A stretch of DNA of 38,755 bases from a virus: the IMG/VR virus record IMGVR_UViG_3300032607_001506, positions 1 to 38,755 of that record. One strand, written 5' to 3'. The notes beneath the pieces are model-generated. The model saw nothing but the letters and a program-made list of their open reading frames with translations, searched no databases and was not told the DNA's origin. A program made the position numbers and the translations under genes. How positions within the stretch are numbered: the first letter of the stretch is position 1; each line of letters begins with the position of its first letter. Of the stretch, positions 1 to 38,755 are shown in pieces.

Positions 1-1282
1 CTGATGTAGTGTAAGTTGTTTGACAAGCTGCTGAAGCTCCTTGTACAATTGTTAAGTTAGGGAAAGCTGCTCGAATTTCTGCCAATCTACTTGTACCGCA
101 CTCATCATCTGCTACTGTAATTTTGTAAGATTCTGTTGTAGAGTTACAAACTTCCCCTGCAGTCCAGGCAACTGTTGCTGGTAAAGCAGACGCACATAAA
201 TCGGCTACGTCAGTAGCAATTAAGTTTATAGTAGCTGATAAGTTCGCTGCAATAAAAGCATCTATCTCTGCCTGAGTCAACTCATCGTCAGTTACTACTG
301 AGTAAGTATTAGTATCTCCTACTGTATCGTTTAATACTGCTGATCCAGCTTCTGCTCCTGGCAATGCTTGTACCGCAACTGTTTGATCAGCTGGGTCTGC
401 AATTACTACTTCGTATACAAAACCTTGCTCTAGGGCTGTATAACCTGCTGGGCAAGCGTCACATCCTTTTAGTTTGAATTCTGCTTTTTCTTGGTAGGCT
501 GCTGGTAAAGTTGTTCCTAATACAGAGTATGTAGTGTTACCGCCTTCCCATTTCAATTTCTTAATATCTAGTGCTGGATACTGCGCTTGAACTGCCCCTT
601 GTGCAGAGTAAGTACCTTCGTCACTAATTACTAAGTTATAAAATGTACTAGGTGTTCCTGGTAGAACTCCGTTTTCACTATTTACTAACATGATGTCAAC
701 ATAATTAGTAATATCGATGTTTCCTGGTAACTTATAGTTCTTTAGCTCTAAATAAGCATTCTCTATAATTTCATGCATTGTCCAGTCTGTTCCTTTTACT
801 CCTGAAATAGGTGCAGTAAGGTTAATGTTAGCTACGTGCTTACGATCTGGAAGACCGATCATACCCATTAGATCTCCTTTTAAAGAAACTTGGATTACTT
901 CGTTCTCAGCATTATCTAACTCAATTTCAGAACCCGCAGCTCCGTTATATCCGATAATGAAATCATCTACACTTACTCCTGCTTTTTGTGGTGCATCTAC
1001 GTAGATATTAACAACGTCTTGCAATTTAAAAGGGATTGTTGAGATAGCTTTGTTATCTTCTGAACGAGAAACATTATTCTTAGGCTCTCCCATTCTAATC
1101 GCCAATTTAGCTGTCGGAGCTAAAGGAGAGAAGTCTGATAATATTTTTACTCCGTCTTTTGTTGTTTTACTAACGTCAACAAAAGCAAGCTCTCCTACTC
1201 CTAGGGTTAATGAGCTTCCTGTAAGTCTCACATTTCCTTCTACTATCGGAGGAAAAAATTGGTCTTTCGCTTTATAAGCCAT
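1..1282 (-). CDS. Virion structural protein, partial (C-terminus outside window)
   Basis: An open frame runs from ATG at 1282 to base 1 without a stop, at least 427 codons. The N-terminus reads MAYKAKDQFFPP and the protein is rich in beta-prone and small residues. The visible C-terminal third contains several Cys residues (for example CDACPAG) and Ala/Thr-rich stretches suggesting repeated beta domains. It is the last gene of the minus-strand morphogenesis block, after capsid and neck candidates, so a tail tube, sheath or head-decoration role is the best guess. No family motif was recognised. Start chosen because it is the first ATG after an AT-rich 31-nt gap from the upstream gene. Confidence 0.75.
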   Translation of the reverse strand, partial: MAYKAKDQFFPPIVEGNVRLTGSSLTLGVGELAFVDVSKTTKDGVKILSDFSPLAPTAKLAIRMGEPKNNVSRSEDNKAISTIPFKLQDVVNIYVDAPQKAGVSVDDFIIGYNGAAGSEIELDNAENEVIQVSLKGDLMGMIGLPDRKHVANINLTAPISGVKGTDWTMHEIIENAYLELKNYKLPGNIDITNYVDIMLVNSENGVLPGTPSTFYNLVISDEGTYSAQGAVQAQYPALDIKKLKWEGGNTTYSVLGTTLPAAYQEKAEFKLKGCDACPAGYTALEQGFVYEVVIADPADQTVAVQALPGAEAGSAVLNDTVGDTNTYSVVTDDELTQAEIDAFIAANLSATINLIATDVADLCASALPATVAWTAGEVCNSTTESYKITVADDECGTSRLAEIRAAFPNLTIVQGASAACQTTYTTS

Positions 1283-1313
1283 AATTTTTAAATTTAATTA
1301 TTATTTTTATTGT

Positions 1314-1976
1314 TTAAAATTTTTGTATTGTTTCTTGTTTGAATGCTTGGTACCTTGGGTCCTCTGCAGATAAATCGTGGAGAGCTGTTGTCATAAATAT
1401 AATTCTATTTATTAACTTGTCGTCGAACTCTAATTGTTCTTCTTTAAACTTGCTTTCTGGATCATCTTTATTTTCTAGTTCTACTTGTTTAGGATATCTG
1501 TAATAAGACATTTCAGTAGATGCTATTGTAAAGTCTTTAGTGTAGACTTGAATTGCGTTTTCAGCAATTGTGTAGAATGTTTCACGAAATTTAAAAGAGG
1601 GGTTTAAGTTGGAATCTAATATATAAGTACCTACGTTCTCCCCTTTTATTTCTCTAGTCTTAAGTAACTGATTTTTGCAGTTATCTTTTGATGCTAGTAC
1701 TTTTAAATCTATGTGCTCAAAATAGTTTTTTGGTATTAAAAAACTTGAGTAGTCACTTCTGACTTCCGATTTTGATAATTTTTTGTATTGTAATTTTATA
1801 CTTTGTAAGTATCGGTTTTCATCTGTAGAATTGTTCTCGATGAACCACTCTATTATTTTATTTTGAGCGATATTGTAACCAACTGCATACCTACTTTTGT
1901 CGGTAGAAAGCTTATCAGTTGTTCCGTTTGATTCGCTTAAAATTAAATATTTTTGGTAGCTCTCTTCAAAATTCAT
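1314..1976 (-). CDS. Hypothetical head-tail (neck) protein
   Basis: This 220-aa protein is rich in charged residues and Tyr, with no signal peptide or membrane segment. It lies between the post-capsid gene and the partial structural protein, where tailed phages usually encode neck or adaptor proteins. Start MNFEESYQKY is 9 nt after the stop of the upstream gene, consistent with one operon. The function is inferred from position only; no diagnostic motif is visible. Confidence 0.6.
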   Translation of the reverse strand: MNFEESYQKYLILSESNGTTDKLSTDKSRYAVGYNIAQNKIIEWFIENNSTDENRYLQSIKLQYKKLSKSEVRSDYSSFLIPKNYFEHIDLKVLASKDNCKNQLLKTREIKGENVGTYILDSNLNPSFKFRETFYTIAENAIQVYTKDFTIASTEMSYYRYPKQVELENKDDPESKFKEEQLEFDDKLINRIIFMTTALHDLSAEDPRYQAFKQETIQKF

Positions 1977-1985
1977 TTTCTATAT

Positions 1986-2981
1986 TTATATCAGTAAAAA
2001 CGCTTTGTGCAATTCTTGGTCTGCAATTATTTTTCTTGCGGCTGCTTTTTTGTCTGGTCCTAAGTTTTGTCCATCGATCAGGATATCGTGTCGCTCTACT
2101 TTTATCTTTGAAGATTTTATATCTCTTAAAAGCTTTATGTACGCTACTAACTCTTCCCTATCTTCTTCCTTTTTAAACTTCTCAAACGTTTCATTAAAGG
2201 TTGCAGAATTTTCATTGTTGTAACCTCCTTTTTCGCACCATCTACCAAAGATAGACACAAGTGGTTTAGTTTCCGTTTCTTCTATAGTTAAGTTTAAACC
2301 GATGTACTCAAATACATTCTGTAAATGCTTAAGCTCTTTCTTATCTGCTTTGTTATTAACTAAGTACATAACTGTAGACATAGCTACGGATTTATCGTAC
2401 TCTTTGTCTTGTTCCAGAGATGTAGATTGTTTCTTATCCTCTAGAATAAATGCACAACTTTTGTATGAAGGGGAATTTTGATTGTTGGGAGGCATAACTT
2501 GCTTCCCTAATAATGCGAACCATAATGCTAAGAATTCCAATGGGTGTTTTGTATTAAACATATTCCCGCCTTTAATTTTATACTTAGATGTATCTTCTCC
2601 AAAACCTTCTCCGTTAAACGGCGTAAATTCGTCAAAGAATCTATTATTGCTGCTTTTACCATTTCTTAGATCTCCTTCTACAAGGACCTCTAGTTCTGGC
2701 ATGAGACAATCTTCAATTTGTTTAAGAATTTTACCTGTGGTAATTGGAACCTCTTTTGAGTAGCAAGAGCTACCTTTAAAAAATCCTGTGTTCCAAGTTC
2801 TGGTTGCTTCGTGGTAAGGAACTATGATTCCTTCAGCTATCCCAGGTAACGGGTGTTTTGTTATTCCTTGTTTCTGATAACCATCAGGAGCGTCTGCATC
2901 TGCAATTTCTCTTATATGGTATATTTGATTTGAGGATAGTTCAAAGTCTATCCCAGGTACTTTAACTGTAAATTGTTTCAT
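1986..2981 (-). CDS. Hypothetical protein of the morphogenesis block
   Basis: 331 aa, soluble, with a mildly acidic middle part and a Lys-rich C-terminal third. I do not recognise the family. It is the first gene after the capsid gene and appears to start its own transcript: a Bacteroidetes-type promoter (3001-3031, minus strand) sits just upstream and a strong hairpin (3048-3093) separates it from the capsid gene. Head completion or another structural role is plausible from position only. Confidence 0.65.
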   Translation of the reverse strand: MKQFTVKVPGIDFELSSNQIYHIREIADADAPDGYQKQGITKHPLPGIAEGIIVPYHEATRTWNTGFFKGSSCYSKEVPITTGKILKQIEDCLMPELEVLVEGDLRNGKSSNNRFFDEFTPFNGEGFGEDTSKYKIKGGNMFNTKHPLEFLALWFALLGKQVMPPNNQNSPSYKSCAFILEDKKQSTSLEQDKEYDKSVAMSTVMYLVNNKADKKELKHLQNVFEYIGLNLTIEETETKPLVSIFGRWCEKGGYNNENSATFNETFEKFKKEEDREELVAYIKLLRDIKSSKIKVERHDILIDGQNLGPDKKAAARKIIADQELHKAFLLI

Positions 2982-3000
2982 CTTTGTTGTTTTTCTGCTA

Positions 3001-3031
3001 CAAATATAATTCTTAATACAAGTAAGTACAA
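3001..3031 (-). promoter_or_regulatory. Bacteroidetes-type promoter
   Basis: On the minus strand TTG (3029-3031) is followed after exactly 20 nt by TATATTTG (3001-3008), matching the TTG / TAnnTTTG consensus. It would initiate just before the gene starting at 2981. Confidence 0.65.
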
Positions 3032-3047
3032 AAACCTTAATTTTTTA

Positions 3048-3093
3048 AAGAGTTCCCCTTTACCTATTTGCAGATAAAGGGACTCTCTTTTAT
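3048..3093. terminator. Long hairpin after capsid gene, probable terminator
   Basis: AAAGAGTTCCCCTTTA pairs with TAAAGGGACTCTCTTT across a 12-nt loop, just beyond the stop of the capsid gene. The U-tract is imperfect on the minus strand, so it could also be a processing or stability hairpin. Confidence 0.55.
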
Positions 3094-3096
3094 TTA

Positions 3097-4830
3097 TTAG
3101 TTATAACCTCTTCTGTCTTCTTCAACTAGCTCAATCATTACAAATGCACTAGGGTCAGTTAAGAAATAAGCACAACCTGCATCCCAAGACCAGTAGTCAA
3201 CAAAACGTTGTTTGTTACCACTAGAAAGGATATCGCTAGTTCTGTAAGGATCGTAGTATCCATTTGTTCTACCTGAGTAGATAAAATCTCCTGGCTTTTT
3301 AACCAAGTAAACACTAGAGTTTTCTGGAGCTCCTTCAACAAAATCTACACCTTTTGGTTGGTACTTGTTGTTAGAATAAGATTGCTTACGTGCATCCCAG
3401 ATAACCATTGCATACGCACCGTGAGATTTTCCGTTTGGATGCATACCTGCAGATAATCTGTCAGCTACATTTCCTAGGTAATCTAAAGATGGATCGTACT
3501 CAATTTCTACGTTTCCAATTCCTGCAAGGAATACTTGCTTTACTTTTAAAGCTTTTAAAGTCATCTCTATGTTTCCATAAGCATCCTTTGTAGCTGTAAT
3601 TGGGCTAACTCCTAATTGACCATCTGTTCCGAAAACATTAGTAAGGTTAGAAGTACGTCCCATTTGGTCGCTAAACTCTTCAGAATAGATTCCTCCCGTA
3701 ACATTCTCGTAAGCGTATTTACCTGCTTTGAATTTGATATGTCTCATTTCTGGCTCCATTTCGTTTCCTTGGAAAACATACTCTGTTGCCTCTTTAATAT
3801 GTCTACGTGTAATACCACCTTTTCTTGAATAAGGGATTTTTTTACCACGTCTTAATTGGAACCAAAGTCCTTCTGCGATAGTAACGTGACCTGAGCCTAC
3901 GCTAATTCTAGCTGGGCGAGCAAACATAGCTCTTGTTTCGATCATTTTTAAATGCTCGCGTTTTACTAACCACTCTGCAACATCCGATAAACGAGCTGAC
4001 TCTGCAATAACAGTTCCATCTGCTGATTTATCCATAATTACCGCTACGTCTCCCCAAGTTCTTGTGAACTGTTCGAAGTCCATATTAAGGTCCTTAATAA
4101 ATCCTTGCTTAAAGTTTGTACCGATTTTAGATCCGATATTTGCTACTGCACTCACGTCCAATTCAGCACCAGATCCAACACCTACTTGAAACTCACAAGT
4201 TAAGTAACTTGGTCTGTTAGGAACTCTAACTCCAGATAAGAAAGTATCTCTTTCTCCTCCTAATACGTTAAAGAGTTTGAAATATGTAACTCCTTCAACT
4301 AAGTTAGAAGGCTCGTAAGACTCTTTACTGTTGTTAGTGTTTAACTTCACAATATGCTCAAAGCTGTCTCCTTTTTGTAGAACTGGGTCTTCTGTAACAA
4401 TGATTTGTTGTCCGTAGTATACATTAGTACCTAATACATCCCAAGGTTTGAATTCTTCTGAAAGAACTACTTTAAAAGTACCTTCATCAATTCCTGGAGA
4501 CTCTATATCAGTAGAAGTATCTCTTGTAGTTACGCACTGCTCGTTTGCATAGAAAGGTACGTCATATTGAAAAGTACCGTCGTGAGCTGTTTCCATTACT
4601 TGACGATTCTCTAGAATGTCAATTGTAAAAGGCTTAGCTGTTGTTGTGCGCTGTCCAAAAAACCCTAGCTCTCCAATATGCTTGAATTGGTCTTCTCCGT
4701 CCATATATGCTTGAGACGTAGGTAAATCAAGGGAAAGAGGGTTCTTACGCAAGTCCTTTGCGTAGTGGAACTGTACTACTCTATCTCCCGATATAAATTG
4801 CGGAATACCGCCTGTTTGAGTAAATGCCAT
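3097..4830 (-). CDS. Putative major capsid protein
   Basis: 577 aa, evenly mixed alpha/beta composition with many Gly and aromatic residues and no signal peptide. It follows the terminase, portal and acidic scaffold-like genes in transcription order, the classical position of the major capsid protein, and is followed by a strong hairpin, as is common for highly expressed capsid genes. Start MAFTQTGGIP lies 21 nt after the scaffold-like stop. The assignment rests on synteny, since HK97-fold capsid proteins have no readable motif. At 577 aa it is longer than many capsid proteins, so an inserted domain is possible. A major tail protein is the alternative. Confidence 0.6.
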   Translation of the reverse strand: MAFTQTGGIPQFISGDRVVQFHYAKDLRKNPLSLDLPTSQAYMDGEDQFKHIGELGFFGQRTTTAKPFTIDILENRQVMETAHDGTFQYDVPFYANEQCVTTRDTSTDIESPGIDEGTFKVVLSEEFKPWDVLGTNVYYGQQIIVTEDPVLQKGDSFEHIVKLNTNNSKESYEPSNLVEGVTYFKLFNVLGGERDTFLSGVRVPNRPSYLTCEFQVGVGSGAELDVSAVANIGSKIGTNFKQGFIKDLNMDFEQFTRTWGDVAVIMDKSADGTVIAESARLSDVAEWLVKREHLKMIETRAMFARPARISVGSGHVTIAEGLWFQLRRGKKIPYSRKGGITRRHIKEATEYVFQGNEMEPEMRHIKFKAGKYAYENVTGGIYSEEFSDQMGRTSNLTNVFGTDGQLGVSPITATKDAYGNIEMTLKALKVKQVFLAGIGNVEIEYDPSLDYLGNVADRLSAGMHPNGKSHGAYAMVIWDARKQSYSNNKYQPKGVDFVEGAPENSSVYLVKKPGDFIYSGRTNGYYDPYRTSDILSSGNKQRFVDYWSWDAGCAYFLTDPSAFVMIELVEEDRRGYN

Positions 4831-4851
4831 TTTTTATTGTTTAAATTTTAG

Positions 4852-6021
4852 TTATTTCTGGTTTATGCTTTCGTTGTATATTTGAGCATTTCTCATCCAA
4901 GGTGTGTTTGGAGTTTGCTCTTCTACTTTTGAGCTTTGTCTGTTGCCTTTAGATTGTGCTCCAGAAGCTAGTCTTACTATTGTTTTTTGAGCTTCTTGGG
5001 CTGACTTTATTTTAAAAGTTTCGTTAAAAAGATTTTTATCTACTAAATGCAATATTAACTCGTGATTATCCTCTGGATTATCTAGTATCGCTTTTAGTTT
5101 GTCTACTAACGCGTACTCTCCGTTTTCGTTTTTCTTTGAGTACTCTGCTGCAACTTTTTTATAGACTGTTTCTTTTAAGCCTGCGTTTTTTAATTTTTCT
5201 GTTAAAGATTTTTTATTTTCTTTAAAAGTCAATTCTGTGAATTCTTTCTCTTTCTTTTGCTCTTCCAACATCTTATCGACATATTCAGAGTGAGACCTTC
5301 TGTAAGAATCAAAAACCTCTTGTGCTTCTAATGCTATTGTTCCGCTGCTAATACTTATCTTAATAAGGTTAATAGCCTTATCGTGACTAAGTTTTTTGCT
5401 TGCTGTTAAATCTGTATAAAGAACGTCAATCTGTCTTTCTTGCTCCTCCATATCGAATCCTTCGAAAGGCCTTTTAAAAGCCTCTTCTTCAGTCCCCGCT
5501 ATTTTAGATAGATCACCTCCGTTTTTAAGTATTTCAATTACTTTAAGTTGGTGCTCTTTTAATCCTTCTTTAGTTATGTACTTAGAAGATATTTCGTCTG
5601 TCTTTCCTTGTTTGTGGATATTTATAATCTCCTCCAAGTTTTCACTAGTCATGCTAGTGAATTGAGAAATTAATGTGCCGTCTTCGTCTTCTTCTGCGGT
5701 TTGAATAGTAAAGTCATCTAGTAAACCTAATTGAATTAATCTTTTTGCCGTTTTAAAAGATTCTGTTTCTCCTGTAACCACTTCTGGCTTTACTTCCTCT
5801 TTTGCTTTTATTTCCTCTGTTGCTTTTACTGCTTCTGGAGTTTTTACGGGTGCTGGTATTTCTACTTCTTCCTCTTCCTCCTCCACTTTCTTAGCTTCAG
5901 CTGGTTTTTCTAATTTAATATCCTTTTTAATTTCGGGAGAATTTTTTTTTGAAGTCGCTGCAAAAATAGCGTCTAAACTAATTGCTCCTTGAAATTCTGT
6001 CTTCGGTGTATTATCTTTCAT
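4852..6021 (-). CDS. Scaffold-like acidic coiled-coil protein
   Basis: 389 aa. Residues 30-95 are a low-complexity Glu/Lys/Pro/Val segment that includes a run of consecutive Glu. The rest is highly charged and helix-prone with predicted coiled-coil stretches, for example around 250-290 (EEQKKEKEF). This composition, and its place between portal and capsid genes, fits a capsid scaffolding protein. No protease-like Ser/His pattern was seen, so a separate prohead protease is not evident in this window. A -7-like TATATTTG (6024-6031, minus) lies only 2 nt upstream of the ATG. Confidence 0.55.
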   Translation of the reverse strand: MKDNTPKTEFQGAISLDAIFAATSKKNSPEIKKDIKLEKPAEAKKVEEEEEEVEIPAPVKTPEAVKATEEIKAKEEVKPEVVTGETESFKTAKRLIQLGLLDDFTIQTAEEDEDGTLISQFTSMTSENLEEIINIHKQGKTDEISSKYITKEGLKEHQLKVIEILKNGGDLSKIAGTEEEAFKRPFEGFDMEEQERQIDVLYTDLTASKKLSHDKAINLIKISISSGTIALEAQEVFDSYRRSHSEYVDKMLEEQKKEKEFTELTFKENKKSLTEKLKNAGLKETVYKKVAAEYSKKNENGEYALVDKLKAILDNPEDNHELILHLVDKNLFNETFKIKSAQEAQKTIVRLASGAQSKGNRQSSKVEEQTPNTPWMRNAQIYNESINQK

Positions 6022-6125
6022 TGCAAATATATATTATTATTGTTGTTGTTTAAAATGTGTTAGAAATATAAAGTAGCTTTAATTTTTACATTAAAATTTT
6101 TATGACGTTAATTTTTTTATGACAA

Positions 6126-8924
6126 TTAAGTGTTTACTCTTGCTATAGTTACTCTGTCTTTACTTTCTTTTTGTTTAGCTACCCTATCTTTTGCGTTTTC
6201 TCTTAGCTGCAAGAACTGCAAATCTAAGCTTGACATTTTGTTTTTTACTTCAGAATCTTGTTTCTTAGCTTTTAAGTCTATGTCCTGTTGCTTTAGGTTA
6301 TTAGTTGTTTCTTTATCTCTTTTGTCTTGCTCTTGTTCTTCTTTCTTAAAAAACTGATCTAAGGTATCTGTTTTTACGTTACTATCAGCTAGGGTTGCTC
6401 TAGCTCTTACTTCAGCAATATACTCTTGAGAATCTCTGTCTAACTTTTTATTGCTATCTTCTCTCTCGTTAGCTTTTTGCATGCTTTCTTGAGCTGATTG
6501 ATTTTGCATGTCTACTAATTCCTTTTCATGCGCTCTTGTATCTGCTACTTGCTTGTTTTTCTTTTTCTCTTGCTCTAGCCCGTATTCTAGCAGAGATACG
6601 AAATTATCAGATGTTACTACTTTACCTAAATCGTATATAGAACTATCCAAAGTATTTCTTTGGAGTATCATTTGTTTAAAGGTTTCTAGTTCTCTTCTTT
6701 TTCCAGAATCATCTGCTGGAAATACTTCTAACTTTCTAAATGAAAAATTAGGGTCTACAAAATTTTGTATTATCCTTTCATTTTGACCATTTATATAATT
6801 TACAGATATGTCTTTACCATTACTGGCTGCGTACTGCGCTATAGATAACTCTATTTCTTTTTCTTTTACTTTAGCAGTATTAAACCTTTTGTATATAACT
6901 TCTGTCTGAGCATAAGAGGCCTCTACGCCTTGCTTAATACCTTCTCCTGTCATATACTCATTAGGATTACCAGATCTTTCTCTTGTGATCCCTATCATAG
7001 CATAAGCCTTGTCTTCGTAATCCCTAGCTAAAGTCATATTCATTTGAATATTATTTATATAGGATATGTCGTATTGCTGTATATTATTTTGGTTTGGGTT
7101 CTGGCCTTTAGTGTTTCTTGGCGATTGATCTACAAGACCTATTCCTAACTCTCTTACTGTTTCTCTCCACTCCTCTACTAGTTCTGCTGTAGTGTCTCCT
7201 TTTTCGTTTTTAAACTGGCTAGGTAGCAAGTTCCAGTCCATCATAAAGAAAGTTCCGATTGTCTTCTCTAAATACTGCCTGTTTTGGTTCATTACAATAT
7301 TATAGTCAATTTGTAAAGCCCTAATCATCTCCCCTATGCCAGAAGATATTATTCCTGCGACAGGTATTTTTAAATCGAATTCGTTCTTACTTCCTGTTAT
7401 TTGATACTCTAGTGGCTCCACCCCAAAAACGTAATCTTCTTTAAGGTTAGTTGTGCTAGCATTTATTTTAAGGCCCCTCCATATTTCTGGCAAGAATCCG
7501 TAAGTTATTGTATTTATATTTTCTAATGGGAAATCAACTACGTCTTTCCAAGATTTTGAGCTTTGTTTTTTTATATTATAAAATTCTAAAAACTCTGGTA
7601 TTAAACTTTCTTCCACCATTACTTGGTATGGTGTGTCTGTAAGTGGGTTCTCAATAGTCAATAGCCCCATAAGTTTTTGACTTCTGAAATAGGCTTCTGT
7701 AACCTGAATTTGATCTGTTCTTACGTTAATATCGTCTCTGAATGCTTTTCCCCAGCCTACGTTATTTCCAGTGTTGTTTGTATTTACCCAATTATACCTA
7801 GACTCTAGTTCTCCTTCGTTCCCTCTGTAGTACTGATTTGCCCATGGCGCCCCTAGCAGATTTTGGAAAGATTGTGCAGTTTGTTGCTGGTAATAGCTTG
7901 CGTTTGGTATACTGGTGGGCTTACCTCCTGCATTCTCTATAAATGTTCTTGGGCTTACGGCTTCCGAACCAGTTCCGTAAAAGTCCTCTCCGTATAATTT
8001 TGTTTGTATGTTTTTTGGAATTAGATGCCCAAATTTAGAAAGTACTTTGGCTCCGCTTAATAAGTGTATGGTTCCTACATACTCACAATCTTGCGGGTAC
8101 TTAGCTTCTTGGTCTTGAGAGAAAAATGTTCTTTCTACGTCCCAAGTTTCTGGTTCGTATGTGTCGTATCCCACGTAGTAGTTTCTGAAATATCTTCCAG
8201 TAGCTAAATAGCTTATAAGTTCTTCTGTATCTAGCATGTCCAGGGAGAATCTTATATAATTACTCTCCATAGTCTTTTCTGCCCACTCTACAATAGCTGT
8301 TTTAAAGTTCTTTTGTAAATCTTTCTCAATCTCTTCTGGTGCGATTATTAGATCGCGCTCCATTTTTAATTTTTCTAAATAAGCTTGTTTTTCTTCTTCA
8401 GATCCAAACTCTTGTCTATACGGGTCCAATCCTTTTTCTATTAGCCCTATTTCCAATTCTTTATTAAAATAGTCCTCTGTAAATTTTCTTATTCTTGAAT
8501 CCTTTTCTCTTAAAAATTCGCTGGTTGAAAATACGTCTGTCGATACTATGTTTAATGTATCTCTTTGTTTATTAAATTCTCCCGCAAGTAGATTTATTAT
8601 CCTCCCAATTAAATCGTAATGTTTTAAGAATGTCGGCAATTTTTGTGTTGATCGAGTTGCGGCAATACCTCTAAGATCCGTCTGTGTCTCGTCAAAATCA
8701 GAGTATACAAGCCTTCCTTGCTGCATCTTTCTGTAATCTGCGAATACTCTGTTTTCTCTTATTTGTTTTAACCCTATGGTTTCTAATGTATCCATAACAT
8801 ATTTCTGCCAAGCAGGGTTCTTCTTAGAACGGGAAAGCATTTGCATAGGCAACGAATCGTTGCTGGTCGAGGGGGTGCTTCCTACATATTTTCCAAAGTC
8901 TTTATTACTATTAAAATCAGACAT
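6126..8924 (-). CDS. Portal protein
   Basis: 932 aa. It lies immediately downstream of TerL, the usual terminase-portal order. The N-terminal half has alternating helical and beta parts with many Tyr/Trp. The last roughly 150 residues are a long Gln/Lys/Glu-rich helix (for example KKEEQEQDKRDKE), as in the C-terminal barrel or tail of large portal proteins. Start MSDFNSNKDFGK is preceded by a -7-like TATTTTTG on the minus strand (8946-8953). At 932 aa it is larger than typical 500-700 aa portals, similar to large Bacteroidetes phages. Identification is by synteny, length and overall composition. Confidence 0.7.
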   Translation of the reverse strand: MSDFNSNKDFGKYVGSTPSTSNDSLPMQMLSRSKKNPAWQKYVMDTLETIGLKQIRENRVFADYRKMQQGRLVYSDFDETQTDLRGIAATRSTQKLPTFLKHYDLIGRIINLLAGEFNKQRDTLNIVSTDVFSTSEFLREKDSRIRKFTEDYFNKELEIGLIEKGLDPYRQEFGSEEEKQAYLEKLKMERDLIIAPEEIEKDLQKNFKTAIVEWAEKTMESNYIRFSLDMLDTEELISYLATGRYFRNYYVGYDTYEPETWDVERTFFSQDQEAKYPQDCEYVGTIHLLSGAKVLSKFGHLIPKNIQTKLYGEDFYGTGSEAVSPRTFIENAGGKPTSIPNASYYQQQTAQSFQNLLGAPWANQYYRGNEGELESRYNWVNTNNTGNNVGWGKAFRDDINVRTDQIQVTEAYFRSQKLMGLLTIENPLTDTPYQVMVEESLIPEFLEFYNIKKQSSKSWKDVVDFPLENINTITYGFLPEIWRGLKINASTTNLKEDYVFGVEPLEYQITGSKNEFDLKIPVAGIISSGIGEMIRALQIDYNIVMNQNRQYLEKTIGTFFMMDWNLLPSQFKNEKGDTTAELVEEWRETVRELGIGLVDQSPRNTKGQNPNQNNIQQYDISYINNIQMNMTLARDYEDKAYAMIGITRERSGNPNEYMTGEGIKQGVEASYAQTEVIYKRFNTAKVKEKEIELSIAQYAASNGKDISVNYINGQNERIIQNFVDPNFSFRKLEVFPADDSGKRRELETFKQMILQRNTLDSSIYDLGKVVTSDNFVSLLEYGLEQEKKKNKQVADTRAHEKELVDMQNQSAQESMQKANEREDSNKKLDRDSQEYIAEVRARATLADSNVKTDTLDQFFKKEEQEQDKRDKETTNNLKQQDIDLKAKKQDSEVKNKMSSLDLQFLQLRENAKDRVAKQKESKDRVTIARVNT

Positions 8925-8997
8925 TTATTGTGTATTTGTTAGATTGCAAAAATATACATTTATTTGTTATATTAAAAATATGTTAAAATTTTTCAAA

Positions 8998-11616
8998 CTA
9001 TCTACTGAATGGTGACCTTTTTTTTGATATAAAGAATTTATTTCTTGCAGGCTTAAATTGTTCTCTTCTCTGTTCATCTGTTTTCTGAGTATTGGATTGA
9101 GGTGTTATGTACTTACAAGTCAAATAGTAGTCTATTGCTAAACAAGATCCGAATGCAACTAATCTATCAAAGTTTCCGTCTGGTTTAAATTTAACCATCT
9201 CCTCTGCAAGTTGTATGTCCTCTATTCTTTCATATCCTGCTATTGTATGGGTAACGTTTCCGTCCCCATCCTTATAATCTACATCGTCTTTAGTGTAGTC
9301 TACTGCATACCCCCTTACTAGCGGCACTGTGTTTTTATCTGGTCTCCATCCAAATTTTCTTGTTCCGTTTTGGAATTTTGAGAAATCATCGTAAGCATCG
9401 AATCCCTTGTATAAATACAATGATGGCTCGGTAACTCTGTCGAGATATTTTTTAAAATCCATATCTTCGTTTTCCATGAAACACTTAGCATTAAATGCAT
9501 CTAATGCCATATGCATTTGTTTATGGAAGTCTGTGTGGGGATCAGGTCTATTTGCTAGCCCCAGTATTATTTTTCTTGTTAGTCTATCAAATATATAGAA
9601 AGCTCCGATAGATCCTTTTTTACTTTCGTTAGACTCGTCTTGCTTATAATCATCTAGTCCAGCTACAAATCTATACGGGTCTGTAGGCCTTTCTTCTGGA
9701 AAATCTCCGTAAAGTAAGAAAGGGCAATCTGTAAAAGATCCGTTGTGAGGGTACTCGTTAGGCTCCCTTACTGTATCTAAGAACATTTTTACTTTAGTAA
9801 AGTTGTCTCTGTCCCTCTCTAATCCTATTCTTCTAGCTGTTCCGTATATAGGACTACCCTCAGATTGAAGTTTTTCTTTGTGTCTCTTAATACCTGTCGC
9901 TGGATATGGGTTTTGTTTTGCAGACATGAAACACTCTTCTGGGTCTATTGGTCTAAAAACTATTTCTGTTTGTAGTGCCGCACCAGATAGGGATGCTCTT
10001 CTTTCTTTTACTACGTTATTGTTATGCTCCCAGTCTGTTTGATAGAATTCAATTTTGCTAAGCTGCTCTGATTTTATTCCCAAGAAGTCAGCGAAATTAG
10101 TCTTTATCTTTTTAAAGCCTGTTTTAGTACTCATTTGAGCTGGGATAAACCATCCGAACTTTCTTCTCTTCCAGGTAATTAAATGTTTTGGTATGCCGTG
10201 TTCAAGTATGTCCCAATCCATTTCTATAAAGTCGTTACCAGCTGGGTCGGCCAAGGCTCTCTCTGCGTCTGCAGATAAGTCTTCGTCTCCACCTGTACCC
10301 ACGTATAGCGGCTGACATACCCACCCGTTGTCTGATTCGAAAGAAGGTATACCTGCTCTATAACTTTTTAAAAACTCTTCCTTACCTATCTCATCTGCTA
10401 CAAAAACAACTGGATTTCCACCCGCTGTTTTCTGGCTTCCACGTTTACTTCCTGAGTCTGTGTTAATAATGAAGAACTTAAATAGTAAATATGTTTTGGC
10501 ACCAGATCCGCTTTTTAATCCTATATCTGTTTCTTTCTCCCAGCCTTTACCTGATAAAATATTTACTGCAAATGCAGGGTGAATGTAGTCCATGGACTTA
10601 TTCATCTTATCTGTTATAGAGGCTAAATCCTCCCCGTTACTGGCTGTTATTGTCCCTGACTCTGTTGGGTATATCAATAGTCCATGATGGCAGTGAGATG
10701 CCTCTGCTGTGGACTTTGCAAAACGTCTAGTACCGTATATAAGTATACCTGCAGGCTCTAGCTCTTTTGCTCTCTTTACGGCATATTTTTTTATCTCGTC
10801 TACGTACCACTCGTTATCTCTTAGGGGCGGGTTTATGATTCTGTTCCCTTGATTTTTAATAGGTGTTTTAAAATAGTTTAAGTGAAAGTACATCCAAGGA
10901 GACATGTCGTAATTATCTATTGTAATCCCTTTGTTTATCTTATTCCACTCTGATACCCAGAATTGTAAAGCTAATGGTTCCTGGTCCCAAAAATGTTTGC
11001 TCGAATTATAGTCTGGAATATCTCTTTTTTCCATATTTATAAATAATCCGTTGTCCATTATTAGATCCCAGTCTATAGGCATGCTTTCTATTTTAGCTGC
11101 TATCTCTGGGACTAAATCGGTAAGCACTTGTTTCATTGGAAGAGTTGCTATCCTTCCGTCAAAAAACCTAATTGAAAAACCGTCCATGTCATTAGCGACA
11201 TTTAAATTTTTTAGTTTAGCTTTTAGCTTCTGTTCACCTTTAAAAATAAGTTGCTGAAACTTCCCTTCTTCTCTTTGATCTTCTTTTGTTTTAAATCCTT
11301 GGGGGGTATTCTTTGGATAATATTTAGTTATTCTTTCTAAGTGTATATTCACAATAGAGAGTACCTCGTTTATCATTGGTTGTACTCCTGGCTTATCTCT
11401 CTCTCCTTCTGCTGCGTCTAGTAGAATCTCTAGCGCTTCTAATACACCGTCTGTTGCACTTTGAATATGCCCAAAGTCCTCTATTTTTTGTTTAAAATGT
11501 GAACGGTTGGCCTTTAAATGCCAGTACCCGTCAATTATTAGTGATCTAGCTCGGCCTAGAAAACCTGAATAGATATCTTGATACTCATATAAAAATTTTG
11601 GAGAATTATTTGCCAT
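8998..11616 (-). CDS. terL: Terminase large subunit (DNA-packaging ATPase/nuclease)
   Basis: 872 aa. The N-terminal ATPase is visible: a Walker A variant GTRRFAKS at residues 295-302, Walker B VVFVADEI at 403-410 (D408, E409), and a coupling-like YVGTGG near 439. The C-terminal part has the RNase-H-like nuclease start VAGLDDYKQD (about 651-660) with paired Asp. It cuts concatemeric DNA and pumps it through the portal encoded next door. The roughly 290-residue N-terminal extension before Walker A is unusually long for TerL and may be an added domain. The 5' end overlaps the homing endonuclease gene by 11 nt. No small terminase subunit was recognised; the small genes upstream (12452-13922) are candidates. 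Confidence 0.88.
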   Translation of the reverse strand: MANNSPKFLYEYQDIYSGFLGRARSLIIDGYWHLKANRSHFKQKIEDFGHIQSATDGVLEALEILLDAAEGERDKPGVQPMINEVLSIVNIHLERITKYYPKNTPQGFKTKEDQREEGKFQQLIFKGEQKLKAKLKNLNVANDMDGFSIRFFDGRIATLPMKQVLTDLVPEIAAKIESMPIDWDLIMDNGLFINMEKRDIPDYNSSKHFWDQEPLALQFWVSEWNKINKGITIDNYDMSPWMYFHLNYFKTPIKNQGNRIINPPLRDNEWYVDEIKKYAVKRAKELEPAGILIYGTRRFAKSTAEASHCHHGLLIYPTESGTITASNGEDLASITDKMNKSMDYIHPAFAVNILSGKGWEKETDIGLKSGSGAKTYLLFKFFIINTDSGSKRGSQKTAGGNPVVFVADEIGKEEFLKSYRAGIPSFESDNGWVCQPLYVGTGGDEDLSADAERALADPAGNDFIEMDWDILEHGIPKHLITWKRRKFGWFIPAQMSTKTGFKKIKTNFADFLGIKSEQLSKIEFYQTDWEHNNNVVKERRASLSGAALQTEIVFRPIDPEECFMSAKQNPYPATGIKRHKEKLQSEGSPIYGTARRIGLERDRDNFTKVKMFLDTVREPNEYPHNGSFTDCPFLLYGDFPEERPTDPYRFVAGLDDYKQDESNESKKGSIGAFYIFDRLTRKIILGLANRPDPHTDFHKQMHMALDAFNAKCFMENEDMDFKKYLDRVTEPSLYLYKGFDAYDDFSKFQNGTRKFGWRPDKNTVPLVRGYAVDYTKDDVDYKDGDGNVTHTIAGYERIEDIQLAEEMVKFKPDGNFDRLVAFGSCLAIDYYLTCKYITPQSNTQKTDEQRREQFKPARNKFFISKKRSPFSR

Positions 11617-12370
11617 TATTTATTTTTTTAAAACACTCTTGAACGCCTAAGAATTTTATGTTTGGAATATACTTATTATTTTTATTTTCTTTTTGCAGCT
11701 TTTTCTCCAGCTTTGATATCTCTATGGCGTGCCCTTCAAATATATTTACAACTTCATAATTATATGGCATTAAATTTTTACTCTTAAATCTTTTTTTAAC
11801 AGTAGAAAAAGTTTTTCCGATTTTATAGAACTCCTCTTCTTCGTTCCAACAACGGATTATGTATACTTTAAATGAGTCGAATACTAATGATTTATTTGCT
11901 GCTAGAATCCAGTCAGTTGTCTTCCAACTCATAGGATTATTTTTATTTTTTATATTCTTTTCTATGCTGCCACAAACGTAGCATCCATGAAGTCTTAAGT
12001 GATTATTAGGTGTTTGGTAAAATGATCCGTGAGCTGGGCAAATAATCTCTACTTTAGTTTTTGTATTTTTATACTCTACTAGACTATAGTTATATTTATC
12101 CTCGTGTATATTCTTAGCTTTAATTATGAAGTCCTCAGTACTTCCCTTACTTCTATTAGTGTGTTGTATTGCTTTGCATTTAGGGCAGCCTTGTTTATTA
12201 CTTAAGTGGTTATGAGGGCTTTGAAGAAACTCTCCGTGTTCTTGGCAAATTATAATTAATTTAGTATCTGTATTCTTATATAAAGACAAAGAATAACTGT
12301 AAGTATCTCCGTGTACGCTATTTGCTTTATTTATAAACTGCTCCTTAGTCAACCTTACTCCTTTTTTCAT
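11606..12370 (-). CDS. GIY-YIG homing endonuclease with zinc-ribbon repeats
   Basis: 254 aa. Two tandem repeats (about residues 8-65 and 80-133) share the pattern Y-N-x-x-T-K, C-x2-HG, F-x-Q-x-P, HL, GC-x2-C, resembling DUF723-type zinc-binding repeats. They are followed by a GIY-YIG-like core, VYIIRC (169-174) and FYKIGKT (182-188). Free-standing enzymes of this type spread by cutting alleles that lack them. It sits directly before terL, overlapping its start by 11 nt, and has its own -7-like TACTTTTG (12375-12382, minus) just 5 nt before the ATG. It is probably a selfish insertion in the packaging operon. The canonical GIY tripeptide is VYI here. Confidence 0.75.
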   Translation of the reverse strand: MKKGVRLTKEQFINKANSVHGDTYSYSLSLYKNTDTKLIIICQEHGEFLQSPHNHLSNKQGCPKCKAIQHTNRSKGSTEDFIIKAKNIHEDKYNYSLVEYKNTKTKVEIICPAHGSFYQTPNNHLRLHGCYVCGSIEKNIKNKNNPMSWKTTDWILAANKSLVFDSFKVYIIRCWNEEEEFYKIGKTFSTVKKRFKSKNLMPYNYEVVNIFEGHAIEISKLEKKLQKENKNNKYIPNIKFLGVQECFKKINNGK

Positions 12371-12451
12371 ACTGCAAAAGTACCCAATATTAAAGTACTT
12401 TAAAAAAGTATTAAAATTTTAGGTACTCCGCTAAAAATCTTGGCTCTGCCA

Positions 12452-12901
12452 TTAAGTCTGCATTTGTTTTACTTGAGTTACTACAGATTTAAAATACTCT
12501 CTCATATTATCTGTTAGCCCCTCTTCTTGGTTTTTTACAAACTTCCCAGCTTCTACCGAAAAATAAGTTTTTACATTATCCTTAATAGGGAGAGATGCAT
12601 AATCCTTTTTTATATTCTCAGGTAATTCCTCTTCTTGTGTGAGGATATAAAATTCTGCAAAAAGATAGAACTTATACGCAGCGTTATTTACATCTGACTG
12701 CTTTTGTGGTTTGTCTATCATTATGTCTACCATCTTACTATTAAACTCTTCAGATTCTTCATCTAAGCCTGAGTCTATTAGTTTTTTTAATTCTTCTTCT
12801 ATATCTTCTCGGCTACCAGAATCGCTATTGAAGGCGTTTTCATACTCTAAGTATTTTTCGTGGTATTGCTCTACTACTGCTAGGGGTGTCATTCTGGCCA
12901 T
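12452..12901 (-). CDS. Hypothetical acidic protein
   Basis: 149 aa, acidic and largely helical (for example REDIEEELKKLID). No membrane segment and no known motif. It lies in the operon leading to TerL and is separated from the upstream gene by a single base. A small terminase subunit or packaging accessory is possible from position, but nothing in the sequence proves it. Confidence 0.6.
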   Translation of the reverse strand: MARMTPLAVVEQYHEKYLEYENAFNSDSGSREDIEEELKKLIDSGLDEESEEFNSKMVDIMIDKPQKQSDVNNAAYKFYLFAEFYILTQEEELPENIKKDYASLPIKDNVKTYFSVEAGKFVKNQEEGLTDNMREYFKSVVTQVKQMQT

Positions 12902-12902
12902 A

Positions 12903-13160
12903 CTATTGTTTTCCTTGTGATAAAAATTTTTCCCAATCTTCTTCGTTGCAAACTGTGTCTTCTTCGAGTTGCTCTGCAGTAATTTTTTCTATCACTGTGT
13001 ACCACTCTTTATCTGTTTTATTTGTAAGCACGCTTCTGTTTTCTGATTTTAAGCCTGTAAATTTTTCCTGAGTAAGCTCTCTAATTACCTCTCCTATGCT
13101 TAAGTCTGTTTCTTCAAACAGTTTCTCCATCGCTTTTTTAGCTAAAAAATTATAATCCAT
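12903..13160 (-). CDS. Hypothetical small acidic protein
   Basis: 85 aa when started at MDYNFLAKK (13160), which lies 10 nt after the stop of the preceding gene. A longer frame to 13238 would overlap that gene by 68 nt and is less likely. The protein is acidic and helical, ending EEDWEKFLSQGKQ. Function unknown. Confidence 0.55.
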   Translation of the reverse strand: MDYNFLAKKAMEKLFEETDLSIGEVIRELTQEKFTGLKSENRSVLTNKTDKEWYTVIEKITAEQLEEDTVCNEEDWEKFLSQGKQ

Positions 13161-13170
13161 TTTTTTATTT

Positions 13171-13470
13171 TTATACGTTAAATTCATTTCCCCAGAATCC
13201 TGCTGGGCATTTACTTCCTGGAGATCTTTGTTTTGCACTTAGTCTACAACCGCAGCCTCTTACATAACCTGTTTTTGCAGTTTTAGAAACATCTAGTGTT
13301 TGGCTATTTATAAATTTTTTTGAATTGCAAATATTCCCTTCTTTAAGTGGGCAACTTAGGCAAATCTCTCCCCTTTTTAAAAAGATCTTTTCTTTTACCT
13401 CATCTTGTGTACCAGTCATAGCGCGTAGCTCGTTTACGTGCCCATCTAAAATTTCTTTAAGTATTCCCAT
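13171..13470 (-). CDS. Small cysteine-rich zinc-binding protein
   Basis: 99 aa, starting MGILKEILDGHVNE. It has a C-x2-C pair (CLSC, about 37-40), a third Cys in ICNSK and a distal RGCGCR plus KCPAG group, seven Cys in all, which suggests one or two structural zinc sites. Similar small Cys-rich proteins with an RGCGC motif are common beside packaging genes in Bacteroidetes phages; their role is unknown. It is tightly spaced with its neighbours (2-10 nt). Confidence 0.65.
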   Translation of the reverse strand: MGILKEILDGHVNELRAMTGTQDEVKEKIFLKRGEICLSCPLKEGNICNSKKFINSQTLDVSKTAKTGYVRGCGCRLSAKQRSPGSKCPAGFWGNEFNV

Positions 13471-13472
13471 AT

Positions 13473-13922
13473 CTATTCTTTGTTTTTTTTAAATGCTCCG
13501 TTAGAGTACTTACTTATTATTTCCCAGCATTTTTTATGTTCTAGGATCTTTTTACTTTTTAATACACCTGTTTCATAATGAGCTATTATATACCTTGCTA
13601 TCCTATTTACCCCTGTAATCCTATTGTGTGAATTTGCATACTCAGAGTAATTGGCGTGTACTTTGAGCTTTTCTACTTTTTCTATAAATTCTTTGTAGAA
13701 TATTTTTGCTTTACCTTTTATTTCTTTTGTGTACTGTTTTACATTTAAAGATAGCGTTCCTATGTATGGTATGAATATAGAGTAAACAGCCTCTTTTTCC
13801 ATTTGCTTCTTTATATAAATTTTTTGATGGCTCCAGATATCTCTCACTTCTTTAAGTGACATACCCTCCTCTTTTGCTATTTCAATAAGTATTTGATCTA
13901 CAGTTTTGAAACCTTCTTCCAT
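13473..13922 (-). CDS. HU/IHF-fold-like phage protein (tentative)
   Basis: 149 aa, basic. Residues 15-60 (EEGMSLKEVRDIWSHQ, then IPYIGTLSLN) resemble the helix-helix plus P-Y-x-G-x-L/F strand seen in HU-like domains of Bacteroidetes phages. That would suggest DNA binding. The C-terminal 80 residues are Lys/Tyr-rich and unassigned. Its stop abuts the next gene by 2 nt. Weak similarity by eye only. Confidence 0.5.
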   Translation of the reverse strand: MEEGFKTVDQILIEIAKEEGMSLKEVRDIWSHQKIYIKKQMEKEAVYSIFIPYIGTLSLNVKQYTKEIKGKAKIFYKEFIEKVEKLKVHANYSEYANSHNRITGVNRIARYIIAHYETGVLKSKKILEHKKCWEIISKYSNGAFKKNKE

Positions 13923-14357
13923 TTAATTTATTTTCATTAAGACATAATTTCTTTTATCCTCTACAATAAATTTTGTAAACTCTAATAACTCTGCGCTTAC
14001 TTCATTAGAAGACTGGTTGTACCCTACGCTGTTTATTACCCCCATTCTTCGTAGTTCGTGATTTATATTATTTAAGTTACTGTCTGTTATTTTTATATTT
14101 TTTATGATGTCTTTTTTAGTCTTCTTACTATACCCGAATTTAAGGTAATATGAAAGTACCTCTAGCTTCCTACCAGATAGTTTTTGTATGTCCTTAAGTA
14201 TTACGTATATTTTTATGCATCTCAGTATCTCTTCTATTCCGCTTAGTCTTTCAGTATCTATTTTGTAGTACCCCTCAACGCAAGCCTCCTTAATATCTGG
14301 GAAAAACTCTCCCACTATTTCTAAAGATTTTATTATTTCTTGCTTACTATTTTTCAT
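13923..14357 (-). CDS. Helix-turn-helix regulator
   Basis: 144 aa from MKNSKQEII (14357); an upstream in-frame ATG at 14399 is ignored because the promoter -7 box lies between the two. The middle part reads SGRKLEVLSYYLKFGYSKKT, then DSNLNNINHELRRMGVI, a pattern typical of a DNA-binding HTH. It is the first gene of the leftward operon and diverges from the rightward genes at 14479, as a transcriptional switch would. Two TTAAC repeats 11 bp apart (14360-14375) sit between its -7 box and start, so autoregulation is possible. Confidence 0.6.
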   Translation of the reverse strand: MKNSKQEIIKSLEIVGEFFPDIKEACVEGYYKIDTERLSGIEEILRCIKIYVILKDIQKLSGRKLEVLSYYLKFGYSKKTKKDIIKNIKITDSNLNNINHELRRMGVINSVGYNQSSNEVSAELLEFTKFIVEDKRNYVLMKIN

Positions 14358-14359
14358 AT

Positions 14360-14375
14360 TTAACAAAACTTTAAC
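14360..14375. repeat. TTAAC pair, 11-bp spacing
   Basis: TTAAC at 14360 and 14371, one helical turn apart, between the -7 box and the ATG of the HTH gene. Same arrangement as the clusters at 33.5-38.5 kb. Confidence 0.5.
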
Positions 14376-14386
14376 ATTTAAAAAAA

Positions 14387-14394
14387 CAAATGTA
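14387..14394 (-). promoter_or_regulatory. -7 box of leftward operon promoter
   Basis: TACATTTG on the minus strand fits TAnnTTTG. No TTG is seen at the expected -33 distance. It lies 30 nt upstream of the HTH gene start. Confidence 0.45.
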
Positions 14395-14435
14395 TACATA
14401 ATAAACTTAACTACCTAATTTATTAACACTTTTTT

Positions 14436-14462
14436 TTGTGATATTTTTATTTTATAATTTTG
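14436..14462 (+). promoter_or_regulatory. Rightward promoter
   Basis: TTG (14436-14438), 16 nt, TAATTTTG (14455-14462). The -7 box is a full match; spacing is shorter than the 19-20 nt seen elsewhere here. It precedes the gene at 14479. Confidence 0.5.
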
Positions 14463-14478
14463 TAAAAAACAATTACCT

Positions 14479-14703
14479 ATGAATTTTGAAGAATTTACAG
14501 AATACTTTTGGGCCTATATCAACGATAATATAGTCTCTGGACTAGACAGGTCTATAGATAATAAAGATTTCTGCGATGCCGTTTGCTTCGATTGTTACCG
14601 TTTATACCAACAGTCTGGTACTAATATAGATTTTATATGCAAGACAGCGGAGAATTTATTATTCAATGTTTACAGATATAAGCCAATGCTTAATGGCGGT
14701 TAA
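14479..14703 (+). CDS. Hypothetical small protein
   Basis: 74 aa, acidic, with four Cys (including CFDCY). First gene to the right of the divergent control region, with a promoter ending 16 nt upstream. No recognised family. Confidence 0.6.
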   Translation: MNFEEFTEYFWAYINDNIVSGLDRSIDNKDFCDAVCFDCYRLYQQSGTNIDFICKTAENLLFNVYRYKPMLNGG

Positions 14704-14705
14704 AT

Positions 14706-14757
14706 ATTAATTTTTTTGTTATATGTTTGGTAGTCTAAAGTATTTGCCGTAATATTG
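14706..14757 (+). promoter_or_regulatory. Extended phage promoter, copy A
   Basis: A T-rich upstream block (ATTAATTTTTTTGTTATATG) runs into TTG (14727-14729), then 20 nt, then TAATATTG (14750-14757). Four copies of this arrangement occur in the tRNA region with identical 20-nt spacing. Confidence 0.65.
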
Positions 14758-14835
14758 CAATTCATTACCAAAATGGTAAAAGAAGTGGTTGACCACAGAA
14801 CCGTAAATGTGGCCCTTTAAAAAGGTTTTAAAATT

Positions 14836-14937
14836 ATGAGAAATACAGCACTACATACAGAACAGAATTTACCTAGCCAACCGCTTCCCCCACCAGGGTT
14901 AGGAGATGATGATTTGAATGATAGTGACTTAGTTTAA
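14836..14937 (+). CDS. 33-aa acidic mini-protein
   Basis: MRNTALHTEQ to a Pro-rich centre (PLPPPG) and an acidic end (DDDLNDSDLV). It has its own extended promoter (14706-14757), a leader with hairpins (TTACCA/TGGTAA; GTGG/CCAC) and an intrinsic terminator 23 nt downstream, so it forms a complete one-gene unit. Function unknown. The ORF is short, so the RNA itself could be the product. Confidence 0.45.
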   Translation: MRNTALHTEQNLPSQPLPPPGLGDDDLNDSDLV

Positions 14938-14960
14938 TTAGTTATTATATAAGCATATCG

Positions 14961-14990
14961 AAAGCTCCTAAGAAATTAGGGGCTTTTTTT
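14961..14990 (+). terminator. Intrinsic terminator
   Basis: AAAGCTCCTAA / TTAGGGGCTTT around a GAAA tetraloop, followed by a T-run. Confidence 0.8.
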
Positions 14991-15001
14991 GTATGCAATA
15001 T

Positions 15002-15078
15002 CTAGATGCTAGGGCAGATGGATGAACCCACCCGACTTGGACTCGGGAGATTCGCTGATTCGATTTCAGCCATCTAGA
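15002..15078 (+). tRNA. tRNA-Pro(UGG)
   Basis: Acceptor CTAGATG/CATCTAG, anticodon stem CCCGA/TCGGG with loop CTTGGAC, T arm GCTGA-TTCGATT-TCAGC. No CCA is encoded. Confidence 0.85.
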
Positions 15079-15122
15079 CAAAGAGATGTTTAGCTTTTAA
15101 CTCTATAAAAAACAAAGTACTT

Positions 15123-15194
15123 GTTGCCATCATCTAATGGTTAGGATATCAGGTTTTCATCCTGGAAATGAGAGTTCGATTCTCTCTGGCAATA
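15123..15194 (+). tRNA. tRNA-Glu(UUC)
   Basis: Acceptor GTTGCCA/TGGCAAT, anticodon loop TTTTCAT, T arm GAGAG-TTCGATT-CTCTC. Confidence 0.88.
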
Positions 15195-15199
15195 CAAAT

Positions 15200-15270
15200 T
15201 GGAGTATGGTGTAATGGTAACACAACTGTTTTTGGAGCAGTCATTTTGGGTTCGAGTCCCGATATTCCTA
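15200..15270 (+). tRNA. tRNA-Gln(UUG)
   Basis: Anticodon stem ACTGT/GCAGT, loop TTTTGGA, T loop TTCGAGT. Position 1:72 is an unpaired T:T; a weak first pair is a known preference of glutaminyl-tRNA synthetase. Confidence 0.85.
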
Positions 15271-15279
15271 CTAATACAT

Positions 15280-15353
15280 GGTGTTGTTAGCATAATGGAA
15301 TAATGTGCCTGATTGTGACTCAGGAGGATTGGGTTCGAGTCCCTGCAACACCC
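15280..15353 (+). tRNA. tRNA-His(GUG)
   Basis: Acceptor GGTGTTG/CAACACC, anticodon stem CCTGA/TCAGG with loop TTGTGAC, discriminator C as expected for His. Confidence 0.88.
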
Positions 15354-15363
15354 AAAATACTAT

Positions 15364-15394
15364 TTGTATAGTTCAATAATAATTTGTATATTTG
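15364..15394 (+). promoter_or_regulatory. Promoter of HNH gene
   Basis: TTG (15364-15366), 20 nt, TATATTTG (15387-15394). The ATG at 15399 starts 5 nt after the -7 box, so the transcript should be leaderless or nearly so. Confidence 0.65.
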
Positions 15395-15398
15395 AACT

Positions 15399-15860
15399 AT
15401 GGATAAAGTAGTCGAATTATATAAAAAAGGTTTTATAGTTTCTGAGGATGGAGTACTATATAATAAAAGAGGAGTTAAAGTAGGTAGTGTATGTCAAGGA
15501 TATCATAGAATAAGTGTAAAGATAAGTGGAAAAAATGAGTATGTTCATACTCACAGGTTACAAGCTTTTCAAAAATACGGTTATAAACTTTTTGTGGCGG
15601 GGGTTGTAGTAAGACACTTTAATGGAGACCCTTTAGATAATTCTTGGGATAATATTTTGATAGGTACTCAAACAGATAATATGCTTGATATTCCTGAGCA
15701 AGTTCGTATTAAAAAATCCCTACACGCAACATCTTTTATTAGAAAATATGATAAAGAAGAAGTAAAAAAATTTCATGCTATAAGTAAATCGTATAAAAAT
15801 ACAATGGAGAAATTCTTAATTACAAGTAAAGGAACACTGAACTTTATACTTAAAAACTAA
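15399..15860 (+). CDS. HNH homing endonuclease in tRNA array
   Basis: 153 aa. An N-terminal NUMOD-like segment (ISVKISGKNEYVHTHRLQAF, about 44-63) leads into the HNH core VRHFNGDPLDNSWDNILIGT, with the His of RHFNG and the Asn of DNSWDN visible. The C-terminal half is basic with a likely HTH for target DNA. Free-standing HNH genes of this kind are mobile and often sit in phage tRNA clusters. It has its own promoter with almost no leader and is followed by a 15-bp perfect inverted repeat (15873-15912), so it looks like an independent insert between tRNA-His and tRNA-Leu. Confidence 0.82.
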   Translation: MDKVVELYKKGFIVSEDGVLYNKRGVKVGSVCQGYHRISVKISGKNEYVHTHRLQAFQKYGYKLFVAGVVVRHFNGDPLDNSWDNILIGTQTDNMLDIPEQVRIKKSLHATSFIRKYDKEEVKKFHAISKSYKNTMEKFLITSKGTLNFILKN

Positions 15861-15872
15861 TTACTTCCTAAT

Positions 15873-15912
15873 CTGTTCACGTTTTCAAGAACGTTCATGA
15901 AAACGTGAACAG
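15873..15912. repeat. 15-bp perfect inverted repeat
   Basis: CTGTTCACGTTTTCA and TGAAAACGTGAACAG flank a 10-nt loop that itself contains the palindrome GAACGTTC. There is no T-run, so it may be an RNA stability or processing hairpin or a protein-binding site rather than an intrinsic terminator. Confidence 0.75.
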
Positions 15913-15931
15913 GTTGTAATAATGAACAGAC

Positions 15932-16006
15932 GCCTCGGTGGACAAACTGGTAAAGTCACCCGCCTTAGGAGCGGGAGTTCTGTGGGTTCGAATCCCACTT
16001 GAGGTA
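15932..16006 (+). tRNA. tRNA-Leu(UAG), short variable arm
   Basis: Acceptor GCCTCGG/TTGAGGT (three G:T pairs), anticodon stem CCCGC/GCGGG, loop CTTAGGA, T arm GTGGG-TTCGAAT-CCCAC. The variable loop is only about 6 nt (AGTTCT), although bacterial tRNA-Leu is class II with a long arm. Confidence 0.78.
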
Positions 16007-16011
16007 CTAAT

Positions 16012-16098
16012 GCCCCGATGATGAAATCGGTTAGACATGCCAGACTTAAAATCTGGTGTTCAGTAATGGACGTGCAGGTTCGATCCCTGCTCGGGGTA
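16012..16098 (+). tRNA. tRNA-Leu(UAA)
   Basis: Acceptor GCCCCGA/TCGGGGT, loop CTTAAAA, normal class II variable arm, T arm GCAGG-TTCGATC-CCTGC. The discriminator A is followed by CCA in the DNA, unlike the neighbours. Confidence 0.88.
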
Positions 16099-16102
16099 CC
16101 AC

Positions 16103-16154
16103 ATTAATTTTTTGGTTATGCATTTGTAATTAGTTGTTTATATTAGTAATATTG
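16103..16154 (+). promoter_or_regulatory. Extended phage promoter, copy B
   Basis: T-rich block ATTAATTTTTTGGTTATG, TTG (16124-16126), 20 nt, TAATATTG (16147-16154). It drives the 40-aa ORF and probably tRNA-Arg. Confidence 0.65.
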
Positions 16155-16184
16155 TATTTTAAAATAACTTTAAACAATATTATT

Positions 16185-16307
16185 ATGGCAATGATGAAAA
16201 AAGGAAAAGCAGCAGGAATGAAAAAAAAGCCTGCTAGCGCTATGTTCAAGAAAGGCGGTATGAAAAAGACTAGCGCTATGTACAAAAAAGGTGGTATGAA
16301 AAAATAA
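16185..16307 (+). CDS. 40-aa Lys/Met-rich basic repeat protein
   Basis: The sequence consists largely of two copies of a unit SAM(F/Y)KKGGMKK, residues 18-27 and 30-40. It has 15 Lys, no acidic residue and 8 Met. Such a polycation could bind nucleic acid, but this is inference. Promoter copy B lies 30 nt upstream and tRNA-Arg begins 11 nt downstream, so the two may share a transcript. Function unknown. Confidence 0.55.
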   Translation: MAMMKKGKAAGMKKKPASAMFKKGGMKKTSAMYKKGGMKK

Positions 16308-16318
16308 CCTTTAAAGAT

Positions 16319-16392
16319 TTTTCTGTGGTGTAACTGAACAACACCCTTAACTACGGATTAAGAGATTGCAGGTTTGAATCCTGCCAGAAAAA
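16319..16392 (+). tRNA. tRNA-Arg(ACG)
   Basis: Acceptor TTTTCTG/CAGAAAA, anticodon stem CTTAA/TTAAG, loop CTACGGA, T arm GCAGG-TTTGAAT-CCTGC. Confidence 0.85.
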
Positions 16393-16398
16393 CTTTTT

Positions 16399-21897: not shown

Positions 21898-22551
21898 ATG
21901 ACAGAATCTAAAGTGAACTTATTCAAAGAAAATCTTTTTGAAATTCAAAAGCCAATTTCGAAATTTCTACAAGAAAATGAAGTATCTATTATAACAGCCC
22001 CACCAGGATGCGCTAAAGATTTTATTTGTATGTATACGGCATTACAGTATATGGTCTCTAAAGATTACGACAAAATTATTATTATGAAACCTATTGTAGA
22101 GGTTGGAAGGTCTATGGGATTTATGCCTGGAGAAGCAAAAGATAAAACAGAAGCTTACAGAAAATCCTTTGATGACATAATAAATTCAATATTAGGCTCC
22201 TCAGACTCCAATAGAGTAAAAGATCTTAAAAAGAAAATAACTTTCGAGGCAATTAATTTTATAAGAGGTAACACTTTTAAAAACTCAATTGTAATACTAT
22301 CTGAAGCTCAGAATTGTACTTTACACGAGCTAATATCGGTTGTAACTAGGTTAGACAAGACTAGTAAGATGTTTATAAATGGAGATTTAATGCAGTCAGA
22401 CATAGGATCAAGCACAGGATTAAAAAACCTTCTTACTATTGTAGAAAAAGTAGACGGCATAAAATCTATGACATTAGGAGATGAGTTCCAAACTAGGAAC
22501 CCTATGATAGTTAGATTAAATAAAGAGTATAGCAAATTCAGAGCACAATAA
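21898..22551 (+). CDS. PhoH-like ATPase with altered Walker motifs
   Basis: 217 aa. The PhoH signature region FIRGNTFKNSIVILSEAQN (121-139) and the downstream GDLMQSD and DEFQTRNPM fit PhoH-family P-loop proteins, which are common in phages and thought to act in RNA or nucleotide metabolism. The P-loop is APPGCAKD (34-41): the second Gly is Ala and the usual Ser/Thr after Lys is Asp. Walker B Asp is Ser135. ATP hydrolysis may therefore be weakened, or the family branch may use other residues. It is preceded by its own -7 box and a leader hairpin. Confidence 0.8.
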   Translation: MTESKVNLFKENLFEIQKPISKFLQENEVSIITAPPGCAKDFICMYTALQYMVSKDYDKIIIMKPIVEVGRSMGFMPGEAKDKTEAYRKSFDDIINSILGSSDSNRVKDLKKKITFEAINFIRGNTFKNSIVILSEAQNCTLHELISVVTRLDKTSKMFINGDLMQSDIGSSTGLKNLLTIVEKVDGIKSMTLGDEFQTRNPMIVRLNKEYSKFRAQ

Positions 22552-22567
22552 TTAAATATAAAAATAT

Positions 22568-22810
22568 ATGATATTCGACTACAATCAAATAACTGGACTA
22601 GTTTATACTAGCCCAACTGAAGTAAGCATAGTACTAGACTTGGATACTATACCTAAAATAGATACTGAAGAAGCAAAAGTAAAGTGGACAAGAATACAGC
22701 TTCGCGCAGGCCTGCCTATCATAGATTCAGAAATTAGTAAAATAGATAACGACTTCTTTTATCCAGTAATAAAAACTAATGGTAACCTAATTAATCATGA
22801 AGTATTCTAA
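22568..22810 (+). CDS. Hypothetical protein
   Basis: 80 aa, acidic, beta-prone, no motif recognised. It overlaps the following HNH gene by 14 nt, so translation is probably coupled. Confidence 0.6.
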   Translation: MIFDYNQITGLVYTSPTEVSIVLDLDTIPKIDTEEAKVKWTRIQLRAGLPIIDSEISKIDNDFFYPVIKTNGNLINHEVF

Positions 22811-23183
22811 GAAAGGACTCGAAAAAAGAAAAGCTGATAGAGAGGGCTACGCAGAGTTTTTTCAGAAGCACATACAAATTATCAAAAATAATAAATGTTT
22901 ATGCGAGGAGTGCGGAGATAAGCTTATAGGGCACGTCAGTGAAATAGCTCACGTCCTTCCTAAATCTTACTTCAAGTCTTTAGCTACTAACGATGATAAC
23001 GTTATCTATTTATGTGGGATGTACACTTTAAGTCAGTGCCACACTAATTTTGACAATCAGCCAGTAGAAAAAGTAAAGCAAATGATAATATATCCGAAAG
23101 TTATGCGTATATTTGCAGAGCTTGAGAGTACAATAACTGAAAAAATTACATACAAGCACTACGAAAAATATGGCGAATCTTAA
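22797..23183 (+). CDS. HNH nuclease-like protein
   Basis: 128 aa. A zinc-binding pair C36-x2-C39 (CEEC) and C73/C81 (YLC, QCHTNFD) frame an HNH-like core, with His52 in EIAHVLPKS, Asn68 in DDNVIYLC and His82. It sits inside the replication operon, overlapping both neighbours by 14 nt, which suggests a recombination or repair endonuclease (Holliday-junction or single-strand nuclease type) rather than a mobile element. The exact substrate is unknown. Confidence 0.7.
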   Translation: MKYSKKGLEKRKADREGYAEFFQKHIQIIKNNKCLCEECGDKLIGHVSEIAHVLPKSYFKSLATNDDNVIYLCGMYTLSQCHTNFDNQPVEKVKQMIIYPKVMRIFAELESTITEKITYKHYEKYGES

Positions 23184-24153
23184 AGATGTTTTAGCAAAAT
23201 TAAACAAAGGTAAAAAGGACGAAGACCAAGCAAGGGTAGCCTCCAAACAACCTATTGGTTATTACAAAAAGACTACCACTGGAACTGGGAGCCCTACCTT
23301 AGATATGATTACTAATGGCGGTTACACGCGAGGTGGTTACAACTCTATTATAGCTCCAGGGGGCACTGGCAAATCTTCGCTAGCTCTTATAGCTATACGC
23401 GAGGAACAAAAGTCTTCTGGAAAGTACGGCGTGTATCACGACGGAGAAGGTACCTTAGACGACTCTTATGTTGAAAGAATGGGAGTCGATAAAGATAAAC
23501 TTATTATTATTAGAGGTAGAAACCTAGAAGAGATGCTTGATACCATAGAAGCTTACTCTACAGCTGATGACGTAGGTATAATTGTTCTAGACTCTATCCC
23601 TATTTACATTGCTACCTCAGTAGAGGAAAAATCTGCAGGAGAAAATTCTATGGCTGCAGAGGCTAGAAGATACACTCAGCGGATGCCTATTATAGAAGCT
23701 AATTGTTTGGCCCGTAGAACTACTCTGCTAGGCTTAACTAGCTTTAAAGAAGACCCAGGATCTATGGGAGACCCTAGATACTTACCAAGGGGTAACTGGC
23801 AAAAAACTATGGGTAACTTAATGATAAGCCTTACCAAAAAAGACTTAATCATAGAAGACGGTAAAAACGTAGGTCACGTAATAGATGTCAGAGTTCTTAA
23901 AAGTAAGATCACGTCTTACAACCCAAAAGAAATTTTTAAAATTAACTTTTACTACGATTCAGGTTTTAATTATTATGATGAGTACTCAACTGTTCTTATA
24001 CAAGAAGGTATTGTACGCCAAGGCGGTGCTTGGTTCTCTTTTCCAAATAGGGATGCTGTAGAAGTAAAGTTAAACGGTAAAAAAGCTGTCGTAACTTACA
24101 TGAAAGAAAATCAAGAAGACTTTAAATATTTAATGGCATTATTAGATGAATAG
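23170..24153 (+). CDS. RecA/UvsX-family recombinase
   Basis: 327 aa. Walker A PGGTGKSS (63-70), a catalytic Glu in HDGEGTLDD (about 93) and Walker B IIVLDSI (137-143) define the RecA core ATPase. The following region contains RRTTLLGLTSFKED, where RecA has its L2 loop. It would form filaments on ssDNA and promote strand exchange in phage recombination-dependent replication. Slightly shorter than bacterial RecA (about 350 aa), with no extended C-terminal domain, as in phage versions. It overlaps the next gene by 8 nt. Confidence 0.88.
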   Translation: MANLKDVLAKLNKGKKDEDQARVASKQPIGYYKKTTTGTGSPTLDMITNGGYTRGGYNSIIAPGGTGKSSLALIAIREEQKSSGKYGVYHDGEGTLDDSYVERMGVDKDKLIIIRGRNLEEMLDTIEAYSTADDVGIIVLDSIPIYIATSVEEKSAGENSMAAEARRYTQRMPIIEANCLARRTTLLGLTSFKEDPGSMGDPRYLPRGNWQKTMGNLMISLTKKDLIIEDGKNVGHVIDVRVLKSKITSYNPKEIFKINFYYDSGFNYYDEYSTVLIQEGIVRQGGAWFSFPNRDAVEVKLNGKKAVVTYMKENQEDFKYLMALLDE

Positions 24154-24592
24154 AGAACTTATAGATATAATAGAAGATTTTGAGGACAATAGAATATCGT
24201 TCTCACAATTCAGAAAAGTAGGGGAACTAAATAAACACACTCTAATAGAGTACCAAGCAAGGTTTGTAGATATAAAAGCAGAGCTTCGCCCGTACAAAGT
24301 AGAGATGATAAAAGAATGGACCCGTAGAGATGACAAGGCCGCAACAGCTATTAAATTTAGGATAGCCGTCGCGATTCACCAAGGGACATTTAAAGATGAA
24401 AAAGGAAAACTAATCTACGAAACTTGTTCTATAACTGCAGCAGAAAAATATGCCAGCGGTTGTGATAAGTACAAAGAATTTGTAGACCAAAGAGCTTTTT
24501 ACAAAGAGAGTATGACTAATGTAACCGATCTAAGAAATGATTGCGACAGTTTTGCAAATCTAATCAAGGACATTTTAAGGACAGTACAATAA
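24146..24592 (+). CDS. Hypothetical protein downstream of RecA
   Basis: 148 aa, helical and highly charged. It starts within the recA-like stop region. A recombination mediator or accessory role is suggested by position only; no known fold is readable. Confidence 0.6.
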   Translation: MNRELIDIIEDFEDNRISFSQFRKVGELNKHTLIEYQARFVDIKAELRPYKVEMIKEWTRRDDKAATAIKFRIAVAIHQGTFKDEKGKLIYETCSITAAEKYASGCDKYKEFVDQRAFYKESMTNVTDLRNDCDSFANLIKDILRTVQ

Positions 24593-24593
24593 T

Positions 24594-25451
24594 ATGGAAA
24601 ACCAAGGAGTATGCCAGACACCAGCGAGTGAGCTGAGAGAAGAAAAAAAGAGAGAAAAAATAAACTTTAAGTTTAAAACAAGATTTGGAGAACAAGTAGA
24701 AGATAGATCTTGGTGCAATATTTATTTTAATCGATCGTACTTTAAATTTGAAATATCACCCTTTTCTTACTTTGATCCGAGGCCAAGGATATTAACCAAC
24801 ATCACATCTCTAATAGTTATAGCCGTATTGCTTTTTAGCTTATTAACACTTAGCATAGGTTGGGCCCACTTACTATTATTGCCATTTTTATTTTTTGGAT
24901 GGGGCGACATATATTTAAAGTTACCTTTTGATACAGGTAAAGACCAGTCCGAGCACCCGTCTTATGGTTTTTATGTCTACCACATAGACCCCGTTCCTGG
25001 AAAACTAAATATCCCTAGCTGTGTAATCTGGCAGTGGGGTAATTACAACTCTTACGATTTTCCTTGGGCATACACTTGGGTGCGCAGTTCAGTTTTACTA
25101 AAAAACGATACTTGGGAGCACGAGATTAAAGGCGATAGAAAAGATTTTTATGAAGACAAGTGGAAAGATATACAATACAGAATTGACTATTTGTTTTTCG
25201 ATAAATCAGACGAAACTTTGATCCCGACTAAAGTATACGTAGAGGAACGAGAATGGAGAGCACATTGGCTTAAATGGACAAGTTTGTTCTCACTAGTAAG
25301 AAGAACAATAGACGTAGACTTCTCTAAAGAAGTAGGCTCAAGAAAAGGAAGCTGGAAAGGCGGCACTGTAGGGTGCGGCTATAATATGAAAAAAGGAGAG
25401 ACCGCCCTGGAGTGTATTAAAAGAATGCAAGAAGAAAGAGTATTTAGATAA
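24594..25451 (+). CDS. Conserved-type phage membrane protein
   Basis: 285 aa. Two adjacent hydrophobic segments (about 63-80 and 84-100; for example TSLIVIAVLLFSLLTLSIGW) anchor it in the inner membrane. Trp/Tyr-rich soluble parts lie on both sides and the C-terminus has SRKGSWKGGTVGCGY. Similar two-TM proteins with an SRKGSWKGG motif occur in many phages without a known role. It begins 1 nt after the preceding stop. Confidence 0.7.
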   Translation: MENQGVCQTPASELREEKKREKINFKFKTRFGEQVEDRSWCNIYFNRSYFKFEISPFSYFDPRPRILTNITSLIVIAVLLFSLLTLSIGWAHLLLLPFLFFGWGDIYLKLPFDTGKDQSEHPSYGFYVYHIDPVPGKLNIPSCVIWQWGNYNSYDFPWAYTWVRSSVLLKNDTWEHEIKGDRKDFYEDKWKDIQYRIDYLFFDKSDETLIPTKVYVEEREWRAHWLKWTSLFSLVRRTIDVDFSKEVGSRKGSWKGGTVGCGYNMKKGETALECIKRMQEERVFR

Positions 25452-25462
25452 ACAATAAAACT

Positions 25463-25960
25463 ATGAGTTGGATTTACGAAGGACAAACAATAGAGAAAAT
25501 AGAAGACTTACCAAAAGAAGAACAAGAAGCTTTTGGTTTTATATACTGCATAGTATTAGCCCACAAGGGTAAATCTTACGAGTACTACGGCAAGAAGAAC
25601 TTTTTCTCTGTACAATCTAAAAGGGCATCCGCAAAACAATTGAACCTGCTAGGAAAATCTGCTTTTAGAAGAAAGAAACAAAAAATCGGAAAAGAAAAAG
25701 GTGCTTGGTATTACTATCAAGTTGTTAAAACAGAAATGAAGTGGCAAGAGTACAATAGCTCTTCTAAAGAAGTTATTGCAATGATAAAAGACGGAGCACA
25801 GGCCACCAAGTACATAGTTCAAATAGTACACGAGGAAAATATGATGAATTACTTCGAATGTAAACATCAATTCTGCAGCGGCGTGCTAGAAGAAGAAAGA
25901 TTTTTAAACGGGAATATACTAGGTAGATTTCACAAAGCAAACGTAATTAATAAAAAATAA
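25463..25960 (+). CDS. SegE-like GIY-YIG endonuclease
   Basis: 165 aa. GFIYCI (25-30) and YEYYGKKNF (38-46) match the GIY...YxGKK core of the SegE-like subgroup, followed by a Lys-rich segment and a conserved Glu in ECKHQFCSGV. These are usually free-standing homing endonucleases. Here it is embedded in the replication operon with 1-11 nt spacings, so it may have been co-opted. Confidence 0.75.
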   Translation: MSWIYEGQTIEKIEDLPKEEQEAFGFIYCIVLAHKGKSYEYYGKKNFFSVQSKRASAKQLNLLGKSAFRRKKQKIGKEKGAWYYYQVVKTEMKWQEYNSSSKEVIAMIKDGAQATKYIVQIVHEENMMNYFECKHQFCSGVLEEERFLNGNILGRFHKANVINKK

Positions 25961-25961
25961 T

Positions 25962-26405
25962 ATGGATATTTGCATTGATTTTGACGGTACTTGTACCACG
26001 CACGAGTACCCAAACATAGGAATAGAAATAGGGGCTGCCGAGGTTTTACTTAAGTTAACAAAAAAAGGACATAACCTTATTTTATTTACTATGAGATCCG
26101 AAGACCGACTTAAAGAGGCTTATGAATGGTTTAGTATAAATAAAATACCTGTTTATGGAGTTCAAGCAAATCCTACACAAATAATGTGGACCAGGTCTCC
26201 GAAAGCTTTTGGGCATTTGTATATAGATGACGCAGCTTTAGGATGCCCGCTTACAAGAGAGAGAATAAAACTTAAAGAAGACACAGTTGCCTATTTTACC
26301 CACTGTGACGTAGAGGAAGGATTAGATAGGTATCACAAACCAAAAAGAGATTATGTCGACTGGAAGAAAATAGAAGAATTACTAATTGAAAAACAAATTT
26401 TATAA
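25962..26405 (+). CDS. HAD-family hydrolase
   Basis: 147 aa. Motif I is DFDGT (6-10), motif II is the Thr of LFTMRS, and motif IV is LYIDDAALG with paired Asp. This is a small phosphatase of the type often found near nucleotide or polynucleotide metabolism genes in phages. The substrate cannot be read from sequence. Its stop overlaps the next start by 1 nt. Confidence 0.78.
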   Translation: MDICIDFDGTCTTHEYPNIGIEIGAAEVLLKLTKKGHNLILFTMRSEDRLKEAYEWFSINKIPVYGVQANPTQIMWTRSPKAFGHLYIDDAALGCPLTRERIKLKEDTVAYFTHCDVEEGLDRYHKPKRDYVDWKKIEELLIEKQIL

Positions 26406-26764
26406 TGATAAAACTTACAGCGTTACATTACAAAGTAAAAATAGAAGCCCTAGAAAGATATCACAATATTGCGGAGCATAATCAAGGGCTAATGTTTGCA
26501 TATGAGAGTGAGTTAGAAAAAGCCAGGGATTTAGATGGGGAATACCCTGCAAAACCTTTTATAGAACCATTCGAGTTTATAGACGACGATTACATAGTTA
26601 CAGAAAAAAGACTTAGGCTTAGAAAAAAAGACATTATACTCTATAAAGAAAATGTCGACAACATTGTAGAAGTTATGGTCTTAGAAGAACTGTCTTATAC
26701 AGTAAAAGAAACTATAGAACAAATAGATAATTTTTTTGAAGATAATTTGCATAGTTTGGAATAA
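26405..26764 (+). CDS. Hypothetical protein
   Basis: 119 aa, acidic and helical (KRLRLRKKDIILYKENVDN). Coupled to the HAD gene by a 1-nt overlap. The promoter of the SSB-like gene begins inside its last codons. Confidence 0.6.
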   Translation: MIKLTALHYKVKIEALERYHNIAEHNQGLMFAYESELEKARDLDGEYPAKPFIEPFEFIDDDYIVTEKRLRLRKKDIILYKENVDNIVEVMVLEELSYTVKETIEQIDNFFEDNLHSLE

Positions 26765-26777
26765 AGAACTATATTTG
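26747..26777 (+). promoter_or_regulatory. Promoter of SSB-like gene
   Basis: TTG (26747-26749), exactly 20 nt, TATATTTG (26770-26777), 28 nt before the ATG. Confidence 0.75.
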
Positions 26778-26805
26778 CATATAAATAATAATTAAAAAAT
26801 AGAAA

Positions 26806-27537
26806 ATGGCAGCAAACAATGGCGGAAGTGATTCCACAGGAAAAAAATTTTATTACAATATATCTTATGGTATGTTATGTGCAAACGGAAAAGACGTGCC
26901 AGAAGGCTACGAAAAAATATCGTTAGCAGACCTAAAGTCTCGTAGGACTAAAAATGAAAATGTCGATTTGAGAAACAAGTATTACGATACTGAAAACGGA
27001 AAAGACTACCCGCTAAGAATTTTTTACACGGACATCTCAGGATTAATTGAGAGTGTTGAAAAAGATAAGTTTGCTAAAGGAACATCTTTAAAAATAACTT
27101 TGCATGATTCAGATGGAGACGAGAGTGTAATTAACACAGATTTTTACGGTAAAATTTGCGCAAATCTTCTTAATCGTTTACTAGGTGTAAACAGAGAAAA
27201 CGAATTAAATTTTAGACCGTACTCTATACCTACTGAATGGGACATTAACGGAGAAAAAATAAAAGGGTACAATGCAGGTATTTCTATTAAGGATGCAGGT
27301 GTAAAAACCGAAATGACTTTTAAGAAAGAAAACGGACTGCCTGATACGCAACAAGTGATTAATGCTAAAGGAGAGAGCGAAACATCTAGGGTAGCTCAAA
27401 TTGAGTTTCTTTGGGATAAAGTTCAGGTTAAATTTGCACAAGCCCAATCTCCTGCACAAGCGCAACCAGCTCCTCAACAAGCAGCTCCTCAACAAGCAGC
27501 GCCAAAAGCTGATAAAGTAGACGACTTACCTTTTTAA
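26806..27537 (+). CDS. Single-stranded DNA-binding protein (SSB-like)
   Basis: 243 aa. An N-terminal beta-rich core (about 14-205) leads to a Gln/Ala/Pro linker with QAQP and QQAAP repeats and an acidic tip DDLPF, the architecture of SSB proteins whose C-terminal tip recruits partners. The OB-fold itself is not provable by eye. It has a consensus promoter of its own, consistent with high expression, and lies among helicase, recombinase and nuclease genes. Confidence 0.72.
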   Translation: MAANNGGSDSTGKKFYYNISYGMLCANGKDVPEGYEKISLADLKSRRTKNENVDLRNKYYDTENGKDYPLRIFYTDISGLIESVEKDKFAKGTSLKITLHDSDGDESVINTDFYGKICANLLNRLLGVNRENELNFRPYSIPTEWDINGEKIKGYNAGISIKDAGVKTEMTFKKENGLPDTQQVINAKGESETSRVAQIEFLWDKVQVKFAQAQSPAQAQPAPQQAAPQQAAPKADKVDDLPF

Positions 27538-27547
27538 AAAATAAAAA

Positions 27548-27883
27548 ATGAACAACGAAATAGAATTAAAAGTAGAAAGATTTGTAGAATTATCTAAAAT
27601 ATTCTCTGATAAAGAGGGTGACATATTTACAGATCTTGAGATTAAAGGAGACAGTATAAATAACTCTTATATAACTTTAAACAACGGCCTAGGATTGAAT
27701 AATAATACGTATTATTCTAGTCCTACTTCTGTGCCAGAAAACGTAGTTAAGACTAAATCAGAAAACATACTGAAAGCTGCAAAAGAAAGAGCAGAAATGG
27801 CTGATAACTTTGATGAGTACAAAAAATTACAGAAATACTTATCAGAGTATTTTCAATCACTAAAAAATTTAAAAACAAAATAA
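27548..27883 (+). CDS. Hypothetical protein
   Basis: 111 aa, charged, with an Asn/Gly/Tyr-rich middle (NNGLGLNNNTYY) and a helical C-terminus. In operon with the SSB-like gene. No family recognised. Confidence 0.6.
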   Translation: MNNEIELKVERFVELSKIFSDKEGDIFTDLEIKGDSINNSYITLNNGLGLNNNTYYSSPTSVPENVVKTKSENILKAAKERAEMADNFDEYKKLQKYLSEYFQSLKNLKTK

Positions 27884-27891
27884 CAAAAATT

Positions 27892-28329
27892 ATGGCAAGC
27901 ACTAAAAAAACAAATTACGAAGATTTTACATTAGACCCTGAAAAAAACGTTCTAGTTCCGTTAACTCTTTATGCAGCAATGAACAATATGTTTCAAGAAG
28001 TAGAGAAACAACACTCTAAAAGAGTCAGATCAGATGTATATGCTTTTTATAGCAAGGCTACACACGACAAACTTAAAGATACAACCAGAAAAAAAATGGC
28101 GCCAGAAAAGCTAGAGGCGGAGTACTACGAAAACATTGATATGCAAGCTAGTATAGCTAACGTAAGAGTAGACAGAGACGAGCTTGGTAGTGCAGCAATT
28201 CAAATGCTAGGGGAATTACGAGGAGTTTTTCAAATGAACGTAGACAGTGGAAACGCAGTTTTAAGATCTGAGGTAGAAAACCCTAATCAAGGGGGGCCTG
28301 AGGCAGAAGTCCCTGAAATAATAGAATAA
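27892..28329 (+). CDS. Hypothetical protein
   Basis: 145 aa, helical, with an acidic Pro/Glu-rich end (EAEVPEIIE). Lies 8 nt after the preceding stop. Function unknown; an SSB- or replication-associated role is only positional. Confidence 0.6.
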   Translation: MASTKKTNYEDFTLDPEKNVLVPLTLYAAMNNMFQEVEKQHSKRVRSDVYAFYSKATHDKLKDTTRKKMAPEKLEAEYYENIDMQASIANVRVDRDELGSAAIQMLGELRGVFQMNVDSGNAVLRSEVENPNQGGPEAEVPEIIE

Positions 28330-28333
28330 CAAC

Positions 28334-28510
28334 ATGAAAGCTAAGAATGAATATGACGAGCTATTAGCTAACGGAGAGCTTCTGGAATTATATCCAGATC
28401 TCTCTGGTTCTTGGCAAAAGGATAAAAAAATATTTATTTCTACTTGGGAGCAAAACGTAGAGGCAATAAAAAATATTGATAAAAACTTTGACGAGGATGA
28501 GCAAATATAA
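28334..28510 (+). CDS. Small conserved-type phage protein
   Basis: 58 aa: a YDELLANGELLELYPDLSG start followed by SWQKDKKIF. It overlaps the GroES-like gene by 14 nt, a tight coupled arrangement. Small proteins with a pattern of short helix, then L-P-D-L-x-G-x-W-x-K-D, are frequent in phages; role unknown. Confidence 0.65.
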   Translation: MKAKNEYDELLANGELLELYPDLSGSWQKDKKIFISTWEQNVEAIKNIDKNFDEDEQI

Positions 28511-28787
28511 AACAGAAGAGCCTTGGCTTTATGTAGAGGTTACAAAGCCAACAACAGAAGAGATAGAGTCTTACTACTCTAAAAACGACGAGATGAAGAC
28601 CTCGGGTTCCGCTCAAGGCGCTATAAGTGTTTTTAAAAAAGTAGAGATAATACATACCTTCAGTAATAAAAAATACCCTATAGGATCTATTTGGATGATA
28701 GGGGAAGTCCCTGGAATAAAAATTAATTTTTTTGGGGAGAAATTAACAATGATACAAAAAACAAATTTATATGCAAGAATCAATTAG
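28497..28787 (+). CDS. GroES-like co-chaperonin (candidate)
   Basis: 96 aa from MSKYKTEEPW, close to the 97 aa of E. coli GroES. It shows LYVEVTKP (first strand), a polar flexible stretch (about 22-42) where GroES has its mobile loop, YPIGSIWMI matching the GroES VGDIVIF strand, and GIKINFFGEKLTMIQKTNLY matching the GroES pattern G-V-K-x4-D/N-x2-L-x-M-x4-I-x-A. It lies immediately before, and overlaps by 17 nt, the groEL-like gene. The call rests on this alignment by eye plus the gene pair. T4 gp31 is a precedent for divergent phage co-chaperonins. Confidence 0.55.
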   Translation: MSKYKTEEPWLYVEVTKPTTEEIESYYSKNDEMKTSGSAQGAISVFKKVEIIHTFSNKKYPIGSIWMIGEVPGIKINFFGEKLTMIQKTNLYARIN

Positions 28788-30336
28788 TTCTGGGAAACCA
28801 CTTAGAGATGCAATTAGAGAAACAGTGACTACTCTATCCGCAGCAGTTAAGAGTACACTAGGACCTTCTGGTACAAATGTTGGTGTTTTATCTGAAATTA
28901 TGTTACCTGTCATAGTAAACGATGGAGTTACTGTGGCTAAAAAAGTAAAGTTCAGCGATCCGTTAGCAAGTTACATTGCACATATTTTAAAAACAGTTTC
29001 TCAGAATACAGAGAACTTAGCAGGAGACGGTACAACTACAGCAACAACATTGGCTGAGGCAATTATTCTTAACGGGATTAAAAATATTGAAGCGGGGTTT
29101 TCCCAAATTGATATTGTAAAAGGAATAAGAAAAGCCACCTTGATGGTATTGAAAGACATAGAAAAACACGTTACCTCCCTAAGCGAAAACAAAGATATAC
29201 TTTTACAAGTCGCGTCTATTTCTGCCAATAATGACTCGGAATTGGGTAAGCTAATTTCAGATGCATTTTTAAAAGTAGGTGCGGATGGATTAATAGAAGT
29301 AAAGGATAGTACTACAGACGAGAACTACGTAGAAACTGTAGATGGCATGAAATACCAAGCTGGTTACGAATCGCATATGTTTATCAATACAAACAACAGC
29401 ACTGTACTACTAGAGGACTGCTCTATTTTAATTTACGAAGGAAAACTAAAAACAATTGAGCCTATCATTGATATGCTTAAAGAAACTAAGAACACTGACT
29501 CTACGATATTAATTATCGCAGATGATTACGGACCAGAGGCGCTAAACGATCTAGCCAGTAACAAAGTTCAGTACCAATTAAAAGTATGCGCAGTAAGGTC
29601 TCCAGGATATGGCACCGTAAAGGAACAAAATCTAGAAGACTTAGCTTTAGTGACTGGGGCAACAATAATCTCAAAAAGATTAGGGTCAGACATTGAAGAC
29701 TACAATAGTTCAATGAAAGGGTTTGCTTCTGTTGTAAAAGTAACCTCTGATTCTTTCACAATTATTAAGGAAGACACAGACAGAGCTAAGATCGAGCTAA
29801 AGATAACAGAGTTAAAACAAGATTTAAAATTAGAGGTAGTCCAGACTATAAAAGCAGAGATTTCTGAAAGAATAGCAAAACTGTCTAACGGTATTGCAGT
29901 GATGTACGTAGCAGGATCTTCTCCTATAGAAATAGCAGAAAGAAAGTTTCGTATAGAGGATGCAATTAACGCCACTAGAGCAGCTATGGAAGAAGGAGTG
30001 GTGCCTGGAGGTGGTGTAACATTACTTAAAATTGCTAAGTCACTTGAGACTCCTGATTTTAAAAATAGAGGAGAGCAGATTGGATTCGAGATACTTCTTA
30101 AAGCATTAGAAGCTCCGATCGAGACAATATGTACAAACGCAGGAGCTAATGGAGCAGTAGTTATAAAAGAAGTACTCTCAGGAGACTTTAATTATGGATA
30201 CGATGCCAAGCTTGACGAGTACAAAGATATGGTAACTGCAGGAATACTGGATCCCACAAAAGTAACAAAAGCCGCGTTGGTAAATGCATCTTCTGTATCT
30301 CAAATGATACTTAGCATGGACCACGTATTATATTAA
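28771..30336 (+). CDS. groEL: Phage-encoded GroEL chaperonin
   Basis: 521 aa. LGPSGTNV (30-37), NDGVTVAK (50-57), the ATP motif GDGTTTAT (85-92), the apical ILIIADDYGPEAL and VRSPGYG regions, and IEDAINATRAAMEEGVVPGGG near 400 match GroEL throughout, including the catalytic Asp of IEDAINATR. It lacks the C-terminal GGM repeat tail and ends at MDHVLY, so it is about 27 residues shorter than E. coli GroEL. It should form a folding chamber for phage proteins, presumably with the upstream GroES-like partner. A strong terminator follows. Confidence 0.93.
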   Translation: MQESISSGKPLRDAIRETVTTLSAAVKSTLGPSGTNVGVLSEIMLPVIVNDGVTVAKKVKFSDPLASYIAHILKTVSQNTENLAGDGTTTATTLAEAIILNGIKNIEAGFSQIDIVKGIRKATLMVLKDIEKHVTSLSENKDILLQVASISANNDSELGKLISDAFLKVGADGLIEVKDSTTDENYVETVDGMKYQAGYESHMFINTNNSTVLLEDCSILIYEGKLKTIEPIIDMLKETKNTDSTILIIADDYGPEALNDLASNKVQYQLKVCAVRSPGYGTVKEQNLEDLALVTGATIISKRLGSDIEDYNSSMKGFASVVKVTSDSFTIIKEDTDRAKIELKITELKQDLKLEVVQTIKAEISERIAKLSNGIAVMYVAGSSPIEIAERKFRIEDAINATRAAMEEGVVPGGGVTLLKIAKSLETPDFKNRGEQIGFEILLKALEAPIETICTNAGANGAVVIKEVLSGDFNYGYDAKLDEYKDMVTAGILDPTKVTKAALVNASSVSQMILSMDHVLY

Positions 30337-30364
30337 CATTTTTATTTTATTTATTTATTTTTAT

Positions 30365-30400
30365 GTCCCTTGTTTATTAAATTAGATAAGGGGCTTTTTT
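30365..30400 (+). terminator. Intrinsic terminator after groEL
   Basis: GTCCCTT / AAGGGGC with a 16-nt loop followed by T6. Confidence 0.75.
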
Positions 30401-30420
30401 AAATTAAACACTATAACGTT

Positions 30421-30684
30421 ATGACACTATTAAAGTTATCCGCATTTGCACTGGTATTTTTTAGTTTATTATACACAGCGCTTAATAAAGCAAGACAAAG
30501 AGAAAGTAAAGAGCTAGCAGCTATGAAAAAATGCCACAGAGATACTCTAAACGAATTGAAGAGTAACCTGGCAGACGCAACTCGAAACAAGTTAGATAAA
30601 GATATGAATAGCATGGTATCCGTAAAAGAGATATGCCTGCTTAAAAAAATAATAAAGAAGCTAGAGAGATGGGAGAGTTTCTAA
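30421..30684 (+). CDS. Small membrane protein with coiled coil (spanin-like?)
   Basis: 87 aa. An N-terminal hydrophobic segment (3-20, LLKLSAFALVFFSLLYTA) is followed by a charged heptad-like helix. This type II membrane plus coiled-coil design is that of inner-membrane spanins. The next gene overlaps it by 16 nt, also reminiscent of Rz/Rz1, but that product lacks a lipobox. Lysis role is speculative. Confidence 0.55.
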   Translation: MTLLKLSAFALVFFSLLYTALNKARQRESKELAAMKKCHRDTLNELKSNLADATRNKLDKDMNSMVSVKEICLLKKIIKKLERWESF

Positions 30685-30812
30685 ATAATATTATAAGCAT
30701 CACGGCAAATATCTTATTAGGAATACCAGGCGAGTCTGTAGAGCACATACTATTTAGATTAGCCCTAGCATTTTCAGTAGCCAAGAAAAGCATAGCCGCA
30801 AAGTTGCGGTGA
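30669..30812 (+). CDS. Small hydrophobic protein
   Basis: 47 aa (MGEFLNNIISITANILLG to KKSIAAKLR): amphipathic or hydrophobic N-terminal half and a basic end. It overlaps the preceding gene by 16 nt. Could be a holin-like or membrane partner; not assignable. Confidence 0.5.
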   Translation: MGEFLNNIISITANILLGIPGESVEHILFRLALAFSVAKKSIAAKLR

Positions 30813-30849
30813 TAATCGCCGCAAATACAAATATTATTAAAAAATAAAA

Positions 30850-31140
30850 ATGGAAAACACAAGCAAGGCAATAAATTTTGAAAGTAGCGGTACAGCTACA
30901 TTTTCAACCTCAATTTCACTTTGGTCTATGCCAGAAAGAATTGACGTAGTAGAATTAAATGACAAAGTAGAGTTTATTTATAAAGAAAAATCAAATAGCC
31001 TATCGGTGGGTTACCCTACAATTCCACCCTGGGAAAGAGTTTTTAAAATAGTATTTAGTTGCGTTGACGGTAAATGGAATAAGTCAGAGAGAATATACGG
31101 CACCATTGTCCCACCACAATCGGAAGGCTATAAATTTTAA
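30850..31140 (+). CDS. Hypothetical beta-rich protein
   Basis: 96 aa, many aromatic residues and Ser/Thr, no signal peptide. Last gene of the rightward operon, ending at a bidirectional terminator that also serves the facing operon. Unknown. Confidence 0.6.
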   Translation: MENTSKAINFESSGTATFSTSISLWSMPERIDVVELNDKVEFIYKEKSNSLSVGYPTIPPWERVFKIVFSCVDGKWNKSERIYGTIVPPQSEGYKF

Positions 31141-31157
31141 TAAGTATAAAGCATAAA

Positions 31158-31188
31158 AAAAGCGAGAGATTAATTTCCTCGCTTTTTC
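31158..31188. terminator. Bidirectional terminator
   Basis: AAAAGCGAG / CTCGCTTTT with an 11-nt loop, A-run before and T-run after, between convergent operons. Confidence 0.85.
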
Positions 31189-31193
31189 TTTGT

Positions 31194-31496
31194 TTAATAT
31201 TTACGTAGGCAATAGTTGCACTTATGGAATCCTTTGCAACTGCATTTGGGGACCACATTAACTGGATCTAAATACTCCATAGATGGATGTGGTATATTCG
31301 CTATAATTCTTTCCGTATGATCGCTAATATTAGCTGCCAGGGATTCGTCATATCTTTCAATAAGGCTATCTAACAATGAAATCGGATCCGCTCCTCCTAG
31401 TAAGGAGCTCACTACAGCACGAAATAAAGGAGAGGTATTAAACCGCTCTTCTCCGTTTCTGAACTTACTTAGTACTCTTTTTATTGATTCTTCCAT
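31194..31496 (-). CDS. Hypothetical protein with C-terminal Cys/His cluster
   Basis: 100 aa. The helical N-terminus is followed by PKCSCKGFHKCNYCLRKY, a C-x-C-x4-H-x-C-x2-C arrangement typical of a small zinc-binding site. Last gene of the leftward small-gene operon. Confidence 0.6.
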   Translation of the reverse strand: MEESIKRVLSKFRNGEERFNTSPLFRAVVSSLLGGADPISLLDSLIERYDESLAANISDHTERIIANIPHPSMEYLDPVNVVPKCSCKGFHKCNYCLRKY

Positions 31497-31500
31497 AGGT

Positions 31501-31821
31501 CTATTTTGTTAATTGAGTACTATAAATTAATTCTTGTATAGAGTCGTCTATGTGTAGCCTCAATACATCCATAAGATCGGGAGAAAGAGACCATAACCTA
31601 TAATCACTCTCTAATTTACTTTTAAGCTTAGCTAGGGCCTCAATTTGAGGCGTAAACTCATCTATGACCCCTATAGATAAAACTTCAAAACCAAGCTTAT
31701 TATCGAAACTACCATTGGTATCTAACCTTATATGTTTCATAGCCTCTTCAGGATTGGTATACAAAACCTTAATCCATCTTTCTTTTCCCTGGGGGAATAT
31801 TTGTTGTAAAAAATTATCCAT
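31501..31821 (-). CDS. Hypothetical protein
   Basis: 106 aa, soluble, helical. 4 nt from the next gene of the operon. No recognised motif. Confidence 0.58.
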   Translation of the reverse strand: MDNFLQQIFPQGKERWIKVLYTNPEEAMKHIRLDTNGSFDNKLGFEVLSIGVIDEFTPQIEALAKLKSKLESDYRLWSLSPDLMDVLRLHIDDSIQELIYSTQLTK

Positions 31822-31822
31822 A

Positions 31823-32047
31823 TTATTTTTTTATTATCCGACGAATATCTATTGCCGAGTTTAAAGTTAAAATTGCAACTACTTCTTCGTAAGTTTCTTC
31901 TAAATTAAGAACTTTTTGTCCATCTAAAAGTATATTACATTTACCCTTTCTTGCTTCCCAAAAATCTACTATTTTACCTACCTGTACCATAACGCGAAAG
32001 GGATAAGCGTTAGCTACCATTACCTCTATAAAAATTATCTTTTCCAT
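31823..32047 (-). CDS. Hypothetical protein
   Basis: 74 aa; beta-rich N-terminus (KIIFIEVMVANAYPFRVMVQ). It abuts the downstream gene by 1 nt. Unknown. Confidence 0.55.
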   Translation of the reverse strand: MEKIIFIEVMVANAYPFRVMVQVGKIVDFWEARKGKCNILLDGQKVLNLEETYEEVVAILTLNSAIDIRRIIKK

Positions 32048-32051
32048 ACTA

Positions 32052-32246
32052 TTAAGAGGTTAAGAACCAAGCAAAGGCCCCTTTGATTATACCTAAAGTA
32101 ACATCGTGGCAAATAAGCCACTTGATCCAAACTAGGGGCGTAAATAAAAAGTCTACAATAGACCAAAAAATGCTTTTGTGTATCGAGTAACCAATAATGG
32201 CCGTACACACGCTAATAATAAGATAAATAAATCTTCCTAGTGTCAT
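32052..32246 (-). CDS. Small two-TM membrane protein
   Basis: 64 aa with hydrophobic segments at about 4-20 and 28-45 and a Trp-rich centre (FWSIVDFLF, LVWIKWLI). An integral membrane protein; a holin-like, superinfection-exclusion or transport function is possible but not shown. Confidence 0.58.
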   Translation of the reverse strand: MTLGRFIYLIISVCTAIIGYSIHKSIFWSIVDFLFTPLVWIKWLICHDVTLGIIKGAFAWFLTS

Positions 32247-32262
32247 AATAATTTTTTTAAAT

Positions 32263-32448
32263 CTATAGTTGTTCGTTGTGTTTATATGCTAGGGCAGTAA
32301 TCTGGGTGGCCATATGCGAAAAATCCACCTCTCCATAAATCATAGATTGGTTTTGCTGTTTCCTATCTTCGTTCGTGGCCTTCATGCCCTCTACTTCTGT
32401 TTGTAATGCCGCTAATAATGCTAGCCTTTTTATATCGTAATGATCCAT
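32263..32448 (-). CDS. Hypothetical small protein
   Basis: 61 aa, helical, Gln/Met-rich (LALLAALQTEVEGM; EDRKQQNQSM). Similar small proteins are common in phage early regions. Unknown function. Confidence 0.58.
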   Translation of the reverse strand: MDHYDIKRLALLAALQTEVEGMKATNEDRKQQNQSMIYGEVDFSHMATQITALAYKHNEQL

Positions 32449-32463
32449 ATATTTATTATTTAA

Positions 32464-32745
32464 TTAATCGTATCCAAAAATTTTTAAAGTTAATTCGCCT
32501 AAATTACGTAACTTTCTTTCTGCTTCACCATCTTTCAAATCATCTTCTTCCTCGTAGTACTCATCTAAGTAATCACTGTTATTAACAAATAGATCTTTTA
32601 TATGCTGATTTAAGTGGCCCCACTTTTCAGATTTATTGCTATGGGGTAGTAACATCTTGTTGAATAGCAATTCAATTTCGTAATTAGCTTTTTCGCTAAT
32701 ACCATACTGATGATGGATTTTCTGTAACTCGTCTTGTATGTTCAT
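32464..32745 (-). CDS. Hypothetical acidic protein
   Basis: 93 aa with a strongly acidic stretch (YYEEEDDLKDGEAE). Its ATG overlaps the upstream stop by 4 nt, showing coupling. Unknown; acidic small phage proteins sometimes mimic DNA. Confidence 0.58.
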   Translation of the reverse strand: MNIQDELQKIHHQYGISEKANYEIELLFNKMLLPHSNKSEKWGHLNQHIKDLFVNNSDYLDEYYEEEDDLKDGEAERKLRNLGELTLKIFGYD

Positions 32746-32996
32746 AGTTTCTTTATTTGCAGTTCTTTACCGTTTATCATTATAGATGTCATTCCCATAA
32801 CACCATCGTCTTTCCATAGTATACTCTCAAATTTTAATTGGGAATACTCTTCTTCGGACAACTCTCTTTTCAATTTAATATGAAAACCTACACAGTCGGC
32901 CATGTCCATTATTAGTCTTTCAAAGTTCTCTTCTGTAACTAGCCTACACATATCCTCAATAGTAACTATTTCGTGTACCTCTTGATCTTTAATCAT
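32742..32996 (-). CDS. Hypothetical protein
   Basis: 84 aa, acidic N-terminal half and beta-prone end (GMTSIMINGKELQIKKL). Coupled to both neighbours. Unknown. Confidence 0.58.
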   Translation of the reverse strand: MIKDQEVHEIVTIEDMCRLVTEENFERLIMDMADCVGFHIKLKRELSEEEYSQLKFESILWKDDGVMGMTSIMINGKELQIKKL

Positions 32997-33001
32997 ATCT
33001 A

Positions 33002-33244
33002 TTATCCTAAAATATTATAAAGTTCAATCTCTCTCCAAGCAATTACTTTTTCTGAGTAGGGTTCCCAGTCAAGAAGAAACTCTGACTTAATATTACCAGC
33101 AGAATATTTTTCTCCCTCTAAGAATGGACAGAACCATTCTACAACTGCGTATCTTATACCTGAAGGTATCTTTATACAACAAAGGAATTCTTGACCGAAT
33201 TGCTCTTTAGTTGGTTCTCTGTCTTCTATTCTAATCCACCCCAT
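33002..33244 (-). CDS. DUF551-like small protein
   Basis: 80 aa. GWIRIEDREPT at the start and a later VVEWF...VIAW pattern resemble the DUF551 phage family (W-x-x-V/I-x-D-x-x-P, then a W near the end). First gene of the leftward operon; a -7-like TATATTTG (33258-33265, minus) lies 13 nt upstream. Function of the family unknown. Confidence 0.55.
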   Translation of the reverse strand: MGWIRIEDREPTKEQFGQEFLCCIKIPSGIRYAVVEWFCPFLEGEKYSAGNIKSEFLLDWEPYSEKVIAWREIELYNILG

Positions 33245-33257
33245 AACTTTTTTTATG

Positions 33258-33265
33258 CAAATATA
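33258..33265 (-). promoter_or_regulatory. -7 box of leftward small-gene operon
   Basis: TATATTTG on the minus strand; no TTG at the -33 distance. Confidence 0.45.
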
Positions 33266-33557
33266 ATCTTTTTTTATATACCCACCCCTTTTTTTGTAAA
33301 GTAATCTAAAATTATATACCCATGGTTCTTTTATAATCAGAGCTTTACCCTAAAGTACCCCTACCCTAAAATATATCCCCCCCCTATTATCCCCTTGGTT
33401 CCCCTAGCTTTAGTTTACCTCCCTGGGGGCTACTAAAAAAAAATTAAAAATGGCTCTGTGTGATGATAGACTATAGCAAATAAAAAATTTTTGGTCAGGA
33501 TTTTTTTTGCACCCCCCCCAAAAAATTTGGAACCGTTCTGTTTTTGGATACTAAATT
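33266..33557. other. Non-coding, C-tract rich (G4-prone on minus strand)
   Basis: No ORF. C-runs at 33377-33384 (C8), 33391-33394, 33401-33404, plus 33358-33361 and 33364-33366, give GGGG-N6-GGGG-N6-G8 on the minus strand, a canonical quadruplex pattern. A second C8 run is at 33512-33519. The area separates two divergent operons. Confidence 0.45.
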
Positions 33558-33619
33558 TTAACATTTTATTTGGTAAATTTTAACAATACATTAACATTTA
33601 TTGCCTTGTAATTGTTAAC
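33558..33619. repeat. TTAAC cluster upstream of promoter
   Basis: TTAAC at 33558, 33580 and 33591 (22 and 11 bp apart) and at 33615, out of phase, inside the promoter spacer. Confidence 0.55.
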
Positions 33620-33635
33620 ATATAGACTACTTTTG
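33606..33635 (+). promoter_or_regulatory. Promoter of right module
   Basis: TTG (33606-33608), 19 nt, TACTTTTG (33628-33635). TTAAC repeats lie on both sides and within the spacer. Confidence 0.7.
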
Positions 33636-33668
33636 TAGTGTTATGTGGAAGGGCTCGATACCCAAAAT

Positions 33669-33695
33669 TTAACAAAATTTTAACAAAATCTTAAC
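33669..33695. repeat. Three TTAAC repeats, 11-bp period
   Basis: TTAAC at 33669, 33680 and 33691, within the leader between the promoter and the ATG at 33718. Confidence 0.65.
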
Positions 33696-33717
33696 ATTTA
33701 TTTAAAAACAATTCACT

Positions 33718-33966
33718 ATGGACAATTCAACTACAAATTTTGAAGCGGTTAACAAGGTTATAATGTTTGGGTTCAACTATCCGAGCGGTTTTATAGCGCT
33801 TGTTTGGGGTGCAAATACTCATATGGCAAAGCACTTGCAAGGTAAGTTTAATATGAATTACGAGCGCTTTGGTTCAAACGGCGTATTCAATAACTTTTAC
33901 GTTAATTTAGACGGTACTAACCAAGCTATTTTGGTTAGTTGGATACTTGCAAATTACAAAGGATAA
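33718..33966 (+). CDS. Hypothetical small protein
   Basis: 82 aa, aromatic-rich (FGFNYPSGFIALVWG) with an HLQGKF centre and C-terminal LVSWILANY. First gene of the right module, with promoter and TTAAC-repeat leader, and followed by its own terminator, so it forms a one-gene unit. Unknown. Confidence 0.6.
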   Translation: MDNSTTNFEAVNKVIMFGFNYPSGFIALVWGANTHMAKHLQGKFNMNYERFGSNGVFNNFYVNLDGTNQAILVSWILANYKG

Positions 33967-33977
33967 TAAAAAACTTT

Positions 33978-34001
33978 AAGCCCTCAAAATGGGGGCTTTT
34001 T
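33978..34001 (+). terminator. Intrinsic terminator
   Basis: AAGCCC / GGGCTT hairpin plus T-run. Confidence 0.75.
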
Positions 34002-34021
34002 AATCTACTTACATACATACT

Positions 34022-34330
34022 ATGGGAACATTAATTAATATTTTAGAAAATGCAAACGTTAACGACTTATTAAGAGCGGTTAACAGTACAAAGGAATATC
34101 TTTATTTTGATATATCTGTTTTTAATGTGGGTGCGTCGATATTTATTAAATGTACTGATACATTTAAAGAACCAAGCGCGCGCACATGGAACGGCTACGA
34201 CTTTATAATTGAAAACGATAGTACAACTAATTACTATATTTTAGGGGCCTTAAAAACTATCCTAAATGATATGACAGTAACCAAAACAGATAGACAAATT
34301 GAACGTATTAAATTAATCTTAAAAAAATAA
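34022..34330 (+). CDS. Hypothetical protein
   Basis: 102 aa; mixed alpha/beta, starts MGTLINILENAN, ends in a basic helix. Unknown. Three nt from the next ORF. Confidence 0.55.
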   Translation: MGTLINILENANVNDLLRAVNSTKEYLYFDISVFNVGASIFIKCTDTFKEPSARTWNGYDFIIENDSTTNYYILGALKTILNDMTVTKTDRQIERIKLILKK

Positions 34331-34333
34331 ATT

Positions 34334-34489
34334 ATGAAACTACCGAACAAAATTAAAAACAATTTTTGGGTGCTAAATTGGGTTCCTGTTACTATGCTTA
34401 GCATCGCTATTTTAGCCGCTGTAATTATTTTAAATGGGGCCTTAATTCTAATTGATATACTAACTACTTCGCAAATTTGCGGACTATAA
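34334..34489 (+). CDS. Small single-TM membrane protein
   Basis: 51 aa: a basic Asn-rich start (MKLPNKIKNNFW) and a hydrophobic segment at about 20-43 (MLSIAILAAVIILNGALILI). Between two coupled genes. Unknown. Confidence 0.55.
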   Translation: MKLPNKIKNNFWVLNWVPVTMLSIAILAAVIILNGALILIDILTTSQICGL

Positions 34490-34499
34490 AAAAACCACT

Positions 34500-35000
34500 A
34501 TGATACATTTTGTAAACTGTAAGGACTTAAACGAATTAAAAACAGAATACCGCAAACTATGCAAAGTGCTGCACCCTGACAAAGGGGGCACACACGCGGG
34601 TTTTATTGAAATGCAAGCGCAATTCGATACCTTAAGTAAGAAACTAAAATTTAACACGGGATTCGAAGCGGATAAGGATTTTAACGCAAACAAATTTTAC
34701 GATTTGGTACAAAAATTTGATGGATTGCTAGATATTGATATTAGTTTTGTTGGTTCCTTTATTTGGTTAACCGATAGCGAAGGATCCAACGGCGCTATGT
34801 ACCGACAAATTGAAACGATCAAAGGTATAAAGTTTGAAGGATTGAACGCGCCACGCTGGGCAAATAAGAAAAAAAGTTGGTACTTTAGCCCTGAGGACTA
34901 CAAACAAAAATCAGGCTCTAATAAGTCGCTAGACGAACTTAAAAGTACCTATGGTAACAATACCTTCCAAACTAAAAAAAGCGTCTCTATAAGCGCTTAA
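34500..35000 (+). CDS. J-domain protein
   Basis: 166 aa. Residues 9-46 (DLNELKTEYRKLCKVLHPDKG) carry the HPD tripeptide of DnaJ-type J-domains. The C-terminal part contains FIWLTDSEGS and RWANKKKSWYFSPEDY, a W/Y-rich second domain found in small J-domain proteins of mobile elements. It could recruit host DnaK to phage or replication complexes. No phage DnaK is in the window. Confidence 0.75.
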   Translation: MIHFVNCKDLNELKTEYRKLCKVLHPDKGGTHAGFIEMQAQFDTLSKKLKFNTGFEADKDFNANKFYDLVQKFDGLLDIDISFVGSFIWLTDSEGSNGAMYRQIETIKGIKFEGLNAPRWANKKKSWYFSPEDYKQKSGSNKSLDELKSTYGNNTFQTKKSVSISA

Positions 35001-35055
35001 ATTAACTAACTTCAAGCCCTCGCAAGGGGGCTAATTAATTCTAAATTTTACAGTT

Positions 35056-35430
35056 ATGAAAATCCAATTTTATCACGAATGTTTTGAGTATAACGATAAT
35101 TTTATTTCGTTAAATAGTACTAGTATCTTGTTGGATGCTGAACGCATAGTTTGCCCAATTTGTAATGGGAACGGATCCCATTTTAGAAACGATTTAGACG
35201 AAAACGATTTGATCAGATCATTTAACGAAGACGGCGACAATGACGGTTTTGAGGCGTATCAAAACGGATCCTTTGATCAAAAATGTACAGAGTGCGAAGG
35301 GCGAAATATAGTTGACGTCCCTATCTGGAATAAAGCGCCAAAATGGATATCTGAAGCAATTCAAGAGTATAACGAAGACAAGCGTCTCGATGCTGAAATA
35401 TACAGGGCTGAATGCGGCTACCAATGGTAA
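35056..35430 (+). CDS. Zinc-finger (DnaJ-type CxxCxGxG) protein
   Basis: 124 aa. CPICNGNG (36-43) and CTECEG (76-81) are two C-x2-C-x-G halves like one zinc site of the DnaJ Cys-rich domain, separated by an acidic insert. It lies directly after the J-domain gene, so the two may work as a split DnaJ-like pair. Function inferred. Confidence 0.6.
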   Translation: MKIQFYHECFEYNDNFISLNSTSILLDAERIVCPICNGNGSHFRNDLDENDLIRSFNEDGDNDGFEAYQNGSFDQKCTECEGRNIVDVPIWNKAPKWISEAIQEYNEDKRLDAEIYRAECGYQW

Positions 35431-35447
35431 ATTAACTAATATTAATT

Positions 35448-35467
35448 AGGGGGCTTAAAAACCCCCT
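35448..35467. terminator. GC hairpin at gene boundary
   Basis: AGGGGG / CCCCCT hairpin, no clear T-run. A similar hairpin AGCCC/GGGCT is at 35015-35032. Weak terminators or processing sites. Confidence 0.4.
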
Positions 35468-35482
35468 TAAAATCCTAAAAAA

Positions 35483-35659
35483 ATGATCTATACAGTAACT
35501 TACAACCACGAAGTTTCCAAGCCCTCAAGCTATGATATTCTAATGATACAAAAAAAGTGGTCCTTAGATATAGAAGCCGACACGCTAGAAGCAGCCGAGC
35601 AAATTTTAAAAACAGAGCACAATAAAAATCCTTTTTACTTTAATTTAATCCAAAAATAA
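35483..35659 (+). CDS. Hypothetical small protein
   Basis: 58 aa (MIYTVTYNHEVSKPSSYD). Its TAA overlaps the next ATG (TAATG), showing translational coupling. Unknown. Confidence 0.6.
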   Translation: MIYTVTYNHEVSKPSSYDILMIQKKWSLDIEADTLEAAEQILKTEHNKNPFYFNLIQK

Positions 35660-35964
35660 TGAGAGCACTATCTGACAACCAACAAAAATTGTATACTAGT
35701 TTAGAGTTATACATGACAATGACACAGCCTATGGACTTCGATAGATTAAAGGCCTTGTGTGACTTCAAAACCTTTGATGCTACCTTTGGCGCCTTACTTC
35801 ACAAAGGATGCATTAAAAGACACAATGAAGGCGACGGTAACAACACCTATGTACTAACCAAAAGAACCATTACAAAAAATAAAGTTACCACCGATAAAGG
35901 AACTACTTTTACCACTATAGAAAAAATAGAAGGTTTAGAAGGGGTAAAGATAACTAAATTTTAA
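35659..35964 (+). CDS. Small winged-helix-like protein
   Basis: 101 aa. MRALSDNQQKLYTSLELYM...FDRLKALCDFKTFDATFGALLHKGCI resembles a winged-helix layout (three helices then a beta wing), suggesting DNA binding. The Thr/Lys-rich C-terminus is unassigned. Three TTAAC repeats begin within its stop codon. Confidence 0.55.
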   Translation: MRALSDNQQKLYTSLELYMTMTQPMDFDRLKALCDFKTFDATFGALLHKGCIKRHNEGDGNNTYVLTKRTITKNKVTTDKGTTFTTIEKIEGLEGVKITKF

Positions 35965-35987
35965 CATTTCATTAACAAAACTTTAAC
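35961..35987. repeat. Three TTAAC repeats, 11-bp period
   Basis: TTAAC at 35961, 35972 and 35983, overlapping the stop codon and lying just before a terminator. Confidence 0.65.
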
Positions 35988-35992
35988 ATTTT

Positions 35993-36017
35993 AAACCTCC
36001 TTAATTGGGGGTTTTTT
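35993..36017 (+). terminator. Intrinsic terminator
   Basis: AAACCTCC / GGGGGTTT with T-run. Confidence 0.75.
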
Positions 36018-36067
36018 TATATCTTTACATAGGCAGACGGGCGAAGTGTAACACCAACACTGGAAGA

Positions 36068-36157
36068 GTAGACTCCGACACGGCCAAACTTTAAATGTTA
36101 AAGTTTTGTTAAATCTTTGTTAAAGGAATTTTCACTTTGTTGTAGGACGGAGTCTAC
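36068..36157. repeat. 10-bp inverted repeat enclosing iterons
   Basis: GTAGACTCCG (36068-36077) and CGGAGTCTAC (36148-36157), perfect, enclosing three GTTAA repeats. Confidence 0.65.
36097..36123. repeat. Three GTTAA repeats, 11-bp period
   Basis: GTTAA at 36097, 36108 and 36119 (inverse orientation of TTAAC), at exactly 11-bp steps. Confidence 0.7.
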
Positions 36158-36242
36158 CCTATGCGCACCGAAAAAATGCGAACCCTTGGGCGGCATCACA
36201 CCACCAACAGTACAAAGGTACGAATATACAAGAGATAAAACC

Positions 36243-36306
36243 GTTAAACAAACGTTAAGATTTTGTTAAAGTTTAGTGTATTAAACAAGTGTTAATCTTT
36301 AGTTAA
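36243..36306. repeat. Five GTTAA repeats in two phased sets
   Basis: GTTAA at 36243, 36254, 36265 (11-bp steps) and at 36291, 36302 (11-bp step). Confidence 0.7.
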
Positions 36307-36500
36307 AGTAGTTTAAATATTAGGAATATCCAATAATTCTGGAGGATCATTTTAAGGGGTATTTAAGCAATTTAGTACCCTATATGGATACGTAGTATTG
36401 ATTCTTTGAGTTCGTCGATTACGCTCAAAATACCAGTGTTTTCAGGCCTTCACAGAGGGGCATTTTTGGGGCAAATGTTAAAATTATATAAAACTACATT

Positions 36501-36516
36501 TTAACATTAATTTAAC
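36501..36516. repeat. TTAAC pair, 11-bp spacing
   Basis: TTAAC at 36501 and 36512, immediately upstream of the promoter at 36528; a single GTTAA is at 36477. Confidence 0.6.
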
Positions 36517-36527
36517 TTTTATGGTAT

Positions 36528-36557
36528 TTGAGTTTCATTTAAAGTTATCTATATTTG
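36528..36557 (+). promoter_or_regulatory. Promoter
   Basis: TTG (36528-36530), 19 nt, TATATTTG (36550-36557). It lies inside the extended reading frame and fixes the start of the next gene at 36593. Confidence 0.7.
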
Positions 36558-36592
36558 TGACGGCAATAGTGCCACATTCTAAATTACTTTAT

Positions 36593-36916
36593 ATGAAATA
36601 TCCTATTGACCAATTTGAGGTTTTTACGCAAACAGTAAAACAAATAAATAGCTATATAGATATAGCAAACATTAACCCGTGCGCCCTACACTATTTAGTG
36701 TACCAACAATTTGCAAGCGGGCAAACACACAATGCATTATATTGGATTAGTGGCGCAGTTAAAAAGAAGCACCAATTTAGCGAGTTAGAACTTACTAAAG
36801 CGGTTAAATTAGTTAACAGTGATTTTGATTTTCTACTTTATCCAAAAGGGTGCGACGATAGCCACATAGAGACGGCGGGCAAAAGAGTTATAAAAGAATT
36901 ATACACTAATATTTAA
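36593..36916 (+). CDS. Hypothetical protein
   Basis: 107 aa from MKYPIDQFEVF. The longer frame from 36521 is rejected because a consensus promoter lies within it. Helical, with ALYWISGAVKKKHQ and a basic C-terminus. First gene of the last rightward operon; unknown. Confidence 0.6.
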   Translation: MKYPIDQFEVFTQTVKQINSYIDIANINPCALHYLVYQQFASGQTHNALYWISGAVKKKHQFSELELTKAVKLVNSDFDFLLYPKGCDDSHIETAGKRVIKELYTNI

Positions 36917-36926
36917 ATAAATTTAT

Positions 36927-37205
36927 ATGATAAATCAAAGTAGAGAATACAAAAAGCAAATTGAAGCTATCACAGTTAACACAGACTTAAGTTTAAGAGA
37001 GATAGAGAGACAAGCCGACATCGATATTAGAGTACTAAGACGAAAGTTTAACCAGTCTTTAAAACAAGAATCTGTTACTACAGAGGAGGGAATTGTCCGT
37101 AATTACGAAATGGGTTTAACCACATTAGAGGAGTGTTTAACACAAAGAATTGAGACCTTACAAAGTGTATTGAAAGGTATTTATTGTAACGAACTAATTA
37201 AATAA
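36927..37205 (+). CDS. HTH-like hypothetical protein
   Basis: 92 aa. SLREIERQADIDIRVLRRKFNQ (about 22-43) reads like a helix-turn-helix (S-x-R-E-I...D-x-R-x-L-x-R). Possible small DNA-binding protein. Confidence 0.5.
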   Translation: MINQSREYKKQIEAITVNTDLSLREIERQADIDIRVLRRKFNQSLKQESVTTEEGIVRNYEMGLTTLEECLTQRIETLQSVLKGIYCNELIK

Positions 37206-37211
37206 ATTTAT

Positions 37212-37457
37212 ATGATTAACACACTATCACTTAAGGCGCTCTTATTGGATACAATAACGCACCTAAAAACGGGGGAACACCTAGCGCCTAATTTTAAGGC
37301 TACAAAAAAAGAATTGTGTATACAGTTAGGGCAAAAGCAAAATATCAGTTCTAAGCAACTGTTACACGGCATCGGGTTAATATATAGAGACAACGACAAA
37401 GAAGCCGAATTTTGGGCGGTAATAGACAAATTTAAGGCTGAAAAGTTCCTAGCCTAA
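37212..37457 (+). CDS. Hypothetical protein
   Basis: 81 aa, basic, with KKELCIQLGQKQNISSKQLL as a possible HTH segment. Followed by an intrinsic terminator. Unknown. Confidence 0.55.
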   Translation: MINTLSLKALLLDTITHLKTGEHLAPNFKATKKELCIQLGQKQNISSKQLLHGIGLIYRDNDKEAEFWAVIDKFKAEKFLA

Positions 37458-37467
37458 CAATAACAAC

Positions 37468-37490
37468 AAACCCCTATAACGGGGGTTTTT
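37468..37490 (+). terminator. Intrinsic terminator
   Basis: AAACCCC / GGGGTTT with T-run. Confidence 0.78.
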
Positions 37491-37502
37491 AAACAACTTT
37501 AA

Positions 37503-37613
37503 ATGAAAACACTAAAAAGATTATTCGTAAAATTCGACACGGCATTTTGGAGCCGACACAAAAAAATTAGTTTGTTTCTATTCGGGGACAATTGGACAAA
37601 AGTAAATTATTAA
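37503..37613 (+). CDS. 36-aa small basic protein
   Basis: MKTLKRLFVKFDTAFWSR to DNWTKVNY; basic and aromatic. Begins just after the terminator and 3 nt before the next ORF. Unknown. Confidence 0.4.
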   Translation: MKTLKRLFVKFDTAFWSRHKKISLFLFGDNWTKVNY

Positions 37614-37616
37614 GAT

Positions 37617-37745
37617 ATGAGACTACAAATATTTAGGGCTAAAAAGCTATACGGTAACACCTTCTTAATGATGCATTACACAAAGTTATTAGGGTTCTAT
37701 ATCTTAACGGGATTTTCAATTTTTACTTCACAACTTAAACAATAA
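37617..37745 (+). CDS. 42-aa small protein
   Basis: MRLQIFRAKKLYGNTF followed by a moderately hydrophobic stretch (LLGFYILTGFSIFTS), possibly membrane-associated. Unknown. Confidence 0.4.
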   Translation: MRLQIFRAKKLYGNTFLMMHYTKLLGFYILTGFSIFTSQLKQ

Positions 37746-37749
37746 CATT

Positions 37750-38163
37750 ATGTATTTATCTGACTATTTAGAAGCGGGACAAAGTAAAATTTTTAAGAGG
37801 TACGGGGTTTTCTTTGCTTTCAGTACTGAACAACTTAACGAGGGGTTAAAAATCAATTTAGATAAAGGCATCACTTTAGCGGGCGAAAAAACAACTAAGC
37901 TACCTTTAGGCATGTTTGCACCAAGCAAGCACAGTGAAGCCGTAAAAAGAGAAATGGACGCCAATTTTGAGCAAGCCGTAAAACAAGATATAAAAGAGAA
38001 CGGCAAAGAAAAAATAATCGTACGTGAACTCTACAACTATGAATGTTTCTATACGGGGGACATAGATGACACACTAAGAAAAGTAAGTGTATACGGTTAT
38101 ACATTAGAGGACGTACAACAAGCCTATAGAAAGGAATACCCTAACTATGAAAAACACAACTAG
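37750..38163 (+). CDS. DUF7659-like protein
   Basis: 137 aa. YGVFFAFSTEQLNEG near the start and ELYNYECFYTGDIDDTLR near the end are hallmarks of a small protein family (annotated DUF7659) common in Bacteroidetes phages and plasmids, of unknown role. Confidence 0.65.
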   Translation: MYLSDYLEAGQSKIFKRYGVFFAFSTEQLNEGLKINLDKGITLAGEKTTKLPLGMFAPSKHSEAVKREMDANFEQAVKQDIKENGKEKIIVRELYNYECFYTGDIDDTLRKVSVYGYTLEDVQQAYRKEYPNYEKHN

Positions 38164-38167
38164 AGAC

Positions 38168-38350
38168 ATGAAAACAAAATATGTAATAAAAGATTGGGCG
38201 GGAAATAGAATGTTTCCTAGTAAAGAGTTTAAAACCTTTGAAGCGGGGCGGGACTATATCACAGAGAACGTACCAAATGAAAAGTTTGACCAAACACAAA
38301 ACCCAAACGACGATAACCACCAAGAATATTATGTTATCGTTATAGACTAG
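38168..38350 (+). CDS. Small conserved-type hypothetical protein
   Basis: 60 aa from MKTKYVIKDWAGNRMF; an ATG at 38147 would overlap the preceding gene. The Y-V-I-x-D-W-A-G-N start and FEAGRDYI are seen in small Bacteroidetes mobile-element proteins. Unknown. Confidence 0.55.
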   Translation: MKTKYVIKDWAGNRMFPSKEFKTFEAGRDYITENVPNEKFDQTQNPNDDNHQEYYVIVID

Positions 38351-38387
38351 AGAGTAAAGGAATAAGAAAACAAAACAAAGTAATTTA

Positions 38388-38419
38388 AAAACCCTGTCAT
38401 TAAGTTGGTAGGGTTTTTT
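38388..38419 (+). terminator. Intrinsic terminator
   Basis: AAAACCCT / AGGGTTTT with a 14-nt loop and T-run. Confidence 0.75.
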
Positions 38420-38521
38420 GTTGCGGTATTCTCATCAAATTAGTATATCTGTTGCATTCTGTTTGGCTCTACCCTAGAGAGAAACAACAAAACACTGAGA
38501 ATATGACAATAAAGGACTCCC

Positions 38522-38537
38522 TTAACAAAACTTTAAC
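38522..38537. repeat. TTAAC pair, 11-bp spacing
   Basis: TTAAC at 38522 and 38533. Confidence 0.5.
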
Positions 38538-38605
38538 ACAAATAGTTAGGAATTCAAAGGAATTAGTTTAATTTCATAGCCAATTGAGACAAAATAAAGT
38601 AATTC

Positions 38606-38657
38606 GGGGGGCAAACTGTAAACTTTAGGACTGACAACTTACAGTTTGGGGGGCAAA
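38606..38657. repeat. Direct GGGGGGCAAA repeat with inner inverted repeat
   Basis: GGGGGGCAAA at 38606 and 38648 (42 bp apart); between them CAAACTGTAA (38612-38621) and TTACAGTTTG (38639-38648) are perfect inverse copies. Confidence 0.6.
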
Positions 38658-38755
38658 AATACATTTTCAGTTACAAATTTCAACTTTAGTGGGTGAAATC
38701 CTTAAAATATGGTAGGTAAAACCCCGAAATTTATGGGTTTTTATCTGTATTGAAA

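Follow-up and report, generated by a model that had tools for sequence, protein, structure and literature searches.

The right-hand genes of a phage of Flavobacteria are probably tied to a regulatory protein of the host. In the stretch of DNA analysed here (the window, a 38.8-kb virus record of 38,755 nucleotides), repeats of the pentamer TTAAC match the DNA in front of the genes of a stress-type sensor/regulator pair of the host in both sequence and spacing, so that the phage probably uses the host regulator. Judged from these sequences, we consider it likely that the repeats are boxes for a host response regulator of the RprY type, and that they probably serve as activation sites.

The pattern TTAAC-N6-TTAAC occurs 13 times in the window, compared to a mean of 0.39 in 100 dinucleotide-preserving shuffles of the same DNA (largest value in any shuffle: 3), and a reversed control pattern had no match in the window. 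Among the same-strand spacings of TTAAC up to 60 bp, 11 bp is the only enriched one. The other spacings account for at most 3 pairs each, except 22 bp with 5, a value that is raised because triplets are partly recounted. Twelve of the 13 pairs lie in the right module (33.5-38.5 kb). The window contains about 335 pairs per Mb versus about 1-15 per Mb in most of 13 genomes, so that the phasing is far rarer in host genomes. The reduced genome of Uzinura is an exception in density due to one tandem array.

The original prediction had described TTAAC/GTTAA phasing at seven clusters and had proposed the comparison with shuffled sequence; the phasing is real, the excess held and all seven coordinates are correct. 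There is good support for its view that the repeats mark one helix face for a protein. The clusters had been described as proceeding in exact 11-bp steps. At the first one this applies to 33580/33591, whereas the TTAAC at 33558 lies two steps upstream with none in between. Two further pairs, 36291-36306 on the minus strand and 14360-14375, had been missed. The arrays do lie beside promoters (33628, 36020, 36220 on the minus strand and 36550), a terminator and an inverted repeat, as had been noted (Table 1). Rfam gave no family for the non-coding stretch containing the inverted repeat (36065..36160).

Table 1. TTAAC arrays and neighbouring elements in the window.
Feature	Position	Strand	Remarks
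Array C0, only pair outside the right module	14360..14375	+	directly ahead of the start of gene 13923-14357 (leftward); a divergent gene starts nearby
Array C1, TTAAC pair at 11 bp	33580..33595	+	more TTAACs at 33558 and 33615; second TTAAC 37 bp before the -7 box TACTTTTG
Bacteroidota-type promoter, TTG (-33) and TACTTTTG (-7 at 33628-33635)	33606..33635	+	
Array C2, TTAAC triplet	33669..33695	+	lies between the 33628 promoter and the start codon (ATG) at 33718; lacks a -7 box at the normal spacing
Array C3, TTAAC triplet	35961..35987	+	at the end of gene 35659-35964
Intrinsic terminator	35993..36014	+	between array C3 and its -7 box
Near-consensus -7 box TATCTTTA	36020..36027	+	37 bp after the final TTAAC in array C3
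Inverted repeat AGAGTAGACTCCG / CGGAGTCTACCCT	36065-36077/36148-36160	.	12/13 complementary; flanks array C4
Array C4, TTAAC triplet	36097..36123	-	no clear -7 box
-7 box TACCTTTG of leftward promoter	36213..36220	-	27 bp from array C5
Array C5, TTAAC triplet of leftward promoter	36243..36269	-	
Array C6, additional TTAAC pair behind C5	36291..36306	-	
Array C7, TTAAC pair	36501..36516	+	38 bp before the -7 box TATATTTG
Promoter, TTTG (-33) and TATATTTG (-7 at 36550-36557)	36527..36557	+	ahead of gene 36593-36916
Array C8, TTAAC pair	38522..38537	+	inside a putative ORF of 22 codons; lacks a neighbouring -7 box

In Flavobacteria, the main sigma factor has TAnnTTTG as its -7 box, located at -12 to -5 (PMC9723704). 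Four array promoters of the window (five pairs) have a -7 box at the canonical distance, with 0.41 expected; at five of the nine clusters, no separate -7 box is present there. Direct repeats about one helical turn apart, placed in a fixed helical phase to the promoter, are found here as they are in tandem boxes of the OmpR/PhoB type. We scanned genomes of Flavobacteriaceae and IMG/VR for an array followed by a free gap of 15-45 nt and TAnnTTTG, and obtained matches in 189 of 199 Flavobacteriaceae genomes, far above the reversed-pattern control. Among the 150 host matches listed, the distance of the second TTAAC to the -7 box peaks at 27 (55 matches) and 37 (18), in histograms that count orthologous promoters more than once. 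In IMG/VR the peaks are at 26-27 and 37-38, again among the matches listed. In the GTTAA orientation the gap peaks at 26-27 and 36-37 in the listed viral matches. In the likewise redundant host set it peaks at 28, and another group lies at 36-42. Peaks one helical turn apart are what a contact with the polymerase predicts, and the arrays are upstream promoter elements. Two minor viral peaks, at 32 and 44, were set aside, as they seem to stem from coding sequence in related contigs.

Promoters with a near array mostly do without the -33 TTG, which fits an activation in which the array replaces the -33 contact. At a chance rate of 8%, this TTG was present in none of 14 near-array host promoters of the TTAAC type (26-27) and in one of 18 of the GTTAA type. 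For near-array promoters of viruses the values are 8 of 43 and 1 of 14, and far-array viral promoters have kept it in 21 of 41 cases, both among the matches listed. A general feature of host promoters was rejected as an explanation of the arrays, since the raw density of pairs in hosts equals the background. Only the form with pair plus promoter is enriched over the reversed control in host genomes, and each genome has few of these.

The same arrangement is found in phages of Cellulophaga. The large terminase of the window is 37% identical to that of the Cellulophaga phages phi17:2 and phi4:1 (Lightbulbvirus), and the DnaJ-like protein 48%. Phi17:2 is a 145-kb Lightbulbvirus of Cellulophaga baltica. 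It shares with the window the order of structural genes, tRNA cluster, recombination genes and small-gene module, and given this order and the size of phi17:2, the window is probably a fragment of a larger genome related to phi17:2 and phi4:1. Megablast of the window against phages gave no useful match, and a search in IMG/VR for relatives of its terminase and DnaJ-like protein gave nothing useful, too. As in the window, the arrays occupy the right module: all 12 pairs at 11 bp of phi17:2 lie in its last 45 kb (100-145 kb), and the region 0-100 kb contains no pair. Ten of the 12 are accompanied by TAnnTTTG/A at the canonical distance (0.37 expected at random positions). Read in gene direction, nine of them consist of GTTAA-N6-GTTAA followed by TAnnTTTG or TAnnTTTA, with a gap of 27-29 nt in eight cases (mostly 28) and of 37 nt in one, where a terminator lies in between. 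The tenth is of the TTAAC type and has its box at 26. Thus, GTTAA is the prevailing orientation in phi17:2, whereas TTAAC prevails in the window.

In the hosts, three triplets adjoin genes for an outer-membrane protein and a histidine kinase. At two of these three loci the neighbouring regulator has a receiver and a Trans_reg_C domain, and its best NCBIfam match is RprY. For a test independent of the arrays, we searched 60 genomes for homologues of the kinase. Exact arrays were detected upstream of 25 of the 30 kinase genes in Flavobacteriaceae. This applies to all nine paralogue kinases, a set that includes the query and is therefore partly selected, and to 16 of 21 RprX-like kinases (about 525 aa) found by homology alone. 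In front of the RprX-like kinases the array is usually located 53-60 bp before the start codon, and its gap to the -7 box is 28 in 13 of 15 and 27 in 2 of 15 cases, the layout known from phi17:2. With the density of Flavobacterium, about 5 pairs per Mb, a stretch of 450 bp would contain a pair by chance in about 0.2% of cases. The box is therefore present before host kinase/regulator operons of the RprX/RprY-like type. RprX homologues of Bacteroides, Prevotella and Pedobacter exhibited no exact array, and the box was not seen outside Flavobacteriales.

The regulators beside the kinases have RprY as best NCBIfam match, followed by PhoB and RpaB. Their RprY score of 278-282 bits is below the curated cut-off of 370, and we therefore call them RprY-like and not confirmed RprY; by sequence, they are RprY-like proteins of the OmpR/PhoB family. 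Further host arrays precede a gene for a TlpA-like lipoprotein, an outer-membrane barrel and a small secreted protein or lie at the htrA/dapF intergenic region, names that come from reading the sequences and not from a family search. The host genes behind arrays share an envelope theme. No phosphate genes were recognised among the host loci read, and a Pho box proper is only tentatively set aside for this reason.

These findings suggest the following mechanism. TTAAC (GTTAA on the other strand) would be the half-site recognised by an OmpR/PhoB-type response regulator with a winged helix. Two half-sites one helical turn (11 bp) apart could hold a tandem dimer, and triplets more than that. The RprY-type protein of the host is the most likely regulator, because the same arrays precede host RprX/RprY-like operons. 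A tblastn search with the host regulator revealed no recognisable OmpR/PhoB-type protein in either the window or phi17:2, and the regulator would consequently be that of the host. The promoters of the right module appear to copy the host layout of array, fixed gap and TAnnTTTG. Bound on the side of the helix that faces the polymerase, the host regulator would raise, rather than repress, the transcription of the right-module genes. The phage may benefit in that these genes are turned on by a host factor which is already present or becomes activated by infection. The promoterless arrays C2, C4, C0 and C8 may serve for additional regulation or for titration.

Within Bacteroidota, RprXY is the nearest named family for the host regulators at the arrays. 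RprY of Porphyromonas gingivalis binds target promoters, including that of rprY itself, and is reported as a repressor, namely of nqrA (PMC6032018). This repressor function counts against the host-RprY reading, as do the scores below the cut-off, the missing exact array at the RprX homologues of Bacteroides, Prevotella and Pedobacter, and the five window clusters that lack a -7 box. The arrays are also very common in viruses, which could equally fit an element intrinsic to the polymerase and counts against a host RprY, too.

Alternatively it might be that a DNA-binding protein encoded by the phage, a repressor or activator of the right module, reads the arrays with the same specificity as the host regulator. 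The concentration of arrays in one module resembles an operator system, and several small proteins of this module have no assigned family. However, those tested gave no match to an HTH family, tblastn recognised no OmpR/PhoB-like protein in either phage sequence, and identical arrays with an identical gap are located at the host kinase operons. We regard this alternative as unlikely, and the cooperative repressor of the original prediction is less likely than a host response regulator.

It is quite improbable that the arrays are UP-type elements read by the C-terminal domain of the polymerase alpha subunit itself. Their position at about -41 to -60 and their helical phasing are as in the UP element of E. 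coli sigma-70 promoters, which lies upstream of the promoter and is composed of A-tracts. In phages of other bacteria, TTAAC-N6-TTAAC is found right next to TTGACA/TATAAT promoters, too. In IMG/VR, 109 stretches have it directly before TTGACA, in phages whose hosts use standard sigma-70 promoters, and a more widely used element is therefore conceivable. The arrays differ from the E. coli element, however, in lacking its A-tract composition, and none was found in the upstream regions of host rRNA genes (17 regions of 68-700 bp). Moreover, arrays in hosts are found mainly at kinase/regulator operons and envelope genes, and promoter-linked arrays are few per genome.

A function mainly as decoy, in which the phage arrays titrate the host regulator and blunt the stress response, is very improbable: C2, C4, C0 and C8 have no promoter and many sites are packed into little DNA, but most arrays, and nearly all in phi17:2, are positioned exactly for a promoter. 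Iterons of a replication origin, bound by the initiator protein that had been considered before, are hardly credible. A dense cluster with inverted repeats does exist in 35.95-36.52 kb, yet the arrays are dispersed over 5 kb in the window and about 32 kb in phi17:2, most of them ahead of a promoter, and are not confined to one origin with an initiator gene. Chance in AT-rich DNA can be practically dismissed, for although the single pentamer is frequent (132 TTAAC copies in the window, counting both strands), none of the 100 shuffles reached 13 pairs and no other spacing gave a comparable count.

Tandem boxes of OmpR/PhoB-family regulators include the PhoP box of Firmicutes and HLR1 of cyanobacteria. 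The arrays resemble such boxes in being direct repeats about 11 bp apart next to a promoter, their regulator being a predicted one here. PhoP of M. tuberculosis recognises direct repeats of 7 bp with a 4-bp spacer (PMC4832192), and the half-sites of KdpE form a tandem box of this family, too (PMC3264566). Cyanophages, e.g. S-PM2d, use host PhoB boxes and thereby the PhoBR system (PMC10976474). In both cases phage genes would be controlled by a host regulator of the OmpR/PhoB family, and the cyanophage motif PyTTAAPyPyT/A resembles TTAAC. Unlike the phosphate control of particular genes in cyanobacteria, the candidate regulator here is RprY-like, the hosts are Flavobacteria and most promoters of one module are concerned. 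No consensus box for RprY was found in the open papers on RprXY, and no earlier statement of an RprY-like box or its use by a phage in the open-access literature. A putative box recognised by the RprY-like regulators in Flavobacteria, and its adoption by the majority of promoters in one phage module, appear to be new.

Tentatively, and with slightly more doubt than confidence, we propose that phages of Flavobacteria and other Bacteroidota broadly copy the self-regulated host RprX/RprY-like promoter for their early/middle promoters. An envelope-type two-component system of the host, possibly triggered by infection, would then time a whole module, and the same box would mark an undescribed host regulon of the RprY type. 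If the host-regulator reading is true, a conserved and poorly defined two-component system of Flavobacteria acquires a concrete DNA box, and a phage subjects most promoters of a module, and not only some metabolic genes, to control by a response regulator of the host. The layout also provides a search signature for promoters of Bacteroidota viruses, i.e. GTTAA-N6-GTTAA-N28-TAnnTTTG or TTAAC-N6-TTAAC at 27/37.

Two promoters converge on a stretch of about 470 bp of the window without a clear gene, which also holds a 13-bp inverted repeat and three of the arrays. No match to this stretch was found in Rfam; it is possibly a non-coding RNA. Elsewhere, the window carries a cluster of tRNA genes, as does Cellulophaga phage phi17:2, and what appears, by reading of the sequence, to be the phage's own GroEL-like gene.

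Locations of features in the window and in other sequences
Feature	Location	Remark
Stretch without clear gene	window 36028-36500
Converging promoters	window 36020 (+), 36220 (-)
tRNA gene cluster	window 15002-18860	18 genes
Putative GroEL-like gene	window 28771-30336
GTTAA pair + imperfect palindrome promoter	G072:C1:1476171-1476234	example among Flavobacteriaceae matches
TTAAC-N6-TTAAC abutting TTGACA	L208, L205, L145, L167, L430-L506	IMG/VR

In IMG/VR phages with TTGACA/TATAAT promoters, TTAAC-N6-TTAAC immediately precedes TTGACA at many promoters within one contig; IMG/VR as a whole yielded 109 such stretches. The IMG/VR locus L169 contains three copies of TTAAC-N6-TTAAC-N6-GTTAA-N6-GTTAA, located between divergent Bacteroidota promoters.

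Among host genomes, a conserved Flavobacteriaceae promoter has an imperfect palindrome, AGTACTATG...CATAATACC, downstream of its GTTAA-N6-GTTAA pair, and a gap of 40 to the -7 box; this is probably the site of a second regulator. Other kinase genes (loci L605 and L610) have GTTAAC repeats ahead of the promoter that recur every 10 bp instead of every 11 bp. In Prevotella ruminicola (G009), TTAACTTCCCT is repeated in tandem with an 11-bp unit, and TTAAC tandem arrays occur in further rumen Prevotellaceae (L019, L049, L053, L074); these Prevotellaceae repeats are apparently a separate element.
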